From Pseudoclavibacter sp. Marseille-Q3772 (GTDB lineage: Bacteria > Actinomycetota > Actinomycetes > Actinomycetales > Microbacteriaceae), in NCBI RefSeq assembly GCF_916618895.1, contig NZ_OU745391.1, forward strand, positions 1,798,001 through 1,862,000: a stretch of DNA of 64,000 nt. Direction: 5' to 3'. Below are positions 1-64,000 of the stretch, in pieces; the first letter of the stretch is position 1; each line of letters opens with the position of its first letter. The notes beneath the pieces are model-generated. The model worked only from the letters and a program-made list of their open reading frames with translations, ran no database searches and was not told where the DNA came from. A program made the position numbers and the translations under genes.

Positions 1-2
1 CA

Positions 3-320
3 CGTAGGAACCACCCCGCCTACGGGCAGTTCAACAACGACTACGCACGGCAATCGAGCGCCAGCCCTGCGGGAAAAGCGGGGCAGAGCGGTAGCACGAT
101 CGCATATGTGGCGCTTGCTTGTGCGATTCTCGGTTTGATTCTGCTGTGTATTCCTGGGATCGCGTGGATCTTCGGTGGTGTGCTCGGTGTTGCCGGTGTG
201 GTTACCGGTTTCCTTGCCACCCGCGGAAAGCACCGAGAGTTCGGCTGGCTCGCCGTCGCCGGTGGCGGTATCGCAGTGGCGCTCGCGGTCGCAACCGCAA
301 TCGTCGTGTACCTCGTGTAG
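3..320 (+). CDS. DUF4190-like small membrane protein, 5' truncated
   Basis: The reading frame is open from the left edge of the window to a TAG at 318-320, so the N-terminus is missing. The visible N-terminal part is polar and rich in Asn, Gln, Tyr and Ser. It is followed by two hydrophobic segments, starting VALACAILGLILLC and, near the end, LAVAGGGIAVALAVATAIVV, separated by a short charged loop. This proline/glutamine-rich cytosolic tail plus two-helix layout is typical of DUF4190-type actinobacterial membrane proteins of unknown function. The internal ATG at 108 would delete only the soluble part. The membrane prediction is firm, the family name is tentative. Confidence 0.6.
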   Translation, partial: RRNHPAYGQFNNDYARQSSASPAGKAGQSGSTIAYVALACAILGLILLCIPGIAWIFGGVLGVAGVVTGFLATRGKHREFGWLAVAGGGIAVALAVATAIVVYLV

Positions 321-400
321 GTCGTGTAGCTGGTGTAGCGGGACCTGTTTGCCGCGCGGCTGAGCCGTGTACTGTTGCGCGGTCTCCTAACGTTTCGTGG

Positions 401-1609
401 CTAGGCGCGGTCGGCGAGGATCGCGACCCGACGCTCATCCAAGCGTGTGCAAATCAGCGTGCCAGCCGCATCCCCACGCAACTGCAATTGGCGACGCAGG
501 GTTTCTGGAACGATATCGACGCCGCGTTTTTTGATCTCGAGGCGGCCGATGCCGAGCTGCCGCAGCGTCTTTTTGAGGCTCGACACGTGCAGCGGCAGCA
601 CCTCGCGAACCCGGAAGCGTGCCGTGAACGGGGATGTCGTGTCGCGGTCGGTGGTGATCCACGCGATGTCGTCGGCGATCATGTGGCCGCCGATGGCGCG
701 CGCAGTATCGCCGATGAACCGGCCGCGGATAATCGCCGGATCGGGCTCGTGCAGCCAATCGCCCAACTCGCCCGTTGGCGCATCCTCGCTCGCCCGATCG
801 GAAGCCGTGAGTTCATGCGCGCCGGGATGCGGGGTGCCGCTTGTCATGTTGATCACCAGCGCGCTTCGGGCCGCGTCGCGGCGGGCCGCGCCGAACCACA
901 GTGCGCACTCGACCAGCTCGCCGCCGACCGAAAGCCACTGGGCCTCGCATCCGGATGGGATGAGCTCGTGCGGGAATGCTGGGCCGAGCTTGATGCCGCC
1001 CGCTTTTGCGCCCGAAGCGGCGGCGAACGCGAACTCGAGTGAGGGCTGCCAATCGTGCGGATCCGCCAGGCGAACCGTGTTACCGCCCGTTGCCGTACGC
1101 CGAGCAGGGTCGAGGAAGACGCCGTCGAACTCAGACAAATCGATCGATTCGGCCGGCGCGTGTCGAACCTGTGCGTTCGGGAACGGGGCGAGGTTGAACG
1201 TTGCCAGCGCAGCCGTGACCTCGTCGATTTCTACGGCCGTTACCTCGAACCCAAGCGACGCAAACGCGAGGGAGTCGGCGCCTAAACCGCATCCGAGGTC
1301 GGCGATGCGTGTGGCTTCGGCGTAGCGGAAGCGGCCGGCGTGATGAGCGGTTACTTCGAGGCGAGATGCCTGCGCGAGGCCGTCCTCGGTGAACAGCATG
1401 TGGTCGGCGAAGTCGCCAAATTTTGCGGCGGCGCGGCGGCGGAGCTTGAGCTGGGTGAGGATGACTGCGCTGGTGCGCGCGTCGGCACCTGCGCGACGGA
1501 GCGATGTGACCGCGCCGAGTGCATCCCGAACCGAGTCGAGCTGGGCGTGCTCGTCGAGCAGGCGCAGTGATTCGGGGGTGAGTAGGGCAGTGAGATCGTC
1601 GCGTTCCAC
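401..1609 (-). CDS. class I SAM-dependent methyltransferase with THUMP-like C-terminus
   Basis: A 402-residue soluble protein. The SAM-binding glycine-rich motif I DLGCGLGADS is at about residues 104-113, followed by the acidic end of strand 2 (VEIDE, about 126-130). A catalytic-type FLDPARR motif lies at about 165-171. This FxDPxR signature and the roughly 100-residue C-terminal region match actinobacterial methyltransferases annotated with a THUMP-like domain, suggesting an RNA substrate; the substrate itself is not visible. The start is a GTG at 1607-1609 with no good ribosome binding site, so the message may be leaderless. It is divergent from groES. Confidence 0.8.
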   Translation of the reverse strand: MERDDLTALLTPESLRLLDEHAQLDSVRDALGAVTSLRRAGADARTSAVILTQLKLRRRAAAKFGDFADHMLFTEDGLAQASRLEVTAHHAGRFRYAEATRIADLGCGLGADSLAFASLGFEVTAVEIDEVTAALATFNLAPFPNAQVRHAPAESIDLSEFDGVFLDPARRTATGGNTVRLADPHDWQPSLEFAFAAASGAKAGGIKLGPAFPHELIPSGCEAQWLSVGGELVECALWFGAARRDAARSALVINMTSGTPHPGAHELTASDRASEDAPTGELGDWLHEPDPAIIRGRFIGDTARAIGGHMIADDIAWITTDRDTTSPFTARFRVREVLPLHVSSLKKTLRQLGIGRLEIKKRGVDIVPETLRRQLQLRGDAAGTLICTRLDERRVAILADRA

Positions 1610-1684
1610 ACCACTACGCTAATGGCGTACGGGCTCCGGGGTGTTGAAGGTGGCGCGGTGTTGGCGGAACGCAATACACTCGTG

Positions 1685-1711
1685 TTAGCAAACTCAGGGT
1701 GAGAGTGCTAA
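1685..1711 (+). promoter_or_regulatory. CIRCE operator upstream of groES
   Basis: Arms TTAGCAAAC and GAGTGCTAA are separated by 9 bases. The CIRCE consensus is TTAGCACTC-N9-GAGTGCTAA, so the right arm is perfect and the left arm has two mismatches. It lies 58 bp upstream of the groES start. CIRCE is the binding site of the heat-shock repressor HrcA, so groES is expected to be HrcA-controlled. Confidence 0.9.
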
Positions 1712-1769
1712 CTTTTCAGTAGTCGGGCTCATGAGAGCCGGTGAACTTCAAACGAGAAAGGTCGTGTCG

Positions 1770-2057
1770 GTGAACATTCAGCCGCTCGAAGATCGCATTG
1801 TCATTCAGCAGGTTCAGGCCGAGCAGACCACGGCATCGGGCCTGGTTATTCCGGACACTGCGAAAGAGAAGCCGCAGGAAGGCGAAGTTGTCGCTGTTGG
1901 ACCGGGTCGCTTCGACGAAGAAGGCGATCGCATCCCGATGGACATCGCAGTGGGTGACAAGGTCATCTACTCGAAGTACGGTGGCACCGAGATCAAGACT
2001 GACGGTAAGGAATACCTGATTCTCTCGGCTCGCGACGTACTCGCCAAGCTGGTCTAG
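1770..2057 (+). CDS. groES: co-chaperonin GroES
   Basis: A 95-residue Hsp10 (usual length 95-100) that caps the GroEL chaperonin in the cytosol. It begins [14 protein letters not shown], has the mobile-loop region around [19 protein letters not shown] and the conserved [13 protein letters not shown] and [13 protein letters not shown] stretches. The start chosen is GTG at 1770, which sits 8 bases after AGAAAGG; the GTG six bases earlier is too close to that site. A CIRCE element precedes it. No groEL follows in the window, so the co-chaperonin is encoded away from its partner. The last codons are copied in the tandem repeat that follows. Confidence 0.97.
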
Positions 2058-2161
2058 TTCCAGCTTGCGAGCTGGTCTAGTCTCAGGCACCCAGCTGGCC
2101 TGGTTTCAGGTTCTGAGCTGGCCTGGTTTCAGGCTCTGAGCTGGCCTGGTTCTTGTTTTAG
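2047..2161. repeat. 23-bp tandem repeat seeded by the end of groES
   Basis: Five units start at 2047, 2070, 2093, 2116 and 2139, exactly 23 bp apart. Each begins AGCTGGYCTRGT; units 3 and 4 are almost identical. Unit 1 contains the final groES codons and its TAG, and unit 2 repeats that AGCTGGTCTAG, so the array looks like amplification of the gene's 3' end. Confidence 0.85.
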
Positions 2162-2218
2162 TGAGGCAGCGTCCGCTCTCACTTGCCTCAACTTCATGGC
2201 CTGCCTCCCCGTCCTCTT

Positions 2219-2279
2219 GCCAAACTGTCTCTTTTCTGGGCTGGGGTTATCGTTCTGCCCGGTTCTGTGACAGTTTGGC
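2219..2279 (+). repeat. palindromic element A (family 1)
   Basis: Left arm GCCAAACTGTCTC (2219-2231) and right arm GTGACAGTTTGGC (2267-2279) match in 12 of 13 inverted positions. The core (CTGGGCTGGGGTTATCG and onwards) is clearly related to element B in the same orientation. Total length is 61 bp. See the finding on the dispersed palindrome family. Confidence 0.8.
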
Positions 2280-2314
2280 CCGGCTGCGCTCCTCCTGCCT
2301 GGTTCCAGTCGTCT

Positions 2315-2385
2315 GCCTCCGTCACCCCGGCCTCCGTCACCCCCGCCTCCGTGACCCCGGCCCCCTGACCCCGGCCTCCACTCAG
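2315..2385. repeat. 15-bp tandem repeat
   Basis: About four and a half units of GCCTCCGTCACCCCG, starting at 2315, 2330, 2345, 2360 (14 bp) and 2374, with one to three substitutions in the later units. It lies between palindromic elements A and B. Confidence 0.75.
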
Positions 2386-2435
2386 CATTACCCCGTCATC
2401 TACGCGGCGCTTACCCCCTACCCGATACCCCTCGT

Positions 2436-2508
2436 GCCAAACTGTCTCACTTTTGCTGGGGCTGAGGGGTTATCCGGTTCCTACCCCGGGTTTCTGTGAC
2501 AATTTGAC
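2436..2508 (+). repeat. palindromic element B (family 1)
   Basis: Left arm GCCAAACTGTCTCAC (from 2436) and right arm GTGACAATTTGAC (2496-2508) match in 10 of 13 inverted positions. The core CTGGGGCTGAGGGGTTATCC parallels element A. 73 bp in total. Confidence 0.8.
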
Positions 2509-2613
2509 CGTGCGGCAGTGGGTCAAGGCACCGCGACGCCTGTGGATAACGAGTAATCCACAGGCATCGACCATGGACACCACCTCACGAAGCAAATTCG
2601 TCAGAGTTTGCGC

Positions 2614-3453
2614 ATGGATACTTTCGATGACCCCGCCGTTTTCACGACCAAAGAACTTATTGCCGCCGGCCATACGAAACGGGAGATCGCCGAAGCCGTT
2701 GCCGACGGCACGGTTACACGCGTACGCCGAGGAATCTTTCTTCGCGATCCCGTGCAATCTTCCCTCGATTTTGCGAAGCTCTTCCGCGGAAGCGTGACGT
2801 GCCTGTCCGCTCTGCGGCACTATGGGATCTGGACGCCGACGGACAGTGGGCTGCACCACATCCGCGTCAAGCGTCGTCAACGGTACCGATTGCCACCGGA
2901 GCTAGACAGCTATCTGCTGCGCTGCAGGGTGCACTCGCTCACTGACGATCCGGTTATTCCCGACGGCCAGGTGGATTCATTCGCGGAAGCGATTCGGTGC
3001 GCGGTTCGATGTACCACGCATGAGCAGCTGGTCGCCATCCTGGAATCAGTGATGCGGGTCAACCATTCTGATTTATTTGAATTGGATCTGCCGAGGTCTG
3101 GGCGCTTGGGCGCGGCCGTGGCCGCGGCAAGTCCGCGGCCCGGCGAATCGGGTGTGGAGACCTTGGTCCGACTACGTATGGAGCGGTTGCGGATCTCATT
3201 TCAGACCCAGTGTTGGGTGGGGCCTTATCGGTTGGATTTTCTGGTCGGGGAACGGCTTGTGATTGAGATCGACGGGTTTGAGTTTCACGCCGACCAGCAG
3301 TCGTTTCGGCGCGATCGCGAGCGAGACCGGTATTTGGAACTTCGGGGGTATCGGGTGTTGCGGTTTACCGCGGCGGAGGTGCTGTATGACTGGGACGCTT
3401 GCGAAGCAGAGATTCTTGCGGCGGTGAGGGCACGAATCCACCGGCGTGGCTAG
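2614..3453 (+). CDS. AbiEi-type winged-helix plus DUF559 (Vsr-like) nuclease-fold protein
   Basis: A 279-residue protein. The N-terminal part (FTTKELIAAGHTKREIAEAV, then VTRVRRGIFL) is the winged-helix found in AbiEi-family antitoxins. The C-terminal part, from about residue 185, is a DUF559 domain of the PD-(D/E)XK nuclease superfamily: a conserved E (SGVETLVR), then YRLDFLV and VIEIDGFEFHAD supply the acidic residues, followed by RDRERDRYLELRGYRVLRF. Such two-domain proteins are common in Actinobacteria and of unknown function; no AbiEii partner is adjacent. ATG 2614 was preferred to the TTG at 2608. Palindromic elements A and B lie upstream and C immediately downstream. Confidence 0.75.
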   Translation: MDTFDDPAVFTTKELIAAGHTKREIAEAVADGTVTRVRRGIFLRDPVQSSLDFAKLFRGSVTCLSALRHYGIWTPTDSGLHHIRVKRRQRYRLPPELDSYLLRCRVHSLTDDPVIPDGQVDSFAEAIRCAVRCTTHEQLVAILESVMRVNHSDLFELDLPRSGRLGAAVAAASPRPGESGVETLVRLRMERLRISFQTQCWVGPYRLDFLVGERLVIEIDGFEFHADQQSFRRDRERDRYLELRGYRVLRFTAAEVLYDWDACEAEILAAVRARIHRRG

Positions 3454-3460
3454 GACACTC

Positions 3461-3533
3461 GCTGAAGTGTCTCAGTTTTGGGTGGTTTGAGGGGGTATGC
3501 GTCTTGTGTGGGGTGAAAGTGAGACAGTTTGGC
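3461..3533 (+). repeat. palindromic element C (family 1)
   Basis: Right arm AAAGTGAGACAGTTTGGC (3516-3533) is a good match to the family. The left arm GCTGAAGTGTCTCAGTTTT has diverged by about five bases. The core GTTTGAGGGGGTATGCG aligns with GGCTGAGGGGTTATCCG of element B. 73 bp, starting 8 bp after the stop of the DUF559 gene. Confidence 0.7.
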
Positions 3534-3553
3534 ACCACACGGTGAGCACAGAC

Positions 3554-3668
3554 GGGGTACAGCGGGGCGCCAAGACAGGGAACAGCAGGGAGCGCAGGCG
3601 AAAGAACAGCAGAGAGCGCAGGCGAGGGAACAGCGGGGAGCACAGACGGGGAACAGCAGGGAGGAAGT
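3554..3668. repeat. purine-rich 23-24-bp tandem repeat
   Basis: Five units built around GGGAACAGCAGGGAGCGCAG, with the AACAGC or TACAGC core at 3558, 3581, 3605, 3629 and 3652 (spacing 23, 24, 24, 23). The units are too similar and too close for a CRISPR array, and there are no spacers. Confidence 0.75.
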
Positions 3669-3736
3669 AGAGAGGAGGGATAGGGGAGGAAAAGCCCGAG
3701 GCCACCAGAGGAGGGGGCTGAACAGGAAATGCGAAA

Positions 3737-3766
3737 GGGCCGCCGACGGCAACGCCGTAGCGACCC
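3737..3766 (-). terminator. probable guaB terminator hairpin
   Basis: An imperfect stem runs from GGGCCGC to GCGACCC, with an inner ACGGC-AAC-GCCGT hairpin. On the minus strand it is followed by TTTCGCATTT. It lies 17 bp beyond the guaB stop. Confidence 0.55.
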
Positions 3767-3782
3767 CTCACAAGACAGCGAA

Positions 3783-7684
<3,902 letters not shown>

Positions 7685-8323
7685 TTAATCGTTGCAGGGG
7701 ACCCTGAACGGCTGCGGGGTGGGGTTCGCCTCGGTGGGGGCTTGCTCTTGCGCCTTGCGCTCGAAGGCCTGGACAAACCGCTTGCGAAAACGATGGCTGA
7801 GCGCCATCACCATCACGAGTCCCGCCTCAAAACAAATGAGGGCGGCGAGTATCAAAACCGATATTGCTAACGCGAGCCACAACGGCGGGTCGAAGCCCCA
7901 GCGGACAGCAGCGATCGAAAACATGCCCAGTAGCATGACCAACGCCGAGATGAAGATAAGGCCAACGATCCGCCGACGTTGCGGTGATCTGGTCCAGGCA
8001 ATTTGCGAGGTTGCCCATTTGATGCTTTCTAACGCTTGACGATCGAATTCGTCGGCAAGTTCAGATATCGGTGAAAGACTGTCGTGCTTTCCAGCTAACT
8101 CTCGCATCCTGGTCGAGCGGGCTAATGTTTGCTCGAACATCTCCTGTTGCGCTACGAACCGTTCGGAATCAGTTCGTGTCAATGCTCGCCAGGCGGCTTG
8201 ACTGGCAGCAACCACGCCGATCGTTCCGGCCAGTGTGGCGCTCGAGTTAATAAGCGACACGATCTGCTGCGTGTCGTTCAGTGCGGGGTTAGTCGATGGT
8301 GTCTGTGGGTGCTCGGTACTCAT
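7685..8323 (-). CDS. hypothetical membrane protein
   Basis: A 212-residue protein I do not recognise. After a polar N-terminus there is a weakly hydrophobic stretch (LAGTIGVVAASQAAW), then a charged, probably helical region (about residues 45-110) and two strong membrane helices, IVGLIFISALVMLLGMFSIAAV and LALAISVLILAALICFEAGL, ending in a basic tail. ATG 8323 has AAGGA seven bases upstream, better than the start 24 bases earlier. It stands alone between icd and a surface-protein gene on the other strand. No function is proposed. Confidence 0.7.
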   Translation of the reverse strand: MSTEHPQTPSTNPALNDTQQIVSLINSSATLAGTIGVVAASQAAWRALTRTDSERFVAQQEMFEQTLARSTRMRELAGKHDSLSPISELADEFDRQALESIKWATSQIAWTRSPQRRRIVGLIFISALVMLLGMFSIAAVRWGFDPPLWLALAISVLILAALICFEAGLVMVMALSHRFRKRFVQAFERKAQEQAPTEANPTPQPFRVPCND

Positions 8324-8679
8324 TAGCCAATCCTTTTCTTGACGCAACGGAGACGCATTCCGTCGAGGGTGTGCGGGGGCACATTGACAAGCTAAGGCGG
8401 GCCTACGACATCAACTCTGACGGGCACGCGATCGAGAGGTCGAAGGGCGAGCGGCTGCGGATGCTAGTGGATGCCGTTATTGCGTGCTTCACGTCGGCGT
8501 CTGCATCCGGTCGAAGCGGCACCGCGTACTGCTGGTTTGGGGACGCGACGATGGATGTATTTTCCGGTACCAGATTGCCCCGGACATTGTTATCCGCTAT
8601 CTGATAGGCTCCTGTGTCGATGCGGACTCATTTACTGAGTTCGTTGTCCGTGTCGCCTTGCACCTGGAGAACCTCACCC
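8324..8679. other. gap upstream of the LAQTG adhesin, with a doubtful short frame
   Basis: A 356-bp stretch. On the plus strand a frame from about 8296 to 8604 (102 residues, including GHIDKLRRAYDINSDGHAIE) stays open and reads vaguely protein-like. It lacks a ribosome binding site and overlaps the start of the opposite gene, so it may be a gene remnant. A possible promoter is TTGCCC (8575-8580), 17 bp, TATCTG (8598-8603). Confidence 0.4.
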
Positions 8680-10578
8680 ATGCCCCAGTCCACGACAGCA
8701 GTGATTGAACGTGATCGCCGCTCGCGGCCAATCATCTTGGTCGCGATTATTGCCCTCGCCGCCTTCTTCGGCGCGTTCATCGCGCCATCAGTGGCGTCCG
8801 CCGAACAGAACCCCAACATCAAAGTGGAGACTACGGACTTCACGAAGTCGAGCGAAACCGGTGAGCCACGTGACGGCGCCGTCTCCAAGCTTGATTACGC
8901 CAAATACGCCTTCACTTGGGACGCGTCGAACGCCGACCCCAAGCCCGGCGATTCCTTCGTCATTGAGTTTCCGAAGGAGTTTGCACTCCTCGAAACGATC
9001 ACGATTCCGCTTAGGGCTTCCGGTGGCGACGAAGCCGGTGAGTGTGTAGTCGGTGACGGTAAAGCGACGTGCACGTTCAATGAAGCTGTCGTCGGAAAGA
9101 CCAACATCAAGGGAAGTGGTGAGGTCATCCTCCAGGCCCGCGAGACCACCGAGTCGAACACGGTTGACTTCAACCTGAACGGCGAGACCAAGAGTGTGCC
9201 GCTTCCGGACAATCAGCCTATCGGTGTTCGGGAGCGGCAGTACGAACCGATCGTCCCGCCAGAGAAGTGGGCAGAGACTGTTCGCCCGGGTGACACGGAG
9301 ATTGACTGGTGGGTTGCTTTCAACGCCGGCGAGGTTCTAAAAGATCCAGAGCAGCAGGCGGATTCAGTTACGATCACCATCGTTGACACTCTCAGCAGCA
9401 CGCACTCGTACGAGACCGACCTTTCGAAGTGGCAGTTGATGGGCTACGCAACGAAAACGCAACCGCAAGACCAAGGCGTGCTCATCACCGACGCAACTGG
9501 CGCTGATCAGGGAGTCGCCGGATACGGATCCCCCAAGCTCGACGTCAAGATTGACGGCAACCAGGCAACCATCACCATTACCGGTTCACTCAATCCTGAC
9601 GCCAACTACACGGTGAAGTACCTCACGATTCCGAGCGGTGGCAGTGTAAAGCCGGGCGTCGTCTACAGCAACTCGGCTGATGTGCAGGGCAAGACGGTCA
9701 CTCAGTCGACCCAGTACATCCAAACCTTCAAGATCACGGTTGAGATGGAAGACGGCTTCGGTGCCTTCGACGTGACCAAGCTCATTCAGGGCGATGGTGC
9801 ATCCTCGGTTTCGAGCGACACTGAGTTCGAGGTCGTCGCATCCTGGACTCTTCCCGAGGGCAAGACTGAGGCGGATTATGCGGGCTGGACTGCACCGCAG
9901 AACCCGATCCGTCTCCAGGTAAAGCCCGGCGACACCGTGGCGAGCCCGGTCTCGCTCCCCGTGGGAACCGTGGTCACGCTGACCGAGGACGCGAACTCGG
10001 CGAACCCGGCGGTACCGGATGTTACGTGGTCAGATCCGCAGTTCGCGGTCAAGGACGGCGAATCGGGTAACTCGGTGTCGTTCACGATCGAGAACAAGAC
10101 GCAGACCGCTGTTAACTTGACGAACGAAGCGACGAAGATTCCGGAACCGACGCCGACGCCGACCGACACTCCGACCCCGGAGCCGACGGACACTCCGGAG
10201 CCGACCGAGACGCCGACCCCGGAGCCGACGGACACTCCGGAGCCGACCGAGACGCCGACCCCGGAGCCGACCCCGGAGCCGACGGACACTCCGGAGCCGA
10301 CCGACACCCCGACGCCGGAACCGACCCCGACCCCGGAGCCGACTGAGTCGCCGACGCCGACCGAGACTCCGATCCCGACGTCGTCTGACGACGACACCCC
10401 GGAGCCGGGCGAGTCGGATGCTCCGTCGCCGGAGCCGTCGAACCCGCAGCAGACGACGGATAAGCCTGGTCTCGCGCAGACCGGTGCTGCGGACTTCGCT
10501 CCGCTCGCCGCAGTCGCAGGTCTGTTCCTGCTTGCAGGTCTGAGCCTCGTGGCACTGCGCACCCGCACGGAACGCTAG
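8680..10578 (+). CDS. LAQTG-anchored cell-surface adhesin-like protein
   Basis: A 632-residue secreted, wall-anchored protein. The signal peptide ([21 protein letters not shown]) probably ends after VASA at residue 41. The body resembles bacterial Ig-like adhesin folds of the SdrG/Cna type ([40 protein letters not shown]). A second module follows ([20 protein letters not shown] ending [19 protein letters not shown]), similar to DUF5979-type domains. A long Pro-Thr-Glu-Asp linker of [11 protein letters not shown] type crosses the wall. The C-terminus has LAQTG, a hydrophobic helix and RTRTER, a sorting signal of the LAXTG kind used by class E sortases. The start ATG 8680 follows GGAGA. No sortase gene is in the window. 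Confidence 0.85.
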
Positions 10579-10593
10579 TACACAGCCACTGAG

Positions 10594-10647
10594 CTGACAC
10601 GACAAGGATGCCCCCGGTCTTAATGTCCGGGGGCATCCTTGTGTCAG
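10594..10647 (+). terminator. strong hairpin terminator after the adhesin gene
   Basis: AAGGATGCCCCCGG and CCGGGGGCATCCTT form a perfect stem around the loop TCTTAATGT, extended outwards by CTGACAC and GTGTCAG. It starts 16 bp after the adhesin stop. Confidence 0.9.
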
Positions 10648-10932
10648 CTAGCGAACACAACACGCTTCAGCGCGTCATGCTAGACGCCTCCGGAGCGCGC
10701 GTAAACGTGCACACCAGGAGCCCGCCCTGTGCCACCGGGAAACTCTGCCGTGCGGCTCTGGTGCGCGTGAGTATGGGTTCAGTGTAGTTCTCTGCTCTAC
10801 CTAAGGTTCGATTGTCCAGCATTCGGGAGCTGTGCATTGGCCGTTGTGTTTGCCAGCGGCGTCAACGCGGATTGGTTTGCTAATAGATGGGGGTATAGTT
10901 ACTAAACGAACAAAACGAAAGTAGGTGTCAAC
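10648..10932. other. intergenic region before the HTH-PIN pair
   Basis: No gene is visible in this 285-bp stretch. An imperfect long-range inverted repeat pairs ACCAGGAGCC (10713-10722) with GGCTCTGGT (10754-10762). A good sigma-70-like promoter for the downstream pair is TTGGTT (10872-10877), 16 bp, TATAGT (10894-10899). Confidence 0.45.
10872..10899 (+). promoter_or_regulatory. putative promoter of the HTH-PIN toxin-antitoxin operon
   Basis: The -35 is TTGGTT and the -10 is TATAGT with a 16-bp spacer, 33 bp before the antitoxin ATG. The AT-rich following sequence (ACTAAACGAACAAAACGAAAG) has repeated ACGAA words that could be part of an autoregulatory operator. Confidence 0.5.
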
Positions 10933-11451
10933 ATGGCAGCGTTGCAAGACTCAACAACCTACGTGCCGTCGAGCGAGAGTCGAAACGACTATGCGAATGT
11001 TCATAACTTCCTTGAGGAATTCCGCACTCGCCGTGGCCGTGAGGCGAGTGCCGCATGCTTCTTGTCGGGACCTGAGCCCGGTCAGCAGGTGGCTCTGCCT
11101 CAAGAGATCTATGAGGCTCTTGTCATGGTGGTCGACGCCATGCAGCGAGGAATGGCTGTAACTATCCGGCCCAACCACGAGCGAATTACCACCCAACAGG
11201 CAGCTGATTTGCTTGGGGTATCACGTCCGACGGTGGTGCGATTGGTGGAAAGCGGAGAACTCCCTGCGGAGAAAATTGGACGACATCGGCGAATCCTGTT
11301 GATCGACGTGATCGAGTACCAAGCAATGCGTCGCCAACGTCAGCTCGATGTAATCGCGGCAACAAGTGATCGCGACTCGCAGATTCCGACACCCGAGTTC
11401 TTCAAGGAAGTGCGACGTGAAGTAGCCGCGAAACGAGAGGACGAAGCGTGA
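10933..11451 (+). CDS. antitoxin with excisionase-type helix-turn-helix
   Basis: A 172-residue DNA-binding protein. The middle contains a MerR/excisionase-family helix-turn-helix, ITTQQAADLLGVSRPTVVRL, followed by the wing VESGELPAEKIGRHRRI and DVIEYQAMRRQRQ. This is the domain arrangement of antitoxins that pair with PIN toxins in Actinobacteria. Its stop overlaps the toxin start (TGATG), so the two are translationally coupled. The N-terminal 75 residues are unassigned, with a regular-looking ALPQEIYEALVMVVDAMQ helix. It probably binds its own promoter and neutralises the toxin through its C-terminal tail (FFKEVRREVAAKRED). Confidence 0.85.
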   Translation: MAALQDSTTYVPSSESRNDYANVHNFLEEFRTRRGREASAACFLSGPEPGQQVALPQEIYEALVMVVDAMQRGMAVTIRPNHERITTQQAADLLGVSRPTVVRLVESGELPAEKIGRHRRILLIDVIEYQAMRRQRQLDVIAATSDRDSQIPTPEFFKEVRREVAAKREDEA

Positions 11452-12038
11452 TGTTTCGCGCAGTGCTCGACACTTGCGTCCTGTGGCCAAGCCTGCAGCG
11501 CGATGTACTGCTTTCATTTGCTGTTCTCGGACTGTATCGGCCGCTTTGGAGTCACACTATTCTCGAAGAGCTGCGCTTCGCTGAACAACGAAAGCTCGAA
11601 AATCGCGGTGTCGCATCCGCAGAAGCAAGGATCCGAGCGTCCCGCCTCGTGCTCCAGATGCAAAGCACCTTCGATGATGCCCTCGTGGTAGGTGTTGACG
11701 ATTTTTCGAAGAAATACGGCCTTCCGGATCCGAACGATGAGCACGTTGTTGCTGCTGCTTGCCTCGGTGGTGCTGGCGTGATCGTGACGCAAAACTTGCG
11801 GGATTTTCCAGATCGTCTATTGCCGAACGGTGTCGAAGTAAAGCCGCCAGCCGACTTCTTTGCTGACACCGTGGATTTTGCTCCCGAGATCGCTGTTGCA
11901 GCCATTGAATCTATGTTGGAAAGGTATGAAAATCCATCAATGACCTTTGAGGAATGTCTCTCTAGTCTCCAGGACAGATATCAGCTTGACGAGGGGTGTG
12001 AGCTGTTGCGACTTGCATGGATCCAGATGCAATATTAG
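11451..12038 (+). CDS. PIN-domain toxin (VapC-like ribonuclease)
   Basis: A 195-residue protein whose first ~140 residues form a PIN domain. FRAVLDTCVLWPS supplies the first catalytic Asp, LEELRFAE an acidic residue, and DPNDEHVVAAA plus VTQNLRDFP the remaining ones. PIN toxins cleave RNA using Mg ions. The ATG at 11451 shares its A with the antitoxin stop; the GTG three bases earlier is an alternative. The extra ~55 C-terminal residues (EIAVAAIESMLERY onwards) are typical of this longer subfamily. Together with the upstream gene it forms a Type II toxin-antitoxin pair. Confidence 0.85.
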   Translation: MFRAVLDTCVLWPSLQRDVLLSFAVLGLYRPLWSHTILEELRFAEQRKLENRGVASAEARIRASRLVLQMQSTFDDALVVGVDDFSKKYGLPDPNDEHVVAAACLGGAGVIVTQNLRDFPDRLLPNGVEVKPPADFFADTVDFAPEIAVAAIESMLERYENPSMTFEECLSSLQDRYQLDEGCELLRLAWIQMQY

Positions 12039-13009
12039 CTTGTCCATTTACGTAAATGGGCCGCCGCGTTATTGAAGGTGGCGCAGATCGAATATGCCCT
12101 CGATTATAGGAGCGCGAGCCGAAATGATCCCGCGACTATGCACTTCCCGATGATTGGTCTACGCTTTTGCCGGCGTTCACTGCGAAAGTCAAACAGGTAT
12201 CGTTGTGCAGGTGCATTGTGGTGTCAGGGCGAGTCTAGCGTCATGACCATACGCGGGGCTGACATCGCACTAGCGACCATGATTTGCGTAACATTCGTTT
12301 AGCATTCGTCCTCGGGAGTTGCCACTGGCGCGCCATTGTCGAGAATTGTTTCAGCCATAGGTCGCTTTCTTAAGTTTCGTGTTCACTTCGTCCAGTCTAG
12401 GGCTGCGGTCTTACAGTGTGTCTCCGAATTATGGGGGCTCAGTTTGAAGGAAATTGAAACTCGTACCGCTGAAAATTCTTGCAATAAGGTTCGAGCGAGT
12501 CCTTAGCTGGGCGGAGCGCTAGCAAAGGATCAGTGTAAATTTTGTTGAACGGCGTGCGGCGTTGTTTTGGAGATGGACATTCGTCACTGTTTCAGCCTTA
12601 GGCATCGAAGCGAATGCCAGTGTTGGCGAGTTCTAGGTGTGGTGTTTGTCGTTGCCCCTTGCGTTAACTAGGGAGCAGGACTCGTGCCGGGAGAAATGTA
12701 TTCGCATGCGAGTCTAAATCTTAGGTGTCGAACAAGGGCCTTATTACCCCGATTGGGTTGCAGGGGGGTCCCGAAAATACGGAAAACCGAAACGCGTTCC
12801 TGCTTGATCCTGGTTTATGTTTCGAGGAACCCTAACCGTGGCTGAAGTCAATTATTGGGAATAATCATTGCATGAATGCCGCAACGTATCCGTGCCCCCC
12901 AGTACAAATCTGATTAGCTGCGTTCTTCGATTTGGTCAATTTGCGTCGTTTCGATTGTTGCTCGGAGATTGTTGGTGAATTCAGTTCGCTCAACCGGTCT
13001 AGAAGGTGC
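12039..13009. other. gene-free, lower-GC kilobase inside the defence region
   Basis: A 971-bp stretch with no convincing gene. It is visibly richer in A and T than its surroundings and has stop codons in all frames at short intervals. The only small frame with a start and a modest ribosome binding site encodes a 19-residue peptide (12299-12358). It may be decayed DNA from insertion of the restriction or toxin-antitoxin modules, but no recognisable remnant was found. Confidence 0.6.
12299..12358 (-). CDS. possible 19-residue peptide
   Basis: ATG at 12358 to TAA at 12299 encodes a peptide beginning MAETILDNGAP and ending PEDEC. A weak site (AAGAAAG) lies six bases before the ATG. No modification enzyme, exporter or receptor is adjacent, so a peptide role is only a possibility and chance is equally likely. 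Confidence 0.2.
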   Translation of the reverse strand: MAETILDNGAPVATPEDEC

Positions 13010-16000
13010 CTAGTCGATCACGTCAAATTCGGGGAGCTCACCCACGAGCTGCTGTGTCTCAAGCGAGAGCGTCACGAGCGAGGCGATGAGGTCGACCACG
13101 TACCGAGGGTTGTGCTGTTCGCGCAGCCACGCGTTCGGGTCGTTCACGATGCCCGAGGCTTTGTCGGTCTTGACGTGGTAGCGATCGATAATCCATCCGA
13201 GCGGGGAGCGGCCGCCGATCTCGTACTGCTCGGCAGCGTCGGGAATACCGACGACGGTCACGTACTCGTTGTACTTCAGCGCGGTATGTTCGGTGCGTTT
13301 GGTCCACGACATTTTCTTCGCGCCGATCTCGAACAGCTCGTATTCGTCGCTGGGTACGTTCGTCGCGAATTGCAGCTCGACGGTCGGATGCGCCGGGAGC
13401 TGTTCGTAGTGCACGTGCATTTCGGCGAGTTCACGCCCGATGCGCGCGTAGTCGCCGAAGCCTCGCAGGTTCGGGATGCGCGGCAGCATTTTCTTGAGGT
13501 CGGCGGCGTAGCGCTCGCGGTATTCGGGATGGTGGAGTACCGCGTACACGTAGTAGAAGATGTCGTCCTTGGTGATCGACGCATTGTCGTACACGCGCTG
13601 GAACATCGCGAGCGATTCGTCGGTGATGTTGTCGACGCGGCGGTAGCCGTCAACGATGGGTTCGTCGGCGGATGCGGTGAGCGAGTCGAGATTGAACCCA
13701 CCGTCCTCAGCGTCCACCGGTTCCCAACGCCAGCGTGCGAATACTTGGGAATCGCCTGTCGCGTGGAGGTCGGGCAAGAGATCGGTCATGAATCCGCCGG
13801 CAGGCTTGCGAGAATCGGCGTTAATGAGGATCCCCATGTTTTCATGCCCCGCCGTTGGCCAGAAGGCACGCATCTTACCGATGACGTTGTTCAAGTCTTG
13901 ATCGTAGTAGAGCCTCATTTTTGTAAATGGTCTATAGAGGCTCGCGATTAACTGGTCTGCACTGAACGAGATGGGCTTCTTCTTGTGTGACTTAGTGCGC
14001 AGGGATCGTGACCAGCTAATTTGCGTCGGATCTTCGGATGTTATGCCTTCGAACGTGTGTTTGTGGTATGTGTGAATCATTCGCCTGATATTGGTATCAA
14101 TGTTTACCAATGAGAAGTTATAACACCAAACATCACGTGCGGTTTCGAGTCCTCGGCCGAACGTCGAGAATACGGTTCCGGGTGCTGGTTCTTTGATTCC
14201 GATGGGTAAATAATTTCCGAATCGCTCGTCGCGCTGATTGATCCAGTCACCGGAGTCATTCGGCGTAATCTCAGCGAATTCCGTTGCCTCAATGGAGGCC
14301 TGTTCCTGCACAACGGCGAGCTTGGTCTCGCGGTCGAGGTAGTCGCCAATGTCGTGGTAGTGCACGCGGCCCGCAGGTTCGCCCTCGCCATTCTTCACCA
14401 GAATGTTGATGCTTACACCGGTCATGATGTCGAAGACATTCCCACCCTCACGCTTCGCGGCATCACCGGTGCGGCCCCGAACATTCCCTCGCAGGTTGAA
14501 CACGAAGATATCGTCAAATTCTTGAGCCCATGTCAAACGCACCCCGTCAGCAGTGTTGCCATCGATGAACCCGCTATTTGAAATGAACGCAATAATGCCG
14601 CGCTCCTTAATGCGCAGCGTTGCCCACTTAATCGCCCGGTAGTACGAGTCGTACAGTCCGTTCTTATTTTGCGCAGTCGACCGCAGCGCATACGAATTCC
14701 GAATCTCCGCATCCAATGCCGGATACTTTGCATTCTGATTATCATCATTCGCGCTCTTCTGCCCGACCGAATACGGCGGATTCATCACAATCACATTGAT
14801 CGCCGAATCGAGCTGTGTTTCAATCCGTTCGGTGTTCTCGGGGAACATGCCGAGCGCCATCTCAGACTCGCGCTCCGTCATCGCAAAGGTGTCGGTCAGC
14901 GAAATGCCCGGGAACCCGCGCGACGTCGACGCGAGCACGTCGGCATCCGCGATGCCCACATCCGCACACACCTCGCGGTACACCGACTCAATATTCACCG
15001 CGGCAATGTAATAGCTCAGCAGCACAATCTCGTTCGCAAACAGCTCATGCTCGAACTTACGCACCAAATCCTGCGGTTTGATCAACCCCAGCTGCAACAG
15101 GCGCGTGATGAACGTACCCGTACCCACAAACGGGTCGAGCACATTCACGCCCTCGTCAGACAGCGACTTCCCAAACACCGCGCGACACATCACATCGGCC
15201 GAACGCAGAATGTAGTCGACCACCTCGACCGGGGTGAACACAATACCCATGCGGTCGGCAAGCTTCGGGAACGCCTTCGAGAAGAAGCGGTCGTACAGCA
15301 TCACCAGCAGCGACTGTTTCGAACGCACATCGGGCAAATTGCGAATGCGTTCGGTGATGCTCGCATAGAACGCGCCGAGCTGATCGAGCTCGTTCGCGAA
15401 CGCTTGGTTCGCGGCAAAGGTCTCGAGCACGCGGTTCAGCGACACCGACACCGGGTTCTCAGCCGAGAACGCGCGCTCGGGGAACATCGCGTCGAAAATC
15501 GGGCGCGTGATCATATGCTGCGCGAGCATCTCAATCGCTTCGTCCTCGGAGCTCTCGGGGTTCACCGTCTGCCCGAGCGCTTTCACGAACTCACGGAACG
15601 GCCCCTTCGCGCCGCGCGTACCATCCAAGTGCGCGCGAATCAGCGTGACACAGCGCGCCGCGATCTCATGAATGTCGTTCGCCCAGTCATCCCAGTACAG
15701 GCGGTCGCCCACCTTCTCGACCAGCTTCGCGTAAATCTGGTCTTTCCACTCGGCCTCGAAATCCGCGCCGAATAGGGCCAAGTCAGATGACCGTTGCTGC
15801 GTTGGTTGCTCGTCGGGCTCGATCGTCTCGTCGCCGATTGAATCCTGGCGTGCCGCCCGCTGCGGCTTGGTCAAATCGACCGTCTTCACCATGATCGTCT
15901 CGGGAGCCTTGCCCGAAATCGCCATCTGGTTGATCGCCGCATCCAGGCGCTCATCGTGTGCGCGCAGCGCCTGCAGTACCTGCCAAACAACCTCGTAGTT

Positions 16001-17938
16001 CTTGTTGTTGTCGAGCGCTGATTCAGCCGACGTCGATGCCGGAATCGCGATCGGCAAAATAATGTAGCCGCACTGCTTGCCCTCGGCACGGCGCATCACA
16101 CGCCCAACTGCCTGCACCACATCGACCTGCGACTTGCGAGGATTCAGGAACAGCACCGCATCCAGCGATGGCACATCCACACCCTCACTGAGACAGCGCG
16201 CATTCGTAAGCACCCGAGCAACCGGGTTGCCCGCGTGGTTTACCCCCGGAGCATCCTTCAACCAGTCGAGCATCCGCTCACGCACCGCCGAAGACATCGT
16301 GCCATCGACGTGCAGCGCCTCGACCGACAGATCATCGGTCGGATCGTCATTCACCACATTGCTTAGATGCTCGTGGACCAACGCCGGGAACTCGCTCGCC
16401 ACCCGCTTCGAGGTCTTGATGTCCTTCGCGAATGCCACGGCGCGACGCATCGGCGCGATATCGGTGCCGAACCCCTCGGCATACTTACCCGACTCGCGCT
16501 TGGCCATACCGTTCCAACAACCCACCAGCTTCGACACATCCGGCAGCGTCAACTCGTGGTTTTGATTGGCCATCTGCTTCTGGAACGAACCGGCAACCTG
16601 CGCTTCGCTCACGCCGAGCACCAGCACCTTGTAATCGGTGAGCAGCTGCGCCTCGACCGCCTCGCCGAAGGAAATGCGGTAGAGCACCTTGCCGAACAGC
16701 TCTTCGTCGTCCATCGATGCGAGCACCGCATCGTGCTCTTTCGCCTTGTTCTTGACCTTGTCGTTGTAAATGCGCGGAGTCGCCGTCATGTAGATACGGT
16801 GATCGGACTCAATGAACTCACGATCGTGCACCCGGACGAACGCTGACTCATCGTCACTCGCGAGCGTAACTCCAGTTGTGCGGTGCGCCTCGTCGCAGAT
16901 GACGAGATCGAACGAGGGGAGCGCGCCTGAACGCTGCGCCTGATGCACCACATCGATCGACTGGTACGTCGAAAACACCACCAGCATGCCCTCGGACTCC
17001 TCGGCCCAACGGTCATACTCGGCGGCGATCTTGGTGGCGTCGGTCGTCGCCGGAATCGGCAGCTCCTCCAGCGGGACCGTGGTGATATCGCCCGTGGACT
17101 TGCGGCCAACCGACGGGTCAGAACACACCGCAAGTGCCGTGAACGGAAGGTCGGGATCGTGCTCGTTCGACCAGTCCACGAGGCTCTGATTGAGCAGTGC
17201 GATCGACGGCACTAGGAACAGTATGGCGCCGTAGTTATTGCCCGACTCGCGGGTGACCCGCTCGGCTAGCTTCAGTGCGGTGAACGTCTTACCGGTACCG
17301 CACGCCATGACCAACTTGCCGCGCTCGGTGCCGTTACCAAACGCATCCATGACCGCCTCAATCGCCTTGTGCTGATGAGGGCGCAGCTGCTTTCGCTCGA
17401 ACACCTGCGGGGCGCGGTCGGGATCGGTGAGCTCATACGTGGACCAGTCGATGTTGGAGTGACGGAACTGGTCGACGGTGATGCGGCGCACCGGCTTGGT
17501 GAGGTTTCGCATTGCCTCGACCGCGTTGGCCGACCAATCGACCTCGGAGGTGTCGAACCACAGCCCTTCATCGATACCGTTACGGCCGACGAACGCGAGG
17601 AACGAATCGAGGTCTCCCTTGCTCACCTTCTTGTTGGCGTCGTAGAACTTGCACTGTACTGCCACGATCGTGCCGTCGGCCTTGCGGGCAATGAGGTCGG
17701 CGCCGATGTCCGGAATGCCCTCGCGACCCGGCCAGTCTTTCCACAGCCACACGTCGGTGTAGGTTGCGCCCCAGGTGGCGTCTTGAAGCAGGAAGTGGCG
17801 GGTGAGCTGCTCGAAGTAGTTGCCCTGCATTCGCTTCGAATCCGACAGACCGCGGTAGTGGTCGAGTAGGCGGTCGAAGGCCGTTGTGGTCTGGTGGAGT
17901 GCCGAATCGGCGGCGTTTGCAGGCTCAAACGAAACCAC
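13010..17938 (-). CDS. single-chain Type ISP restriction-modification enzyme
   Basis: A 1642-residue protein combining all activities of an LlaGI/LlaBIII-like enzyme, which protects against phage DNA. In order: an Mrr-like PD-(D/E)XK nuclease (DIGADLIA at about 77-84, QCK at 95-97); an SF2 translocase with Walker A GTGKT (214-218), DEAH (349-352), TATP (385-388) and QAVGRVMRR (609-617); an N6-adenine methyltransferase with motif I DPFVGTGTF (935-943) and NPPY (1053-1056); and a C-terminal target-recognition region. All catalytic motifs are intact and the length is as expected. The start is a GTG after an AGAGAGAG stretch. No separate specificity gene is needed or present. Confidence 0.93.
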   Translation of the reverse strand: MVSFEPANAADSALHQTTTAFDRLLDHYRGLSDSKRMQGNYFEQLTRHFLLQDATWGATYTDVWLWKDWPGREGIPDIGADLIARKADGTIVAVQCKFYDANKKVSKGDLDSFLAFVGRNGIDEGLWFDTSEVDWSANAVEAMRNLTKPVRRITVDQFRHSNIDWSTYELTDPDRAPQVFERKQLRPHQHKAIEAVMDAFGNGTERGKLVMACGTGKTFTALKLAERVTRESGNNYGAILFLVPSIALLNQSLVDWSNEHDPDLPFTALAVCSDPSVGRKSTGDITTVPLEELPIPATTDATKIAAEYDRWAEESEGMLVVFSTYQSIDVVHQAQRSGALPSFDLVICDEAHRTTGVTLASDDESAFVRVHDREFIESDHRIYMTATPRIYNDKVKNKAKEHDAVLASMDDEELFGKVLYRISFGEAVEAQLLTDYKVLVLGVSEAQVAGSFQKQMANQNHELTLPDVSKLVGCWNGMAKRESGKYAEGFGTDIAPMRRAVAFAKDIKTSKRVASEFPALVHEHLSNVVNDDPTDDLSVEALHVDGTMSSAVRERMLDWLKDAPGVNHAGNPVARVLTNARCLSEGVDVPSLDAVLFLNPRKSQVDVVQAVGRVMRRAEGKQCGYIILPIAIPASTSAESALDNNKNYEVVWQVLQALRAHDERLDAAINQMAISGKAPETIMVKTVDLTKPQRAARQDSIGDETIEPDEQPTQQRSSDLALFGADFEAEWKDQIYAKLVEKVGDRLYWDDWANDIHEIAARCVTLIRAHLDGTRGAKGPFREFVKALGQTVNPESSEDEAIEMLAQHMITRPIFDAMFPERAFSAENPVSVSLNRVLETFAANQAFANELDQLGAFYASITERIRNLPDVRSKQSLLVMLYDRFFSKAFPKLADRMGIVFTPVEVVDYILRSADVMCRAVFGKSLSDEGVNVLDPFVGTGTFITRLLQLGLIKPQDLVRKFEHELFANEIVLLSYYIAAVNIESVYREVCADVGIADADVLASTSRGFPGISLTDTFAMTERESEMALGMFPENTERIETQLDSAINVIVMNPPYSVGQKSANDDNQNAKYPALDAEIRNSYALRSTAQNKNGLYDSYYRAIKWATLRIKERGIIAFISNSGFIDGNTADGVRLTWAQEFDDIFVFNLRGNVRGRTGDAAKREGGNVFDIMTGVSINILVKNGEGEPAGRVHYHDIGDYLDRETKLAVVQEQASIEATEFAEITPNDSGDWINQRDERFGNYLPIGIKEPAPGTVFSTFGRGLETARDVWCYNFSLVNIDTNIRRMIHTYHKHTFEGITSEDPTQISWSRSLRTKSHKKKPISFSADQLIASLYRPFTKMRLYYDQDLNNVIGKMRAFWPTAGHENMGILINADSRKPAGGFMTDLLPDLHATGDSQVFARWRWEPVDAEDGGFNLDSLTASADEPIVDGYRRVDNITDESLAMFQRVYDNASITKDDIFYYVYAVLHHPEYRERYAADLKKMLPRIPNLRGFGDYARIGRELAEMHVHYEQLPAHPTVELQFATNVPSDEYELFEIGAKKMSWTKRTEHTALKYNEYVTVVGIPDAAEQYEIGGRSPLGWIIDRYHVKTDKASGIVNDPNAWLREQHNPRYVVDLIASLVTLSLETQQLVGELPEFDVID

Positions 17939-18046
17939 GGGTGCTGCTCTCTCTGTGTTGAGGTGAAGGTTCTCCTAAGTATGCCCGGTTTAGGCGTGTG
18001 GGTGCGGTGTTACGTGCGGTTTGTGGTGTTGATGGCAGCCACCTGG

Positions 18047-18119
18047 GTCAAACTGTCTCAGAAATGCCCCGTTCGTGACGAATAACTCCTTGCCCCTGTC
18101 AAAACTGAGACAGTTTGGC
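18047..18119 (-). repeat. palindromic element D (family 1, inverted)
   Basis: Left arm GTCAAACTGTCTCAG (18047-18061) and right arm CTGAGACAGTTTGGC (18105-18119) match in 14 of 15 inverted positions. The reverse complement of the core (GGGGCAAGGAGTTATTCG) aligns with elements A-C, so this copy is in the opposite orientation. 73 bp. Confidence 0.85.
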
Positions 18120-18265
18120 GCGGGGTGGGAGTTGCACTGCGCGGGGCGGGAGTTGGGTGGCGTGTGGGTGCTGCAGTTTTGAGTGGGGCGGTGGTTTGGT
18201 GCGGCGGGGTGCGGGTGCGGGTGCGGGTGCGGTGTTGCGGGCGGGTGCGGTGATGCCCGGTACCC

Positions 18266-18339
18266 GTCAGAACTGTCGCCAATTTGGGCGTAATCGGTCA
18301 TTTCGGGCCGTTTTCGCCGGTTTTGGTGACAGTTTCGAC
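18266..18339 (+). repeat. palindromic element E (family 2)
   Basis: Left arm GTCAGAACTGTCGCC and right arm GGTGACAGTTTCGAC match in 12 of 15 inverted positions. The core (GTAATCGGTCATTTCGGGCC) is nearly the same as that of element F. 74 bp, ending 20 bp beyond the MFS stop. Confidence 0.85.
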
Positions 18340-18359
18340 ACCAAAACCGTTCATCAGCA

Positions 18360-19994
18360 CTACTCAGAAGCAACCGGGTCGCTCAACGACCCCGGTACCA
18401 CATCCTCAACCGTGGTCTTCAACGGCTTCTCTTCAACAAACAGCAGCAGCACCAGCGTCGCCACCGCAAGCGGCACCATCATCAAGAAAATCGGCAGCAG
18501 CGCCTCGTTATACGAAGCAATGATCGCGTCGTGTATCGGTGCCGGCAGCCCGGCCACGGTCTCCGGCGTCAGCGACTGCATCCCCGCATCCGCCGACCCA
18601 CCAACATCACCGAGACCGGCCAACCGCTCTGTCAAAAACTGCTGCAACCGCTGCACGAACACCGAGCCGACGATCGCCGATCCCACCGTCGCGCCCACCT
18701 GCCGGAAGTAGTTATTCGCAGCCGTCGCAGTGCCGACGATCGCATGCGGAAACGAATTCTGCACGATCAGCGTCAGGATCTGGTTCGACAACCCAATCCC
18801 AACCCCGAACACCGCCAGCGCCGCGCACATCACCCACACAGGACTGTCCGGATGTAGCGTCGACAGCAGCCACAGCCCGGCCGCCATCACGACCGCCCCA
18901 ACAACTGGATACACCTTGTACCGCCCGGTCTTAGTAACCAAACGCCCGGTCACCACGGCGGTCACCAGCATCGAAACCATCATCGGCGTCAGCAGCAGCC
19001 CCGACTCGGCCGGGCCGAGCCCGGTCACCATCTGCAGGTACGTGGGGAAGTAACCCAGCGTGCCAAACATCGCGATACCGATCAGCGCGGCCGCAATCGT
19101 GGTGAGCGTGAAGTTGCGGTCGCGGAACATATGCAGCGGCACGACGGGATGCGTAGCCCGGGTCTCTGCGAAGGCAAAGAGCGTTGCCAGCACCACGGTT
19201 GCGGCGCCAGTCGCGAGGATCTCGGGGGAGTCCCACGCATAGGTGTGGCCGCCCCAAGTGCACAGCAGCACCAGCGTCGTAGTTGCCGCGGCGAGTAGCG
19301 CCATGCCCAGGTAGTCGATCTTCGCGGCGCTGCCGACGTGACGCTTGGGCAGGTGCAGGAACACGATCGTTGCGGCAAGCGCCAGCACACCAAGCGGCAG
19401 GTTCATCCAGAACGCCCAACGCCATCCCGGCCCCTCGGTGATCCACCCGCCGAGCAGCGGGCCGGCAACCGAAGAAATCGCAAACACCGCGCCCATAAAA
19501 CCGATGTACTTGCCGCGCTCACGCGCAGGAACCACATCCGCGATACACGCCTGCGCGAGAATCATCAGACCACCGCCACCGAGCCCCTGCACGACCCGCG
19601 CCGCGACCAGTCCCCAAATATTGCTGGTCAGCGCGCCCACAATCGAGCCCGACATAAACAGTGCGATCGCGATCAACAGCAGCGGTTTGCGGCCGAACTG
19701 GTCGGAAAGTCGTCCGTAAATAGTCATGGTGACGGTGGATGCGAGCAGGTAGCTGGTAATCACCCAGGTCATCTGATCGACGCCGCCGAGGTCGCCAACG
19801 ATGGTCGGCAGCGCGGCCGAAAGCACCGTTTGGCTGAGTGCCGCCATCAGCATGGTCACCATTAGGCCGATAAATAGCGGCACGACGGATGTGGCAGGCT
19901 CGGGGCGCGTGTCGGTTGCGACTCGCGGCGCGGCGGTGTCGGTGATGTCGATTGGTGCGGTGTCTGAAGGAAGCACGCTGCTCTTTTCTGGCAT
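18360..19994 (-). CDS. MFS drug exporter, DHA2 (14-helix) family
   Basis: A 544-residue multidrug or toxic-compound/proton antiporter of the EmrB/QacA type in the cytoplasmic membrane. The N-terminal half has TWVITSYLLASTVTM and the motif A loop GRLSDQFGRKPLLL; motif C-like GAVFAISSVAGPLLGGWITE follows. About 14 hydrophobic segments are visible, in line with the family length. The start chosen is ATG 19994 (MPEKSSVLPSD); an upstream in-frame start would run into the operator. A MarR regulator is divergently encoded 95 bp away, with two palindromic sites between them, so repression relieved by the exported compound is likely. Confidence 0.9.
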   Translation of the reverse strand: MPEKSSVLPSDTAPIDITDTAAPRVATDTRPEPATSVVPLFIGLMVTMLMAALSQTVLSAALPTIVGDLGGVDQMTWVITSYLLASTVTMTIYGRLSDQFGRKPLLLIAIALFMSGSIVGALTSNIWGLVAARVVQGLGGGGLMILAQACIADVVPARERGKYIGFMGAVFAISSVAGPLLGGWITEGPGWRWAFWMNLPLGVLALAATIVFLHLPKRHVGSAAKIDYLGMALLAAATTTLVLLCTWGGHTYAWDSPEILATGAATVVLATLFAFAETRATHPVVPLHMFRDRNFTLTTIAAALIGIAMFGTLGYFPTYLQMVTGLGPAESGLLLTPMMVSMLVTAVVTGRLVTKTGRYKVYPVVGAVVMAAGLWLLSTLHPDSPVWVMCAALAVFGVGIGLSNQILTLIVQNSFPHAIVGTATAANNYFRQVGATVGSAIVGSVFVQRLQQFLTERLAGLGDVGGSADAGMQSLTPETVAGLPAPIHDAIIASYNEALLPIFLMMVPLAVATLVLLLFVEEKPLKTTVEDVVPGSLSDPVASE

Positions 19995-20012
19995 CTGTTC
20001 ATAGATGCGTGA

Positions 20013-20032
20013 CGAGTTCAAATTAGAACTTA
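20013..20032. promoter_or_regulatory. MarR operator, weaker copy
   Basis: CGAGTTC-AAATTA-GAACTTA: seven-base arms around a six-base AT spacer, with two mismatches in the right arm. It lies between the divergent MFS and MarR genes, on the MFS side. Confidence 0.6.
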
Positions 20033-20040
20033 AGCGTAGC

Positions 20041-20064
20041 ATCGAGTTCAAATTCGAACTCGAT
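20041..20064. promoter_or_regulatory. MarR operator, strong copy
   Basis: Nine-base perfect arms ATCGAGTTC and GAACTCGAT flank AAATTC. The size and the TTCAAATTCGAA centre fit a MarR dimer site. Its centre is 28 bp from that of the weaker copy, close to three helical turns. Confidence 0.75.
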
Positions 20065-20088
20065 GGCGAACGGGGCTACGCTCGAGTT

Positions 20089-20541
20089 ATGACCCAAGCG
20101 CTCAGCCCCGCCGAGATCGCGGCCGTTCGCGCTTTTCTGCAGAGCGGTGCCCTACTGCGGAAAGCAGCCGGTGCCGTGCTCGCCGAAAACAGTGAGTTGA
20201 GCGGGCTGCAATACGAGATCATCCGTCACACCGGGGCTTCGCCCGAGGGGATGCGGATGTTTGAGCTTGCTGAACAGTGCGTGCACTCTCGCAGCGGGCT
20301 CACCTACCAGGTCGGCCGCCTCGAAGAGTTCGGACTCGTCGAACGGTACACCCGGGACGAAAACGAGCGGGCGGTTTGGGTGAAACTGACTCCGGCCGGC
20401 GAAGCCTTGCACGCCCGGCTGCGCGAGATACACAGCGCAATGCTGCGCGCATCCTTTCTCGACCTCGTCACTGCCGACGAGCTTGCCACCATCACGGCAG
20501 TGGGGGAGCGGATTATCGACCGTTTCCTCGCTGCTGAGTAG
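20089..20541 (+). CDS. MarR-family transcriptional regulator
   Basis: A 150-residue winged-helix dimer. The recognition region is RMFELAEQCVHSRSGLTYQV followed by the wing LVERYTRDENERAVWVKLTPAG, typical of MarR regulators. The N- and C-terminal helices provide the dimer interface. It is divergent from the DHA2 exporter and very likely represses it and itself through the twin palindromes at 20013-20064. ATG 20089 was chosen as start because upstream in-frame sequence is the operator itself. Confidence 0.9.
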   Translation: MTQALSPAEIAAVRAFLQSGALLRKAAGAVLAENSELSGLQYEIIRHTGASPEGMRMFELAEQCVHSRSGLTYQVGRLEEFGLVERYTRDENERAVWVKLTPAGEALHARLREIHSAMLRASFLDLVTADELATITAVGERIIDRFLAAE

Positions 20542-20549
20542 GGCGGCTC

Positions 20550-20624
20550 GTCAGAACTGTCACCGATTTCGCGCGTAATCGGTCATTCTGAGCGGTTTTT
20601 GCCGATTTTGGTGACAGTTGTGAC
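20550..20624 (+). repeat. palindromic element F (family 2)
   Basis: Left arm GTCAGAACTGTCACC and right arm GGTGACAGTTGTGAC match in 14 of 15 inverted positions. The core resembles element E (GTAATCGGTCATT and GCCGATTTT). 75 bp, starting 9 bp after the marR stop, between convergent genes. Confidence 0.88.
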
Positions 20625-20651
20625 CAGGATGCGGGGTACAAACGGTCACGA

Positions 20652-20688
20652 AACGAATGCCCCCACCATGTTGGTGAGGGCATTCGTT
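20652..20688 (-). terminator. hairpin terminator of the large surface-protein gene
   Basis: AACGAATGCCC-C-CACCA and TGGTG-A-GGGCATTCGTT form a long stem around a three-base loop. It lies just past the stop of the minus-strand surface-protein gene and could also stop marR transcription. Confidence 0.85.
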
Positions 20689-20700
20689 AGTGGGTGTTAG

Positions 20701-23700
20701 CTACTCGGAGCGGCGTGCGCGCCGGCCAGCGACGAGTGCGAGACCCGCAGTCAGCAACGTGGTGGCGAACGCGGCCATGGCAATCAACGACTGGGCATTT
20801 GCACCGGTCTGAGCCAGTCCGTCATTGTTACCGCCGTTCGACGAACCGCCGTCCTGGCCGTGACCAGGAGCCGCAGGGTCGGAGCCGTCCGGCGCCGGTG
20901 CGGTCGGAGTGTTGTCCTCTCCAGGAGTCGGAGCCGGGGTGGGTTCCTCTGTCGGTCCCGGTTCCTCAGTCGGAGTCGGCTCGTCCGTCGGTTCCGGGGT
21001 TGGTTCCTCGGTCGGGGTTGGCTCGTCCGTCGGGGCCGGTTCCGGGGTTGGCTCGTCGGTTGGCGTCGGTTCCTCGGTCGGTCCCGGCTCCTCGGTCGGA
21101 GTGGGTTCCTCGGTCGGTCCAGGCTCCTCAGTCGGAGTCGGGTCCTCGGTCGGCGTCGGCTCTTCAGTCGGAGTCGGAGCCGGGGTTGGTTCCTCGGTCG
21201 GAGTCGGAGCCGGGGTTGGCTCGTCGGTTGGCGTCGGTCCCGGGGTTGGCTCGTCCGTCGGTGCCGGGGTTGGTTCCTGGGTTGGCGTCGGTTCCGGGGT
21301 TGGTTCCTCGGTCGGGGTAGGAGCCGGCGTCTGGCAAGTGCACTTGCTACCGACGCGGATCTTACGCGGCTGCGGATCCTTAACAACCTTCTCCGAAGTC
21401 TCAGGATCGCCTACCGGCTTACCATCCTCAAGCTTCCAGGTCTTAGTGATCTCCTTCTCACCGAAGGAACCAGCCTGATCCTCAACAACCTTGCCAACCT
21501 CGAGGTTCGGGTCGTACTCGATAATCGTGTCGAACGGCGTGCTCTCCGTGTGCTTATCCGTCAGCTCAGTCTGGTGACCCTTGGCAGGACCAACCTCGAT
21601 GATCTGCTTCACCGGATCGCTGACCTTCTCAGAGGTCTCATCCTTGCTGATCTCACCGTTTTCGGCGTTCACCGTAACGGTGTGCTTCACCTCACCCGGC
21701 TTGCCTTCCTGGACAACCTTGGTCTCCCCAGGCTGCAAGTCAGGGTTAACACGCACCTCGACCTCGAACGGGGTGTTCTCAGTCCACTCAACGGTGGTGG
21801 ATGCAGGGTTGCCCTTAGTACCGACCTTCACGATCTTCTTGACCGGCTCGGTCACCCGCTCGGTCTCGGTCTTCGTGTCCGTGACCTCCGAGTTCACGAT
21901 GGTCTGGGTCGTGGTCACCTTGTCCTTACCCAGCTTGCCTTCCTGAACAGTCTCCTCTGTACCGGCTTCCAGGTTCTCGTCGAAGATGATCTCAGTCTCG
22001 AACGGCACGTCCTTCTCGTACGAGGTGGTGTGAGTGCCTTCAGTCTTGGTGCCCACACGGATGATCTGCTTGGTCGGTTCCTTGGTGCGCTCAGTGGTCA
22101 CGGTCGGGTCGCCCGAAGGTTTACCGTCGACGAGCTTCTGGGTTGAGGTCTCAACCTCGGTTCCGAGCTCACCCTTTTGGTCGACGACCTTTTCGCCGGC
22201 CGGCAGGGTGTCATCAAAGACAACCTCGGTCTCGAACGGAATCGGCTTCTCGGTCTTCGTCACCAACTCGCTTGGAGCCAGGCCCGGACCATACTCCACG
22301 ATGCGCTTGACGGGTTCCTTGGTGGTCTCTTCCTCGACTACCTCGGCCTGGTCACCCTTCGCGGTGAACTTGGCGGTGAACTTCTTCTCGCCGTTCTCGC
22401 CTTCCTGAACAACCCGGGTTTCACCAGGCTTCAGGTCCGGGTTCTCGCGGACCTCGGTCGGGTACGGGATCGGAACCGTCCAGGTCACGTCCTTAGCACT
22501 CTCAGCAGGCTTCGTGCCGACGAGCACGACCTCGTTGACGGGTTCCTTGGTGCGTTCCCAGGTGCCGTCCTTCTTCTGTCTCTCCGTGCCCGGCTCACCT
22601 GTGGTTTCAGTCCGGTATTCACCGGCAGGGATGGAGGCGTCGTACTTGTACTCGACCTTGAACGGAACTTCGCGCGTCGGTACGTCGACGACGTTCACTA
22701 CCGCCTTAACCGTGTCGGCGGATCCGTCTTCATAGGTCACGGTTACTGGGATTTCGACCTGCGTACCCGGCTTGGCGTCTGCCGGTGCGGTCGCGCTGAT
22801 CTGGCCGTTGTCGTCGATGGTGACGGTCCAACCAGCAGGAAGCTTGCCCAGCTTGTAGGGGTTCTCCTTCGCAACGTTGACGTTGTCCGGCTTCTCGATC
22901 GTTACGGGCAGTTTCGCGGTCTCACCCGGGTATACCGTCTCTTCAGGGTAGGTCGGATCCGCCTCCCAGTTGTTGGACAGCTTTACCACGGTGGTGACGG
23001 GCACCTCGGGACGCTCGCCATTTGGCGTTTCAACCGTCACAGTAACGGTCTTCTTGTCACCAGGCTTGGCGTCTGCCGGCGGGGTAGAGGTAACGACGCC
23101 GGTGGCCGGGTCGACCTTGTACTTCCATCCGTCAACATCCTGCTCAGTGATCGGCGAGCCGTCTTCGTTCTTGCCGAACGAGAACTTCGAGCCCTTCGGA
23201 GCGTCGGTAACGTTGTGGTTCACCGCCTGGTTCGGGCCGGTGGCCTCTATTGAGTAGACGGGAGCAACATCGCCCTTGAGCACGACCACGGTACCCTTCA
23301 CCTGCTGCGGCTTGCCAGCGTTGTCGTAGTAGGCGAGAACCGGCACATTCAGGATGTAGCCCTCAGGCGCAGTCTTCGGGATCGTCGTGGTGATCTCACC
23401 GGTAGTTTCGTCGATCTTGACTTTCCACGTACCACTGTCATCGGTGACCATCATCTCGGTCTTACCGTCCTCGAAGGTGTACCGCTTCGGCGCCTCGTCA
23501 GTTGTGTTACCGCTCAGACCGCGCTCGGGGATCGTGGGTTTCAGGCTCACGCTCGCGTTGGGCTTGTTGGTCACCGTGTCGTAGTCGGGGATCTTGATGT
23601 CCACGATGGCCTGGAACTGGACCTCGATCTCATCGGTCGTCTGGTCCGGGTAGGTGGCCTTCACCTTCGGGGTGATGACAGTTCCTGGCGCGACCGTGTC

Positions 23701-25425
23701 GTCAGCCTTCGCCGTGACCTTGCCGGTGTTATCGACGGTTACGGTCCAGCCGTCGGGTACGGTGGCGGGCTCAATCTCGTACTTCGCCGGATTGACCGCC
23801 TTGTGTCCCTTCAAGATGGGCTTGAGGCCAACCTGGGCGGTGATGTCCTCGTTGAACTTGCCTTTCGAAAGGCCCGGGCGCACCAGGTCGGTGACCTGCG
23901 TGTTGTTCGGGTCAACGACGACGAGTAGCTCGAGTACGTCAGTGGATCCGTTCGAGTACTCCACTGTGATTCTCGGGCGGGCGAAAGTGCCGGGGCGTGG
24001 GTTTTCCGGAGCGGTGACGGTGACGTTGTAGTCATCGTCCATTTCTACGGTCCAGCCCTCGTAGACGTACTTCTCGTCAAGTTCGACCTTGGCCTCGAAA
24101 CCGCCCTCGCCCTTCTTCTTGGCAAGGTCCTTGATCAGGTCCGGGGTCTGAGTGAAGACAACCTTTTGCGGCTCGGTCGCAAGCGGACCGGTGGCGCTGT
24201 CGACGCCGGAGATGATCGTGGCTTCCGTCTTGTCATACTGCGGGCTGTGGTACTCGGTGTCATCCAGGGAGAACGACTTCGAGTCGATGACGTTTGGCTT
24301 GTTGTAACGGTCAAGCGCATTGGAGCTTTCAGACACAAAGCCGAAACCACCGTTTTCGTGCTCGACTGCAGCTCTGAGTTGATCCACAGTACGTGGCAGT
24401 GCGAGCACCGAGAAACTTACACTCTTGTCGGTCGCCAGGTCGGTACCACGGTAGTTTGGCCATTTGAAGTAAATGTCACCGTTTTCATCGACACGAAGTC
24501 GCTGTTCCCCACCAGAGGCCCGCGTGTTCGAGGTACCAATAAACTTATGCTCACCGTCGTAGGCCTCAACGACCATGCGATCGAGCGAATCGCCTTCCTC
24601 ACCGTTCCAAAGTTCGGGGATATTGATGTGGCCGACCTTGGTTTCTTCACCTTCGACGATCACATGCGTTTCGAAGTCCTCCCACGACACCGTGATAGGA
24701 GCGCACTGGATGTTTTCGTTTGGCCACGGGTTCACGTAGGCCTGAAACTGAGTACTGCTTCCCTCGGTAGCCCGAAGGCTCTGGGTCGTAACGTCCTTGG
24801 TGTATTCACTCTTCCAGGCGTAGCGCACCGGGTTATTTTTATCGGCTTCTGCATACTGCTTGACCTCAGCGTCGGTCATGTTGGCGAAGAGATTCAAATT
24901 CCTCAGACTACGACTCGCATCAATTTTGATGCTTTCGTCGGCTTTGTGAGTAACCGAAAGAGGCGGGTTGACAGGGAAAGTCGTACCGACACCCATCGAG
25001 GGAACCGTTCCAGCATTCAACAAGGAGCCAAGGTTTCCCGAGTTACTAAAGCTCCAGTCCGCGAATGTGCGGTCCTGCGAGTTATCAAATGCGAGGCTCA
25101 CGCCCCACGTAGTTTTGGATGGGCTGGCGGCGCTCGGTTCCAGGTTTTGCCAACTAAAACCCGCCTGGGATCCACTAGCATCACCACTCGAAACAAGGCA
25201 CGTGCCTGCCGGCAAGTCCGAGGCCTTCTGCGCATCCCGCTCAACCGCGCCTGTGCCGTCGGCACCGCGCAGACCGCCGGTGAATTCTGCGGCAGCAGCC
25301 GGCTCAGAGGTTAGGAAGGTTGGTGCACCGATAAATGTGCCTGCTGCTACGGCGAGTGCCGATAGTGCGGCCAGGGGAGCGCGCAAGAAACGCTTCCGCG
25401 ACGCCGATGTATTGGAGGAATCCAT
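20701..25425 (-). CDS. large LAQTG-anchored surface protein with Rib-like and G5 repeats
   Basis: A 1574-residue wall protein. The signal peptide ([19 protein letters not shown]) is cleaved near PAAAA (about residue 46). An N-terminal region of about 350 residues is unassigned. Five Rib/alpha-like modules follow, each with GWTVTID or a similar stretch and [14 protein letters not shown] turns. Next come six G5-like modules (for example [19 protein letters not shown] and KQIIRVGTK), of the kind that bind N-acetylglucosamine-containing polymers. A Pro-Thr-Glu-Asp linker leads to LAQTGA, a membrane helix and RRARRSE. ATG 25425 follows AAGGA. A role in adhesion or biofilm is inferred from domain content. 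Confidence 0.88.
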
Positions 25426-25773
25426 CACCCTGAGTCCTTAACTGCATAGTTCGCGCGGCACTCACGGGAGACCTCAGTACTACCCCGCGGGCGCGATCTT
25501 TAAACACACACTTACTGATTGATGAGTCTTATTCTTGCATTTACCCTGCGCCGTCTCTACCCCCCCCATCTGCGGCTGCTTGCCCGTGATGTCGGCATCA
25601 GAACTGTCACCAATTTGGCGGTTTTTCGGCCGGAATGACGGTTTATGGCCGATTTTGGTGACAGTTCTGACAGGGGCACAAGAAAGGGGGAGCCGCGAAG
25701 CGGTTGCACTCGTGCAGCCAGGTAAGAGCGCCACAAACCAGCCAGCAGCACACAAGCCAACTAGACTGGTGGC
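25426..25773. other. divergent intergenic region with palindromic element G
   Basis: 348 bp between the surface-protein gene and guaB3, which diverge. It holds the promoter of the surface gene (not resolved), a run of eight C at 25560-25567, and element G. No small gene was seen. Confidence 0.6.
25597..25671 (-). repeat. palindromic element G (family 2, inverted)
   Basis: Left arm ATCAGAACTGTCACC and right arm GGTGACAGTTCTGAC match in 14 of 15 inverted positions. The reverse complement of its core aligns with the GTCATTYYGGGCCG region of E and F, so it is in the opposite orientation. 75 bp. Confidence 0.88.
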
Positions 25774-26895
25774 GTGAGTGAACTAGAGATTGGCCGCGCA
25801 AAGCGAGCACGTCAGGTGTACGCCCTCGAAGACGTAGCGATCATCCCGTCGCGACGCACCCGCGACCCCGAAGACGTATCGACCGCATGGAAGATCGACG
25901 CCTTCACCTTCGACGTGCCTTTCCTCGCCGCTCCGATGGACTCGGTCACCAGCCCCGCAACCGCAATCGCCATGGGAAAACTCGGGGGCCTGGGCGTCCT
26001 CGACCTCGAGGGTCTTTGGACCCGCTTTGAGAACCCCGCACCACTACTCGAAGAAATCGCGCAGCTTGATGCGGCCAATGCCACTGCTCGCATCCAGCAG
26101 ATCTACCAAGAGCCCATCAAGGGTGAGCTGATCAAAGCGCGCCTGCAAGAAATCCGCGAAGCCGGCGTTGTTGTCGCTGGCGCCCTCTCGCCGCAGCGCA
26201 CGCAAGAGCACTACGCAGACGTACTCGCTGCGGGCGCCGATATCTTCGTGATTCGCGGCGCCACCGTCTCGGCCGAACACGTCTCCCAGAACCGCGAGCC
26301 GCTCAACCTCAAGAAGTTCATCTACGAACTCGACACCCCCGTAATCGTCGGCGGCGCAGCAAGCTATTCCTCCGCCCTGCACCTGATGCGCACTGGAGCC
26401 GCCGGTGTGCTGGTGGGCTTCGGCGGCGGCGCCTCATCGACCACGCGCCGCGTACTCGGCATCCAGGCCCCCATGGCAACCGCTATCGCCGATGTTGCTG
26501 AAGCGCGCCGCGACTACATGGACGAATCCGGCGGTCGCTACGTGCACGTCATCGCCGACGGTGGGTTTGGCAATTCGGGTGCGATGGTTCGCGCCTTCGC
26601 GTGTGGGGCGGATGCGGTCATGCTCGGGGCAGCGCTCGCTCGCGCCAATGAGGCCCCAGGGCTGGGCTACCACTGGGGAGCTGAAGCGCGCCACACCCAC
26701 CTACCGCGCGGCAACCGCGTGGAAGTCGGCCAGATCGGCTCGCTCGAGGCGATCCTGTGCGGGCCCGCATCCCAAGCTAATGGCGCACAGAACCTCGTGG
26801 GTGCCCTGCGATTCGCGATGGCCACGACCGGGTACACCGACCTCAAGGCCTTCCAGCGCGCCGACGTCTCCGTTACGAACAGCGCCGGAAACTAG
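25774..26895 (+). CDS. guaB3: GuaB3-family IMP dehydrogenase-related protein
   Basis: A 373-residue TIM-barrel protein of the IMPDH/GMPR superfamily without CBS domains. It begins with the family N-terminus MSELEIGRAKRARQVYALED. NAD/nucleotide-binding stretches FLAAPMDSVTS, VIADGGFGNSGAMVRAFACG and GADAVMLG are present. The loop corresponding to the IMPDH catalytic loop reads GGGASSTTRR, so Ser222 occupies the nucleophile position. GuaB3 is common in Actinobacteria beside true GuaB; a reductase-like activity has been described for a cyanobacterial relative as far as I recall. The start is GTG 25774, with no strong ribosome binding site. Confidence 0.9.
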   Translation: MSELEIGRAKRARQVYALEDVAIIPSRRTRDPEDVSTAWKIDAFTFDVPFLAAPMDSVTSPATAIAMGKLGGLGVLDLEGLWTRFENPAPLLEEIAQLDAANATARIQQIYQEPIKGELIKARLQEIREAGVVVAGALSPQRTQEHYADVLAAGADIFVIRGATVSAEHVSQNREPLNLKKFIYELDTPVIVGGAASYSSALHLMRTGAAGVLVGFGGGASSTTRRVLGIQAPMATAIADVAEARRDYMDESGGRYVHVIADGGFGNSGAMVRAFACGADAVMLGAALARANEAPGLGYHWGAEARHTHLPRGNRVEVGQIGSLEAILCGPASQANGAQNLVGALRFAMATTGYTDLKAFQRADVSVTNSAGN

Positions 26896-26904
26896 CGCCA
26901 ACCC

Positions 26905-27795
26905 TTGCTCAAAACCGCGCTCAAACCGAAATGGATCGCGACCCTGCTGATCGCCATCGCCGTGGTCGCGGGGTTTGTGATGCTCGGGCGCTGGCAGCTC
27001 GAATCGGCGTTTAGCTCCGCCACGACCGCAGCCGACGAATCCGCCTACCGCACCCGGGTGCCGCTGGCCAAGCTCGCAACCCCGGGCAACGGGCTGGTGG
27101 AGGAGTCGGCCGCGCGTCCCGCATCCGTCACCGGCAGTCTCGTACCCGGCGACTACCAAATCGTCGCCGGCCGCACCCAAGACGGACACAGCGGCGTCTG
27201 GGTTGTCGGTCACCTCGCGGTGCAGGATGACGGCGAACGTAGCTACACGGATGCGCCGGGCGTGCCGATTGCGATCGGCTGGGCAGCAGACGACGCGGCC
27301 GCGCAGCAGGCGATCGAAAAACTGGATACGCTACCGGTCACATCCATGGAGCTGGAAGTCAAGGTCGAGGCGGGGCAGTCACCCGAATCCGCGCGCCACG
27401 AAGACGACCCGCAGCGCGTACTGTCAATGGCCCCGGGTCAGCTCATTAACCAGTGGCATACGCACGCGAGCTCGTACTACTCAACGTGGCTATTGCTCGA
27501 AGGTGGGATGACGCTACCGGCCGGTCTCGACACCATCCACACGGTCGCAATCGACACCTCCACGCAGATTGACCTGCTCAATATCTTCTATGCCATCGAG
27601 TGGATGGTGTTCGCGGTCATGGCGATCTACCTCTGGTTCCGCATGGTGCGCGACGACTACCTCGCCGACCAGCACGCCCGCTCAGACGACGTTATTGCCG
27701 CGCAGGTGCGCCGCGAACTGCTCCTCGAGCTCGCGCGCGACCGCGCCGCGGCCAGTCCCTCAGTAACCGACCCCAGCAATCAGGAGCATCAGTGA
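26905..27795 (+). CDS. SURF1-family cytochrome oxidase biogenesis protein
   Basis: A 296-residue membrane protein. A helix near the N-terminus (WIATLLIAIAVVAGFVMLGRWQLE) carries the SURF1 signature GRWQ. A large extracytoplasmic domain (DYQIVAGRTQDGHSGVWVVG; PIAIGWA) and a C-terminal helix (NIFYAIEWMVFAVMAIYLWF) complete the fold. SURF1 proteins assist assembly of haem-copper oxidases. The start is TTG 26905, nine bases after guaB3, with which it probably shares a transcript. Its stop overlaps the next start as GTGA. Confidence 0.85.
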   Translation: MLKTALKPKWIATLLIAIAVVAGFVMLGRWQLESAFSSATTAADESAYRTRVPLAKLATPGNGLVEESAARPASVTGSLVPGDYQIVAGRTQDGHSGVWVVGHLAVQDDGERSYTDAPGVPIAIGWAADDAAAQQAIEKLDTLPVTSMELEVKVEAGQSPESARHEDDPQRVLSMAPGQLINQWHTHASSYYSTWLLLEGGMTLPAGLDTIHTVAIDTSTQIDLLNIFYAIEWMVFAVMAIYLWFRMVRDDYLADQHARSDDVIAAQVRRELLLELARDRAAASPSVTDPSNQEHQ

Positions 27796-28322
27796 GCATC
27801 CCCACCCCCGATGAGTTTCCGGCGATCCGCGCGCGGCTGCGCTTCTACCAGGTGACCGCGTGGATCACCGGTGTGCTGCTATTGCTGCTCGTGGCCGAGA
27901 TGGTGCTGAAGTACGCGTTCAACCTCGAAGTTGAGCTCGGCGGCCCGTTCGGGTTTATCGCCACGCTGCCACCGGAACAGGTCACTGCCATCAACCTGTC
28001 AAAGTGGATCCTCATCATCCACGGTTGGTTTTACGTCGTCTACCTGCTGGCTTGCTATCTCGTGTGGCAGAAGATGCGCTGGGAGATCGGCTGGCTACTC
28101 GCGATGGCGGGCGGCGGTGTGGTGCCGTTCCTATCGTTCATTACCGAATACCTGATGACGCGCCGCGCCAGCCGACAGCTCGACGAATACCGCCAACACT
28201 GGGTCGAGCGTGAACGCGAAGACGCACAACTCGCCGATGTTGAGGCGGGCCTGAGTGAGCGAGAGCGCGCCGAGCTGGATGCGCGAGTGGCGGAAGAGGT
28301 CGCGCGGCGGCAGGACCAATAG
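27792..28322 (+). CDS. DUF3817-family membrane protein
   Basis: A 176-residue protein with three or four membrane helices (FYQVTAWITGVLLLLLVAEM; WILIIHGWFYVVYLLACYLV; WLLAMAGGGVVPFLSFITEY), the H-G-W and F-Y-x-V-Y-L spacing of DUF3817, and a charged, probably coiled C-terminal tail (QHWVEREREDAQLADVEAGL). The GTG start overlaps the SURF1 stop by four bases and has AGGAG five bases before it, so the two are coupled. Function unknown; it usually lies beside respiratory or guanine genes in Actinobacteria, as here. Confidence 0.8.
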   Translation: MSIPTPDEFPAIRARLRFYQVTAWITGVLLLLLVAEMVLKYAFNLEVELGGPFGFIATLPPEQVTAINLSKWILIIHGWFYVVYLLACYLVWQKMRWEIGWLLAMAGGGVVPFLSFITEYLMTRRASRQLDEYRQHWVEREREDAQLADVEAGLSERERAELDARVAEEVARRQDQ

Positions 28323-28346
28323 CCGGATGCGAACCCGTAGACTGGC

Positions 28347-29939
28347 ATGGTGACGACTTCAACCGACGCCAGGCCAGTTCTCGTAGTCGATTTCGGAGCG
28401 CAATACGCGCAGCTGATCGCACGCCGCGTGCGCGAGGCAAACGTGTACTCCGAGATCGTGCCGCACACCATCACCGCAGCCGAGGTTCGCGACAAGCAGC
28501 CGCTGGCGATCGTGCTCTCCGGGGGTCCGGCGAGCGTGTACGCCGAAGACGCGGCGAAGTTCGACGCCGAGATTTTCGAGCTCGGAATCCCAACGTTCGG
28601 TATCTGCTACGGCTTCCAGACGATGGCGGTTGCCCTCGGTGGCGAGGTCGCCCGCACCGGCAGGCGCGAGTACGGATCGACCGACACCCAGCTCACCGAG
28701 GCGGCCTCCACATCCTGCCTGTTCGCCGGGCAGCCCGCCGAGCAGGTCGTGTGGATGAGCCACGGTGACTCGGTAGCGAGCGCCCCAGAGGGCTTCGAGG
28801 TACTCGCCAGCACGGCAGACACCCCGGTCGCAGCCTTCGGTGACGACACCCGCAAACTCTATGGCGTGCAGTGGCACCCGGAGGTGCTGCACTCCGCACA
28901 CGGCCAGCAGGTGCTCGAGGCGTTCTTGCACCAGACTGCAGGGATCCCGAACGATTGGAAACCGTCGTCGATCATCGACGAGCAGGTGGCCCGCATCCGC
29001 GAACAGATCGGCGATAACGAGGTCATCTGCGCCCTTTCTGGTGGCGTGGACTCGGCCGTTGCCGCAGCGCTCGTGCAGCGCGCGGTCGGTGACAAACTCA
29101 CTTGTGTGTTCGTTGACCACGGGCTGCTGCGCAAGAACGAGCGCAAGCAGGTTGAAGAAGACTTCGTGAAGGCGACCGGCGTTCGGCTGGTCACGGTGGA
29201 TGCGGCAGAGCAGTTCCTGGGGGAGCTTGCTGGAGTTACCGACCCCGAGGCGAAACGTAAGATCATCGGCCGCGAGTTCATCCGCGTGTTTGAGCAGACC
29301 GCGGCAGAGCTGGTGGCGCAATCGCGCAATGACGGCGAACCCGGCGAGATTAAGTTCCTCGTACAGGGAACCCTCTACCCGGACGTTGTGGAATCCGGTG
29401 GCGGAACCGGCACCGCGAACATCAAATCGCATCACAACGTCGGTGGCCTGCCGGAGGACATGACCTTTGAGCTGGTCGAACCGCTGCGTGCGCTGTTTAA
29501 GGATGAGGTACGCGCAGTCGGTCGCGAGCTCGGCGTGCCGGAAGTGATCGTTGCTCGTCAACCGTTCCCCGGTCCGGGTCTCGGTATCCGCATTATCGGC
29601 GAAGTAACGCACGAGCGCCTCGAACTGCTGCGCGAGGCCGACGCGATTGTGCGTGAGGAACTCACCGCAGCGGGGCTGGATGAAGAGATCTGGCAGTGCC
29701 CGGTCGTACTGCTGGCCGATGTGCGCTCAGTGGGTGTGCAGGGTGACGGTCGCACCTACGGGCACCCGATCGTTATTCGTCCGGTGTCGAGCGAGGATGC
29801 GATGACCGCGGACTGGACTCGCCTGCCGTATGACGTAATTGCTCGGGTTTCGAACCGCATTACGAACGAAGTCGATGGTGTGAACCGCGTGGTCATGGAC
29901 GTTACTTCCAAGCCACCGGGAACGATCGAATGGGAATAA
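28347..29939 (+). CDS. guaA: GMP synthase (glutamine-hydrolysing)
   Basis: A 530-residue enzyme that amidates XMP to GMP with glutamine and ATP. The N-terminal class I amidotransferase domain has the VLSGGP oxyanion strand, the nucleophile in FGICYGFQ and the HPE of WHPEVLHS. The ATP-pyrophosphatase domain carries the P-loop [11 protein letters not shown], and the C-terminal dimerisation domain ends [20 protein letters not shown] and KPPGTIEWE, the diagnostic terminus. Start ATG 28347 lies 24 bases after the DUF3817 stop. Confidence 0.98.
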
Positions 29940-29948
29940 CCCGCTTCA

Positions 29949-29976
29949 TGTCCGCAGTCTTGGGTGGCTGCGGGCA
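29949..29976 (+). terminator. possible guaA terminator
   Basis: TGTCCGCAG and CTGCGGGCA form a nine-pair stem (one G-U) around a ten-base loop, 10 bp after the guaA stop. No T-run follows, so it is a weak candidate. Confidence 0.4.
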
Positions 29977-30009
29977 CGGTTCATGTATCGGCGCGGTAGT
30001 GTAAACCGC

Positions 30010-30426
30010 ATGGACGCAACCGCCACGACGAAAGACCGCACCGATACTCGCCCGGACTCGAGGGGGAGTGGCGCACTCGGCTCGTGGCTGCTGGTCGACC
30101 TCATCCTTGTAGGCCTGTTCGCTCTCATCGGGCGTGCCGCGCACCGCGAATCCCTCGACTTCGCTGGCTGGTTCGCGACCGCATCCCCATTTCTGGTGGC
30201 GCTCGCGGTTGGCTGGGCGATTGCGCTGCTACTCGGGGTGGATACGAAGCGCGTCTCGTTCGCCGATCACACCATCATCGCAATGACGATCGCCCTCGGA
30301 CTGGGGCTGCGGGTACTCAGCGGCGAAACCGCTGAGGTGCCGTTCGTGCTGGTTGCGACCGTGGTGTTGCTGGTGTTCCTGCTGGTGCCGCGCCTGGTGG
30401 TGCGCACCGTCGCGCGGCGGCGATAG
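30010..30426 (+). CDS. DUF3054-family membrane protein
   Basis: A 138-residue protein with four hydrophobic helices: LGSWLLVDLILVGLFALIGR, GWFATASPFLVALAVGWAIA, IIAMTIALGLGLRVLSG and VPFVLVATVVLLVFLLVPRL. The D-x-x-x-V-x-x-F-A-x-x-G-R pattern in helix 1 fits DUF3054, whose function is unknown. ATG 30010 was chosen; a TAGTGT just seven bases upstream suggests a leaderless message, and no ribosome binding site is visible. Confidence 0.75.
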   Translation: MDATATTKDRTDTRPDSRGSGALGSWLLVDLILVGLFALIGRAAHRESLDFAGWFATASPFLVALAVGWAIALLLGVDTKRVSFADHTIIAMTIALGLGLRVLSGETAEVPFVLVATVVLLVFLLVPRLVVRTVARRR

Positions 30427-30556
30427 CCTCCGTCACCTGGCCGCCTGGGCTTCCTTCCGGCGAAGTATTTCATGCGCTGTCGGCGGACAACTCGGGTGAT
30501 TTCTTAACAATCATCCCTAGACTGTCTGTAACGCAAACCGTCAGCAGGAGAGGTTT

Positions 30557-31522
30557 ATGTCGAACTCGGCACTTAAGCGCAACCCGTACTTTAACGGGCA
30601 GATTCAGGATGCACCGCGCCAGGCAGCGCCGGCAGGTCAGGGGCAGCAGTATGGCCAGCAGTACGGTCAACAGCCCGGTTACGGCCAGCAGCCAATGCAC
30701 GAGGCCCCGCAGTATGGTCAGGGATACCAGCAGCCCGGCTACCCACAGGGCTACCAGCAGGTGCAGGCACCCGGTCCCGAGCAACTGAATCACCAGTTCA
30801 ACATGCCCTCGCCATCGGCGGACAGCATGGACCGGATGACCGTTGAGGACTCGATCGCGAAGTCGGCGACACTGTTCGCTGTCGTGCTCGCCGCGGCCGC
30901 GGGTACCTGGATGGTTGCGCTGGCAAACCCGCAGTTGGGTCTTGGTCTGGCAGTAATCGGTTCGCTCGTTGCGCTGGTGCTGTCGTTTGTGCTGGCCTTC
31001 AAGAAGGAACCGAGCGTTCCGCTCATCATGATCTTCGGTGTCGCCGAGGGTCTGCTGGTCGGTGGATTCTCTGCCGCACTGGAATCGATGTACTCGGGAA
31101 TCGTGCTCCAGGCAGTACTTGCGACGCTGATCGTCATCGGTACCACGCTGCTGCTGTTTACCTCGGGTAAGGTGCGCACGACCCCGAAGGTGACGAAGTT
31201 CTTCATGGTTGCTGGGCTCGCCTACCTGGTGTTCTCGCTTGTGAACTTCGGCCTGAGCATGTTCGGTGTCATTGATTCGCCATTCGGCCTGCGTACCAGC
31301 GTTGAGATCTTCGGCATTCCGCTGGGCGTAATCCTCGGTATCTTCGCGGTCGTGATGGGCGCATACATGCTCGTTGGCGACTTCGAGTTCATCGAGCAGG
31401 GCGCCCGCGCCGGAGCTCCCCGACGCTTCGGTTGGATCGCCGCCTACTCGGTGATTTCGACCATCGTCTTCATCTACATCGAACTGCTGCGCCTGATCGC
31501 AATCCTGCGCGGCAACGACTAA
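30557..31522 (+). CDS. Bax inhibitor-1/YccA-family membrane protein
   Basis: A 321-residue protein. The first ~85 residues are low-complexity, with QYGQQ and GYQQ-type repeats (Gln, Tyr, Gly, Pro). About seven membrane helices follow, for example LFAVVLAAAAGTWMVALA and GIPLGVILGIFAVVMGAYML. FGVAEGLLVGGFSA and DFEFIEQGA match the actinobacterial BI-1-like family, members of which are thought to be ion channels or membrane-stress proteins. AGGAGAGG precedes the ATG. A UUCG-loop terminator follows, so it is monocistronic. Confidence 0.88.
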   Translation: MSNSALKRNPYFNGQIQDAPRQAAPAGQGQQYGQQYGQQPGYGQQPMHEAPQYGQGYQQPGYPQGYQQVQAPGPEQLNHQFNMPSPSADSMDRMTVEDSIAKSATLFAVVLAAAAGTWMVALANPQLGLGLAVIGSLVALVLSFVLAFKKEPSVPLIMIFGVAEGLLVGGFSAALESMYSGIVLQAVLATLIVIGTTLLLFTSGKVRTTPKVTKFFMVAGLAYLVFSLVNFGLSMFGVIDSPFGLRTSVEIFGIPLGVILGIFAVVMGAYMLVGDFEFIEQGARAGAPRRFGWIAAYSVISTIVFIYIELLRLIAILRGND

Positions 31523-31540
31523 TCCTGTGCACTGACACGG

Positions 31541-31558
31541 GCCCCGCTTCGGCGGGGC
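31541..31558 (+). terminator. hairpin with TTCG tetraloop
   Basis: GCCCCGC-TTCG-GCGGGGC, 18 bp after the stop of the Bax-inhibitor-like gene. The stem is perfect and ends CTCGTGGTGTTT. Confidence 0.88.
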
Positions 31559-31611
31559 TCGTGGTGTTTCCGACAACAGTCCAGACAGGTACCTCGAGGT
31601 TTTGACGGGCG

Positions 31612-32517
31612 TCACGACTCGGCGAGCGCTGCCCGCACTGCCGCAGGGTCATCCGCGAATACGGCATCGACGCCGGTGGCGCACAGCTGCCGCCAATAGT
31701 CACCCGCGCGACCCGCAAACCTATCGGGGAGGAACACATCCTCGCCCCGGAGCGTGTAGGTGAGCACCTCGAGACCGCGAGTGTGCGCACGTTCCACCAG
31801 CGATGCATCCAATAGCGTCGTACGAACCGAAATACCGTCGACCAGTCTCGCTGCCTCATCCAAACCGGTATCGGTACAGCGCTGCGGTCCCTCTTCGCCG
31901 GGACGCACGAGCTCGCCGCATTCGATGAGCGCCACCAGCTTCGCGTCGCGCAGACGCGCAAACCAGCTGGCCTGCTGCATCCGTGCCAGCACTGGCAGCT
32001 CGAAACTCTCAAACCGCACCCCGTGAAGCGCCGGGTGATCCCACAGGCCGTCGAGTTCGTGCTCGAGCAGGTCAGCATAGTCGAACCCGGATGCACGCAT
32101 CAGCGCGTCTTGTTTGAGCTCGATCACGAGTCCGCAGTCGGAACCTGCCACAAGCATGACGAGGTCGCGCAGACGCAGCAGCGGTTCGGTGCCAGAGAAG
32201 CGGTCGGATTCGGGGCGTAGCCGCGGGATGCGTTCGACCGCGCGCAGCTGCTGCAGCTCATGCCAATCGAAGTCGTCGCTGTGCCAGCCCGCGAGTCGGT
32301 CACCGGCCGAGCGACGCCGTGCAGCGAACTGGGGGTGCGAGGCGATATCGGTGGAGTCATCCAGCCGAGTTTCGTGGCGCACCAAGAGCACGCCATCGCG
32401 GGTGGGGACGACATCCGGCTCGAGCAGGTCGGCGCCGTCGCGGATGGCACGCAGATAGCTGGATGCGGTGTGCTCGGGTCGGTGCGCCGGAGCGCCGCGA
32501 TGGCCGATGATGAGCAT
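31612..32517 (-). CDS. glycerophosphodiester phosphodiesterase
   Basis: A 301-residue GDPD-family TIM barrel that hydrolyses glycerophosphodiesters to glycerol-3-phosphate and an alcohol. The catalytic signature is at the N-terminus (LIIGHRGAPAHRPEHTASSY), followed by LEPDVVPTRDGVLLVRHE, where the metal-binding E and D and the second His lie, and VIELK. The C-terminal FADDPAAVRAAL is the usual end of the barrel. There is no signal peptide. ATG 32517 matches the family start; the preceding sequence lacks a clear ribosome binding site. It is divergent from pcrA. Confidence 0.88.
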   Translation of the reverse strand: MLIIGHRGAPAHRPEHTASSYLRAIRDGADLLEPDVVPTRDGVLLVRHETRLDDSTDIASHPQFAARRRSAGDRLAGWHSDDFDWHELQQLRAVERIPRLRPESDRFSGTEPLLRLRDLVMLVAGSDCGLVIELKQDALMRASGFDYADLLEHELDGLWDHPALHGVRFESFELPVLARMQQASWFARLRDAKLVALIECGELVRPGEEGPQRCTDTGLDEAARLVDGISVRTTLLDASLVERAHTRGLEVLTYTLRGEDVFLPDRFAGRAGDYWRQLCATGVDAVFADDPAAVRAALAES

Positions 32518-32591
32518 GCGCACAGTGTGCGCCGGCGGGGTTAACTGCACACAAATAGCGAGGGGCAGTTTGCCCATAGGATGGGAGCGCC

Positions 32592-35042
32592 ATGGAGATT
32601 TTGCCCGCAGACCCACAGCCCGCCCGCTCAGGTGCCGCGCCGATCCCCGGCGATCTCGTTGACGGCCTCAACCCGCCGCAGCGCGAAGCCGTCGAGTATC
32701 GAGGGGATGCACTACTGATCGTCGCGGGCGCCGGCTCGGGTAAGACTCGGGTGCTGACGCACCGCATCGCCGGCCTTATCGCCACCCACGAGGCGTGGCC
32801 GAGCCAGATCCTCGCCATTACCTTCACGAATAAGGCGGCGACCGAGATGCGTGAACGTGTCGGCGCGCTCCTGGGCGAAACCGTCGAGGGGATGTGGATC
32901 TCCACCTTCCACTCGGCGTGTGTGCGCATCCTGCGTCGAGAAGCCGAACGATTCGGCTACCCGGCCAGCTTCACGATCTACGACTCGGCCGACTCCAAAG
33001 CGCTGATGAAACGCATCGTCAAATCACTCGAGGCGGAATCGCTCGGCGTGACCGTGCCGCAGGCCATGCACCGCATCTCCGGCTGCAAGAACGAGTTGAT
33101 CGACCCCGACGGGTTCGCCCGAACGGTCGATATAACGAACCCGCGCGAACAGCTCATCCTTGAAATTTATCGGCAGTACCAACGAGAGCTGCAGCGCAAT
33201 CGCGCCTTCGACTTCGATGACCTGATCGCGCAGACGGTGTGGCTCTTCCGCGCCCACCCGCAGATCGCGGCGCTGTATCAGCGACGATTCCGCCACATCC
33301 TTGTCGACGAGTATCAGGACACGAACCATGCGCAGTACGCGCTGATTCGCGAACTCACCCGTCCCGTTGCCCCCGAGAACGTACCGCTCGACACCCGCCT
33401 CGCCCTCGACGTCGATGGCAGTATTCCGGCGGCTTCCCTCACGGTCGTTGGTGATTCTGACCAGTCGATCTATGCGTTCCGCGGCGCCGATATTCGTAAT
33501 ATCACCGAGTTTGAACGCGACTTCCCGGGCGCGAAGACGATTCTGCTCGAGCAGAACTACCGCTCCACACAAACCATCCTTGACGCCGCAAACTCCGTGA
33601 TTGCGAATAACTTCGATCGGCGGGTCAAGAACCTGTGGACTGCTGCCGGCGCCGGCGCGAAAATCCAGGGCTATGCGGGGCGTTCCGCGCATGATGAGGC
33701 ACAGTTCGTTGCCGATGAGATCCACCGGCTCCACGACCAGGGCGTCAGCTACAACGAGATGGCGGTGTTCTACCGAACGAATGCGCAGACGCGTGCGCTC
33801 GAAGAGATCCTGGTTCGCGCGGCGGTGCCGTATCGGTTGATCGGTGGCACGAAGTTCTATGAGCGTGCCGAGGTGAAGGATGTGGTCGCGTACCTGATGG
33901 CGGTCGCGAACCCGAACGACGACCTCTCGGTGCGGCGCATCGTGAACTCGCCCAAGCGCAGTATCGGTCCGGCGAGCGAGACGGCGATTGCCAATTACGC
34001 GGCGGCGAATGAGCTGTCGTTTCGCGAGGCGCTCGGGCACGCGGATGCATTGGGCTTCGGTCCGAAGCTCCGTAGCGCAGTTGCCGAGCTCGCGGAGGCT
34101 CTTAACGAAGCGGAAGAATCGATCACCCCGGAGCGCCCGACCGGAGCGGTTCCGGTTGCGCAGATGCTGGAACGGCTGCTGGACAGGGTCGGGTACATCA
34201 CTGCCCTGCGCGCCACCGGCAATCCGCAGGATGATGCCCGGGCCGATAACGTCGTTGAGTTCATTAACGTCGCCAAGGAGTTTGATAAGCACAACCCGAG
34301 TGGCACCCTCATTGAGTTTCTCACTGAAGTCGCGCTCGTTGCGGCGGCGGATGAGATCGATGACGAGTCGGGTGTGGTGTCGCTGATGACGCTGCACACT
34401 GCCAAGGGACTCGAATACGACACCGTGTTTATTACGGGTGTCGAAGAGATGCTGCTGCCGCACAAGATGAGCGTGGATGAACCCGGTGGGCTCGCCGAGG
34501 AACGGCGGCTGTTCTATGTGGGCATTACGCGGGCACGCAGGATGCTGCACATGACGATGGCCGTGTCTCGAACTCAGTTTGGTGAGACCGCACCGTCGCT
34601 GCCGAGCAGGTTCCTGGATGAGGTGCCGAGCGAATTGATTGACTGGAAGCAGTCGCCTGCTGAGCTGGTCGCCGCACCGGTCTTTGGTGGTGCGGGGTAT
34701 CAACGCGGCGGCTACGGCACCGGATACGGTCGTGCAGGGCGCGGCGGCACCGGGGGAGCCGAATCCGGGCCGTTGCGATCGGGACGCGGTCTCAAGAGCG
34801 AGTTCAAACCCACGCGCGGTAACCGCAGCTTTGATAACCAGGTCACCGGCCGAGTCACGGATAATTCTGATCTGGTGCTGGAATCCGGTGACCGGGTGCG
34901 GCATAGCGACTTCGGTGAGGGCACGGTGCGTGTGGTGCTCGGAACGGGTACGAAGAAAATTGCCGAGGTGGACTTCGACACTGCCGGACGCAAGAAGCTA
35001 CTCATCAAGATCGCGCCGCTGGAGAAACTCTCCGAGGCATAA
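32592..35042 (+). CDS. pcrA: ATP-dependent DNA helicase UvrD/PcrA
   Basis: An 816-residue SF1A helicase for nucleotide-excision repair and replication-fork maintenance. Motifs: LNPPQREAV (Q motif), AGAGSGKTRVLTHR (Walker A), TFTNKAATEMRERV, LVDEYQDTN (Walker B), VGDSDQSIYAFRGA, LEQNYRST, LMTLHTAKGLEYD and EERRLFYVGITRAR. The C-terminus has a Gly-rich stretch (GGYGTGYGRAGRGG) and a PcrA Tudor-like domain (GDRVRHSDFGEGTV). Length is normal and the gene is intact. Its last ~38 coding bases recur at 38967, beyond the bacteriocin operon. Confidence 0.97.
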   Translation: MEILPADPQPARSGAAPIPGDLVDGLNPPQREAVEYRGDALLIVAGAGSGKTRVLTHRIAGLIATHEAWPSQILAITFTNKAATEMRERVGALLGETVEGMWISTFHSACVRILRREAERFGYPASFTIYDSADSKALMKRIVKSLEAESLGVTVPQAMHRISGCKNELIDPDGFARTVDITNPREQLILEIYRQYQRELQRNRAFDFDDLIAQTVWLFRAHPQIAALYQRRFRHILVDEYQDTNHAQYALIRELTRPVAPENVPLDTRLALDVDGSIPAASLTVVGDSDQSIYAFRGADIRNITEFERDFPGAKTILLEQNYRSTQTILDAANSVIANNFDRRVKNLWTAAGAGAKIQGYAGRSAHDEAQFVADEIHRLHDQGVSYNEMAVFYRTNAQTRALEEILVRAAVPYRLIGGTKFYERAEVKDVVAYLMAVANPNDDLSVRRIVNSPKRSIGPASETAIANYAAANELSFREALGHADALGFGPKLRSAVAELAEALNEAEESITPERPTGAVPVAQMLERLLDRVGYITALRATGNPQDDARADNVVEFINVAKEFDKHNPSGTLIEFLTEVALVAAADEIDDESGVVSLMTLHTAKGLEYDTVFITGVEEMLLPHKMSVDEPGGLAEERRLFYVGITRARRMLHMTMAVSRTQFGETAPSLPSRFLDEVPSELIDWKQSPAELVAAPVFGGAGYQRGGYGTGYGRAGRGGTGGAESGPLRSGRGLKSEFKPTRGNRSFDNQVTGRVTDNSDLVLESGDRVRHSDFGEGTVRVVLGTGTKKIAEVDFDTAGRKKLLIKIAPLEKLSEA

Positions 35043-35074
35043 TCCACCGACCCGGCCCGCCGCCGGAGCGAGTC
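35005..35074 (+). repeat. direct repeat, left copy (pcrA 3' end)
   Basis: Begins TCAAGATCGCGCCGCTGGAG inside pcrA and runs past the stop. The first 45 bases are identical to 38967-39011, and the next ~25 (CCGGCCCGCCG then GGAGCGAGTC) are similar with a two-base change and an indel. Confidence 0.95.
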
Positions 35075-35116
35075 GCCGCCGAGCTGCGACACCCGGAGGG
35101 TGCACTGTTGAGCAGA

Positions 35117-36205
35117 TTACTGGCGGGTTTGCACAAGCCGCAGTAGGAGCATTGGATTAAACAGCGCAAGCACACAGCCGCTTGCGGTCAGCGCGCCGAT
35201 TGCTCCGAAACAGGGAGCAAGAACGAGTATCGGCCACACATCGGTGATGAACCCGGACGGCGCCGCACATAGCGTGGATAGCAGTATTGCGCTTAGTGCA
35301 CCGGTGAGTATCCACGCGGAATGCTGGATCAAATGGATCCGGAGAATGTCGATTCGCGAGGCGCCCAAGTGCAAGCTGGTGGCAATTGACAATCGTCGTG
35401 GCCAGTATGCGAATAGGCCGATTACTAGTCCGATAGCTGCAGCGAACAGGTGGTTCCAGGAGCTTGGCCGCGATTGGAACTGCTGTTCGCCGTGGAGGTC
35501 TTGGCCCAAAGAGGAATTCAACTGAGTGTATTCGGTCGTGATCTCGCCACCACTATCCGAATCAGTGGGCGTGCGCTCATCCACTGTGGTGGCTAGCAGC
35601 GAATTCGGTTGGGCTATTTCTGGCCAGCTTCGTAGCCAGCATTCATCGAACGGCTGGCTGTAGTCGAGGGTTGGCTGAACGAGCGCATACGCCAACCCGC
35701 CGCGTCTGCCGTCGTTTGGGTAGGCATAGGTGCCGGCGATTGGCACGTCACCGGTTGCAGCGGTCAGCGTATTCATACCGTGGGGTAGGAGTTCCGCAGC
35801 CTCCGGGCCGAGGAAGCCGCCGTTTGTATGCTCTGATGTCGGCGTCGAGTTCAGCAGCAAGGGAGCGCTTGCGGTCGTAGACACGATCGGAATTGGTGCA
35901 GAGCTGGCTGTTGCCGCGCGAAGATAATCGTGACCTTCACGGATCGCTGCCGCGGTCACACCAGGATACCGATTCAGTTGCTCGCATGCAGCGCCATCGA
36001 TGCGCCCGGGGGAGGCAACGATGCGAACATTCGCGTCGGCACTCTGAAAGCGTTCAGCTTGTTGCAACAAACCGATTACGGCTTGGCTGTCCTGCCAGGA
36101 CAGCACGAATAGTGCGAAGCCGAATAGCGCGGCCAAGATTCCTGCTCGGGTTGTGCCGCTTCGAAGGTCAAGCAGTGCTTCGCGCCAGATAACCCGCCGG
36201 TTCAC
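35117..36205 (-). CDS. FtsX/MacB-like ABC permease of the bacteriocin operon
   Basis: A 362-residue membrane protein with the layout of MacB-type permeases: one N-terminal helix (GILAALFGFALFVLSW), a large extracytoplasmic domain (about residues 45-255) and three C-terminal helices (NHLFAAAIGLVIGLFAYWP; SAWILTGALSAILLSTLCA; ILVLAPCFGAIGALTASGCV). It starts at GTG 36205, overlapping the ATPase stop by four bases. I do not recognise the extracytoplasmic sequence. With the ATPase and the membrane-fusion-like protein it probably exports or confers immunity to the bacteriocin. Confidence 0.75.
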   Translation of the reverse strand: MNRRVIWREALLDLRSGTTRAGILAALFGFALFVLSWQDSQAVIGLLQQAERFQSADANVRIVASPGRIDGAACEQLNRYPGVTAAAIREGHDYLRAATASSAPIPIVSTTASAPLLLNSTPTSEHTNGGFLGPEAAELLPHGMNTLTAATGDVPIAGTYAYPNDGRRGGLAYALVQPTLDYSQPFDECWLRSWPEIAQPNSLLATTVDERTPTDSDSGGEITTEYTQLNSSLGQDLHGEQQFQSRPSSWNHLFAAAIGLVIGLFAYWPRRLSIATSLHLGASRIDILRIHLIQHSAWILTGALSAILLSTLCAAPSGFITDVWPILVLAPCFGAIGALTASGCVLALFNPMLLLRLVQTRQ

Positions 36206-36825
36206 CGTGCTTCCCGTCCTTGGTCGTCGAGCGACAATTGCGCGTCGCAAGCGTTGGCCGTATCTGGGTCGTGCGTGGCAATGAGCGTTGTGACCCCGGC
36301 ATCTGCGAGTGCCGCAATGGCTGCATTCACGGAGCTCGCGTTCGAACGATCAAGCTGTGCGGTTGGCTCGTCGATTAGCAGCAGGTCTGGTTCGGATGCG
36401 AGCGCGCGGGCAAACATGAAGCGTTGCCCTTCTCCACCGGACAAGATCGAGAAGGGCCGACGGTCAGTCAGATACCCCAAACTCAATGTTTCGCAGATTG
36501 ATTGTGCATCATCCATGGCAGCAGTGAGCGAATATCCGCGGGCGAGCATTGGGAATGCAATTTGATCGATAGCAGCACGGGAAGGTACCCCGTATGGATT
36601 CTGCGGGATCCACTGAACAGCGTTGATGCCGTGTTTTCGAATCTCACCTGATGTCGGTGAAATCCAGCCGGCAATCAATGACAGCAAGGTGCTCTTGCCG
36701 CATCCGCTCGGTCCGGTAATCGCGAGACGTACGCCGCGTTTGATCTGAACGTTGAGCCCCTGGAAGAGGTAGCTATCGTCATGAAATCGATGGCCAAGAT
36801 CGATTAGCTCTACGGCAGTATTCAT
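36202..36825 (-). CDS. ABC transporter ATPase of the bacteriocin operon
   Basis: A 207-residue MacB/LolD-like nucleotide-binding protein. Walker A is GPSGCGKSTLLS, the Q-loop lies in WIPQNPYG, the signature is LSGGEGQRFMFARAL (LSGGE rather than the usual LSGGQ), Walker B is LLLIDEPTAQLD, and the H-loop is LIATHD. The start ATG overlaps the preceding stop as ATGA and the stop overlaps the permease start as GTGA, so the three genes are tightly coupled. Lactococcin-972-type loci normally carry such an ATPase. Confidence 0.9.
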   Translation of the reverse strand: MNTAVELIDLGHRFHDDSYLFQGLNVQIKRGVRLAITGPSGCGKSTLLSLIAGWISPTSGEIRKHGINAVQWIPQNPYGVPSRAAIDQIAFPMLARGYSLTAAMDDAQSICETLSLGYLTDRRPFSILSGGEGQRFMFARALASEPDLLLIDEPTAQLDRSNASSVNAAIAALADAGVTTLIATHDPDTANACDAQLSLDDQGREAR

Positions 36826-37871
36826 GCACACGACCCGTCATCATTGGGGCGCTTAACGCTGGTGTCTAATGGTGACGATGAGCGAACAATCGTCGACCCC
36901 AGTTCATTGCCGAGAATCTCCACCTCTTGAATGCCATGCGAAGTGCATACCTTCCCGTGCTGCAGATCAATGGGGATCACGGCTGCCGGCGGCAGCGAGT
37001 AGGCAGTGACAGGCGTATTCAGGCTTGCTTGCACAGTCATAGCCGGGTCGTCTTCGCCGAGCTGACTTAACTGGCTCAGTAGTGCGTTCTCGTTATTAAG
37101 GCGAGTAATTGTTTCCGCGGAAAGCTGCCCTTCGGTAAGTTCTTTAGCCCTTACTGGCACACCGGTTCCACCGATTTCAAGTGTGCGATCCCCCTCGAGG
37201 GGTCGTTCTACCGGCTCGAAGGTGATGCTCTCGAAGGTTCCGGCGAAGGTGATCAGCGGCTCGTCCGGGGCCACGGTTTGGCCGAGTGGTGCTGTGCACT
37301 CTCGAACCGCCGCTGCGGGCGCAGGTAACCATATGAGGCGTTGAACCGGGACATCGTTTCCGGGGCCAACGTGTGTGAGTTCACGGACCTTGTCTATGAG
37401 CACGGAATCAACGGTTTCTCCGGGCTCGATCTCGTTGCCAAGGTCGATCAGTGCATCACGCAGTGCACGCACGTCGTTTCCAGTGTCTCCAAGTTTGAGC
37501 GGACGCCAGAGCGGTGTTTTCGTGTGGAGCGCGGTATACGGTTGCTCATTCAGGCGAAGAACCTCCTCGCCTGATTTGATGACGGCGTTTGCTCGGCAGC
37601 GCGTCGCGGTGATTCTCCCCGCGTCGGGGCTGAGTGCAGTGGTGTTGCCGCCAATGCCGATTGTTGCCTCTAGTGAAAGGGGGTCGTCGAAGGACACCTC
37701 TTCGACGGGATAGCTGTCTACCTCGGTTTGGGAGCGCAGCGTGGGCGGCGGCGCCACTGGAAACAGCAGGCTGCCAATGACCGCGCCCAACAGCATCGCG
37801 CAGCTGAGAATCGCAATAACTCCTACGCGGTCGAGGGGGCGAAGGCCAGTTTTACGCTTGAGCGAAGGCAT
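36822..37871 (-). CDS. membrane-fusion-like protein with peptidoglycan-binding motif
   Basis: A 349-residue protein with an N-terminal signal-anchor (LDRVGVIAILSCAMLLGAVI) and an extracytoplasmic part. PLKLGDTGNDVRALRDALID is the PG_binding_1 signature. The flanking GRITATRCRANAVIKSGEEV and RECTAPLGQTVAPDEPLITF resemble the split lipoyl/barrel halves of HlyD/MacA-type adaptors. Actinobacterial lactococcin-972-like clusters often carry this arrangement. The start ATG 37871 lies 20 bases inside the end of the lipoprotein gene and has AGGA upstream. It presumably couples the ABC permease to the cell wall. Confidence 0.75.
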   Translation of the reverse strand: MPSLKRKTGLRPLDRVGVIAILSCAMLLGAVIGSLLFPVAPPPTLRSQTEVDSYPVEEVSFDDPLSLEATIGIGGNTTALSPDAGRITATRCRANAVIKSGEEVLRLNEQPYTALHTKTPLWRPLKLGDTGNDVRALRDALIDLGNEIEPGETVDSVLIDKVRELTHVGPGNDVPVQRLIWLPAPAAAVRECTAPLGQTVAPDEPLITFAGTFESITFEPVERPLEGDRTLEIGGTGVPVRAKELTEGQLSAETITRLNNENALLSQLSQLGEDDPAMTVQASLNTPVTAYSLPPAAVIPIDLQHGKVCTSHGIQEVEILGNELGSTIVRSSSPLDTSVKRPNDDGSCA

Positions 37872-38475
37872 GCTTCGGATCCTGTTGGCAGCGAGACTCG
37901 ATTGAGTACTGTTGTGTTTCGTCAACCTTCCAGGTTTCTGCCCAATCGGGTTTCTTGTAGTCCTCACCGGTAAACCCTGATGGCACCAGCCCTCCGCGGA
38001 CCAGACATGCAGCGACTTCTTCGCTGAGGTCCTCATTATTCGGATTGTTTCGAGTCACGAAATACAAGTGGATGACGGTATCTACGCCTTCGCTGCGAGA
38101 ACAATCATCCGCGAGTCGATTGGCGGTTTCGTTGTCAATCGAGTCTGGAAATGAGAAGTCGTAGCCTCCGCCCGGCTTGAAGTCATCAAATGCAATGTTG
38201 TGTCCAGCAAGGCAGTTTCGGAAGCGATCGGTCACGACCTGTTTCTCAGCATCGCTGACCTGCTCATCGGCGAGCATCTCTCGAACCTCGTCGTCCGGGG
38301 CAAGGCCATACCTGAAGCGAAACTCTTCGGCCCATGGGCCGGTAAATTCGGGTGCTGGGTTCGGTGCACCCGTGTCCGCCGCATCCGTTTGTTGACCTTG
38401 CGTGGAAGCACAAGCGGCAAGTAGCGGCGCGGTGAGCAGGAGCACCGACGCGATATTGATCAACCGTTTCATCAT
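37852..38475 (-). CDS. lipoprotein of the bacteriocin operon
   Basis: A 207-residue secreted lipoprotein. The signal peptide MMKRLINIASVLLLTAPLLA is followed by the lipobox LLAAC, with Cys22 as the lipidated residue. The mature part is acidic (DDEVREMLADEQVSDAEKQ) and contains three further Cys residues (FRNCLAGH, ADDCSRSEG, AACLVRGG) and a fourth near the C-terminus (SRCQQDP), which could form two disulfides. No named family is recognised. Its place between the precursor and the transporter genes suggests an immunity or lipid-II-shielding role, which is inference. Two ATGs in tandem are possible starts. Confidence 0.75.
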   Translation of the reverse strand: MMKRLINIASVLLLTAPLLAACASTQGQQTDAADTGAPNPAPEFTGPWAEEFRFRYGLAPDDEVREMLADEQVSDAEKQVVTDRFRNCLAGHNIAFDDFKPGGGYDFSFPDSIDNETANRLADDCSRSEGVDTVIHLYFVTRNNPNNEDLSEEVAACLVRGGLVPSGFTGEDYKKPDWAETWKVDETQQYSIESRCQQDPKHAFAQA

Positions 38476-38533
38476 GTTCTACCTAGAGGGTGTGGTGGGC
38501 TTACCGCTCGGTGAGCCCACCACAGGTGGTTAA

Positions 38534-38863
38534 TTAGTAGTTGTAGTAGAAGGCTTCGTTCTGTCCGTGTCGGAATATGTTGGTTGCGGCCTTTCGCTGT
38601 GCCCTCGACCAGGTATTGGGCCCGGCGTCTGCAGATCGGGTGCAGTTTCCGCGGCTACAAGCGGTTGAACGGTGTCTTCGTTTCGGGTGATGGTAGTCGG
38701 AATAAACGTAGATGGTGCTTGACGGCTCACGTAGACCGTAGTTCCATGTGCCACCTTCTGGATGTGACGTAACGGCGGAGGATGGATCTGGCGTGGACAG
38801 CGGCAAAGCGAGACCAAACGCCAGAGCAGAAATCATTATCAATGTGGTTCGGGTGGTTTTCAT
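38534..38863 (-). CDS. lactococcin 972-family bacteriocin precursor
   Basis: A 109-residue secreted peptide. The signal peptide (TTLIMISALAFGLALPLS) is probably cleaved near SSA (about residue 30). The mature part has the hallmarks of lactococcin 972: an N-terminal GGTWNYG (38-43), YSDYHH (54-59), a central basic region and the aromatic terminus AFYYNY (104-109), against EGTW, YSNYHH and SFYYNFW in the lactococcal peptide. That peptide binds lipid II and blocks septum formation. A Cys pair at 69 and 74 (CSRGNC) is not found in lactococcin 972. ATG 38863 follows GAGG. It is the first gene of a five-gene operon. Confidence 0.88.
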   Translation of the reverse strand: MKTTRTTLIMISALAFGLALPLSTPDPSSAVTSHPEGGTWNYGLREPSSTIYVYSDYHHPKRRHRSTACSRGNCTRSADAGPNTWSRAQRKAATNIFRHGQNEAFYYNY

Positions 38864-38966
38864 TGCTACCTCGTTGTATGCGCTATGAAAAAGTGAATTG
38901 TGCCGGCAGGAGCAGCATATGACTCGCAACCCAAAGCTGGGACGCGTTTTCAATAACGATTGTGTT

Positions 38967-39037
38967 TCAAGATCGCGCCGCTGGAGAAACTCTCCGAGGC
39001 ATAATCCACCGCCACCGGCCCGCCGTTGGAGCGAGTC
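38967..39037 (+). repeat. direct repeat, right copy (pcrA 3' end)
   Basis: The second copy of the pcrA terminus, including its TAA stop, followed by the sequence that leads into the DUF6350 gene. 45 bp identical to 35005-35049, then a similar stretch to 39037. It encodes only the last 12 pcrA codons and has no function of its own. Confidence 0.95.
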
Positions 39038-39066
39038 AAGCACCCTCGACTACGCTCGGTCTCGCT

Positions 39067-40635
39067 ATGTCACGCCTCGCCACCATCCTTGCCTCGCTCG
39101 CCGACACCGCGCTCGCGGTTGTGGTTGGTGTCGTCGTGCCACTGGCCATCGGCACGATCGGTTGGTTCGCATCCGGCAGCTACCGCTCGGTGGACTGGGA
39201 AGTACTCCTCACCGTCGCGCTGGCGATCTGGACGCTCGGCCTCAATAGCGCCGTCGGTATCGAAATCACCCCGGATGTGTATCCCTCGCTCGGCCTGGAC
39301 CAACCCTTCGGGTTTGTGGTCGCTATCGCACCCATGCTGGTGACCGCCCTGGTCGTGTGGTTCGGGTATCGAACCGGGGCGCGCATCCTGAACGACGATG
39401 AAGAAGCGCCGTGGCTCGCCGTGGCAGCAAGTATCTGCGCCTTCCCACTACTGAACTTCATCGCGCTGTCAATTTCGCCGCTGGACAACGTTCGGCTGGA
39501 ACCCAACGGCGTACTCGTCGGTGGAACATTATTGTGGCTCGCCGCACTTGCGCTGGGTCTACGCGCCTGGGAATACATCCCCTGGGAGCGACTGCTGGGG
39601 GAGCGCACCGGCGCCGTGCTGACGCAACTTCGCCTGAGCGTACGGCACGCCGTCGGGCTAGTGACCGGTCTTGCGGCCGCAGCAACGGTGCTCATGCTCG
39701 TCGTACTGGTCTTTCGCTTCGGTGAGGTCATCGGTCTCATGCAGGTACTACAGCTTGGGCCTTGGGGCGTCATCGCACTCGGGTTGGTGCAGCTGGCGTA
39801 TCTACCAACGTTCATTGTTTGGGCGATGAGCTGGATGCTCGGGGCAGGTTTTGATCTCGGTATCGGTTCACATGCCGGTCCCGGCGGTACCGATGCCGGT
39901 CCACTGCCGGTGGTGCCGATGTTCGGGCTCATCCCCGAGGGTATTGAGCCAGTGTGGTGGGCGATCGTAGCCGTACCCTTTGCAATCGCAGTGGTCTTTA
40001 CGTTATGCAGCCGCATCTTCGGCCTGGTCAGTGATGAGCAAACGTGGTGGCAGCGACTGGTGGTCCCCGCAGCTGGGTCAATGCTTGCGGCGTTGATGAT
40101 CTGGATCCTCGCCTACCTCTCCCAGGGCGGTCTCGGGCCCGGTCGCCTCGTGCAGTTCGGACCGAATGCCGGGCTCATGCCGCTCGCGGCGCTCGCAGTA
40201 TTCCTCGCCGGTTCGATCATCGGCACACTGGTGCCGCTACACGCGCTCGACCCATCGCGCGGGCCGGTGCATCAAGACGAGGGTGCGAGCGAAGGCGACG
40301 ACGAGCACACGACAGCGCAATCACATCCGCACTCATCACATACCGAACGGGAGGCCAAGACCACACGCGGCTGGCGCGATCGGCTCGCCGCTCCTGTCTT
40401 TGCGCCGTGGGATGAACCCGAATACGACCCCGATAGCGAGGCAGACGAAGACGATGAGTACGCCGAACTCGATGAACTCTTCGGCTCGCGTGCCGCTACA
40501 CCCGAGTCTGAAGCAGACGCGAAGACGACCGACGATGACTCGACGTCGCGCGCTTCGCGAGGTAAACGCGATACGGCGCTGCGCGATGTACTCGATCGCC
40601 CGGGGGAACCCGATATCTACGCCGACCTCGACTAA
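39067..40635 (+). CDS. DUF6350-family polytopic membrane protein
   Basis: A 522-residue membrane protein with about ten hydrophobic helices (for example ALAVVVGVVVPLAIGTIGWF and GLVTGLAAAATVLMLVVLVF) and a soluble, very acidic C-terminal tail (YDPDSEADEDDEYAELDELF). The segment AGFDLGIGSHAGPGG and the position immediately upstream of purN match the DUF6350 family conserved in Actinobacteria; mycobacterial relatives have been linked to cell division. ATG 39067 is used; the longer frame upstream is read-through of the pcrA repeat. It ends 20 bp before purN. Confidence 0.82.
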   Translation: MSRLATILASLADTALAVVVGVVVPLAIGTIGWFASGSYRSVDWEVLLTVALAIWTLGLNSAVGIEITPDVYPSLGLDQPFGFVVAIAPMLVTALVVWFGYRTGARILNDDEEAPWLAVAASICAFPLLNFIALSISPLDNVRLEPNGVLVGGTLLWLAALALGLRAWEYIPWERLLGERTGAVLTQLRLSVRHAVGLVTGLAAAATVLMLVVLVFRFGEVIGLMQVLQLGPWGVIALGLVQLAYLPTFIVWAMSWMLGAGFDLGIGSHAGPGGTDAGPLPVVPMFGLIPEGIEPVWWAIVAVPFAIAVVFTLCSRIFGLVSDEQTWWQRLVVPAAGSMLAALMIWILAYLSQGGLGPGRLVQFGPNAGLMPLAALAVFLAGSIIGTLVPLHALDPSRGPVHQDEGASEGDDEHTTAQSHPHSSHTEREAKTTRGWRDRLAAPVFAPWDEPEYDPDSEADEDDEYAELDELFGSRAATPESEADAKTTDDDSTSRASRGKRDTALRDVLDRPGEPDIYADLD

Positions 40636-40655
40636 GCGCGCGATAGACTCGAGCA

Positions 40656-41261
40656 GTGCTTAACGTCGTCGTCCTTATCTCTGGCACCGGTTCCAATCTG
40701 CGTGCCTTACTAGCGGCGATGGATGCGGCTGAGCAGGCAGGTACACCGTTCGGTGCGCGCGTGGTTGCGATCGGCGCCGACACCCCGAGAGCCAACCTCA
40801 CCATCGCCGAAGAACGCGGCATCCCGAGCTTTGTGGTGCAGCCGCGCGACTATCCCGATCGTGAGACGTGGGGCGCAGCGCTACTCGAGCAGGTGCAGCA
40901 GTACCACCCCGACCTCACCGTGCTCAGCGGTTTCATGCGGCTGGTGCCGCCCGCATTCGTTGCAGCGCTCACGCCATCGCTGCTCAACACCCACCCCGCG
41001 TATCTGCCGGAGTTCCCCGGAGCGCACGCGGTTCGGGACGCCCTGGCTGCCGGCGCAAGCCAAACCGGCGCGACCATCATGATTGTCGACAACGGTGTCG
41101 ATACCGGGCCGATCATCGAACAGCACCGCATCCCCATCCACCCCCAAGACACCGAAGCGAGCCTGCACGAACGCATCAAGGTCGTCGAGCGCGACCTGCT
41201 GATTCGCACCGTGCAGGGCATTGCAAATGGCACGATCGACCTCAAGGAGTTTGCCGAATGA
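40656..41261 (+). CDS. purN: phosphoribosylglycinamide formyltransferase
   Basis: A 201-residue enzyme of purine synthesis transferring formyl from 10-formyl-THF to GAR. The substrate loop [14 protein letters not shown] is at the N-terminus. The catalytic Asn and His lie in [20 protein letters not shown], and the catalytic Asp in [12 protein letters not shown]. The start is GTG 40656. Its stop overlaps the purH start (ATGA), giving coupled translation. Confidence 0.96.
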
Positions 41262-42868
41262 GCGCACCGAAGATCACCGAACCCCGCCGCGAACGAGACC
41301 GAGTAGCGATCCGGCGAGCGCTCATCTCGGTCTCGGATAAAACCAATCTGGTTCCGCTTGCTACCGCGCTCGGCGAGGCCGGTGTTGAGATCGTCTCGAC
41401 CGGCTCGACGGCGGGCCAGATTCGGGATGCGGGAGTGGCGGTTACCGATGCGAGCGAGGTTACCGGGTTCCCCGAGATGCTTGACGGTCGGGTCAAGACC
41501 CTGCACCCGCACATTCACGGTGGTTTGCTTGCCGATTTGCGGTTGCGCTCGCACGAGCAGGCACTCGAAGAGTTCGGGATTGCACCGTTCGATCTGGTGA
41601 TCGTCAACCTATATCCGTTTGCGCAGACCGTTGCCTCCGGCGCCGAAGGTGACGATGTCGTCGAGCAGATCGATATCGGTGGTCCGGCGATGGTGCGTGC
41701 CGCAGCAAAGAACCACGCGAATGTGGCCATTGTTGTCGACCCCTCGCGGTACGACGAGATCATCCAGGCAGTACAGGCTGGCGGCACTACGCTCGCTCAG
41801 CGGCGAACCCTCGCGGCGGCTGCGTTCGCGCACACTGCCGACTACGACAAGCACGTTGCCGAATGGTTCGCTCGAGAAACTGCCAGCGACACCGGCACTG
41901 AGGCACTGCCTCAGCAGCTCGAAGTGCGCGCGACGCTGCAAGACACCCTGCGCTACGGCGAGAACTCGCATCAGCAAGCGGCGCTCTACCGCATCCGAGA
42001 GGGCCGCGGTATCGCCCAGGCTAAGCAGCTGCACGGCAAGGCCATGTCTTACAACAACTATGTGGATGCGGATGCGGCGTTGCGGGCAGCGTACGACTTC
42101 GCGCAGCCAGCGGTCGCGATCATCAAACACGCCAACCCTTGCGGTATCGCGATCGCTCCTGAGGGATTGGACGATGCTGAAGCAATCGCCGAAGCGCACC
42201 GGCGCGCCCACGCCACCGATCCCGTCTCCGCGTTCGGCGGTGTGGTCGCGGCGAACCGAACGGTATCGGCGGCAATGGCAACAACCCTCAGCGAGATCTT
42301 CACCGAAGTGGTGATCGCCCCAGGCTTTGCGGACGAAGCCGTGGAGATCCTCACCAAGAAGAAGAACATTCGCCTGCTGGAGCTGCCGGCGGACTACGCT
42401 CGCGAACCGCTGGAGATCCGCCAGATCTCCGGCGGAATCCTCGCGCAAACCCCGGACGTTTTCGCCGACGAGCGCATCAGCGCATCCTGGCAGCTGGTCA
42501 CCGGCGACCCCGCGGATGAGCCGACCGTGCGCGACCTCGAATTCGCATGGAAGGCGTGCCGCGCAGTGAAATCGAACGCCATCACCCTCGCCAATGACGG
42601 GGCTGCAACCGGTGTCGGTATGGGGCAGGTTAACCGTGTTGATTCGTGCCGCCTCGCGGTCGAGCGAGCGGGGGAGCGTGCGGCCGGATCGGTTGCCGCA
42701 TCCGACGCGTTCTTCCCCTTCGCCGACGGCCTGCAGGTGCTCATTGACGCTGGCGTGCGCGCCGTTGTGCAGCCCGGCGGCTCCATCCGTGATGAAGAAG
42801 TCATCGAAGCGGCAACGAAGGCCGGTATCACCATGTACTTCACCGGCGAACGACACTTCTTCCACTAG
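41258..42868 (+). CDS. purH: bifunctional AICAR formyltransferase/IMP cyclohydrolase
   Basis: A 536-residue enzyme for the last two steps of IMP synthesis. The N-terminal MGS-like cyclohydrolase domain begins at [16 protein letters not shown] and has the [13 protein letters not shown] and [15 protein letters not shown] signatures. The transformylase domain has [37 protein letters not shown] (catalytic KH) and the [12 protein letters not shown] end. ATG 41258, with AAGGAG eight bases upstream, overlaps the purN stop; an in-frame extension into purN is not real. Confidence 0.97.
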
Positions 42869-42946
42869 TACCCAACGGGCCGGATCCGCAGCGTACCCAA
42901 CCGCGCATCCGCGAGCCCACCGCATCCGCTCAACCCGAAAGAACCC

Positions 42947-44179
42947 GTGAACGAAACCGCGATTGGACCCCGAACCCCGCGCCTCGGCCAGGCTGTCCTG
43001 GTCGCCGCCCTGCTGACGCTGTGCGTAACCATGGTTGCCACGAATAAGCGTGACATCACCATGGTGATTCCGGCGTGGGAGACTTTCATTCGCGCGCTCA
43101 ATATCGCGCTCCTGCCGACCGTGGTGTACGCGGCGGTACTGTTCTTGATCGGATCGCTGTGGCGCTTGAACGCAGTGTGGAAGGCATGTCTGGCGGCACT
43201 TGCTGGCGTGCTCATTGGGCACACGCTCGGGTACATCGTGCAGATCCTGGCAAACGGTGTCGAGCTGAACACGGCTGCGTGGCAGTTGATTGCCACTGAG
43301 CCGCTGGGGCTATCGTTCCCGTTTGTGCTCAGCGGCGTGGTGATCGCAGGCATCGTGGTGCCGTGGTTTGCCGGGGCCGGTGAGTCGGATGCGAGCAGCA
43401 AGGCGCAAGCGGGTCGGCAGCCGGCGCCGATCGCAGCCGTTGGTTCGGCGTTCATGCGAGTGCCCTCCGATGAGTTCCTTGACGCTATGGATGAGGATGC
43501 GCGCGAGCGGGCCGATGAGGAATGGGAAGCGATCGTCTCGCTGCTCGAAGCACACGAGTGGGGGACCCAGGCAATCTCGGGTGCGGAACACGAGCACGAC
43601 TCGTTGTTCGTTGCCGATACCGCGCTGGTGCTCGGCGAACAGGTCATTATGGCGGTGCCGGACAAGTCCGATGAGCGCCGTATCTATACGGATGTGCGCC
43701 GGGAGCTGGAGGGTGCCGGTGCTTATTTCGATGAGCTTGAAGCGCCAGCGCAGTTCAACCCTGCCGATGTTGTCGTCGGTGACGGCGAGGTGTTTGTCGG
43801 CATGGATGCGGGGACGAACGCGGCGGCGGTCCGCGGGCTTCGCAAGCTACTCGCGCCGCGCGGTTACCGTGTGATCGCGGTGCCGGTAGCCGGCGGGGTG
43901 CGGCTATCGGAAGTGATGTCGGTGCTGCCCGATGGCACCAAGCTCGTGTGGGCTGAAGCGGTCATGATCCCGAGCGTGCTCGGCAGGTATGTGGCCGTGC
44001 CGGAGCCGCGCGGTGCCGCAACGGTTGCGCTCAACTCGAACACGATTGCAGTTTCGGCATCGGCTCCCGAAACCGCGCAGATCATCAACGCACTCGGGTA
44101 TCACACCAAGCCGGTCGAGCTTGATGCGCTCGAATCTCGCGGGGTCTCGCTGACGCGCTTGCTGCTGCTATCCCGCTAG
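42947..44179 (+). CDS. membrane protein fused to a degenerate DDAH-like domain
   Basis: A 410-residue protein with two parts. Residues 1-145 hold four membrane helices (AVLVAALLTLCVTMVAT; LNIALLPTVVYAAVLFLIGS; LAALAGVLIGHTLGYIVQIL; PFVLSGVVIAGIVVPWFAG). Residues from about 220 onwards align with dimethylarginine dimethylaminohydrolases (DDAH): FVADTALVLGEQVIMAVPDK, TNAAAVRGLRKLLAPRGYRV, VSVLPDG-type and a C-terminal GVSLTRLLLL. The catalytic His region reads GVRL where active enzymes have CLHL, and the catalytic Cys position reads LTRL where they have LTCL, so the domain is probably inactive. It begins with a GTG 78 bp after purH. Confidence 0.65.
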   Translation: MNETAIGPRTPRLGQAVLVAALLTLCVTMVATNKRDITMVIPAWETFIRALNIALLPTVVYAAVLFLIGSLWRLNAVWKACLAALAGVLIGHTLGYIVQILANGVELNTAAWQLIATEPLGLSFPFVLSGVVIAGIVVPWFAGAGESDASSKAQAGRQPAPIAAVGSAFMRVPSDEFLDAMDEDARERADEEWEAIVSLLEAHEWGTQAISGAEHEHDSLFVADTALVLGEQVIMAVPDKSDERRIYTDVRRELEGAGAYFDELEAPAQFNPADVVVGDGEVFVGMDAGTNAAAVRGLRKLLAPRGYRVIAVPVAGGVRLSEVMSVLPDGTKLVWAEAVMIPSVLGRYVAVPEPRGAATVALNSNTIAVSASAPETAQIINALGYHTKPVELDALESRGVSLTRLLLLSR

Positions 44180-44183
44180 CTGT

Positions 44184-44205
44184 GCACAAATGTGTACACA
44201 TTTGT
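44184..44205. promoter_or_regulatory. 22-bp perfect palindrome, operator of the toxin-antitoxin pair
   Basis: CACAAATGTGT followed by its exact complement ACACATTTGTG, centred at 44194/44195. A promoter overlaps it: TGTACA (44193-44198), 18 bp, TATGAT (44217-44222), just ahead of the antitoxin ATG at 44230. This is the usual arrangement for autorepression by the antitoxin or the complex. Confidence 0.8.
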
Positions 44206-44229
44206 GGCAGCATTGGCTATGATGGACGT

Positions 44230-44511
44230 ATGTCCTTCGCTCATGTATTGCCCAGTCGGGAAGCCCGCACCGAGATTCCGAAGGCGCTGCGTCGTTTTCG
44301 TGCTGAGGGTGCGGCAGCTGAACCATTGGTATTCGGCTCGCACCGTCGGCCAGAGGCAGTGGTCATCCCGTTCGAGTTGTATACCTCGCTCCTGCCAGCA
44401 ATTGAAGAACTCGAGATTGCCAAGGTCGTGAATGAACGACAGCATGAGCAAGCTCGCCCACTCAGTGCACTTGCGGCAGAGTTGGGCCTGGACCCTGCCG
44501 ATTACGAGTAA
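44230..44511 (+). CDS. Phd/YefM-like antitoxin
   Basis: A 93-residue protein. SFAHVLPSREARTEIPKALR is the DNA-binding N-terminal fold of Phd-like antitoxins, and PLVFGSHRRPEAVVIPFELY is the typical stretch of the actinobacterial subgroup. The C-terminal half is an exposed helix (LEIAKVVNERQHEQARPLSA) that would wrap the toxin. The start ATG 44230 lies eight bases after the TATGAT -10, so the leader is very short. The toxin gene follows directly, with the antitoxin TAA abutting its GTG. Confidence 0.85.
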   Translation: MSFAHVLPSREARTEIPKALRRFRAEGAAAEPLVFGSHRRPEAVVIPFELYTSLLPAIEELEIAKVVNERQHEQARPLSALAAELGLDPADYE

Positions 44512-44874
44512 GTGGCGCGCCGCAAACTGGCGCTCACCAGCCTCCCTGGATTTGAGCGCGACATCAATTCACTGCCAGATCTGCGCACCCGGAAGATGGC
44601 CCTCGATATGCTCGTGCTCATCCGCGATGGTCGCGTGCAAGGTGAGCCACTCGGCCGACACGTGAAGACCGGTGATCTTTCGGACTGCTACAAGTTCTAC
44701 TTCGACCCCGTCGGTCGTGGGAAGCCCCGGTACCGACTCGTGTACCGGTACACCCCGAATGAGGTGAGGGCTATCGCAATCGAGGCTGTCGCGGTGGGAG
44801 AGCGAAGTGATCTGGAGGTGTACCTCACCGCGGCTAAACGACTTCAACGTAACCCGGAGGGTAGCCGCGACTAG
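44512..44874 (+). CDS. RelE/ParE-superfamily toxin
   Basis: A 120-residue basic protein of the RelE/ParE fold. ALTSLPGFERDINSLPD begins the helix, PLGRHVKTGDLSDCYKFYFD and YRLVYRYTPNEVRAIAIEAV form the core sheet, and LEVYLTAAKRL is the last helix. Members inhibit translation or gyrase; which applies here cannot be read from sequence. Start is GTG directly after the antitoxin stop. It converges on a GNAT gene. Confidence 0.85.
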   Translation: MARRKLALTSLPGFERDINSLPDLRTRKMALDMLVLIRDGRVQGEPLGRHVKTGDLSDCYKFYFDPVGRGKPRYRLVYRYTPNEVRAIAIEAVAVGERSDLEVYLTAAKRLQRNPEGSRD

Positions 44875-44894
44875 CGTCGGGGAGACTCGGATTT

Positions 44895-44919
44895 CCTCAA
44901 CTACTCGCGGGCGTTGAGG
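44895..44919. terminator. bidirectional hairpin between the toxin and GNAT genes
   Basis: CCTCAAC and GTTGAGG pair around an 11-base loop, with TTT before and GGAAA after the stem. It lies between two convergent genes and could serve both. Confidence 0.6.
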
Positions 44920-44927
44920 TAGGAAAG

Positions 44928-45380
44928 CTAGCTGATGGTGTGGGCGCCGATGATCTCGCCATAGGGCGTGGTGCCCACCTCATCGAACTCGAGGGCGTGG
45001 AAGAACGCGCCCGGCCCTTCTTCGCCGTCTTCCCACACCGCAAACACGCGCTGGAAACCGCGCGTGCGTGCCTCTTCAAACACGGCGTTGACCGCGAACC
45101 GGCCGATACCCTGCCGCTGATGTTCCGCATCCACATTCATGCGCAGGATGGTGGCGTGATACAGCTCATCATCGATATCGGGGTTGAACGTGGCCATGAT
45201 GAACGCGACGACCTCACCGTCGTCCTCAACCACACGCGGCCACATGGTGTCCTGGTTGACGTACGCCTCGGCAATGGAGTGCGAAACTGGCGCCACATAC
45301 GCTTCCTGCCCCGGCTTCAGCGAAAGCGCGTTTGCCGCGACAACGTTGTCGGCGGTCAGTGGAACAAGTTTGAGTGCCAT
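44928..45380 (-). CDS. GNAT-family N-acetyltransferase
   Basis: A 150-residue acetyl-CoA-dependent acetyltransferase. The acetyl-CoA loop is in MNVDAEHQRQGIGRFAVNAV (Q-R-x-x-G-I-G), preceded by strands VVEDDGEVVAFIMATFNP and ATILRMN, and followed by FQRVFAVWEDGEEGPGAFFH, the C-terminal aromatic stretch. It resembles the diamine/spermidine acetyltransferase group, but the substrate is not assigned. It stands alone. Confidence 0.85.
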   Translation of the reverse strand: MALKLVPLTADNVVAANALSLKPGQEAYVAPVSHSIAEAYVNQDTMWPRVVEDDGEVVAFIMATFNPDIDDELYHATILRMNVDAEHQRQGIGRFAVNAVFEEARTRGFQRVFAVWEDGEEGPGAFFHALEFDEVGTTPYGEIIGAHTIS

Positions 45381-45631
45381 AGTCGGAGCCTATACCGACG
45401 GTCGGTTACGCAGCAGGGAAATCGCGCAGAATCCTTCCGCGGTTGCAGATGCCCTCGCATGCAAACACGCGCACACATACATCGAGGAGATGTCATGGTT
45501 CGCGAACTAAGCTGAGTTGGATTGCGTCGTGACCGGCAGGTTTTGCATCCAAGCCCGCTGAGTTTGGATGCGGAATAACCGCTGCAACACAGTGTTACGA
45601 CCCACAGTGCCAACACGATGGAGGACGCCAC
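45381..45631. other. divergent intergenic region with a hairpin
   Basis: 251 bp between the GNAT gene and the ParA-like gene. GCATCCAA (45545-45552) and TTGGATGC (45564-45571) form a perfect 8-bp stem around an 11-base loop. Nothing else is apparent. Confidence 0.5.
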
Positions 45632-47518
45632 ATGGCGAAGAAGGCCGCAGAGTTCGAGGGCGCGATCGAAGTGCTGGTTCGTGCAGACGGGCAGGGCGAG
45701 CTGCGCGACGGTGCCGAACTAATCCGCGCAAGGGCCGAGCACCCAGACGAGCTGCGTGCCGACCTGATGGAGCGCGCGATGACGCTGGCGGTCACCTCCG
45801 GTGAAGATATTTCGGTGCGCATCATCGACGTGGATGGGATTTACCAGTTGGTGTGCGGTGCCGATGGTTCGCTCGATCAGGTCGGTGATGTAACCCCGTT
45901 GCAGCCGGGCGATGACTCGCTTACCGAGGAGCCTGCATGCGACGAAGTCGAGCAGGCGGCGGATGAGGATATTGCGCAAGCGGGCGACGAAACCGATGAA
46001 GGCGACGATGCCGCCGAGACTGACGAGGACGAGACAGTCGAGGCTGAATCGGAACAGCACTTGCGTGAGCAGCCGGACGGCGGTTATCGCGACCTCTTTG
46101 CGGATGCCGACGGCGACGAGAGCTCGCAGGTTCAGGCTCCCCAAGAGGATGATCACGCCGTCCGGGTACCGCGGGAAGAAATGCTCGCGCCCAGCTACGA
46201 CGAGCTGATCGCCGACGATATCGATGATATTGAGGACGAGCCCATCCGCTCCGCAGGCCTCTTTGACGACGCGCTCGTTGACGAAGCGCCGGACGACGAA
46301 GACGTCGAGACCGTTGCGCACGATGAGCCGGGCACGGGACATCCATCGCTGCTTGAGGAAGCACCCCTCAGCCCAGCCGAACAGGGTCACAAAGCGGCCG
46401 TTGAAGCCGTACAGCAACAGCGACAGGGCGAGGTTACCGACAGTGACCACCCCGAGGACAGCAAAGCGGAAGAACAGTGGGCACCGGTGTTCCTGCGTGA
46501 CCGGGTGCAGAACGACGCGCCGGTAACATCAACGAGCAAACCCGCACTGCCACAGGCCCAGGCGCAACCGGTCGCATCCGGAACCGGACCGACACTCGAT
46601 GACTTCTTCTCGGCCCCCGCCCCGCAGCACTCCCTGCCGGCGGAACAGGGCTGGCGAGCAGGCCTGCGTCGCTTGAGTGGCGGCGCAATTCACCTGGCAC
46701 CGGGTAAGCGCGAACAGGCCGAACGCAATGAGCTCGCCGCTATCCAGCGAGTATTTGACGGTCCGCGCACGATCGTTGTGGTGAACCCGAAGGGCGGTGC
46801 GCACAAGACCACCGCGACCCTCATGATCGCCGCAATGTTCGGTATGCACCGCGGCGGCTACACTCTCGCATGGGACAACAACGAGACGCGCGGAACGCTC
46901 GGATGGCGCTCGCAGCCCGGAAAAAACCACAACACCGCAGTCGACCTCTTGCGGGAGCTCCCGCACTTTGAAGTCTCCGGTGGTGCCACAATTGCCGATG
47001 TCGACCGCTATGTGCGCAACCAGGGCGATGCCAAATTCGATGTGCTCGCCAGCGACGACGACGCGGCCAGCGCGGCGATCATCGATAATGACGCGTTTAG
47101 TCGCCTGCATACTGTGCTCTCGCGCTTCTACCGTGTGATGGTGATCGACACCGGTAACAATATGCGCGCCTCCAACTGGGAAGCCGCGCTCGAAGTCGCC
47201 GACCAGCTCGTCATCATCTCCACCGCTCGCGAAGACACCGCAGCGTCCGCGGCCTGGCTCGCTGACGGCCTGCGCGAACGCGGCTACGCCGACAAGCTCG
47301 CGAACGCCGTCACCATCCTCTCCTCGCCGTCGGCGAAAGAGGATGCGGAACTCACCCGCAAGCTGCACAAGCACTTTGAGGCACTCACCCGTGAGGTGGT
47401 CGAGGTGCCCTATGACCACGAGTTCGTTGGTGGAGGCCTGCTGAACATCCACCGCCTGGCGCCGCAGACCCTGCAGGCATGGCGGCATGCTGCCGCGGTG
47501 ATCGCCAAGGGCCTGTAG
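45632..47518 (+). CDS. MinD/ParA-like ATPase with long acidic N-terminal region
   Basis: A 628-residue protein. Residues 1-95 form a small alpha/beta domain (AIEVLVRADGQGELRDGAEL, VRIIDVDGIYQL). A long, acidic, presumably disordered stretch follows to about residue 300 (AADEDIAQAGDETDEGDDAA). The C-terminal ~250 residues are a deviant-Walker ATPase, VVNPKGGAHKTTAT, with Walker B at VMVIDTGNN. The architecture resembles ATPases found with ESX/Type VII secretion in Actinobacteria, but no secretion genes are adjacent. It starts at an ATG with GGAGGA upstream and is probably transcribed alone. Confidence 0.78.
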   Translation: MAKKAAEFEGAIEVLVRADGQGELRDGAELIRARAEHPDELRADLMERAMTLAVTSGEDISVRIIDVDGIYQLVCGADGSLDQVGDVTPLQPGDDSLTEEPACDEVEQAADEDIAQAGDETDEGDDAAETDEDETVEAESEQHLREQPDGGYRDLFADADGDESSQVQAPQEDDHAVRVPREEMLAPSYDELIADDIDDIEDEPIRSAGLFDDALVDEAPDDEDVETVAHDEPGTGHPSLLEEAPLSPAEQGHKAAVEAVQQQRQGEVTDSDHPEDSKAEEQWAPVFLRDRVQNDAPVTSTSKPALPQAQAQPVASGTGPTLDDFFSAPAPQHSLPAEQGWRAGLRRLSGGAIHLAPGKREQAERNELAAIQRVFDGPRTIVVVNPKGGAHKTTATLMIAAMFGMHRGGYTLAWDNNETRGTLGWRSQPGKNHNTAVDLLRELPHFEVSGGATIADVDRYVRNQGDAKFDVLASDDDAASAAIIDNDAFSRLHTVLSRFYRVMVIDTGNNMRASNWEAALEVADQLVIISTAREDTAASAAWLADGLRERGYADKLANAVTILSSPSAKEDAELTRKLHKHFEALTREVVEVPYDHEFVGGGLLNIHRLAPQTLQAWRHAAAVIAKGL

Positions 47519-47576
47519 GACGGTTCGCCGTCAGCAGGCGCAGCGCGACAGTACTCAGAGCGGATACGATTCTGAG

Positions 47577-49733
47577 ATGCAGTTGAACGTTTCGGTGACG
47601 ACCAGGGTGGCATCACCCAGCGAACTCGACGAAATCATTACTGGGCTGGACGAGCGCGCCGGCATCGTGCTCGCATCCGGCGTCGAATACCCGGGACGAT
47701 ACACCCGCTGGGACCTCGGGTTCATCGACCCACCGCTGGTGGTTGAAGGACGCGGTTTCGAACTCAACCTGCGGGCACTGAACGCACGCGGCCGCATCCC
47801 TCTGCACGCCTTTACCGAAGCACTCAGTGCCGTCGAAGGGATCGCTACCAGCGCGTGGACCCAGCCCGACGGGCTGCCGGCGCTCGAGGTTCGCGTCACC
47901 CCGCAGCGCGACGAAGTGCTCCCCGAAGAAGAACGCACTCGTCGCCGCTCCAGCTTTACCGTGCTGCGCGCAATGCTCGCGGCGCTCCCAGATGCCGTCA
48001 ACCCACACCTCGGCCTGTACGGGGCATTTGGCTACGACCTGGTTCGGCAGATCGAAGCACTGGCCGAACCCGGTGGTGGCACCCAACGCGACCTGCTCGT
48101 TTACCTGCCCGACAGCATCCTCGTCGTCGACCGCCAACGCTCGGACGCATACCGCTGCGACTACGAATTCGAATATGCCGGCGAAACCACCGCCGGCATC
48201 GAACGCGCGGCAACACGAGCACCGTTCCAGCCACCGGTCGCAGACGCTCGCCCATGGCGCGACCACCAGCCGGGGGAGTACGCACAGTTGGTTCAGGATG
48301 CGAAAGCCTCGTTCGCGCGCGGAGACCTGTTCGAAGTCGTCCCGGGCCAGGCATTCCGGGAGCCGGTACGCACCTCACCGGCGCAGGTGTTCCGCAACCT
48401 CAAGCGTGCAAACCCGTCACCCTACGGTGCGCTCATGAACCTCGGCGACAACGAGTTCCTGGTGACCGCCTCGCCAGAAATGTTCGTGCGGGTAGACGGC
48501 CGGCGCATTGAAACCGCGCCGATCTCCGGCACGATCGCGCGCGGGGCGGACGCGATGGCAGACGCCGACCAGATCCTTGAACTGCTCAATAGCGATAAGG
48601 ATCGGCACGAACTCACCATGTGCACCGATGTTGACCGCAACGACAAGGCCCGCATCTGTGAGCCCGGTAGCGTGCGCATTATCGGTAGGCGACAGATCGA
48701 GCTGTACTCGAAGGTGATCCACACCGTCGATCACGTCGAGGGCAGGCTCCGCGAAGGGTATGACGGCCTGGACGCGATCGCCTCGCATATGTGGGCGGTG
48801 ACCGTTACCGGCGCCCCGAAGATCTGGGCCATGCGTTTCATCGACGAACACGAACGCTCACCACGCACCTGGTATGCGGGAGCGCTCGGGGCGCTGCTTG
48901 CCGATGGCTCGGTCAATACCGGGCTCACCATCCGTGCGGCCATGATCCGCGAGGGCATTGCCGAGGTGCGCGCCGGCGGCACACTGCTGATCGACTCGGA
49001 CCCGCAGGCCGAAGAGCGCGAGACCGAGATGAAGTCGCAGGCGCTACTCGATGCGATCGCCGCGACCGGCGGTGAGGCGGATGTGGAGGCGGCCGAAACC
49101 GTGCCGGTGGGCGCGAGTCACCGCATCCTCTTCTTCGACCACGAAGACTCGTTCGTGCAGATGCTCGCCGGATATATGCGCGAAACCGGAGCGTCAGTGC
49201 ACACCGTTCGCGTGCCGCGAGGTGGATTGAGCGATGACGCAATTCGCGCGCAAATCGATCGGGTCGACCCGACGCTCGTTGTGCTTTCGCCAGGACCGGG
49301 GAACCCGCAAGACTTTGCCGATGACCGCATCCTCGCCGCGGTTGATGATGCAGGTCTGCCCGTATTCGGTGTGTGCCTCGGTCAGCAGGCGATCGGTGAA
49401 TACCTGGGCGCAACGCTCGGCCAGCTCGACTATCCGCTGCACGGCCAGGAACGTGACGCGGTGGTCGTTGCCGAAGGATTCCTCGACGAACTGCCCGAGC
49501 GGTTTGTCACCGGAAGGTACCACTCGCTGTACATCCGCCCCGACACCGTGCCGGATGAGCTGTACGTCGTAGCGAGCGACGATGACGGTATCCCGATGGC
49601 AATTCAGCACCGCAGCAAACCGTGGTTCGCCGTGCAATTCCATCCCGAGTCGCTAATGTCGCTGCGTGACCGCACCGGAGCGCGCATTATCGAAGCGGTA
49701 TTGCAGCGTATCGGCTCGCCAACACGCAGGTAA
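47577..49733 (+). CDS. fused anthranilate synthase (TrpE-TrpG type)
   Basis: A 718-residue chorismate enzyme. The TrpE-like part (to about residue 510) has the catalytic ISGTIARGADAMADADQILE, DRNDKARICEPGSV, HVEGRLREGYDG and GAPKIWAMRFIDEHE. The amidotransferase part (from about 520) has ILFFDHEDSFVQMLAGYM, the LSPGPGNP oxyanion strand, GVCLGQQAIGEY with the nucleophile Cys and QFHPESL. Fused synthases of this clade occur both in tryptophan and in phenazine-type pathways. No other trp gene is adjacent, so the route is undecided. ATG 47577. Confidence 0.9.
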   Translation: MQLNVSVTTRVASPSELDEIITGLDERAGIVLASGVEYPGRYTRWDLGFIDPPLVVEGRGFELNLRALNARGRIPLHAFTEALSAVEGIATSAWTQPDGLPALEVRVTPQRDEVLPEEERTRRRSSFTVLRAMLAALPDAVNPHLGLYGAFGYDLVRQIEALAEPGGGTQRDLLVYLPDSILVVDRQRSDAYRCDYEFEYAGETTAGIERAATRAPFQPPVADARPWRDHQPGEYAQLVQDAKASFARGDLFEVVPGQAFREPVRTSPAQVFRNLKRANPSPYGALMNLGDNEFLVTASPEMFVRVDGRRIETAPISGTIARGADAMADADQILELLNSDKDRHELTMCTDVDRNDKARICEPGSVRIIGRRQIELYSKVIHTVDHVEGRLREGYDGLDAIASHMWAVTVTGAPKIWAMRFIDEHERSPRTWYAGALGALLADGSVNTGLTIRAAMIREGIAEVRAGGTLLIDSDPQAEERETEMKSQALLDAIAATGGEADVEAAETVPVGASHRILFFDHEDSFVQMLAGYMRETGASVHTVRVPRGGLSDDAIRAQIDRVDPTLVVLSPGPGNPQDFADDRILAAVDDAGLPVFGVCLGQQAIGEYLGATLGQLDYPLHGQERDAVVVAEGFLDELPERFVTGRYHSLYIRPDTVPDELYVVASDDDGIPMAIQHRSKPWFAVQFHPESLMSLRDRTGARIIEAVLQRIGSPTRR

Positions 49734-49897
49734 TACGGGGCTGGTGAGGATGCGGTCGGTCGCGTTCGCACCCCTGCAAACGTTCACCGTTCGTTCGCTA
49801 CTGCCGCAGCCTGCGCAACCAGTATGATCGCTAGGCTGCGCTGCTGCGCATGCGCCCTCCGCGCCCCTGGGCGCCGCGTTGACGAAAGGATCCCGAG

Positions 49898-51031
49898 GTG
49901 ACCAGCCGTATTGAGTTCCGCTACCTCTCCGAACCGGACATGATTGCCGCCGGCGTTATGGATATGGCCGCCTGTGTTGATGCGATGGAGGAAACCTTCG
50001 AACTGTATGCCATCGGTGATTACCGCATGGCAGGACCGAACAACGATTCGCACGGCGCGCGGATGATCTTCCCCGATGACCCACCGTTCCCGGCAATGCC
50101 GAAGAACGATGTCGATCGACGCTTCACCGCCATGCCCGCTTACCTCGGCGGCAGCTTCGGCACCACCGGTATGAAGTGGTACGGATCGAACCCATCCAAT
50201 CGTGACAAGGGGCTGCCGCGCTCCATCCTTACCTTCATGCTGAACGACACCGACACTGCGGCGCCGCTCGCGCTCATGTCAGCGAACCTGCTCTCGGCAA
50301 TGCGCACCGGGGCAGTTTCAGGCGTCGCTGCCCGTTACTTTGCTCGCGGCGATGCCCGAGTCGCCGGCGTTATCGGCCCTGGTGTGATGGGCCGCACAAC
50401 CCTCGCTGCGCTCGCCGTGGCATGCCCCATGCTCGACACCGTCAAGGTGCGCGGACGCAGCCAGCAGGGAATCGATGACTTCAAAGCATGGGTGGCCGAA
50501 CACATCCCGCAGATCACCACTATCGAAGTCGCGGATTCGATCGAGGAAGCGGTTCGCGGCAGCGACGTCGTCGCATACTGCACCACCTATCGAGCCGGCG
50601 ATCTCGATAGCTATCCGATGTGTAAACGCGAGTGGCTAGAGCCCGGTGCCTTCGTGACCATGCCGGGCGCTGCCAATATTGACGAAGCACTCGAAGCGCA
50701 AGACGTTCGCAAAGTGGTCGACAGCTACGGATTGTACGAAGCATGGGGGATGGAGTACCCGACTCCAACCCACCAGCACGTCGGCATTATCGGCAATAAG
50801 TTCCTCGACCTCGTGTCCGAAGGCAAGATTCGTCACTGGGATATCGAGGAACTCGGGCCGGTGGTTGAGCGTCGTGCTGAAGGGCGCCGCAATCCGGAAG
50901 AAATCGTCATCTGTTCGATTGGTGGACTGCCGATCGAGGATGTGGCATGGGGCACGGTCGTGTACCGAAACGCGGTGGCGAACAATATCGGCACCGTGCT
51001 GCCGCTGTGGGACACGCCCGCGCTCGCCTAG
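49898..51031 (+). CDS. ornithine cyclodeaminase/mu-crystallin family, tyramine oxidase subunit B-like
   Basis: A 377-residue NAD(P)-dependent protein. The Rossmann part has GVIGPGVMGRTTLAALAVAC and the earlier SANLLSAMRTGAVSGVAARY stretch, typical of the ornithine cyclodeaminase/mu-crystallin family. The extended N-terminus (VDAMEETFELYAIGDYRMAG) and GMKWYGSNPSNRDKGLPRSI fit the subgroup annotated as tyramine oxidase subunit B. That annotation is uncertain and no amine oxidase gene is nearby. Start GTG 49898 follows GAAAGGA. It converges on purU. Confidence 0.78.
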   Translation: MTSRIEFRYLSEPDMIAAGVMDMAACVDAMEETFELYAIGDYRMAGPNNDSHGARMIFPDDPPFPAMPKNDVDRRFTAMPAYLGGSFGTTGMKWYGSNPSNRDKGLPRSILTFMLNDTDTAAPLALMSANLLSAMRTGAVSGVAARYFARGDARVAGVIGPGVMGRTTLAALAVACPMLDTVKVRGRSQQGIDDFKAWVAEHIPQITTIEVADSIEEAVRGSDVVAYCTTYRAGDLDSYPMCKREWLEPGAFVTMPGAANIDEALEAQDVRKVVDSYGLYEAWGMEYPTPTHQHVGIIGNKFLDLVSEGKIRHWDIEELGPVVERRAEGRRNPEEIVICSIGGLPIEDVAWGTVVYRNAVANNIGTVLPLWDTPALA

Positions 51032-51034
51032 GCG

Positions 51035-51919
51035 CTAGCGGAAGACGATCGTGCGATTGCCGTCAAGCAGGATGCGGCGCTCGGCAAACCACTTCACGGC
51101 CTGCGTGAGCGTGCGCGATTCCTCATCCTGACCCATCGCCTGCAACTGCTTCACCGAGTCCGTGTGGTCGACGCGGCGCACGTTCTGCTCAATGATCGGG
51201 CCCTCGTCGAGGTCGGTGGTGACAAAGTGCGCGGTGGCACCGACAAGTTTTACGCCGCGGGCGTGCGCCTGCCGGTACGGGTTCGCACCCTTGAACCCGG
51301 GCAGGAACGAGTGGTGGATGTTAATAGCCATGCCTTCGAGTTCGGTGCACAGTTCGGGCGACACAATCTGCATATAGCGAGCGAGCACTACCAGTTCGAT
51401 CTGCTCATGCTCGATCACTTCGCGCACGCGCTGCTCGAACGCGGCCTTCTGTTCGGGGTTGGTCACCGGCTGGTGCTCGAATGGCACACCGTAGAACGAC
51501 GCGAGGTCGCCGAGCACGGCGTGGTTTGCCATGACGCGCGGTACCTCGATCGGGAGGTACCCGGAGTGTTGACGGAAGAGCAGGTCGTTGACCGCGTGCG
51601 TTGCCTTCGAGCCCAAAATGAGCGTGCGCATCTTGTGGTTTGCCGGATCCACGGTCACCTGCGCATCGAACTGTGCCGCAACCGGATCGATATGGTGGTG
51701 GAGGTCTACGGCGCCGGTTACCGAAATCTCGGCGCGAAGGAAGAACCGACCGGTATCGGCCGAAGAGAACTGCTGCAACTCCTCAATATTGCCGCCGGCT
51801 GCGACTACGGCTCCGGTGAGCGCGTGCACAATACCGGGCGTATCAGCGCACACCAGGGTGATCACCCAGTGGGCGCGGGCGGGTTCGGAGGATTCGGAAG
51901 TGGGTTGCAAATCAGTCAC
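51035..51919 (-). CDS. purU: formyltetrahydrofolate deformylase
   Basis: A 294-residue hydrolase that releases formate from 10-formyl-THF, balancing the one-carbon pool. The N-terminal ACT domain (WVITLVCADTPGIVHALTGA) senses amino acids. The catalytic domain is PurN-like: Asn and His in INIHHSFLPGFKGANPYRQA and Asp in HFVTTDLDEGPII. The GTG 51919 start is preferred to an upstream start inside the MFS promoter region. It is divergent from the MFS gene by 23 bp. Confidence 0.94.
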   Translation of the reverse strand: MTDLQPTSESSEPARAHWVITLVCADTPGIVHALTGAVVAAGGNIEELQQFSSADTGRFFLRAEISVTGAVDLHHHIDPVAAQFDAQVTVDPANHKMRTLILGSKATHAVNDLLFRQHSGYLPIEVPRVMANHAVLGDLASFYGVPFEHQPVTNPEQKAAFEQRVREVIEHEQIELVVLARYMQIVSPELCTELEGMAINIHHSFLPGFKGANPYRQAHARGVKLVGATAHFVTTDLDEGPIIEQNVRRVDHTDSVKQLQAMGQDEESRTLTQAVKWFAERRILLDGNRTIVFR

Positions 51920-51942
51920 CGCACCAGCGTAACCTCGATGTC

Positions 51943-53208
51943 GTGACCGATACCGCATCCTCGCCCGAAGTGCGCCCAATGCCGTGGGCGCAACTGTTCA
52001 CACTTGCCGCAGCGACCTTCATGTCGGTCACGATCGAGATGCTGCCCACCGGGGTAATGAACCTCATGTCGAAGGACCTGGGGGTGAGCGAATCGCAGAT
52101 CGGCATGCTGATGACGATCTTCGCGATGTCTGTCGTGTTCACCTCCACTCCGCTGATGTATCTGCTGCGGCACGTGCCGAAGCGGCTGTTGCTGGTGACC
52201 GTGTTCGCCGCATTTGCTGTTGGCACGATCGGCACGGCGATCGCCAGCAGCTACGCGATTATCGTGATCACACGCATTGTCACCGGTATTGCGCAGGGGG
52301 TGTTCTGGGCGTCGGTGACCGCGTATGTGGGCCATCTGGTGCATCGCAGCCAATTGACCACGGCGGTCTCCATTACCTCCGGCGGTGGTGGGCTTGCGTT
52401 CGTGCTCGGTGTGCCGTTGGGTACGGCGCTCGGTCAGTGGTTGGGATGGCGGACAGCATTTCTCGTGCTTGCCGCGCTCTGCCTGTTAGTTGCGATTCTG
52501 CTCAGCCGCATCCTGCCCACGCGGGTCGCCGAACCACAAACCGATACCGCCGCCATCGAAGTGCAGCCCGCGCCGACCGCAATCGGCGATGCCGAACAAG
52601 CAGGACGTGACCACGGCCTTCCCAAACGGCCGCGTCGGTCGATGCGGTTGGTTATTCTCGTGTGCCTGCTGTGCGGGTTGACCATCACCGCACACTTCAC
52701 GTACTACACCTATATCTCGGTGCAGCTACTCGGTCCCACCGGGCTTGCGCACGAGTTTCTCGCGATCGCGCTGTTCGCCTATGGAGTGACCTCCTGTATC
52801 GCCACGTTCACGACCGGGCCGCTATTCTCCACCCGCTCAAGCCTCGGCTTCCGAATCGCCTACGCACTCATGTTCGTCGGGGGCGGGCTGGTCACGTTCT
52901 CGCACCACAGTGTGTGGCTCGGGATGGTAGGTCTGCTCGCGTGGGGTGTGTCCATGGGATTCATGCCGACCCTGCTGCAGACCCGCTTGCTTGCGGTTGC
53001 GCCCAGCAAGCACCGCGACCTTGCCAGCGCCCTGTACACCTCCGGCTTCAACCTCGGGATCTCCTGCGGTGCCTATTTCGGTGGACTGCTGCTTGACGAG
53101 TTCGGAATCGACTCGCTCGGTATCGCATTCCTGATTGGTGTTGCGGCCGCAGCGTCGTATTCCGTCATCATGGACACACTTACGGCCAGGCGAGAACGAG
53201 CGCACTAG
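51943..53208 (+). CDS. MFS transporter, DHA1-like (12-helix)
   Basis: A 421-residue membrane transporter. Twelve hydrophobic helices are visible, and the N-terminal SVTIEMLPTGVMNLMSKDLG with SQIGMLMTIFAMSVVF resembles sugar-efflux/AraJ-type DHA1 permeases. A charged loop between the halves (about residues 195-230) is long and Pro-rich. The substrate is not assigned. It starts at GTG 51943, only 23 bp from the divergent purU start, so the promoters must overlap. A structured stretch separates it from glyA. Confidence 0.85.
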   Translation: MTDTASSPEVRPMPWAQLFTLAAATFMSVTIEMLPTGVMNLMSKDLGVSESQIGMLMTIFAMSVVFTSTPLMYLLRHVPKRLLLVTVFAAFAVGTIGTAIASSYAIIVITRIVTGIAQGVFWASVTAYVGHLVHRSQLTTAVSITSGGGGLAFVLGVPLGTALGQWLGWRTAFLVLAALCLLVAILLSRILPTRVAEPQTDTAAIEVQPAPTAIGDAEQAGRDHGLPKRPRRSMRLVILVCLLCGLTITAHFTYYTYISVQLLGPTGLAHEFLAIALFAYGVTSCIATFTTGPLFSTRSSLGFRIAYALMFVGGGLVTFSHHSVWLGMVGLLAWGVSMGFMPTLLQTRLLAVAPSKHRDLASALYTSGFNLGISCGAYFGGLLLDEFGIDSLGIAFLIGVAAAASYSVIMDTLTARRERAH

Positions 53209-53332
53209 ACTGAGAGGCTGAACCACGATTTCAGCCGTGGTGCCCTGCCTCAAGCGAGGTGACGGACACTCGAACTGATGCGATGCATCCACCCGCCCCA
53301 AGTGAACGGGGCCACGACACCAAGGAGTACGC
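53209..53332 (+). promoter_or_regulatory. structured leader before glyA
   Basis: GGCTGAA (53216-53222) pairs with TTCAGCC (53230-53236). Its loop CCACG (53223-53227) can pair with CGTGG (53236-53240), which can alternatively pair with CCACG at 53312-53316, six bases before the AAGGAG site at 53322-53327. Further stems are CCTC/GAGG and GCCCC (53295-53299)/GGGGC (53308-53312). This could be an RNA switch for glyA-folD or just the terminator of the MFS gene. It does not match the ZTP or glycine riboswitch signatures I know. Confidence 0.4.
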
Positions 53333-54607
53333 GTGACCGACTACCAGAATCTTTCGCTCTCACAGGTCGACCCCGATATCGCCGAGGTACTTCGCGGCGA
53401 ACTCGACCGCCAGCGCAACACCCTCGAGATGATCGCGAGCGAGAACTTCGTTCCGCGGGCCGTGCTCGAAGCAGTCGGTAGCGTGCTGACTAACAAGTAC
53501 GCGGAAGGGTACCCGTCACGCCGCTACTACGGTGGCTGCGAAGTCGTCGACGTTGCCGAAAACCTCGCACGCGACCGCGCCAAGGAACTCTTCGGAGCCG
53601 AATACGCCAATGTGCAGCCGCACTCCGGCGCAAGCGCTAACGCTGCCGTGTTGCACGCGCTGGCAAAACCCGGTGACACCATCCTCGGCCTCTCGCTCGA
53701 CCACGGTGGGCACCTCACCCACGGAATGAAGATCAACTTCTCCGGCAGGCTCTACAACGTCGCAGCATATGGCGTTGACTACGGCACCGGACGGGTCGAT
53801 ATGGACCAGGTGCGCGAACTGGCACACGAACACAAGCCCAAGGTGATCATCGCCGGCTGGTCGGCATACCCGCGCCAGCTCGACTTCGAAGCATTCCGCA
53901 CGATTGCCGACGAAGTGGGCGCCTACCTGTGGGTCGACATGGCGCACTTTGCTGGATTGGTGGCAGCCGGGCTGCACCCGAACCCGGTTCCGTTCGCAGA
54001 TGTGGTCTCCTCGACCGTCCACAAGACCATTGGTGGTCCGCGCTCGGGATTCATCCTCACGAATAGTGCCGAGCTCAACAAGAAGATCAACTCGGCAGTA
54101 TTCCCCGGCCAGCAGGGTGGCCCGCTGATGCACGTGGTCGCCGGTAAGGCCGTCGCCTTCAAGCTCGCGATGACCCCAGAGTTTAAGGACCGCCAGGAAC
54201 GCACCATCCGCGGTGCACAGATCCTCGCCGAGCGTCTCTCGCAGCAGGATGTTCGCAACGCCGGCATCGCGCTCACCACCGGCGGTACCGACGTACACCT
54301 GGTGCTCGTCGACCTCCGCGATGCACAGATCGACGGACAGCAGGCAGAGGACCTGCTCCACGAAGTCGGCATCACCGTCAACCGCAACGCAGTACCCGAC
54401 GACCCGCGCCCGCCGATGGTCACCAGCGGTCTGCGCATCGGTACCCCGGCGCTTGCCAGCCGCGGCTTCGGCGACGATGAGTTCCGCGAGGTCGCCGATG
54501 TAATCGCACAGGCGCTCATGCCGAACCCGGACATCGAAGCGCTCCGCGGCCGCACCGCGGCTCTTGCTGAACGCTTCCCGCTGTACACAGGTCTGGTGTA
54601 CGCATGA
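53333..54607 (+). CDS. glyA: serine hydroxymethyltransferase
   Basis: A 424-residue PLP enzyme that interconverts serine and glycine and charges THF. The N-terminal substrate region ([11 protein letters not shown]), [13 protein letters not shown], the PLP-stacking region [21 protein letters not shown] and the lysine-containing [13 protein letters not shown] are intact. Start GTG 53333 with AAGGAG five bases upstream. The stop overlaps the folD start (ATGA), so the two one-carbon enzymes are coupled. Confidence 0.97.
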
Positions 54608-55485
54608 CGGCAATCCGCCTCGACGGAAAAGCCGCCGCAGCACAGATCAAAGACGAACTCCGTGAGCGCGTAGCAGCCCTGCGTGCTCGCGGGGTAACCC
54701 CCGGACTGGCGACCGTGCTTGTTGGCGACGACCCCGCATCGAAACTGTATGTGGGTGGCAAACACCGCGACTGTGCTGAGGTCGGTATCGAATCCATCCA
54801 GGTGGAGCTGCCCGATACCGCCACCCAGGAAGAGGTCGAGGAAGCGATCGACCGGTTGAACGCCGACCCGGCATGCACCGGATATATCGTGCAACTGCCG
54901 TTGCCGAAGCACCTCGACCAGGACGCAATCATCGAGCGAATCGATCCGCTCAAGGACGCCGATGGTCTGCATCCCACCAACCTCGGTCGACTCGTGCTCA
55001 ACGTGCGCGAGGAGATCACCACACCGCTACCGTGCACGCCCCGCGGGTGCATCGAGCTCCTGCAGCGCAACGGCTATGACCTAAACGGTAAGCATGTGGT
55101 GGTGATTGGCCGCGGCATTACCGTGGGCCGCTCCATCGGGGCGCTGCTGACGCGCAGAGAGATTAACGCGACCGTGACCCTCACGCACACCGGTACGCAA
55201 AACATGGCCGAGATTTGCCGTAACGCGGATGTGATTATCGCCGCGGCCGGTTCAGCACACCTGGTCAAGCCTGAATGGGTCGCCTCGGGCGCTGCCGTGC
55301 TCGATGTTGGTGTTTCCCGGGTGCCGGATCCGGCCACGGGTAAGTCGAAAGTGTTCGGTGACGTCGACCCGCAGGTTGCCGAAGTTGCCGGATATCTCTC
55401 ACCGAACCCCGGGGGAGTAGGGCCGATGACCCGGGCGCTGCTGCTGGCAAACGTTGTCGAAACGGCGCAGCGTCTAAACCCCTAG
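54604..55485 (+). CDS. folD: methylenetetrahydrofolate dehydrogenase/cyclohydrolase
   Basis: A 293-residue bifunctional enzyme converting 5,10-methylene-THF to 10-formyl-THF. The Lys of [17 protein letters not shown] and QLPLPKHLD belong to the active site; the Rossmann part has [18 protein letters not shown] and the end [20 protein letters not shown]. It overlaps glyA by four bases. It converges on galK, with a GC-rich inverted stretch (CGCCG and CGGCG) between them as a weak bidirectional terminator. Confidence 0.97.
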
Positions 55486-55517
55486 AGCGCCGCCGTCCGG
55501 CCGTAGCCGCGGCGTGA

Positions 55518-56723
55518 CTAGGCGTCGCGGCTCGGGCCGGGGTTCGTTCCGCTTGGCTCGAACGCAACCTCGCCCCATCCGTACTCGTTGAAGGCTTCGC
55601 GCAGATCAGCGATGAGTCCGTCGACGCGTTCCACCGGGATTACCACCACGACAGCACCGCCGAAACCGGAGCCCGAGAGTCGAGCGCCGAACGCGCCTTG
55701 TGAGCGTGCGAGATCGCAGATGATGTCGATGCGCTCGGAAGTCACTTCGAAGTCGTCGCGCATCTGTTGGTGTGACTCGTTCATCAGCTGCCCGAACGCC
55801 TGCAGATCGTTCTCGCGCAACGCCCGTGCCGCATCCAAGACGCGCTGCATCTCGCTGAGAACAAAGCCCGCCCGACGCCGATCCGTCTCGTCAATCGCCG
55901 TGGTGCGCTCGAATTCTTCGTGCGGCACCTCACGAAGATATTGATAGCCAAGCGCCTTCGCCACCCGGTCACAGGCGTCGTGACGGTCAGCGACATTGCG
56001 CTCCCAATTGCGGTGGGTTTCACCGGAGTACACCAGTAGCTCGACGGCACCGAGCGAACCCAGATCGGATACGGGGATGGGGGAGACGTCATTGCCACGG
56101 GCATCGTAGAAGACGCCGACGCCAGCGTCGGCAGTCATACAGGTGACGTGATCGGCCGGTCCCGAGGAAGCCCGCACGTAGCTCTTTTCCACCTGGTAGC
56201 CGAACTGTGCCAATTGCTGCGGCGTGAGTTCGAGCTGCCACAGGTCGTTGAGCGCGAGCGACATCGCACCGCACACCGAGGCACTGGAGGCCAGGCCCGC
56301 ACCGATGGTGACATCAGTGGTGAGGAAGATGTCGAGGCCGGTCGGGCGGATGAGCACTGCCTCATCACCGCAGGTTTCCGTGCGTTCGGTATTCATCTCG
56401 GCCACGTGTGCCAGTACCGCCCAGATCACCCCGAGCGGATAGTCGTACCAGGCATGCTCGGTCGGCGGCAGGAGCTGTTCGATCGTGGTGTCCACCTCGA
56501 AATCGGAAAGATTGCTGCGCACCCGAATCGTCGAGTCGTTGCGACGCGAAACTGCCACGAAGGAACGACGGTTCACCGCGTGGCCGAGCGTGAGCCCATC
56601 CTCGATATCCGTGTGGTCGCCCATTACGCTCACCCGTCCCGGTACTGACCAGATGCCTTCGGGGGCGGCGTCGAAACGGGCCGCGAATTCATCTGCAACA
56701 AATCCGGTGGTGATGCGAGTCAT
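55518..56723 (-). CDS. galK: galactokinase
   Basis: A 401-residue GHMP kinase. The N-terminal sugar motif PGRVSVMGDHTDIEDG (28-43) corresponds to the usual PGRVNLIGEHTDYNDG, with three conservative changes. The ATP loop is TIGAGLASSASVCGA and the third motif is ARLSGSGFGGAVVVV. The catalytic Asp lies in SSGPADHVTCM. It has no galT, galE or galactose transporter nearby, so the sugar specificity is less certain than the family. ATG 56723 follows GGAGAAC. Confidence 0.85.
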   Translation of the reverse strand: MTRITTGFVADEFAARFDAAPEGIWSVPGRVSVMGDHTDIEDGLTLGHAVNRRSFVAVSRRNDSTIRVRSNLSDFEVDTTIEQLLPPTEHAWYDYPLGVIWAVLAHVAEMNTERTETCGDEAVLIRPTGLDIFLTTDVTIGAGLASSASVCGAMSLALNDLWQLELTPQQLAQFGYQVEKSYVRASSGPADHVTCMTADAGVGVFYDARGNDVSPIPVSDLGSLGAVELLVYSGETHRNWERNVADRHDACDRVAKALGYQYLREVPHEEFERTTAIDETDRRRAGFVLSEMQRVLDAARALRENDLQAFGQLMNESHQQMRDDFEVTSERIDIICDLARSQGAFGARLSGSGFGGAVVVVIPVERVDGLIADLREAFNEYGWGEVAFEPSGTNPGPSRDA

Positions 56724-56777
56724 GGTTCTCCTGGAAACGGCGGACAGACGCAGTGCAAACTACGGTTTGTCAAAATG

Positions 56778-58112
56778 CTACGCGGGATTATCAAACGATG
56801 CGAGGTTGTTCGGATTGTGCGCCGCGATCACGGCGCGCAACTCGGGCCATGCCGACGCGAACCCGGGGTGCAGGGGGAGCGAGGTAACCGCATCCAGCGC
56901 CACCCATTCCAATGCCGATGATTCGGTATCACCCGCGACCGGTTCGAAGGATTCTTCGGTGACCACCACATAGGTGGTGTAGCTCCAGAACCCCAGGTCA
57001 AGGATGTGTTCATGGATGCGGGTAAGCGGCTGTGCGGGCACGCTCGCCTCTTCCTGTGCCTCGCGCACCGCCGCCTCGTACGGCGTTTCGTCACCGTCAC
57101 GCGCTCCGCCAGGGATCCCCCAGGTATCGCCCTGGTGACTCCACGGTGCGCGGTGCTGTAAGAGCACCGCATTTCGTTTGGGGTCGTACACCACCAGGCC
57201 AGCCGCACCGAAGCGGCCCCAATAGCGGCGACCATCGGGTCCGGTCACCCAGCCGTCACCGGAATACGCGTGCGGCGCCCGTAGCAGCGACAGCACGGGA
57301 GCAAGTCGTTCGCGAGCGATCGAATCGAGTGTTTGCAGCGGCCTTGGCAGGCAATCGGATGCGGTGAGCTCCAGCATTTCGGCGAGCGTCGCGATCACGC
57401 GCAGACTGCCGTAGCGAGAGAACGCCTGCCACAGTGGGGCAAAGGCACTTGCGGCGGTGGGGGTGTTCGCCAACTCGATGGCAACCTCTGGGAACATGCC
57501 CGCGATTACCGAATACCAGACGTCGAACCCGGCAGCGAGATGCGCGGGTGCGGTGGCATCGCCGGATGTGCCGATGGTGATCCGCTCGGGGAGTGCGTTC
57601 CGCAGCGCGCGAATCGCAGTGTGCGGGTCGGCGCTCGCGGGAGTTTTGAACGCACGCACGGTCGGAATCTCGGCGAGCGCCCGATACGTGTCTAGGTCGA
57701 ACTCGAACCGAGTGGTGGTCGGGTTGTCGTAGACGATGATCGGCAGCGATGTGCTCGCGGCGACGTCGCTGTACAGCGAGATCACCTCGGGTGCGGTCAA
57801 CGGTTGATAGGACATTGGCGCGAGCAGCAGCTCGGTGACACCGGCGGCAGCGGCATCAGCCGCATATTGAATCGCCTGCGCGGTACTGATGGCGCTAATC
57901 CCCGCGGTGAGCGGTTTGGTGCATGTTCCCGCCGCGATCTCAATGACGTGACGGCGCTGGTCACGGTCGAGGTAGGCGCCGTTGCCGGTGGAGCCGAGCA
58001 CGGTAACACCGGCAACATCGCTGGTATTCAGGTGTTCGAGGATGCGGGTAAAGGCGGGCTCGTCAACGCGATCGGCTCGCATCGGGGTGAGTGGGAAAGC
58101 GTTGACGTTCAC
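56778..58112 (-). CDS. fusion of DHDPS-family lyase and NUDIX hydrolase
   Basis: A 444-residue protein. Residues 1-280 are a DapA-family TIM barrel: GSTGN (40-44, usual GTTGE), YDNP with Tyr128, and the Schiff-base Lys156 in AFKTPAS. Residues 283-430 are a NUDIX domain: the linker GDGWVTGPDGRRYWGRFG, then a NUDIX box with Gly336, Glu342, Arg350, Glu351, Glu354 and Glu355 (GX5EX7REXXEE). Both parts keep their catalytic residues. There is no stop or frameshift at the junction. The lyase may act on a keto-sugar acid rather than making dihydrodipicolinate. ATG 58112. Confidence 0.8.
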   Translation of the reverse strand: MNVNAFPLTPMRADRVDEPAFTRILEHLNTSDVAGVTVLGSTGNGAYLDRDQRRHVIEIAAGTCTKPLTAGISAISTAQAIQYAADAAAAGVTELLLAPMSYQPLTAPEVISLYSDVAASTSLPIIVYDNPTTTRFEFDLDTYRALAEIPTVRAFKTPASADPHTAIRALRNALPERITIGTSGDATAPAHLAAGFDVWYSVIAGMFPEVAIELANTPTAASAFAPLWQAFSRYGSLRVIATLAEMLELTASDCLPRPLQTLDSIARERLAPVLSLLRAPHAYSGDGWVTGPDGRRYWGRFGAAGLVVYDPKRNAVLLQHRAPWSHQGDTWGIPGGARDGDETPYEAAVREAQEEASVPAQPLTRIHEHILDLGFWSYTTYVVVTEESFEPVAGDTESSALEWVALDAVTSLPLHPGFASAWPELRAVIAAHNPNNLASFDNPA

Positions 58113-58121
58113 GCTGGCAGC

Positions 58122-58820
58122 TTATCGACCCTCAGCTGAGATCCGTCCATCCACCACGGTGACCAGGCGGTCGAGTGCGTCTCGGTGAACGAGGTCGTGG
58201 GTGACCAGCAGCGTTGCCGTATTGCGTTCGTGTGTCAGCCGCTGGATGAGCGACATGATCTCCGCTCCGCGTTCCTGATCGAGCGCGCTGGTCGGCTCAT
58301 CGATCAGCAGCACGCTCGGGTCGTGGACGAGACCGCGGGCGATCGCAACCCGCTGTCGTTGCCCACCCGAGAGCTGGCTGGGGCGCTTGTCGGCGTGCTC
58401 GGCGAGACCCACCGCATCCAACAGCTCATCAACATTGCTGCGAACCTCTTCACGGCGCTGGGAGCGGTGCTTACCGCCGAGCTCCGCCATCACCTCGAGC
58501 TGTTCGCGTGCGGTGAGCGCTGGCAGCAGGTTCGACTGCTGAAACACAATGCCGATGTGTTCGCGGCGAAGTTCCGTGGCCTCATCTTTGCTGAGCGTCG
58601 CCGCATCAACAGTGGTGTCGTCAGCAGTAACCAGCACGCGACCGGAATCGGGACTGATCAGGGTGGCTGCGACCGCGAGGATGCTCGACTTACCGGAGCC
58701 GGACGGGCCGGTAATCCCGGTGACCACACCGGGCTGGCCGTGCAGGGTGACATCGTCAACGGCGGTGACGCGGTCGTTGCCATCGGGGAAGGTGAGTGTT
58801 ACGTGTTCAAGAGCAATCAT
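58122..58820 (-). CDS. ABC transporter ATPase, MacB/LolD type
   Basis: A 232-residue nucleotide-binding protein. Walker A GPSGSGKSSILAV, Q-loop VFQQSNLLPALT, signature LSGGQRQRVAIARGL, Walker B VLLIDEPTSALDQ and H-loop LLVTHD are all present. The FQQSNLLPALT stretch is typical of the MacB/LolD class. Its start overlaps the permease stop by four bases. The pair would act on a membrane or envelope substrate that is not predictable. Confidence 0.92.
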   Translation of the reverse strand: MIALEHVTLTFPDGNDRVTAVDDVTLHGQPGVVTGITGPSGSGKSSILAVAATLISPDSGRVLVTADDTTVDAATLSKDEATELRREHIGIVFQQSNLLPALTAREQLEVMAELGGKHRSQRREEVRSNVDELLDAVGLAEHADKRPSQLSGGQRQRVAIARGLVHDPSVLLIDEPTSALDQERGAEIMSLIQRLTHERNTATLLVTHDLVHRDALDRLVTVVDGRISAEGR

Positions 58821-59932
58821 CGGTTACTTCCAAGTGCAGTGAGCGGATCGGCTTTGGTGACGGTGCGCAGCGCAAATGCTGCGCCGGCAAGACCGAGCGC
58901 GGCCATGATGACGGCCGGTAGTGCGGTGGTGAGCAGCGAGAGTTCGAATGGCAGGACGTTTGCGGCAAGCAGACCAAGACCTACGACGGCGAGTAAACCG
59001 ATGCCGATGCCGATGATCAACACGATGGCTGCTTGACCCAGTGCATCCCGAACGAGCGAACGGGTGGTTGCCCCGAGCGCTTTCAATACCGCAATGTCAC
59101 CGGCGCGCTGAATGGTCCACACGGTAAAGAACGCGCCAACCACCAGGGCACTAATGCCGAACAGCAGCGCGATCATGAGACCGAGCGAACCGATTTCGGA
59201 TTTGAATGATTCAAGCGCGGTCAGGCTCATGAGGGCGGTGTCCGCAGAGGTGCCGGTATCGGCAGCAATCGCATCGAAGTCGGTGCCCTGTTCACCGGAG
59301 ACCGCCAAGAGGGTGGGGTCGCCAGTACCGCCGAGACGGTCGCTCAGTTCATGCCAGGCGTCGCTATCGACCACGGCGATTGGGGTGTGGCTGTAGTGCA
59401 GATCAGTTGCGATGTCCGCGACGGTGTAGTCAATACCGGCGATTTGTACGGTTGCGCCCTTAGCCGCGTTGAGCGATTCAGCTGCCGGTTCTGAGAGCAC
59501 GATCTGATCGGATGCATCGGGCACGAGCTCGGTGAGTTCGGTACGACGCGCCTCGGTCAGATCGGTCGGCAGGCCGAACACTGCGAGGCCAGTGGTATCG
59601 CGGGTCTCGGTGTCGTTGGCGTCCTCGGCGAGCGCCGCGCGTGCCTGGGTGATGCCAACGGCAGTGACGGTGTCGATACCGGATGCATCCTGCCAGGTCT
59701 TCGTGGCCGCATCCGAAATACTCGATGCGGCGAAGCTGGTGCTGCCATCATCGGATTTGCTGAGCACCAGGCGGTCGCCGGGAAGGGCGAGGACTGCCGA
59801 GATATTTTGACCCGCGAGACCGCCCGTGAGACCGGCAAGGAAACCGACCAATAGGGTGATGAGTGCGACCACTGCGCTGATGAGCGCGAACCGGCCGCGC
59901 GCGTGACGTAATTCGCGCCAGGCTACAAACAT
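58817..59932 (-). CDS. FtsX-like ABC permease
   Basis: A 371-residue permease of the MacB/FtsX type: an N-terminal helix (FALISAVVALITLLVGFLAG), an extracytoplasmic domain (about residues 45-235) and three C-terminal helices (LGLMIALLFGISALVVGAFF; AAIVLIIGIGIGLLAVVGLG; ALPAVIMAALGLAGAAFALR). ATG 59932 follows AAGGAGG and was preferred over a start 96 bases further up. It forms an operon with the ATPase. A perfect-looking palindrome lies 83 bp upstream. Confidence 0.9.
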   Translation of the reverse strand: MFVAWRELRHARGRFALISAVVALITLLVGFLAGLTGGLAGQNISAVLALPGDRLVLSKSDDGSTSFAASSISDAATKTWQDASGIDTVTAVGITQARAALAEDANDTETRDTTGLAVFGLPTDLTEARRTELTELVPDASDQIVLSEPAAESLNAAKGATVQIAGIDYTVADIATDLHYSHTPIAVVDSDAWHELSDRLGGTGDPTLLAVSGEQGTDFDAIAADTGTSADTALMSLTALESFKSEIGSLGLMIALLFGISALVVGAFFTVWTIQRAGDIAVLKALGATTRSLVRDALGQAAIVLIIGIGIGLLAVVGLGLLAANVLPFELSLLTTALPAVIMAALGLAGAAFALRTVTKADPLTALGSNR

Positions 59933-60014
59933 GGGAACCTCCTTGGCCGCGTCGTTCGCGGCTGATGATTCCAGTGTGTTCGCGCGGGTAGCGGAACACA
60001 TCGCCTGAAGCATT

Positions 60015-60050
60015 GGACCCTGTCTCAACCATTTGGTTGAAACAGGGTCC
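60015..60050. promoter_or_regulatory. 36-bp near-perfect palindrome before the ABC exporter
   Basis: GGACCCTGT-C-TCAACC and GGTTGA-A-ACAGGGTCC flank ATTT, one mismatch in the stem. It lies between the end of the aldehyde dehydrogenase gene and the start of the exporter operon, both on the minus strand. It could be a terminator (though no T-run follows) or an operator for a TetR- or MarR-type repressor of the exporter. Confidence 0.6.
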
Positions 60051-60093
60051 GTGTGCCGGTTGCCGTACCGGCCAGATGGGCGATAGGAGCGCG

Positions 60094-61476
60094 TTACTTC
60101 ACTACGTGGAACAGGCGCTTATTGACGAACTCATCGATACCCAGCGGGCCGAGTTCGCGGCCGTAGCCCGAGCGCTTGACTCCACCGAACGGCATCTCCG
60201 ACACCTCGGGTGCCTGGGCGTTCACACCCACCATGCCCGCTTCCAGCTGTTCACCGAACCGCTCGGCCTGCTCGCGATCGGTCGAGTACACCGATGCGCC
60301 GAGCCCGTACGGGGTGTCGTTTGCCAGTGCCAGCGCTTCTTCCTCGCTGTTCACCTTGAACACCATGGCAACCGGACCGAACAGCTCCTCGCGGTACGCA
60401 CGTGCTGCCGGGGTCACATCCACGAGCACCGCTGGGCTCACCCAGTACCCGGGGCGCTCGAGACGCTCGCCACCGATGAGTAGCCGCGCGCCATTTGTGG
60501 TGGCATCGGCAAGCTGGTCGAGTAGTCCCGTGGCGGCAGCTTCGGATGAGAGCGGACTGAATCCGCCACCGTCACGGTTATCGAGGGGGTCGATCGGTTG
60601 CAGCTCGGCGGTGACTTTAACGAGCTCATTCACGAACTCGTCGTAGATGTCGGCCATCACGATCATGCGCTTGTTCGAGTTGCATGCCTGGCCGGTGTTC
60701 TCGAAGCGGATGGCCGCCGCTTCACGAGCCAGGGCGGGGATATCGTCGTGCGAGAGTACGACATAGGGGTCTGCGCCGCCGAGTTCGAGCACCGCCTTCT
60801 TTAGCGACTTACCCGCCTGTTCGGCAATGATTGCGCCGGCGCGTTCCGAACCGGTGAGCGATACGCCGGCGACTCGGTCGCTGGCGATCAGCGTTGAGAT
60901 CTGTTCGTGGGTCGCAAAGAGGTTCTCGTACACGCCCTGCGGAACACCGGCCTCGCGCATGATGTCAGCGATGACGGTGGCGGATTCGGCGCAGATCTCC
61001 GCGTGCTTCAACAGCACCGTGTTTCCGGCAACCAGGTTCGGTGCGGCGAAGCGAGCGACCTGATAGTACGGGTAGTTCCAGGGCATAATTCCGAGGATCG
61101 AGCCTAGCGGGCGGCGCTGGACGACCGAGCGCGAGGTATCGGTTTCGCTCAGCACCTGGTCGGCCAGCTGGTCGGGTCCGGCTTCCGCGAAGTAGCGGAA
61201 GATATCGGCCGAGAAGTCAACCTCGCCGTAGCTCTCGCCGAGCGGCTTACCCATTTCCGTGGCGATGATCCGCGCGAGCTCGTCGCGCTTCGCGGTGAAC
61301 AGCTCGCTAACGCGGCGAACAACTGCGGCGCGCTCGGCAATCGGGGTTGCGCGCCACGTTGCCGTTGCTGCCGATGCGCGGTCGAGGGCCGCGGCCAGCT
61401 CGGCATCGGTGATGAACGGCACCTCCTTGGTGATCTCGCCCGTGGCGGGGTTTTGGGTGCGATAGTTCGCGGGCAT
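60094..61476 (-). CDS. gabD: NAD(P)-dependent semialdehyde dehydrogenase (succinate-semialdehyde type)
   Basis: A 460-residue aldehyde dehydrogenase. The active-site Glu lies in LELGGADPYVVL and the catalytic Cys in FENTGQACNSNKR. PWNYPYYQ is the cofactor-binding segment and EMPFGGVKRSGYGRE the C-terminal signature. GQACNSNKR and the overall length match the group that acts on succinate semialdehyde. It lies 32 bases downstream of a class III aminotransferase, so the two probably carry out two steps of GABA or a related amine degradation. ATG 61476 with AAGGGAG upstream. Confidence 0.88.
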   Translation of the reverse strand: MPANYRTQNPATGEITKEVPFITDAELAAALDRASAATATWRATPIAERAAVVRRVSELFTAKRDELARIIATEMGKPLGESYGEVDFSADIFRYFAEAGPDQLADQVLSETDTSRSVVQRRPLGSILGIMPWNYPYYQVARFAAPNLVAGNTVLLKHAEICAESATVIADIMREAGVPQGVYENLFATHEQISTLIASDRVAGVSLTGSERAGAIIAEQAGKSLKKAVLELGGADPYVVLSHDDIPALAREAAAIRFENTGQACNSNKRMIVMADIYDEFVNELVKVTAELQPIDPLDNRDGGGFSPLSSEAAATGLLDQLADATTNGARLLIGGERLERPGYWVSPAVLVDVTPAARAYREELFGPVAMVFKVNSEEEALALANDTPYGLGASVYSTDREQAERFGEQLEAGMVGVNAQAPEVSEMPFGGVKRSGYGRELGPLGIDEFVNKRLFHVVK

Positions 61477-61508
61477 AGGTACTCCCTTGGCAGTTGATTG
61501 TCAGTGGG

Positions 61509-62819
61509 CTATGAAACTTGGGTGCTGCGCAGCGCCTGCGCGATGGCGGTGAGGCCGCGACGTACTTCATCATCGCTGATGTTGCAGGGCGGCACCACGT
61601 GGATGCGGTTGTCTGCGGTGAACGGCAGAATGCCCTGTTCGAGCAGCGCGGCTTTCACCGCCGACATGTATGCCGCCGATACTGGTGTGCGCTGCTCGGC
61701 ATCGGCGACGAGTTCGATCGCCCAGAACACGCCCCGGCCGCGAACCTCACCGACCACGTCGAGTTCTGCTTCGAGCGCACGTAGTTCCGGGCCGATGATC
61801 TCTTCGCCCAGTCGTCGCGCGTGCTCGACGATCCCCTCATCCCGCATCGCCTCGATCGTCGCCACCGCAGCAGCGCAGGCCAGGGGATGACCGGAGTAGG
61901 TAAGACCACCCGGGAACACTTCATCATCAAACTTCGCGGCGATCGGTGCCGAAACGATGACACCGCCCAGTGGCACATAGCCGCTATTAACACCCTTGGC
62001 GAAGGTGATGAGGTCGGGGACGACATCGTGTGCCGAGAATGCGAACCACTCGCCGGTGCGCCCGAATCCGGCCATGACTTCATCCAGGATCAGCACGATT
62101 CCGTAGCGATCACAGATTTCCCGCACACCGCGCAAGTAACCGGCCGGTGGCACGAGCACTCCGGCGGTTCCGGGGACCGATTCGAGTAGGATCGCCGCAA
62201 TCGTTTCGGCCCCTTCGGCGAGGATGGTTTGTTCAAGATGCTCCAGGGCACGTTCGCTCTCCTGGGCCTCGGTTTCCGCCCAGAATCGAGTGCGGTACAG
62301 GTGCGGACCGAACACGTGCAGGTGGCCGCGCGCGTAGTCATTGGGGATGCGTCGCCAGTCGCCGGTGGCGACGATGGCAGCGCCGGTGTTGCCGTGATAC
62401 GAGCGATAGTGCGAAATGACCTTGTCGCGTCCGGTGTAGCGGCGGGCCATTCGGATCGCGTTTTCGTTCGCGTCGGCACCGCCGTTGGTAAAGAACACCT
62501 TCTTGAACCCCTCGGGCGCCAGCTCGAGGATGAGCTGTGCGGCGCGGGCTCGTGTGGCGTTGGCGTGTGCCGGGGCGATCGTAGTGAGCTGCTGTGCCTG
62601 CTTGGTGATGGCAGCGACAACTGCGGGATGCTGGTGGCCAATATTGGTGTTCACCAGCTGACTTGAGAGATCCAGGTACTCGTTGCCGTCGTGGTCGATG
62701 AGGGTCGAGGCGTGTCCGGTCTTGAACGCCAGCGGCGCGAGTGTTGCCTGCGCCGACCACGAGTGCAGTACGTGACTCGTGTCGTTGGCGATTACTTCGG
62801 CATTGGTGAGTTCTGTCAT
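61509..62819 (-). CDS. class III PLP aminotransferase (GABA/omega-amino type)
   Basis: A 436-residue enzyme of the class III (subgroup II) fold. It has FTNGGADANENAIRMARRYT, the stacking SYHGNTGAA, LILDEVMAGFGRTGEW with the PLP-binding Asp, FAKGVNSGYVPLGGV with the Schiff-base Lys, and GLTYSGHPLACAAAVA. Together with the downstream semialdehyde dehydrogenase it fits GABA or omega-amino acid use; the exact substrate is undecided. ATG 62819 follows AAGGGAG. A divergent PucR-type regulator starts 122 bp away. Confidence 0.88.
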   Translation of the reverse strand: MTELTNAEVIANDTSHVLHSWSAQATLAPLAFKTGHASTLIDHDGNEYLDLSSQLVNTNIGHQHPAVVAAITKQAQQLTTIAPAHANATRARAAQLILELAPEGFKKVFFTNGGADANENAIRMARRYTGRDKVISHYRSYHGNTGAAIVATGDWRRIPNDYARGHLHVFGPHLYRTRFWAETEAQESERALEHLEQTILAEGAETIAAILLESVPGTAGVLVPPAGYLRGVREICDRYGIVLILDEVMAGFGRTGEWFAFSAHDVVPDLITFAKGVNSGYVPLGGVIVSAPIAAKFDDEVFPGGLTYSGHPLACAAAVATIEAMRDEGIVEHARRLGEEIIGPELRALEAELDVVGEVRGRGVFWAIELVADAEQRTPVSAAYMSAVKAALLEQGILPFTADNRIHVVPPCNISDDEVRRGLTAIAQALRSTQVS

Positions 62820-62890
62820 GGTGCTCCCTTGCAACAGTGGTGACTGTGCCCAATGATTGCGCGACACCGCATCCGCAGAGCGTGCCGATT

Positions 62891-62911
62891 CCGTGAAGTG
62901 CGCCGTGAAGT
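62891..62911. promoter_or_regulatory. short direct repeat in the regulator-aminotransferase gap
   Basis: CCGTGAAGT occurs at 62891-62899 and again at 62903-62911, 12 bp apart, in the 122-bp gap between the divergent genes. Direct half-sites near helical spacing are compatible with a PucR-type activator site. Evidence is limited to the repeat. Confidence 0.35.
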
Positions 62912-62941
62912 TTCGACAAATCCGCACCGTAGGATGGCTGG

Positions 62942-64000
62942 ATGCCACTCACGCTGCGCGAACTCATCAACACACCGGAGCTGAACCTCAAGCTCGTTGA
63001 GGGCGAGGAGAGCCCGAACCTCGAACACGAACTGTCCTGGGTGCATTCATCCGATCTACTCGACCCGACACCGTGGTTGGAGGCCGGACAATTGCTGCTC
63101 ACCGATGGCTCGCAGTTCACCGGCGAGTCAAGCGTGAGCGAGTATGTCGGGCGGCTACAGGATGCGGGGATCCTTGGGCTCGGGTATGCGGTCGGGGTGA
63201 TTTCTGATTTGGTGCCGGAAGAGCTCAGCGAAGCCTGTCGAACGGCCAACCTGCCGCTCATCGTTGTTACTGGGCGGATGCCGTTCATTCGGATTATTCG
63301 CTACGTTGCCGACCGGATCGCGGCCGACCGCAGCGCCCGAACGATGAAATCGATTGCCGCGCAGCGCGCAATTGCCCGCGCCGCTCTGCAACCGAATGGC
63401 CTTGCGGCAACCCTGCACGAGCTCGAAACACAGCTTGATTGCTGGGTCGCGCTCTACGACCAGCTGGGCCGGCCGATCCGCCTGCAAACCAAGCGTTCGG
63501 CCCCATCCAAACTCATCGACGACCTCTCCGCATCGGTTGCCGCGACGCTGCGCGGCGCCAAGCGCGCCAGTCGCACGCTCGACACCGAAGCCGGTGAAGT
63601 GACGCTGCAGACCATCGGTCGCACCGGGGCGCTGCTGGGCGCACTGGTGATCGGCAAATCGATCACCGGTGACTCGGAGAGCAATGACCTGGTCGCAAGC
63701 GTGCTCGGCATCGCAACCATTGCGATTGAGCAGCACCGAGTGCTCGATACGGCCCGGCATGAGCTTCGTCGCGGGGTGTTGGCGCTCCTTGAGGCGCAGG
63801 CGACGGATGCGGCTGTTGCGGCATTGCGGGCACTCGGCGGATGGGTGCCAGACGGCCCGGTCATGGTGTCGGCTGTTCGTGGCGTCAAGAATTGGCGGGC
63901 GACGCTCGGGGAATTGGAAGTACTGGCATCCGGCGGCGAGTTCGCCTTCGCCCAGGTGGGCGAGGAACTCGTCGTCGTCGAACCCGCTCAGCTGACCCCT
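62942..64000 (+). CDS. PucR-family transcriptional regulator, 3' truncated
   Basis: The frame is open from ATG 62942 to the right edge, so the C-terminal helix-turn-helix is not seen. The visible 353 residues start MPLTLRELINTPELNLKLVE, then HELSWVHSSDLLDPTPWLEA and GQLLLTDGSQF, the PucR N-terminal domain, and continue into a GAF-like stretch (ATLHELETQLDCWVALYDQL). PucR regulators govern purine, GABA and amine use; here it is divergent from a GABA-type aminotransferase and dehydrogenase, which it most likely activates. Confidence 0.85.
   Translation, partial: MPLTLRELINTPELNLKLVEGEESPNLEHELSWVHSSDLLDPTPWLEAGQLLLTDGSQFTGESSVSEYVGRLQDAGILGLGYAVGVISDLVPEELSEACRTANLPLIVVTGRMPFIRIIRYVADRIAADRSARTMKSIAAQRAIARAALQPNGLAATLHELETQLDCWVALYDQLGRPIRLQTKRSAPSKLIDDLSASVAATLRGAKRASRTLDTEAGEVTLQTIGRTGALLGALVIGKSITGDSESNDLVASVLGIATIAIEQHRVLDTARHELRRGVLALLEAQATDAAVAALRALGGWVPDGPVMVSAVRGVKNWRATLGELEVLASGGEFAFAQVGEELVVVEPAQLTP

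Follow-up and report, generated by a model that had tools for sequence, protein, structure and literature searches.

Integrative elements that enter the 3' end of a gene and restore it leave the gene whole and its end duplicated, and loss of the integrase turns such an element into a CIME, according to the portions of a published account used here (PMC7563491). The same account describes CIMEs (cis-mobilizable elements) of 1.2 to 13 kb at the 3' ends of housekeeping genes, among them streptococcal composite islands at the ends of rpsI, fda, and rpmG. In the part of another source drawn on, phage 21 supplies an alternative 165-bp end for icd (PMC4129442). Lipid II binding is described for lactococcin 972 (Lcn972), again from part of the source (PMC9964109).

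We analyzed a 64,000-nucleotide stretch of the genome of Pseudoclavibacter sp. Marseille-Q3772 (the window), in which a lactococcin-972-type operon lies between two copies of the pcrA 3' end. As in the streptococcal CIMEs, so far as that account goes, the cargo is small, the repeats are att-like, a protein gene's 3' end is the site, and the element has no integrase of its own. The locus differs from them in its phylum, in its target, in having the bacteriocin operon as sole cargo, in showing no tandem ICE or IME, and in the loss of sucCD, and its mobility is putative. As with phage 21 in icd, the incoming DNA would give an alternative coding 3' end, with 165 bp there, 163 bp at a related cassette (L238), and 70 bp here. 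The lactococcin 972 systems (PMC9964109, in part; structure 2lgn) share the bacteriocin family model and a nearby ABC transporter; this one, whose activity is putative, is a five-gene operon with an adaptor, a lipoprotein, and a MacB-fold permease. At a probability of about 0.5, we read the locus as a decayed, integrase-less, CIME-like integrative mini-element that sits at the 3' end of pcrA, where sucCD has also been lost.

The duplicated pcrA end and the operon between its copies

In the single-contig genome of 2.01 Mb, just two places matched a query of 261 bases taken around the end of pcrA (Table 1). The copies, which start 3962 bp apart, align at 107 bits with 94.4% identity over 71 columns (BLASTN); the best chance repeat among 111 control windows of the same geometry reached 48 bits. 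The first 45 bp of both copies are identical and include 7 bp past the stop codon, and the remaining 25 or 26 bp hold three substitutions and one 1-base gap, all past the pcrA stop. pcrA is whole, its 3' end is present twice, and one of the copies restores the 3' end of the target gene. The pcrA end contains a palindrome, which folds no better than shuffled sequences do.

Table 1. Features of the pcrA-DUF6350 interval, in window coordinates
Feature	Position	Strand	Basis and remarks
pcrA	32592..35042	+	Intact; C-terminus EKLSEA; Pfam UvrD domains and PcrA tudor domain; C-terminus compared with congeners
Left repeat copy	35005..35074	.	Final 38 bp of pcrA including stop, plus 32 bp
Permease, MacB/FtsX/LolC-type fold	35117..36250	-	Model of P0001 and Foldseek
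ABC ATPase	36202..36831	-	PF00005, 1.1e-25
Adaptor protein	36822..37871	-	No Pfam match of its own
Lipoprotein	37852..38475	-	Lipobox judged by eye; self-protection role a guess
Hairpin between bacteriocin and lipoprotein genes	38491..38524	.	Inverted repeat; DNA fold z -3.89; 2/200 shuffles fold equally well
Lactococcin 972 family bacteriocin precursor	38534..38863	-	PF09683, 5.1e-15, 56.2 bits; TIGR01653, 39.7 bits, above cut-off of 32.1
Right repeat copy of pcrA end	38967..39037	.	
Promoter-like block ahead of DUF6350	39045..39057	+	Similar in congeners
DUF6350 gene	39067..40635	+	PF19877, 6.2e-63; sucC-sucD precede it in relatives

Between the copies lie five opposite-strand genes, encoding the bacteriocin, a lipoprotein, an adaptor, an ABC ATPase, and a MacB/FtsX-fold permease. 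The G+C content of the element is mildly lower than that of the window (57.2% versus 61.6%), and 5.6% of 3.9-kb windows are as low, counting those that overlap the element. The bacteriocin precursor is 109 amino acids long and matches the solved Lcn972 structure (2lgn) weakly, at E 0.043. Curated models in Pfam and NCBIfam matched the bacteriocin and the ABC ATPase and left the lipoprotein, adaptor, and permease unnamed; for the lipoprotein, no family in these collections matched below 0.05. Against the exporter subfamily model TIGR03608 (L_ocin_972_ABC) the ATPase scored 99.7 bits, under the cut-off of 254.85, and is not placed in that subfamily. PG_binding_1 was matched by 12 of 21 members of the adaptor family, the window's adaptor not among them, and homologues of the lipoprotein adjoin the adaptor gene at other loci.

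The permease was modeled on a 99% identical cluster protein, P0001 (pLDDT 87.7); judged by P0001, homologues start at about 36205. Foldseek matched this model to the pneumococcal non-canonical ABC transporter 5xu1, MacB, the HrtBA heme exporter, and LolCDE, with E values down to 1.5e-11 and modest TM-scores of 0.2 to 0.54. The model has the MacB/FtsX-type layout of one N-terminal helix, an extracellular domain, and three C-terminal helices. We infer that the operon's product is a bacteriocin that binds lipid II and is secreted via a MacAB-like pump, with the lipoprotein protecting the producer.

Much of this agrees with an earlier note on the same DNA, which had described the two pcrA-end copies with 45 identical bp followed by about 25 diverged, a cassette at the pcrA stop codon that left the gene preserved, and five opposite-strand lactococcin-972-like genes of differing composition with no integrase inside. 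The BLASTN alignment, the Pfam domains of pcrA, the family matches and G+C values, and the profile searches of the five genes bore these points out.

Direct repeats flanking DNA of different composition would also be left by transposition with target-site duplication. We regard this origin as extremely improbable, as no transposase model, and likewise no integrase model, of Pfam or NCBIfam matched any of the five genes, no inverted repeats were found at the element ends, and the repeat is an imperfect one of 70 bp whose counterparts vary in length from case to case.

The pcrA-DUF6350 locus and the missing sucCD genes

In 9 of 10 congeners, which are all those readable (contig ends break the locus in G002), the gene order is pcrA, a variable gap, sucC, sucD, and DUF6350. 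Next after DUF6350 comes purN in seven of the nine; it was not seen for G007 and G008. The nearest congener, G001, has about 155 bp from pcrA to sucC and no cassette, and the window differs from it in sucCD as well. The gap in the other eight readable congeners runs from about 2.7 to more than 6 kb and holds assorted genes. A block like CTCGACTACGCTC ends about 9 bp upstream of the DUF6350 start codon and is recognizable, in varied form, in all 10 congeners. In the window, this promoter-like block starts 7 bp past the end of the right copy: pcrA-derived DNA now adjoins the block, and sucCD is gone. A second pcrA-end copy downstream is absent in the 10 congeners, save for weak 20-bp matches in two.

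The right copy does lead into the DUF6350 gene, as the earlier note had stated, but the ancestral pcrA-DUF6350 junction that it read from this was mistaken, as sucC-sucD stand there in all nine readable congeners. The comparison of this junction across relatives that the note had proposed gave a divided answer: the cassette was found at pcrA in none of the nine and varied other genes lie there in eight, but there is no pcrA-DUF6350 junction to compare, with sucCD intervening. Taken whole, the note was right that the framing by gene ends is real, and the framing recurs elsewhere; it misjudged the junction and missed the sucCD loss.

Exporters are old at this spot in the genus, since an opposite-strand permease-ABC module lies in the pcrA-sucC gap of 5 of the 10 congeners. 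The cassette itself might then be an old resident, and the repeat secondary or a product of chance. We consider this very improbable: in BLAST comparisons, the congener modules showed only generic ABC similarity, and none to the window's permease, adaptor, or lipoprotein, and the repeat is far above the chance level of the control windows.

G001 SucC had no match in the window's genome at E 1e-3, and the same query recovered six full-length congeneric sucC genes by tblastn (8.6e-108 to 2.7e-110). For sucD, the model TIGR01019 had no match in this single-contig genome; it matched in all 10 congeners, scoring above its cut-off in 9 of them, and in 11 of the 14 controls. From these searches, sucCD appears to have been lost from the genome at this locus. 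The enzyme was strongly diverged already in the nearest relative, because SucC of G001 shares only 50 to 51% identity with the SucC proteins of six other congeners (87 to 98% among themselves) and its SucD 70 to 72% identical to the others (88 to 99% among themselves). In all 11 genus genomes, the window's included, 2-oxoglutarate dehydrogenase and the succinate dehydrogenase flavoprotein were each detected by their C-terminal domain. This genome would be a natural case in which the 2-oxoglutarate and succinate dehydrogenases are kept without succinyl-CoA synthetase.

PF13336, presumably the family of Cat1, had no match in the 11 genus genomes and matched in 6 of 14 controls. In this the genus differs from the pathogenic corynebacteria, also Actinobacteria without succinyl-CoA synthetase genes, for which Cat1 has been proposed as the substitute in the part of the source used here (PMC2830990).

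The deletion of sucCD and the insertion of the cassette may have been linked. The deletion may have cut into an already existing right copy; the repeat does end near the deletion junction, as would then be expected, though this could be chance.

Gene-end repeats around other cassettes

The framing was compared across 87 cassettes, comprising the window's, the 46 strongest other matches in the family, and 40 of the stronger matches in the order, some of them truncated by contig ends. A direct repeat of at least 54 bits spans the operon in 16 (13 of 47 in the family and 3 of 40 in the order), versus 2 of 127 control windows (Fisher P 1.5e-5, relatedness ignored), the controls being pcrA neighborhoods, not accessory DNA, so that the figure gives no contrast of bacteriocin cassettes with other islands. 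Neither control exceedance is a gene end (L143 is palindromic-like, and L177 is low-complexity coding sequence).

By inspection, the repeat is a neighboring gene's 3' end in 6 of the 16, at five independent sites, since L204 and L231 share one. Besides pcrA, the targets are a PAD_porph gene, which we take to encode agmatine deiminase (L204 and L231; 49 bp, 98 and 94%), a PF05618 zinc-protease gene (L238; 163 bp, 94%), a 241-aa membrane-like gene (L208; 148 columns, 73%), and tRNA-Lys (L319; 42 bp, 88%, 54.5 bits). Ten other candidates were rejected as gene ends: L207, L237, L245, L246, and L321 as palindromic or repeated DNA, by eye, and L218, L224, L228, L241, and L325 as paralogous genes, on the basis of length and identity, of ORFs, or of translations (for L325 only visually). 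Below 54 bits were L225 (45.5 bits, palindromic-looking) and L323 (46.4 bits).

Repeats of such different lengths, at unrelated targets, could also form by local duplication as foreign DNA inserts without homology, through a staggered break that is filled in or a template switch returning upstream, either of which would give long, variable target duplications. We think this unlikely, since all five sites are gene 3' ends with no 5' end among them, and one is a tRNA, a usual integrase target.

The individual sites differ in what they reveal. In the genus of L238, the site is empty in 8 of 26 loci, because the target gene lies only 1 to 683 bp from the DNA found to the right of L238's right copy (83 to 90% identity over 808 to 1358 bp), a spacing that leaves no room for the cassette; the other 18 loci have no recognizable downstream similarity and are uninformative. 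Six of the seven changes between the L238 copies fall at third codon positions, a bias that is not decisive because an intact copy would be under selection anyway. Between the L319 repeats, a 117-aa ORF matches phage integrases (phrog_216 at 2.3e-6 and another at 6.8e-6). The native copy at L208 is indistinguishable, because homologues of its target gene in other genomes of the genus reach 28 to 36% at most. L204 and L231, in two genomes, share about 5.2 kb with six mismatches, and on either side most 250-bp bins are 82 to 95% identical; this near identity next to diverged flanks indicates that the island moved recently between two species, and it carried along a TIR-domain gene (PF08937).

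Such a swap between species at one site is what recombinational import would produce, with no need of an integrase. A donor pcrA end could have paired with the resident pcrA and been joined illegitimately on its other side (HFIR), or a circle bearing a pcrA 3' fragment could have entered by a single crossover; both routes are known experimentally from the part of the source used (PMC3240628). The identical coding part and diverged spacer are as expected between two orthologous gene ends. Recombination with a donor's own pcrA end had been the earlier note's suggestion, and it would give the same picture, but the C-terminus of PcrA has its DTAG motif in common with G001 and so bears no clear foreign signature. 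Import would explain spread to the same gene but not first arrival at five genes, and the integrase-like fragment of L319 also speaks against it. We give it a low probability.

A decayed integrative element is somewhat more likely than donor recombination, because homologous cassettes are framed by gene ends at four other targets, one of them a tRNA-Lys with an integrase-like fragment. The repeat coincides with the 3' end of a gene, pcrA, that is itself whole, four further independent targets occur among the 87 cassettes, and empty L238 sites and the recent L204/L231 exchange are in keeping with mobility. The CIMEs at housekeeping-gene ends and the phage 21 icd end, as described in parts of their sources, are precedents (PMC7563491, PMC4129442). 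In the proposed sequence of events, the 3.9-kb operon of bacteriocin and exporter would have been carried in by a small integrative element that entered the pcrA 3' end by recombination and brought its own copy of that end. The left copy would belong to the element and keep pcrA whole, the native end having been displaced to the far side as the right copy. An integrase would have made the repeat and since been lost, leaving two att-like gene ends around the cargo, and the sucCD operon would have been deleted at the same locus, up to the promoter-like block of DUF6350.

Several observations run against a decayed element. Phage 21 carries its own integrase, but no mobility gene was found in the window's element, and none was among the matches listed for L204, L208, and L238 (25 of 37 Pfam families, selected ORFs). 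Five differing targets would call for several integrases; the L319 fragment has no Pfam match, and its repeat is a weak one. The L204 repeat surrounds extra genes beyond the operon, and 81 of the 87 cassettes lack a gene-end repeat. At pcrA, the similarity runs 25 bp past the stop codon with mismatches and has no exact core, and the third-position changes of L238 would also fit two functional gene ends from different strains.

More broadly, lactococcin-972-type operons could be mini-elements that lack an integrase, are moved in trans or through recombination, and settle at the 3' ends of many different genes, with the landing here accompanied by succinyl-CoA synthetase loss; we rate this general form as rather doubtful. 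If it holds, the oxidative TCA enzymes of this lineage flank a missing step, with a bacteriocin in its place. The comparison makes a testable pattern out of a single odd repeat, with some small bacteriocin cassettes framed by a neighbor's gene end at five unrelated targets, and gene-end framing may allow antimicrobial operons to spread even where no mobility genes are visible.

Distribution of the operon

Homologous operons, complete or partial, occur in other genomes of Microbacteriaceae. Searched with the adaptor, 101 of the 398 family genomes gave a match at E 1e-3, often a weak one, and a 21-row model matched 145 of 396 order genomes at 1e-10. Two further proteins, P0002 and P0021, are 61 and 69% identical, and each is encoded on a 32,015-base contig. 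In another genus, three cassettes (L219, L221, and L248) lie 0.2 to 3.9 kb from pcrA and run in the same direction as it; no pcrA-end repeat was seen at these. Use of the pcrA 3' end as an integration target was not apparent in the literature searched, from the portions of it consulted, and the part of a Frigoribacterium genome paper used here places none of that genome's BGCs in predicted islands (PMC12823222). The permease was not found on plasmid records, nor on viral contigs in a search with one peptide pattern. One phage-labeled record of 7.2 kb matched the permease at 29%, and its ORFs look bacterial in our judgment.

The pcrA 3' end

PcrA of the window ends in the residues EKLSEA, and this extension is present in the left and right repeat copies alike. 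Among 10 congeners, the protein ends in EKL in eight, in EKLS in one, and in EKC in one.

Genes 3' of pcrA in other genomes

Five congeners (loci L034, L035, L038, L039, and L040) have a permease-ABC module between pcrA and sucC, placed on the opposite strand in the orientation of the window's cassette. Lactococcin-972-type operons also lie 3' of pcrA in three genomes of another genus (L219, L221, and L248), where they are co-directional with pcrA and have no pcrA-end repeat. In the nearest congener, G001, SucC and SucD have diverged far beyond the range seen in the rest of the set compared: SucC is 50-51% identical to its congeneric counterparts, which share 87-98% with one another, and for SucD the figures are 70-72% and 88-99%.

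Features of the cassettes

A strong hairpin occupies the intergenic space between the bacteriocin and lipoprotein genes of the window, and is perhaps a partial terminator that holds bacteriocin mRNA in excess. Five homologous cassettes in other genomes (L207, L237, L245, L246, and L321) are flanked on both sides by copies of a non-coding sequence that is palindromic or repeated. The cassette of another genome, G003, may be decaying, as its ABC gene is broken into two ORFs. Within the island exchanged between two species, two genes that may form a defence pair lie 5' of the bacteriocin operon: one is small and membrane-like, of a PHROG family, and the other is a ThsB-like TIR gene.

Coordinates of the features described
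Feature	Locus	Position
PcrA C-terminal residues	Window	35021-35042
Hairpin	Window	38491-38524
Divergent SucC and SucD (G001)	L033	7095-9184
Membrane-like and TIR genes (exchanged island)	L204	3751-4784
Broken ABC gene (G003 cassette)	L208	5137-5739
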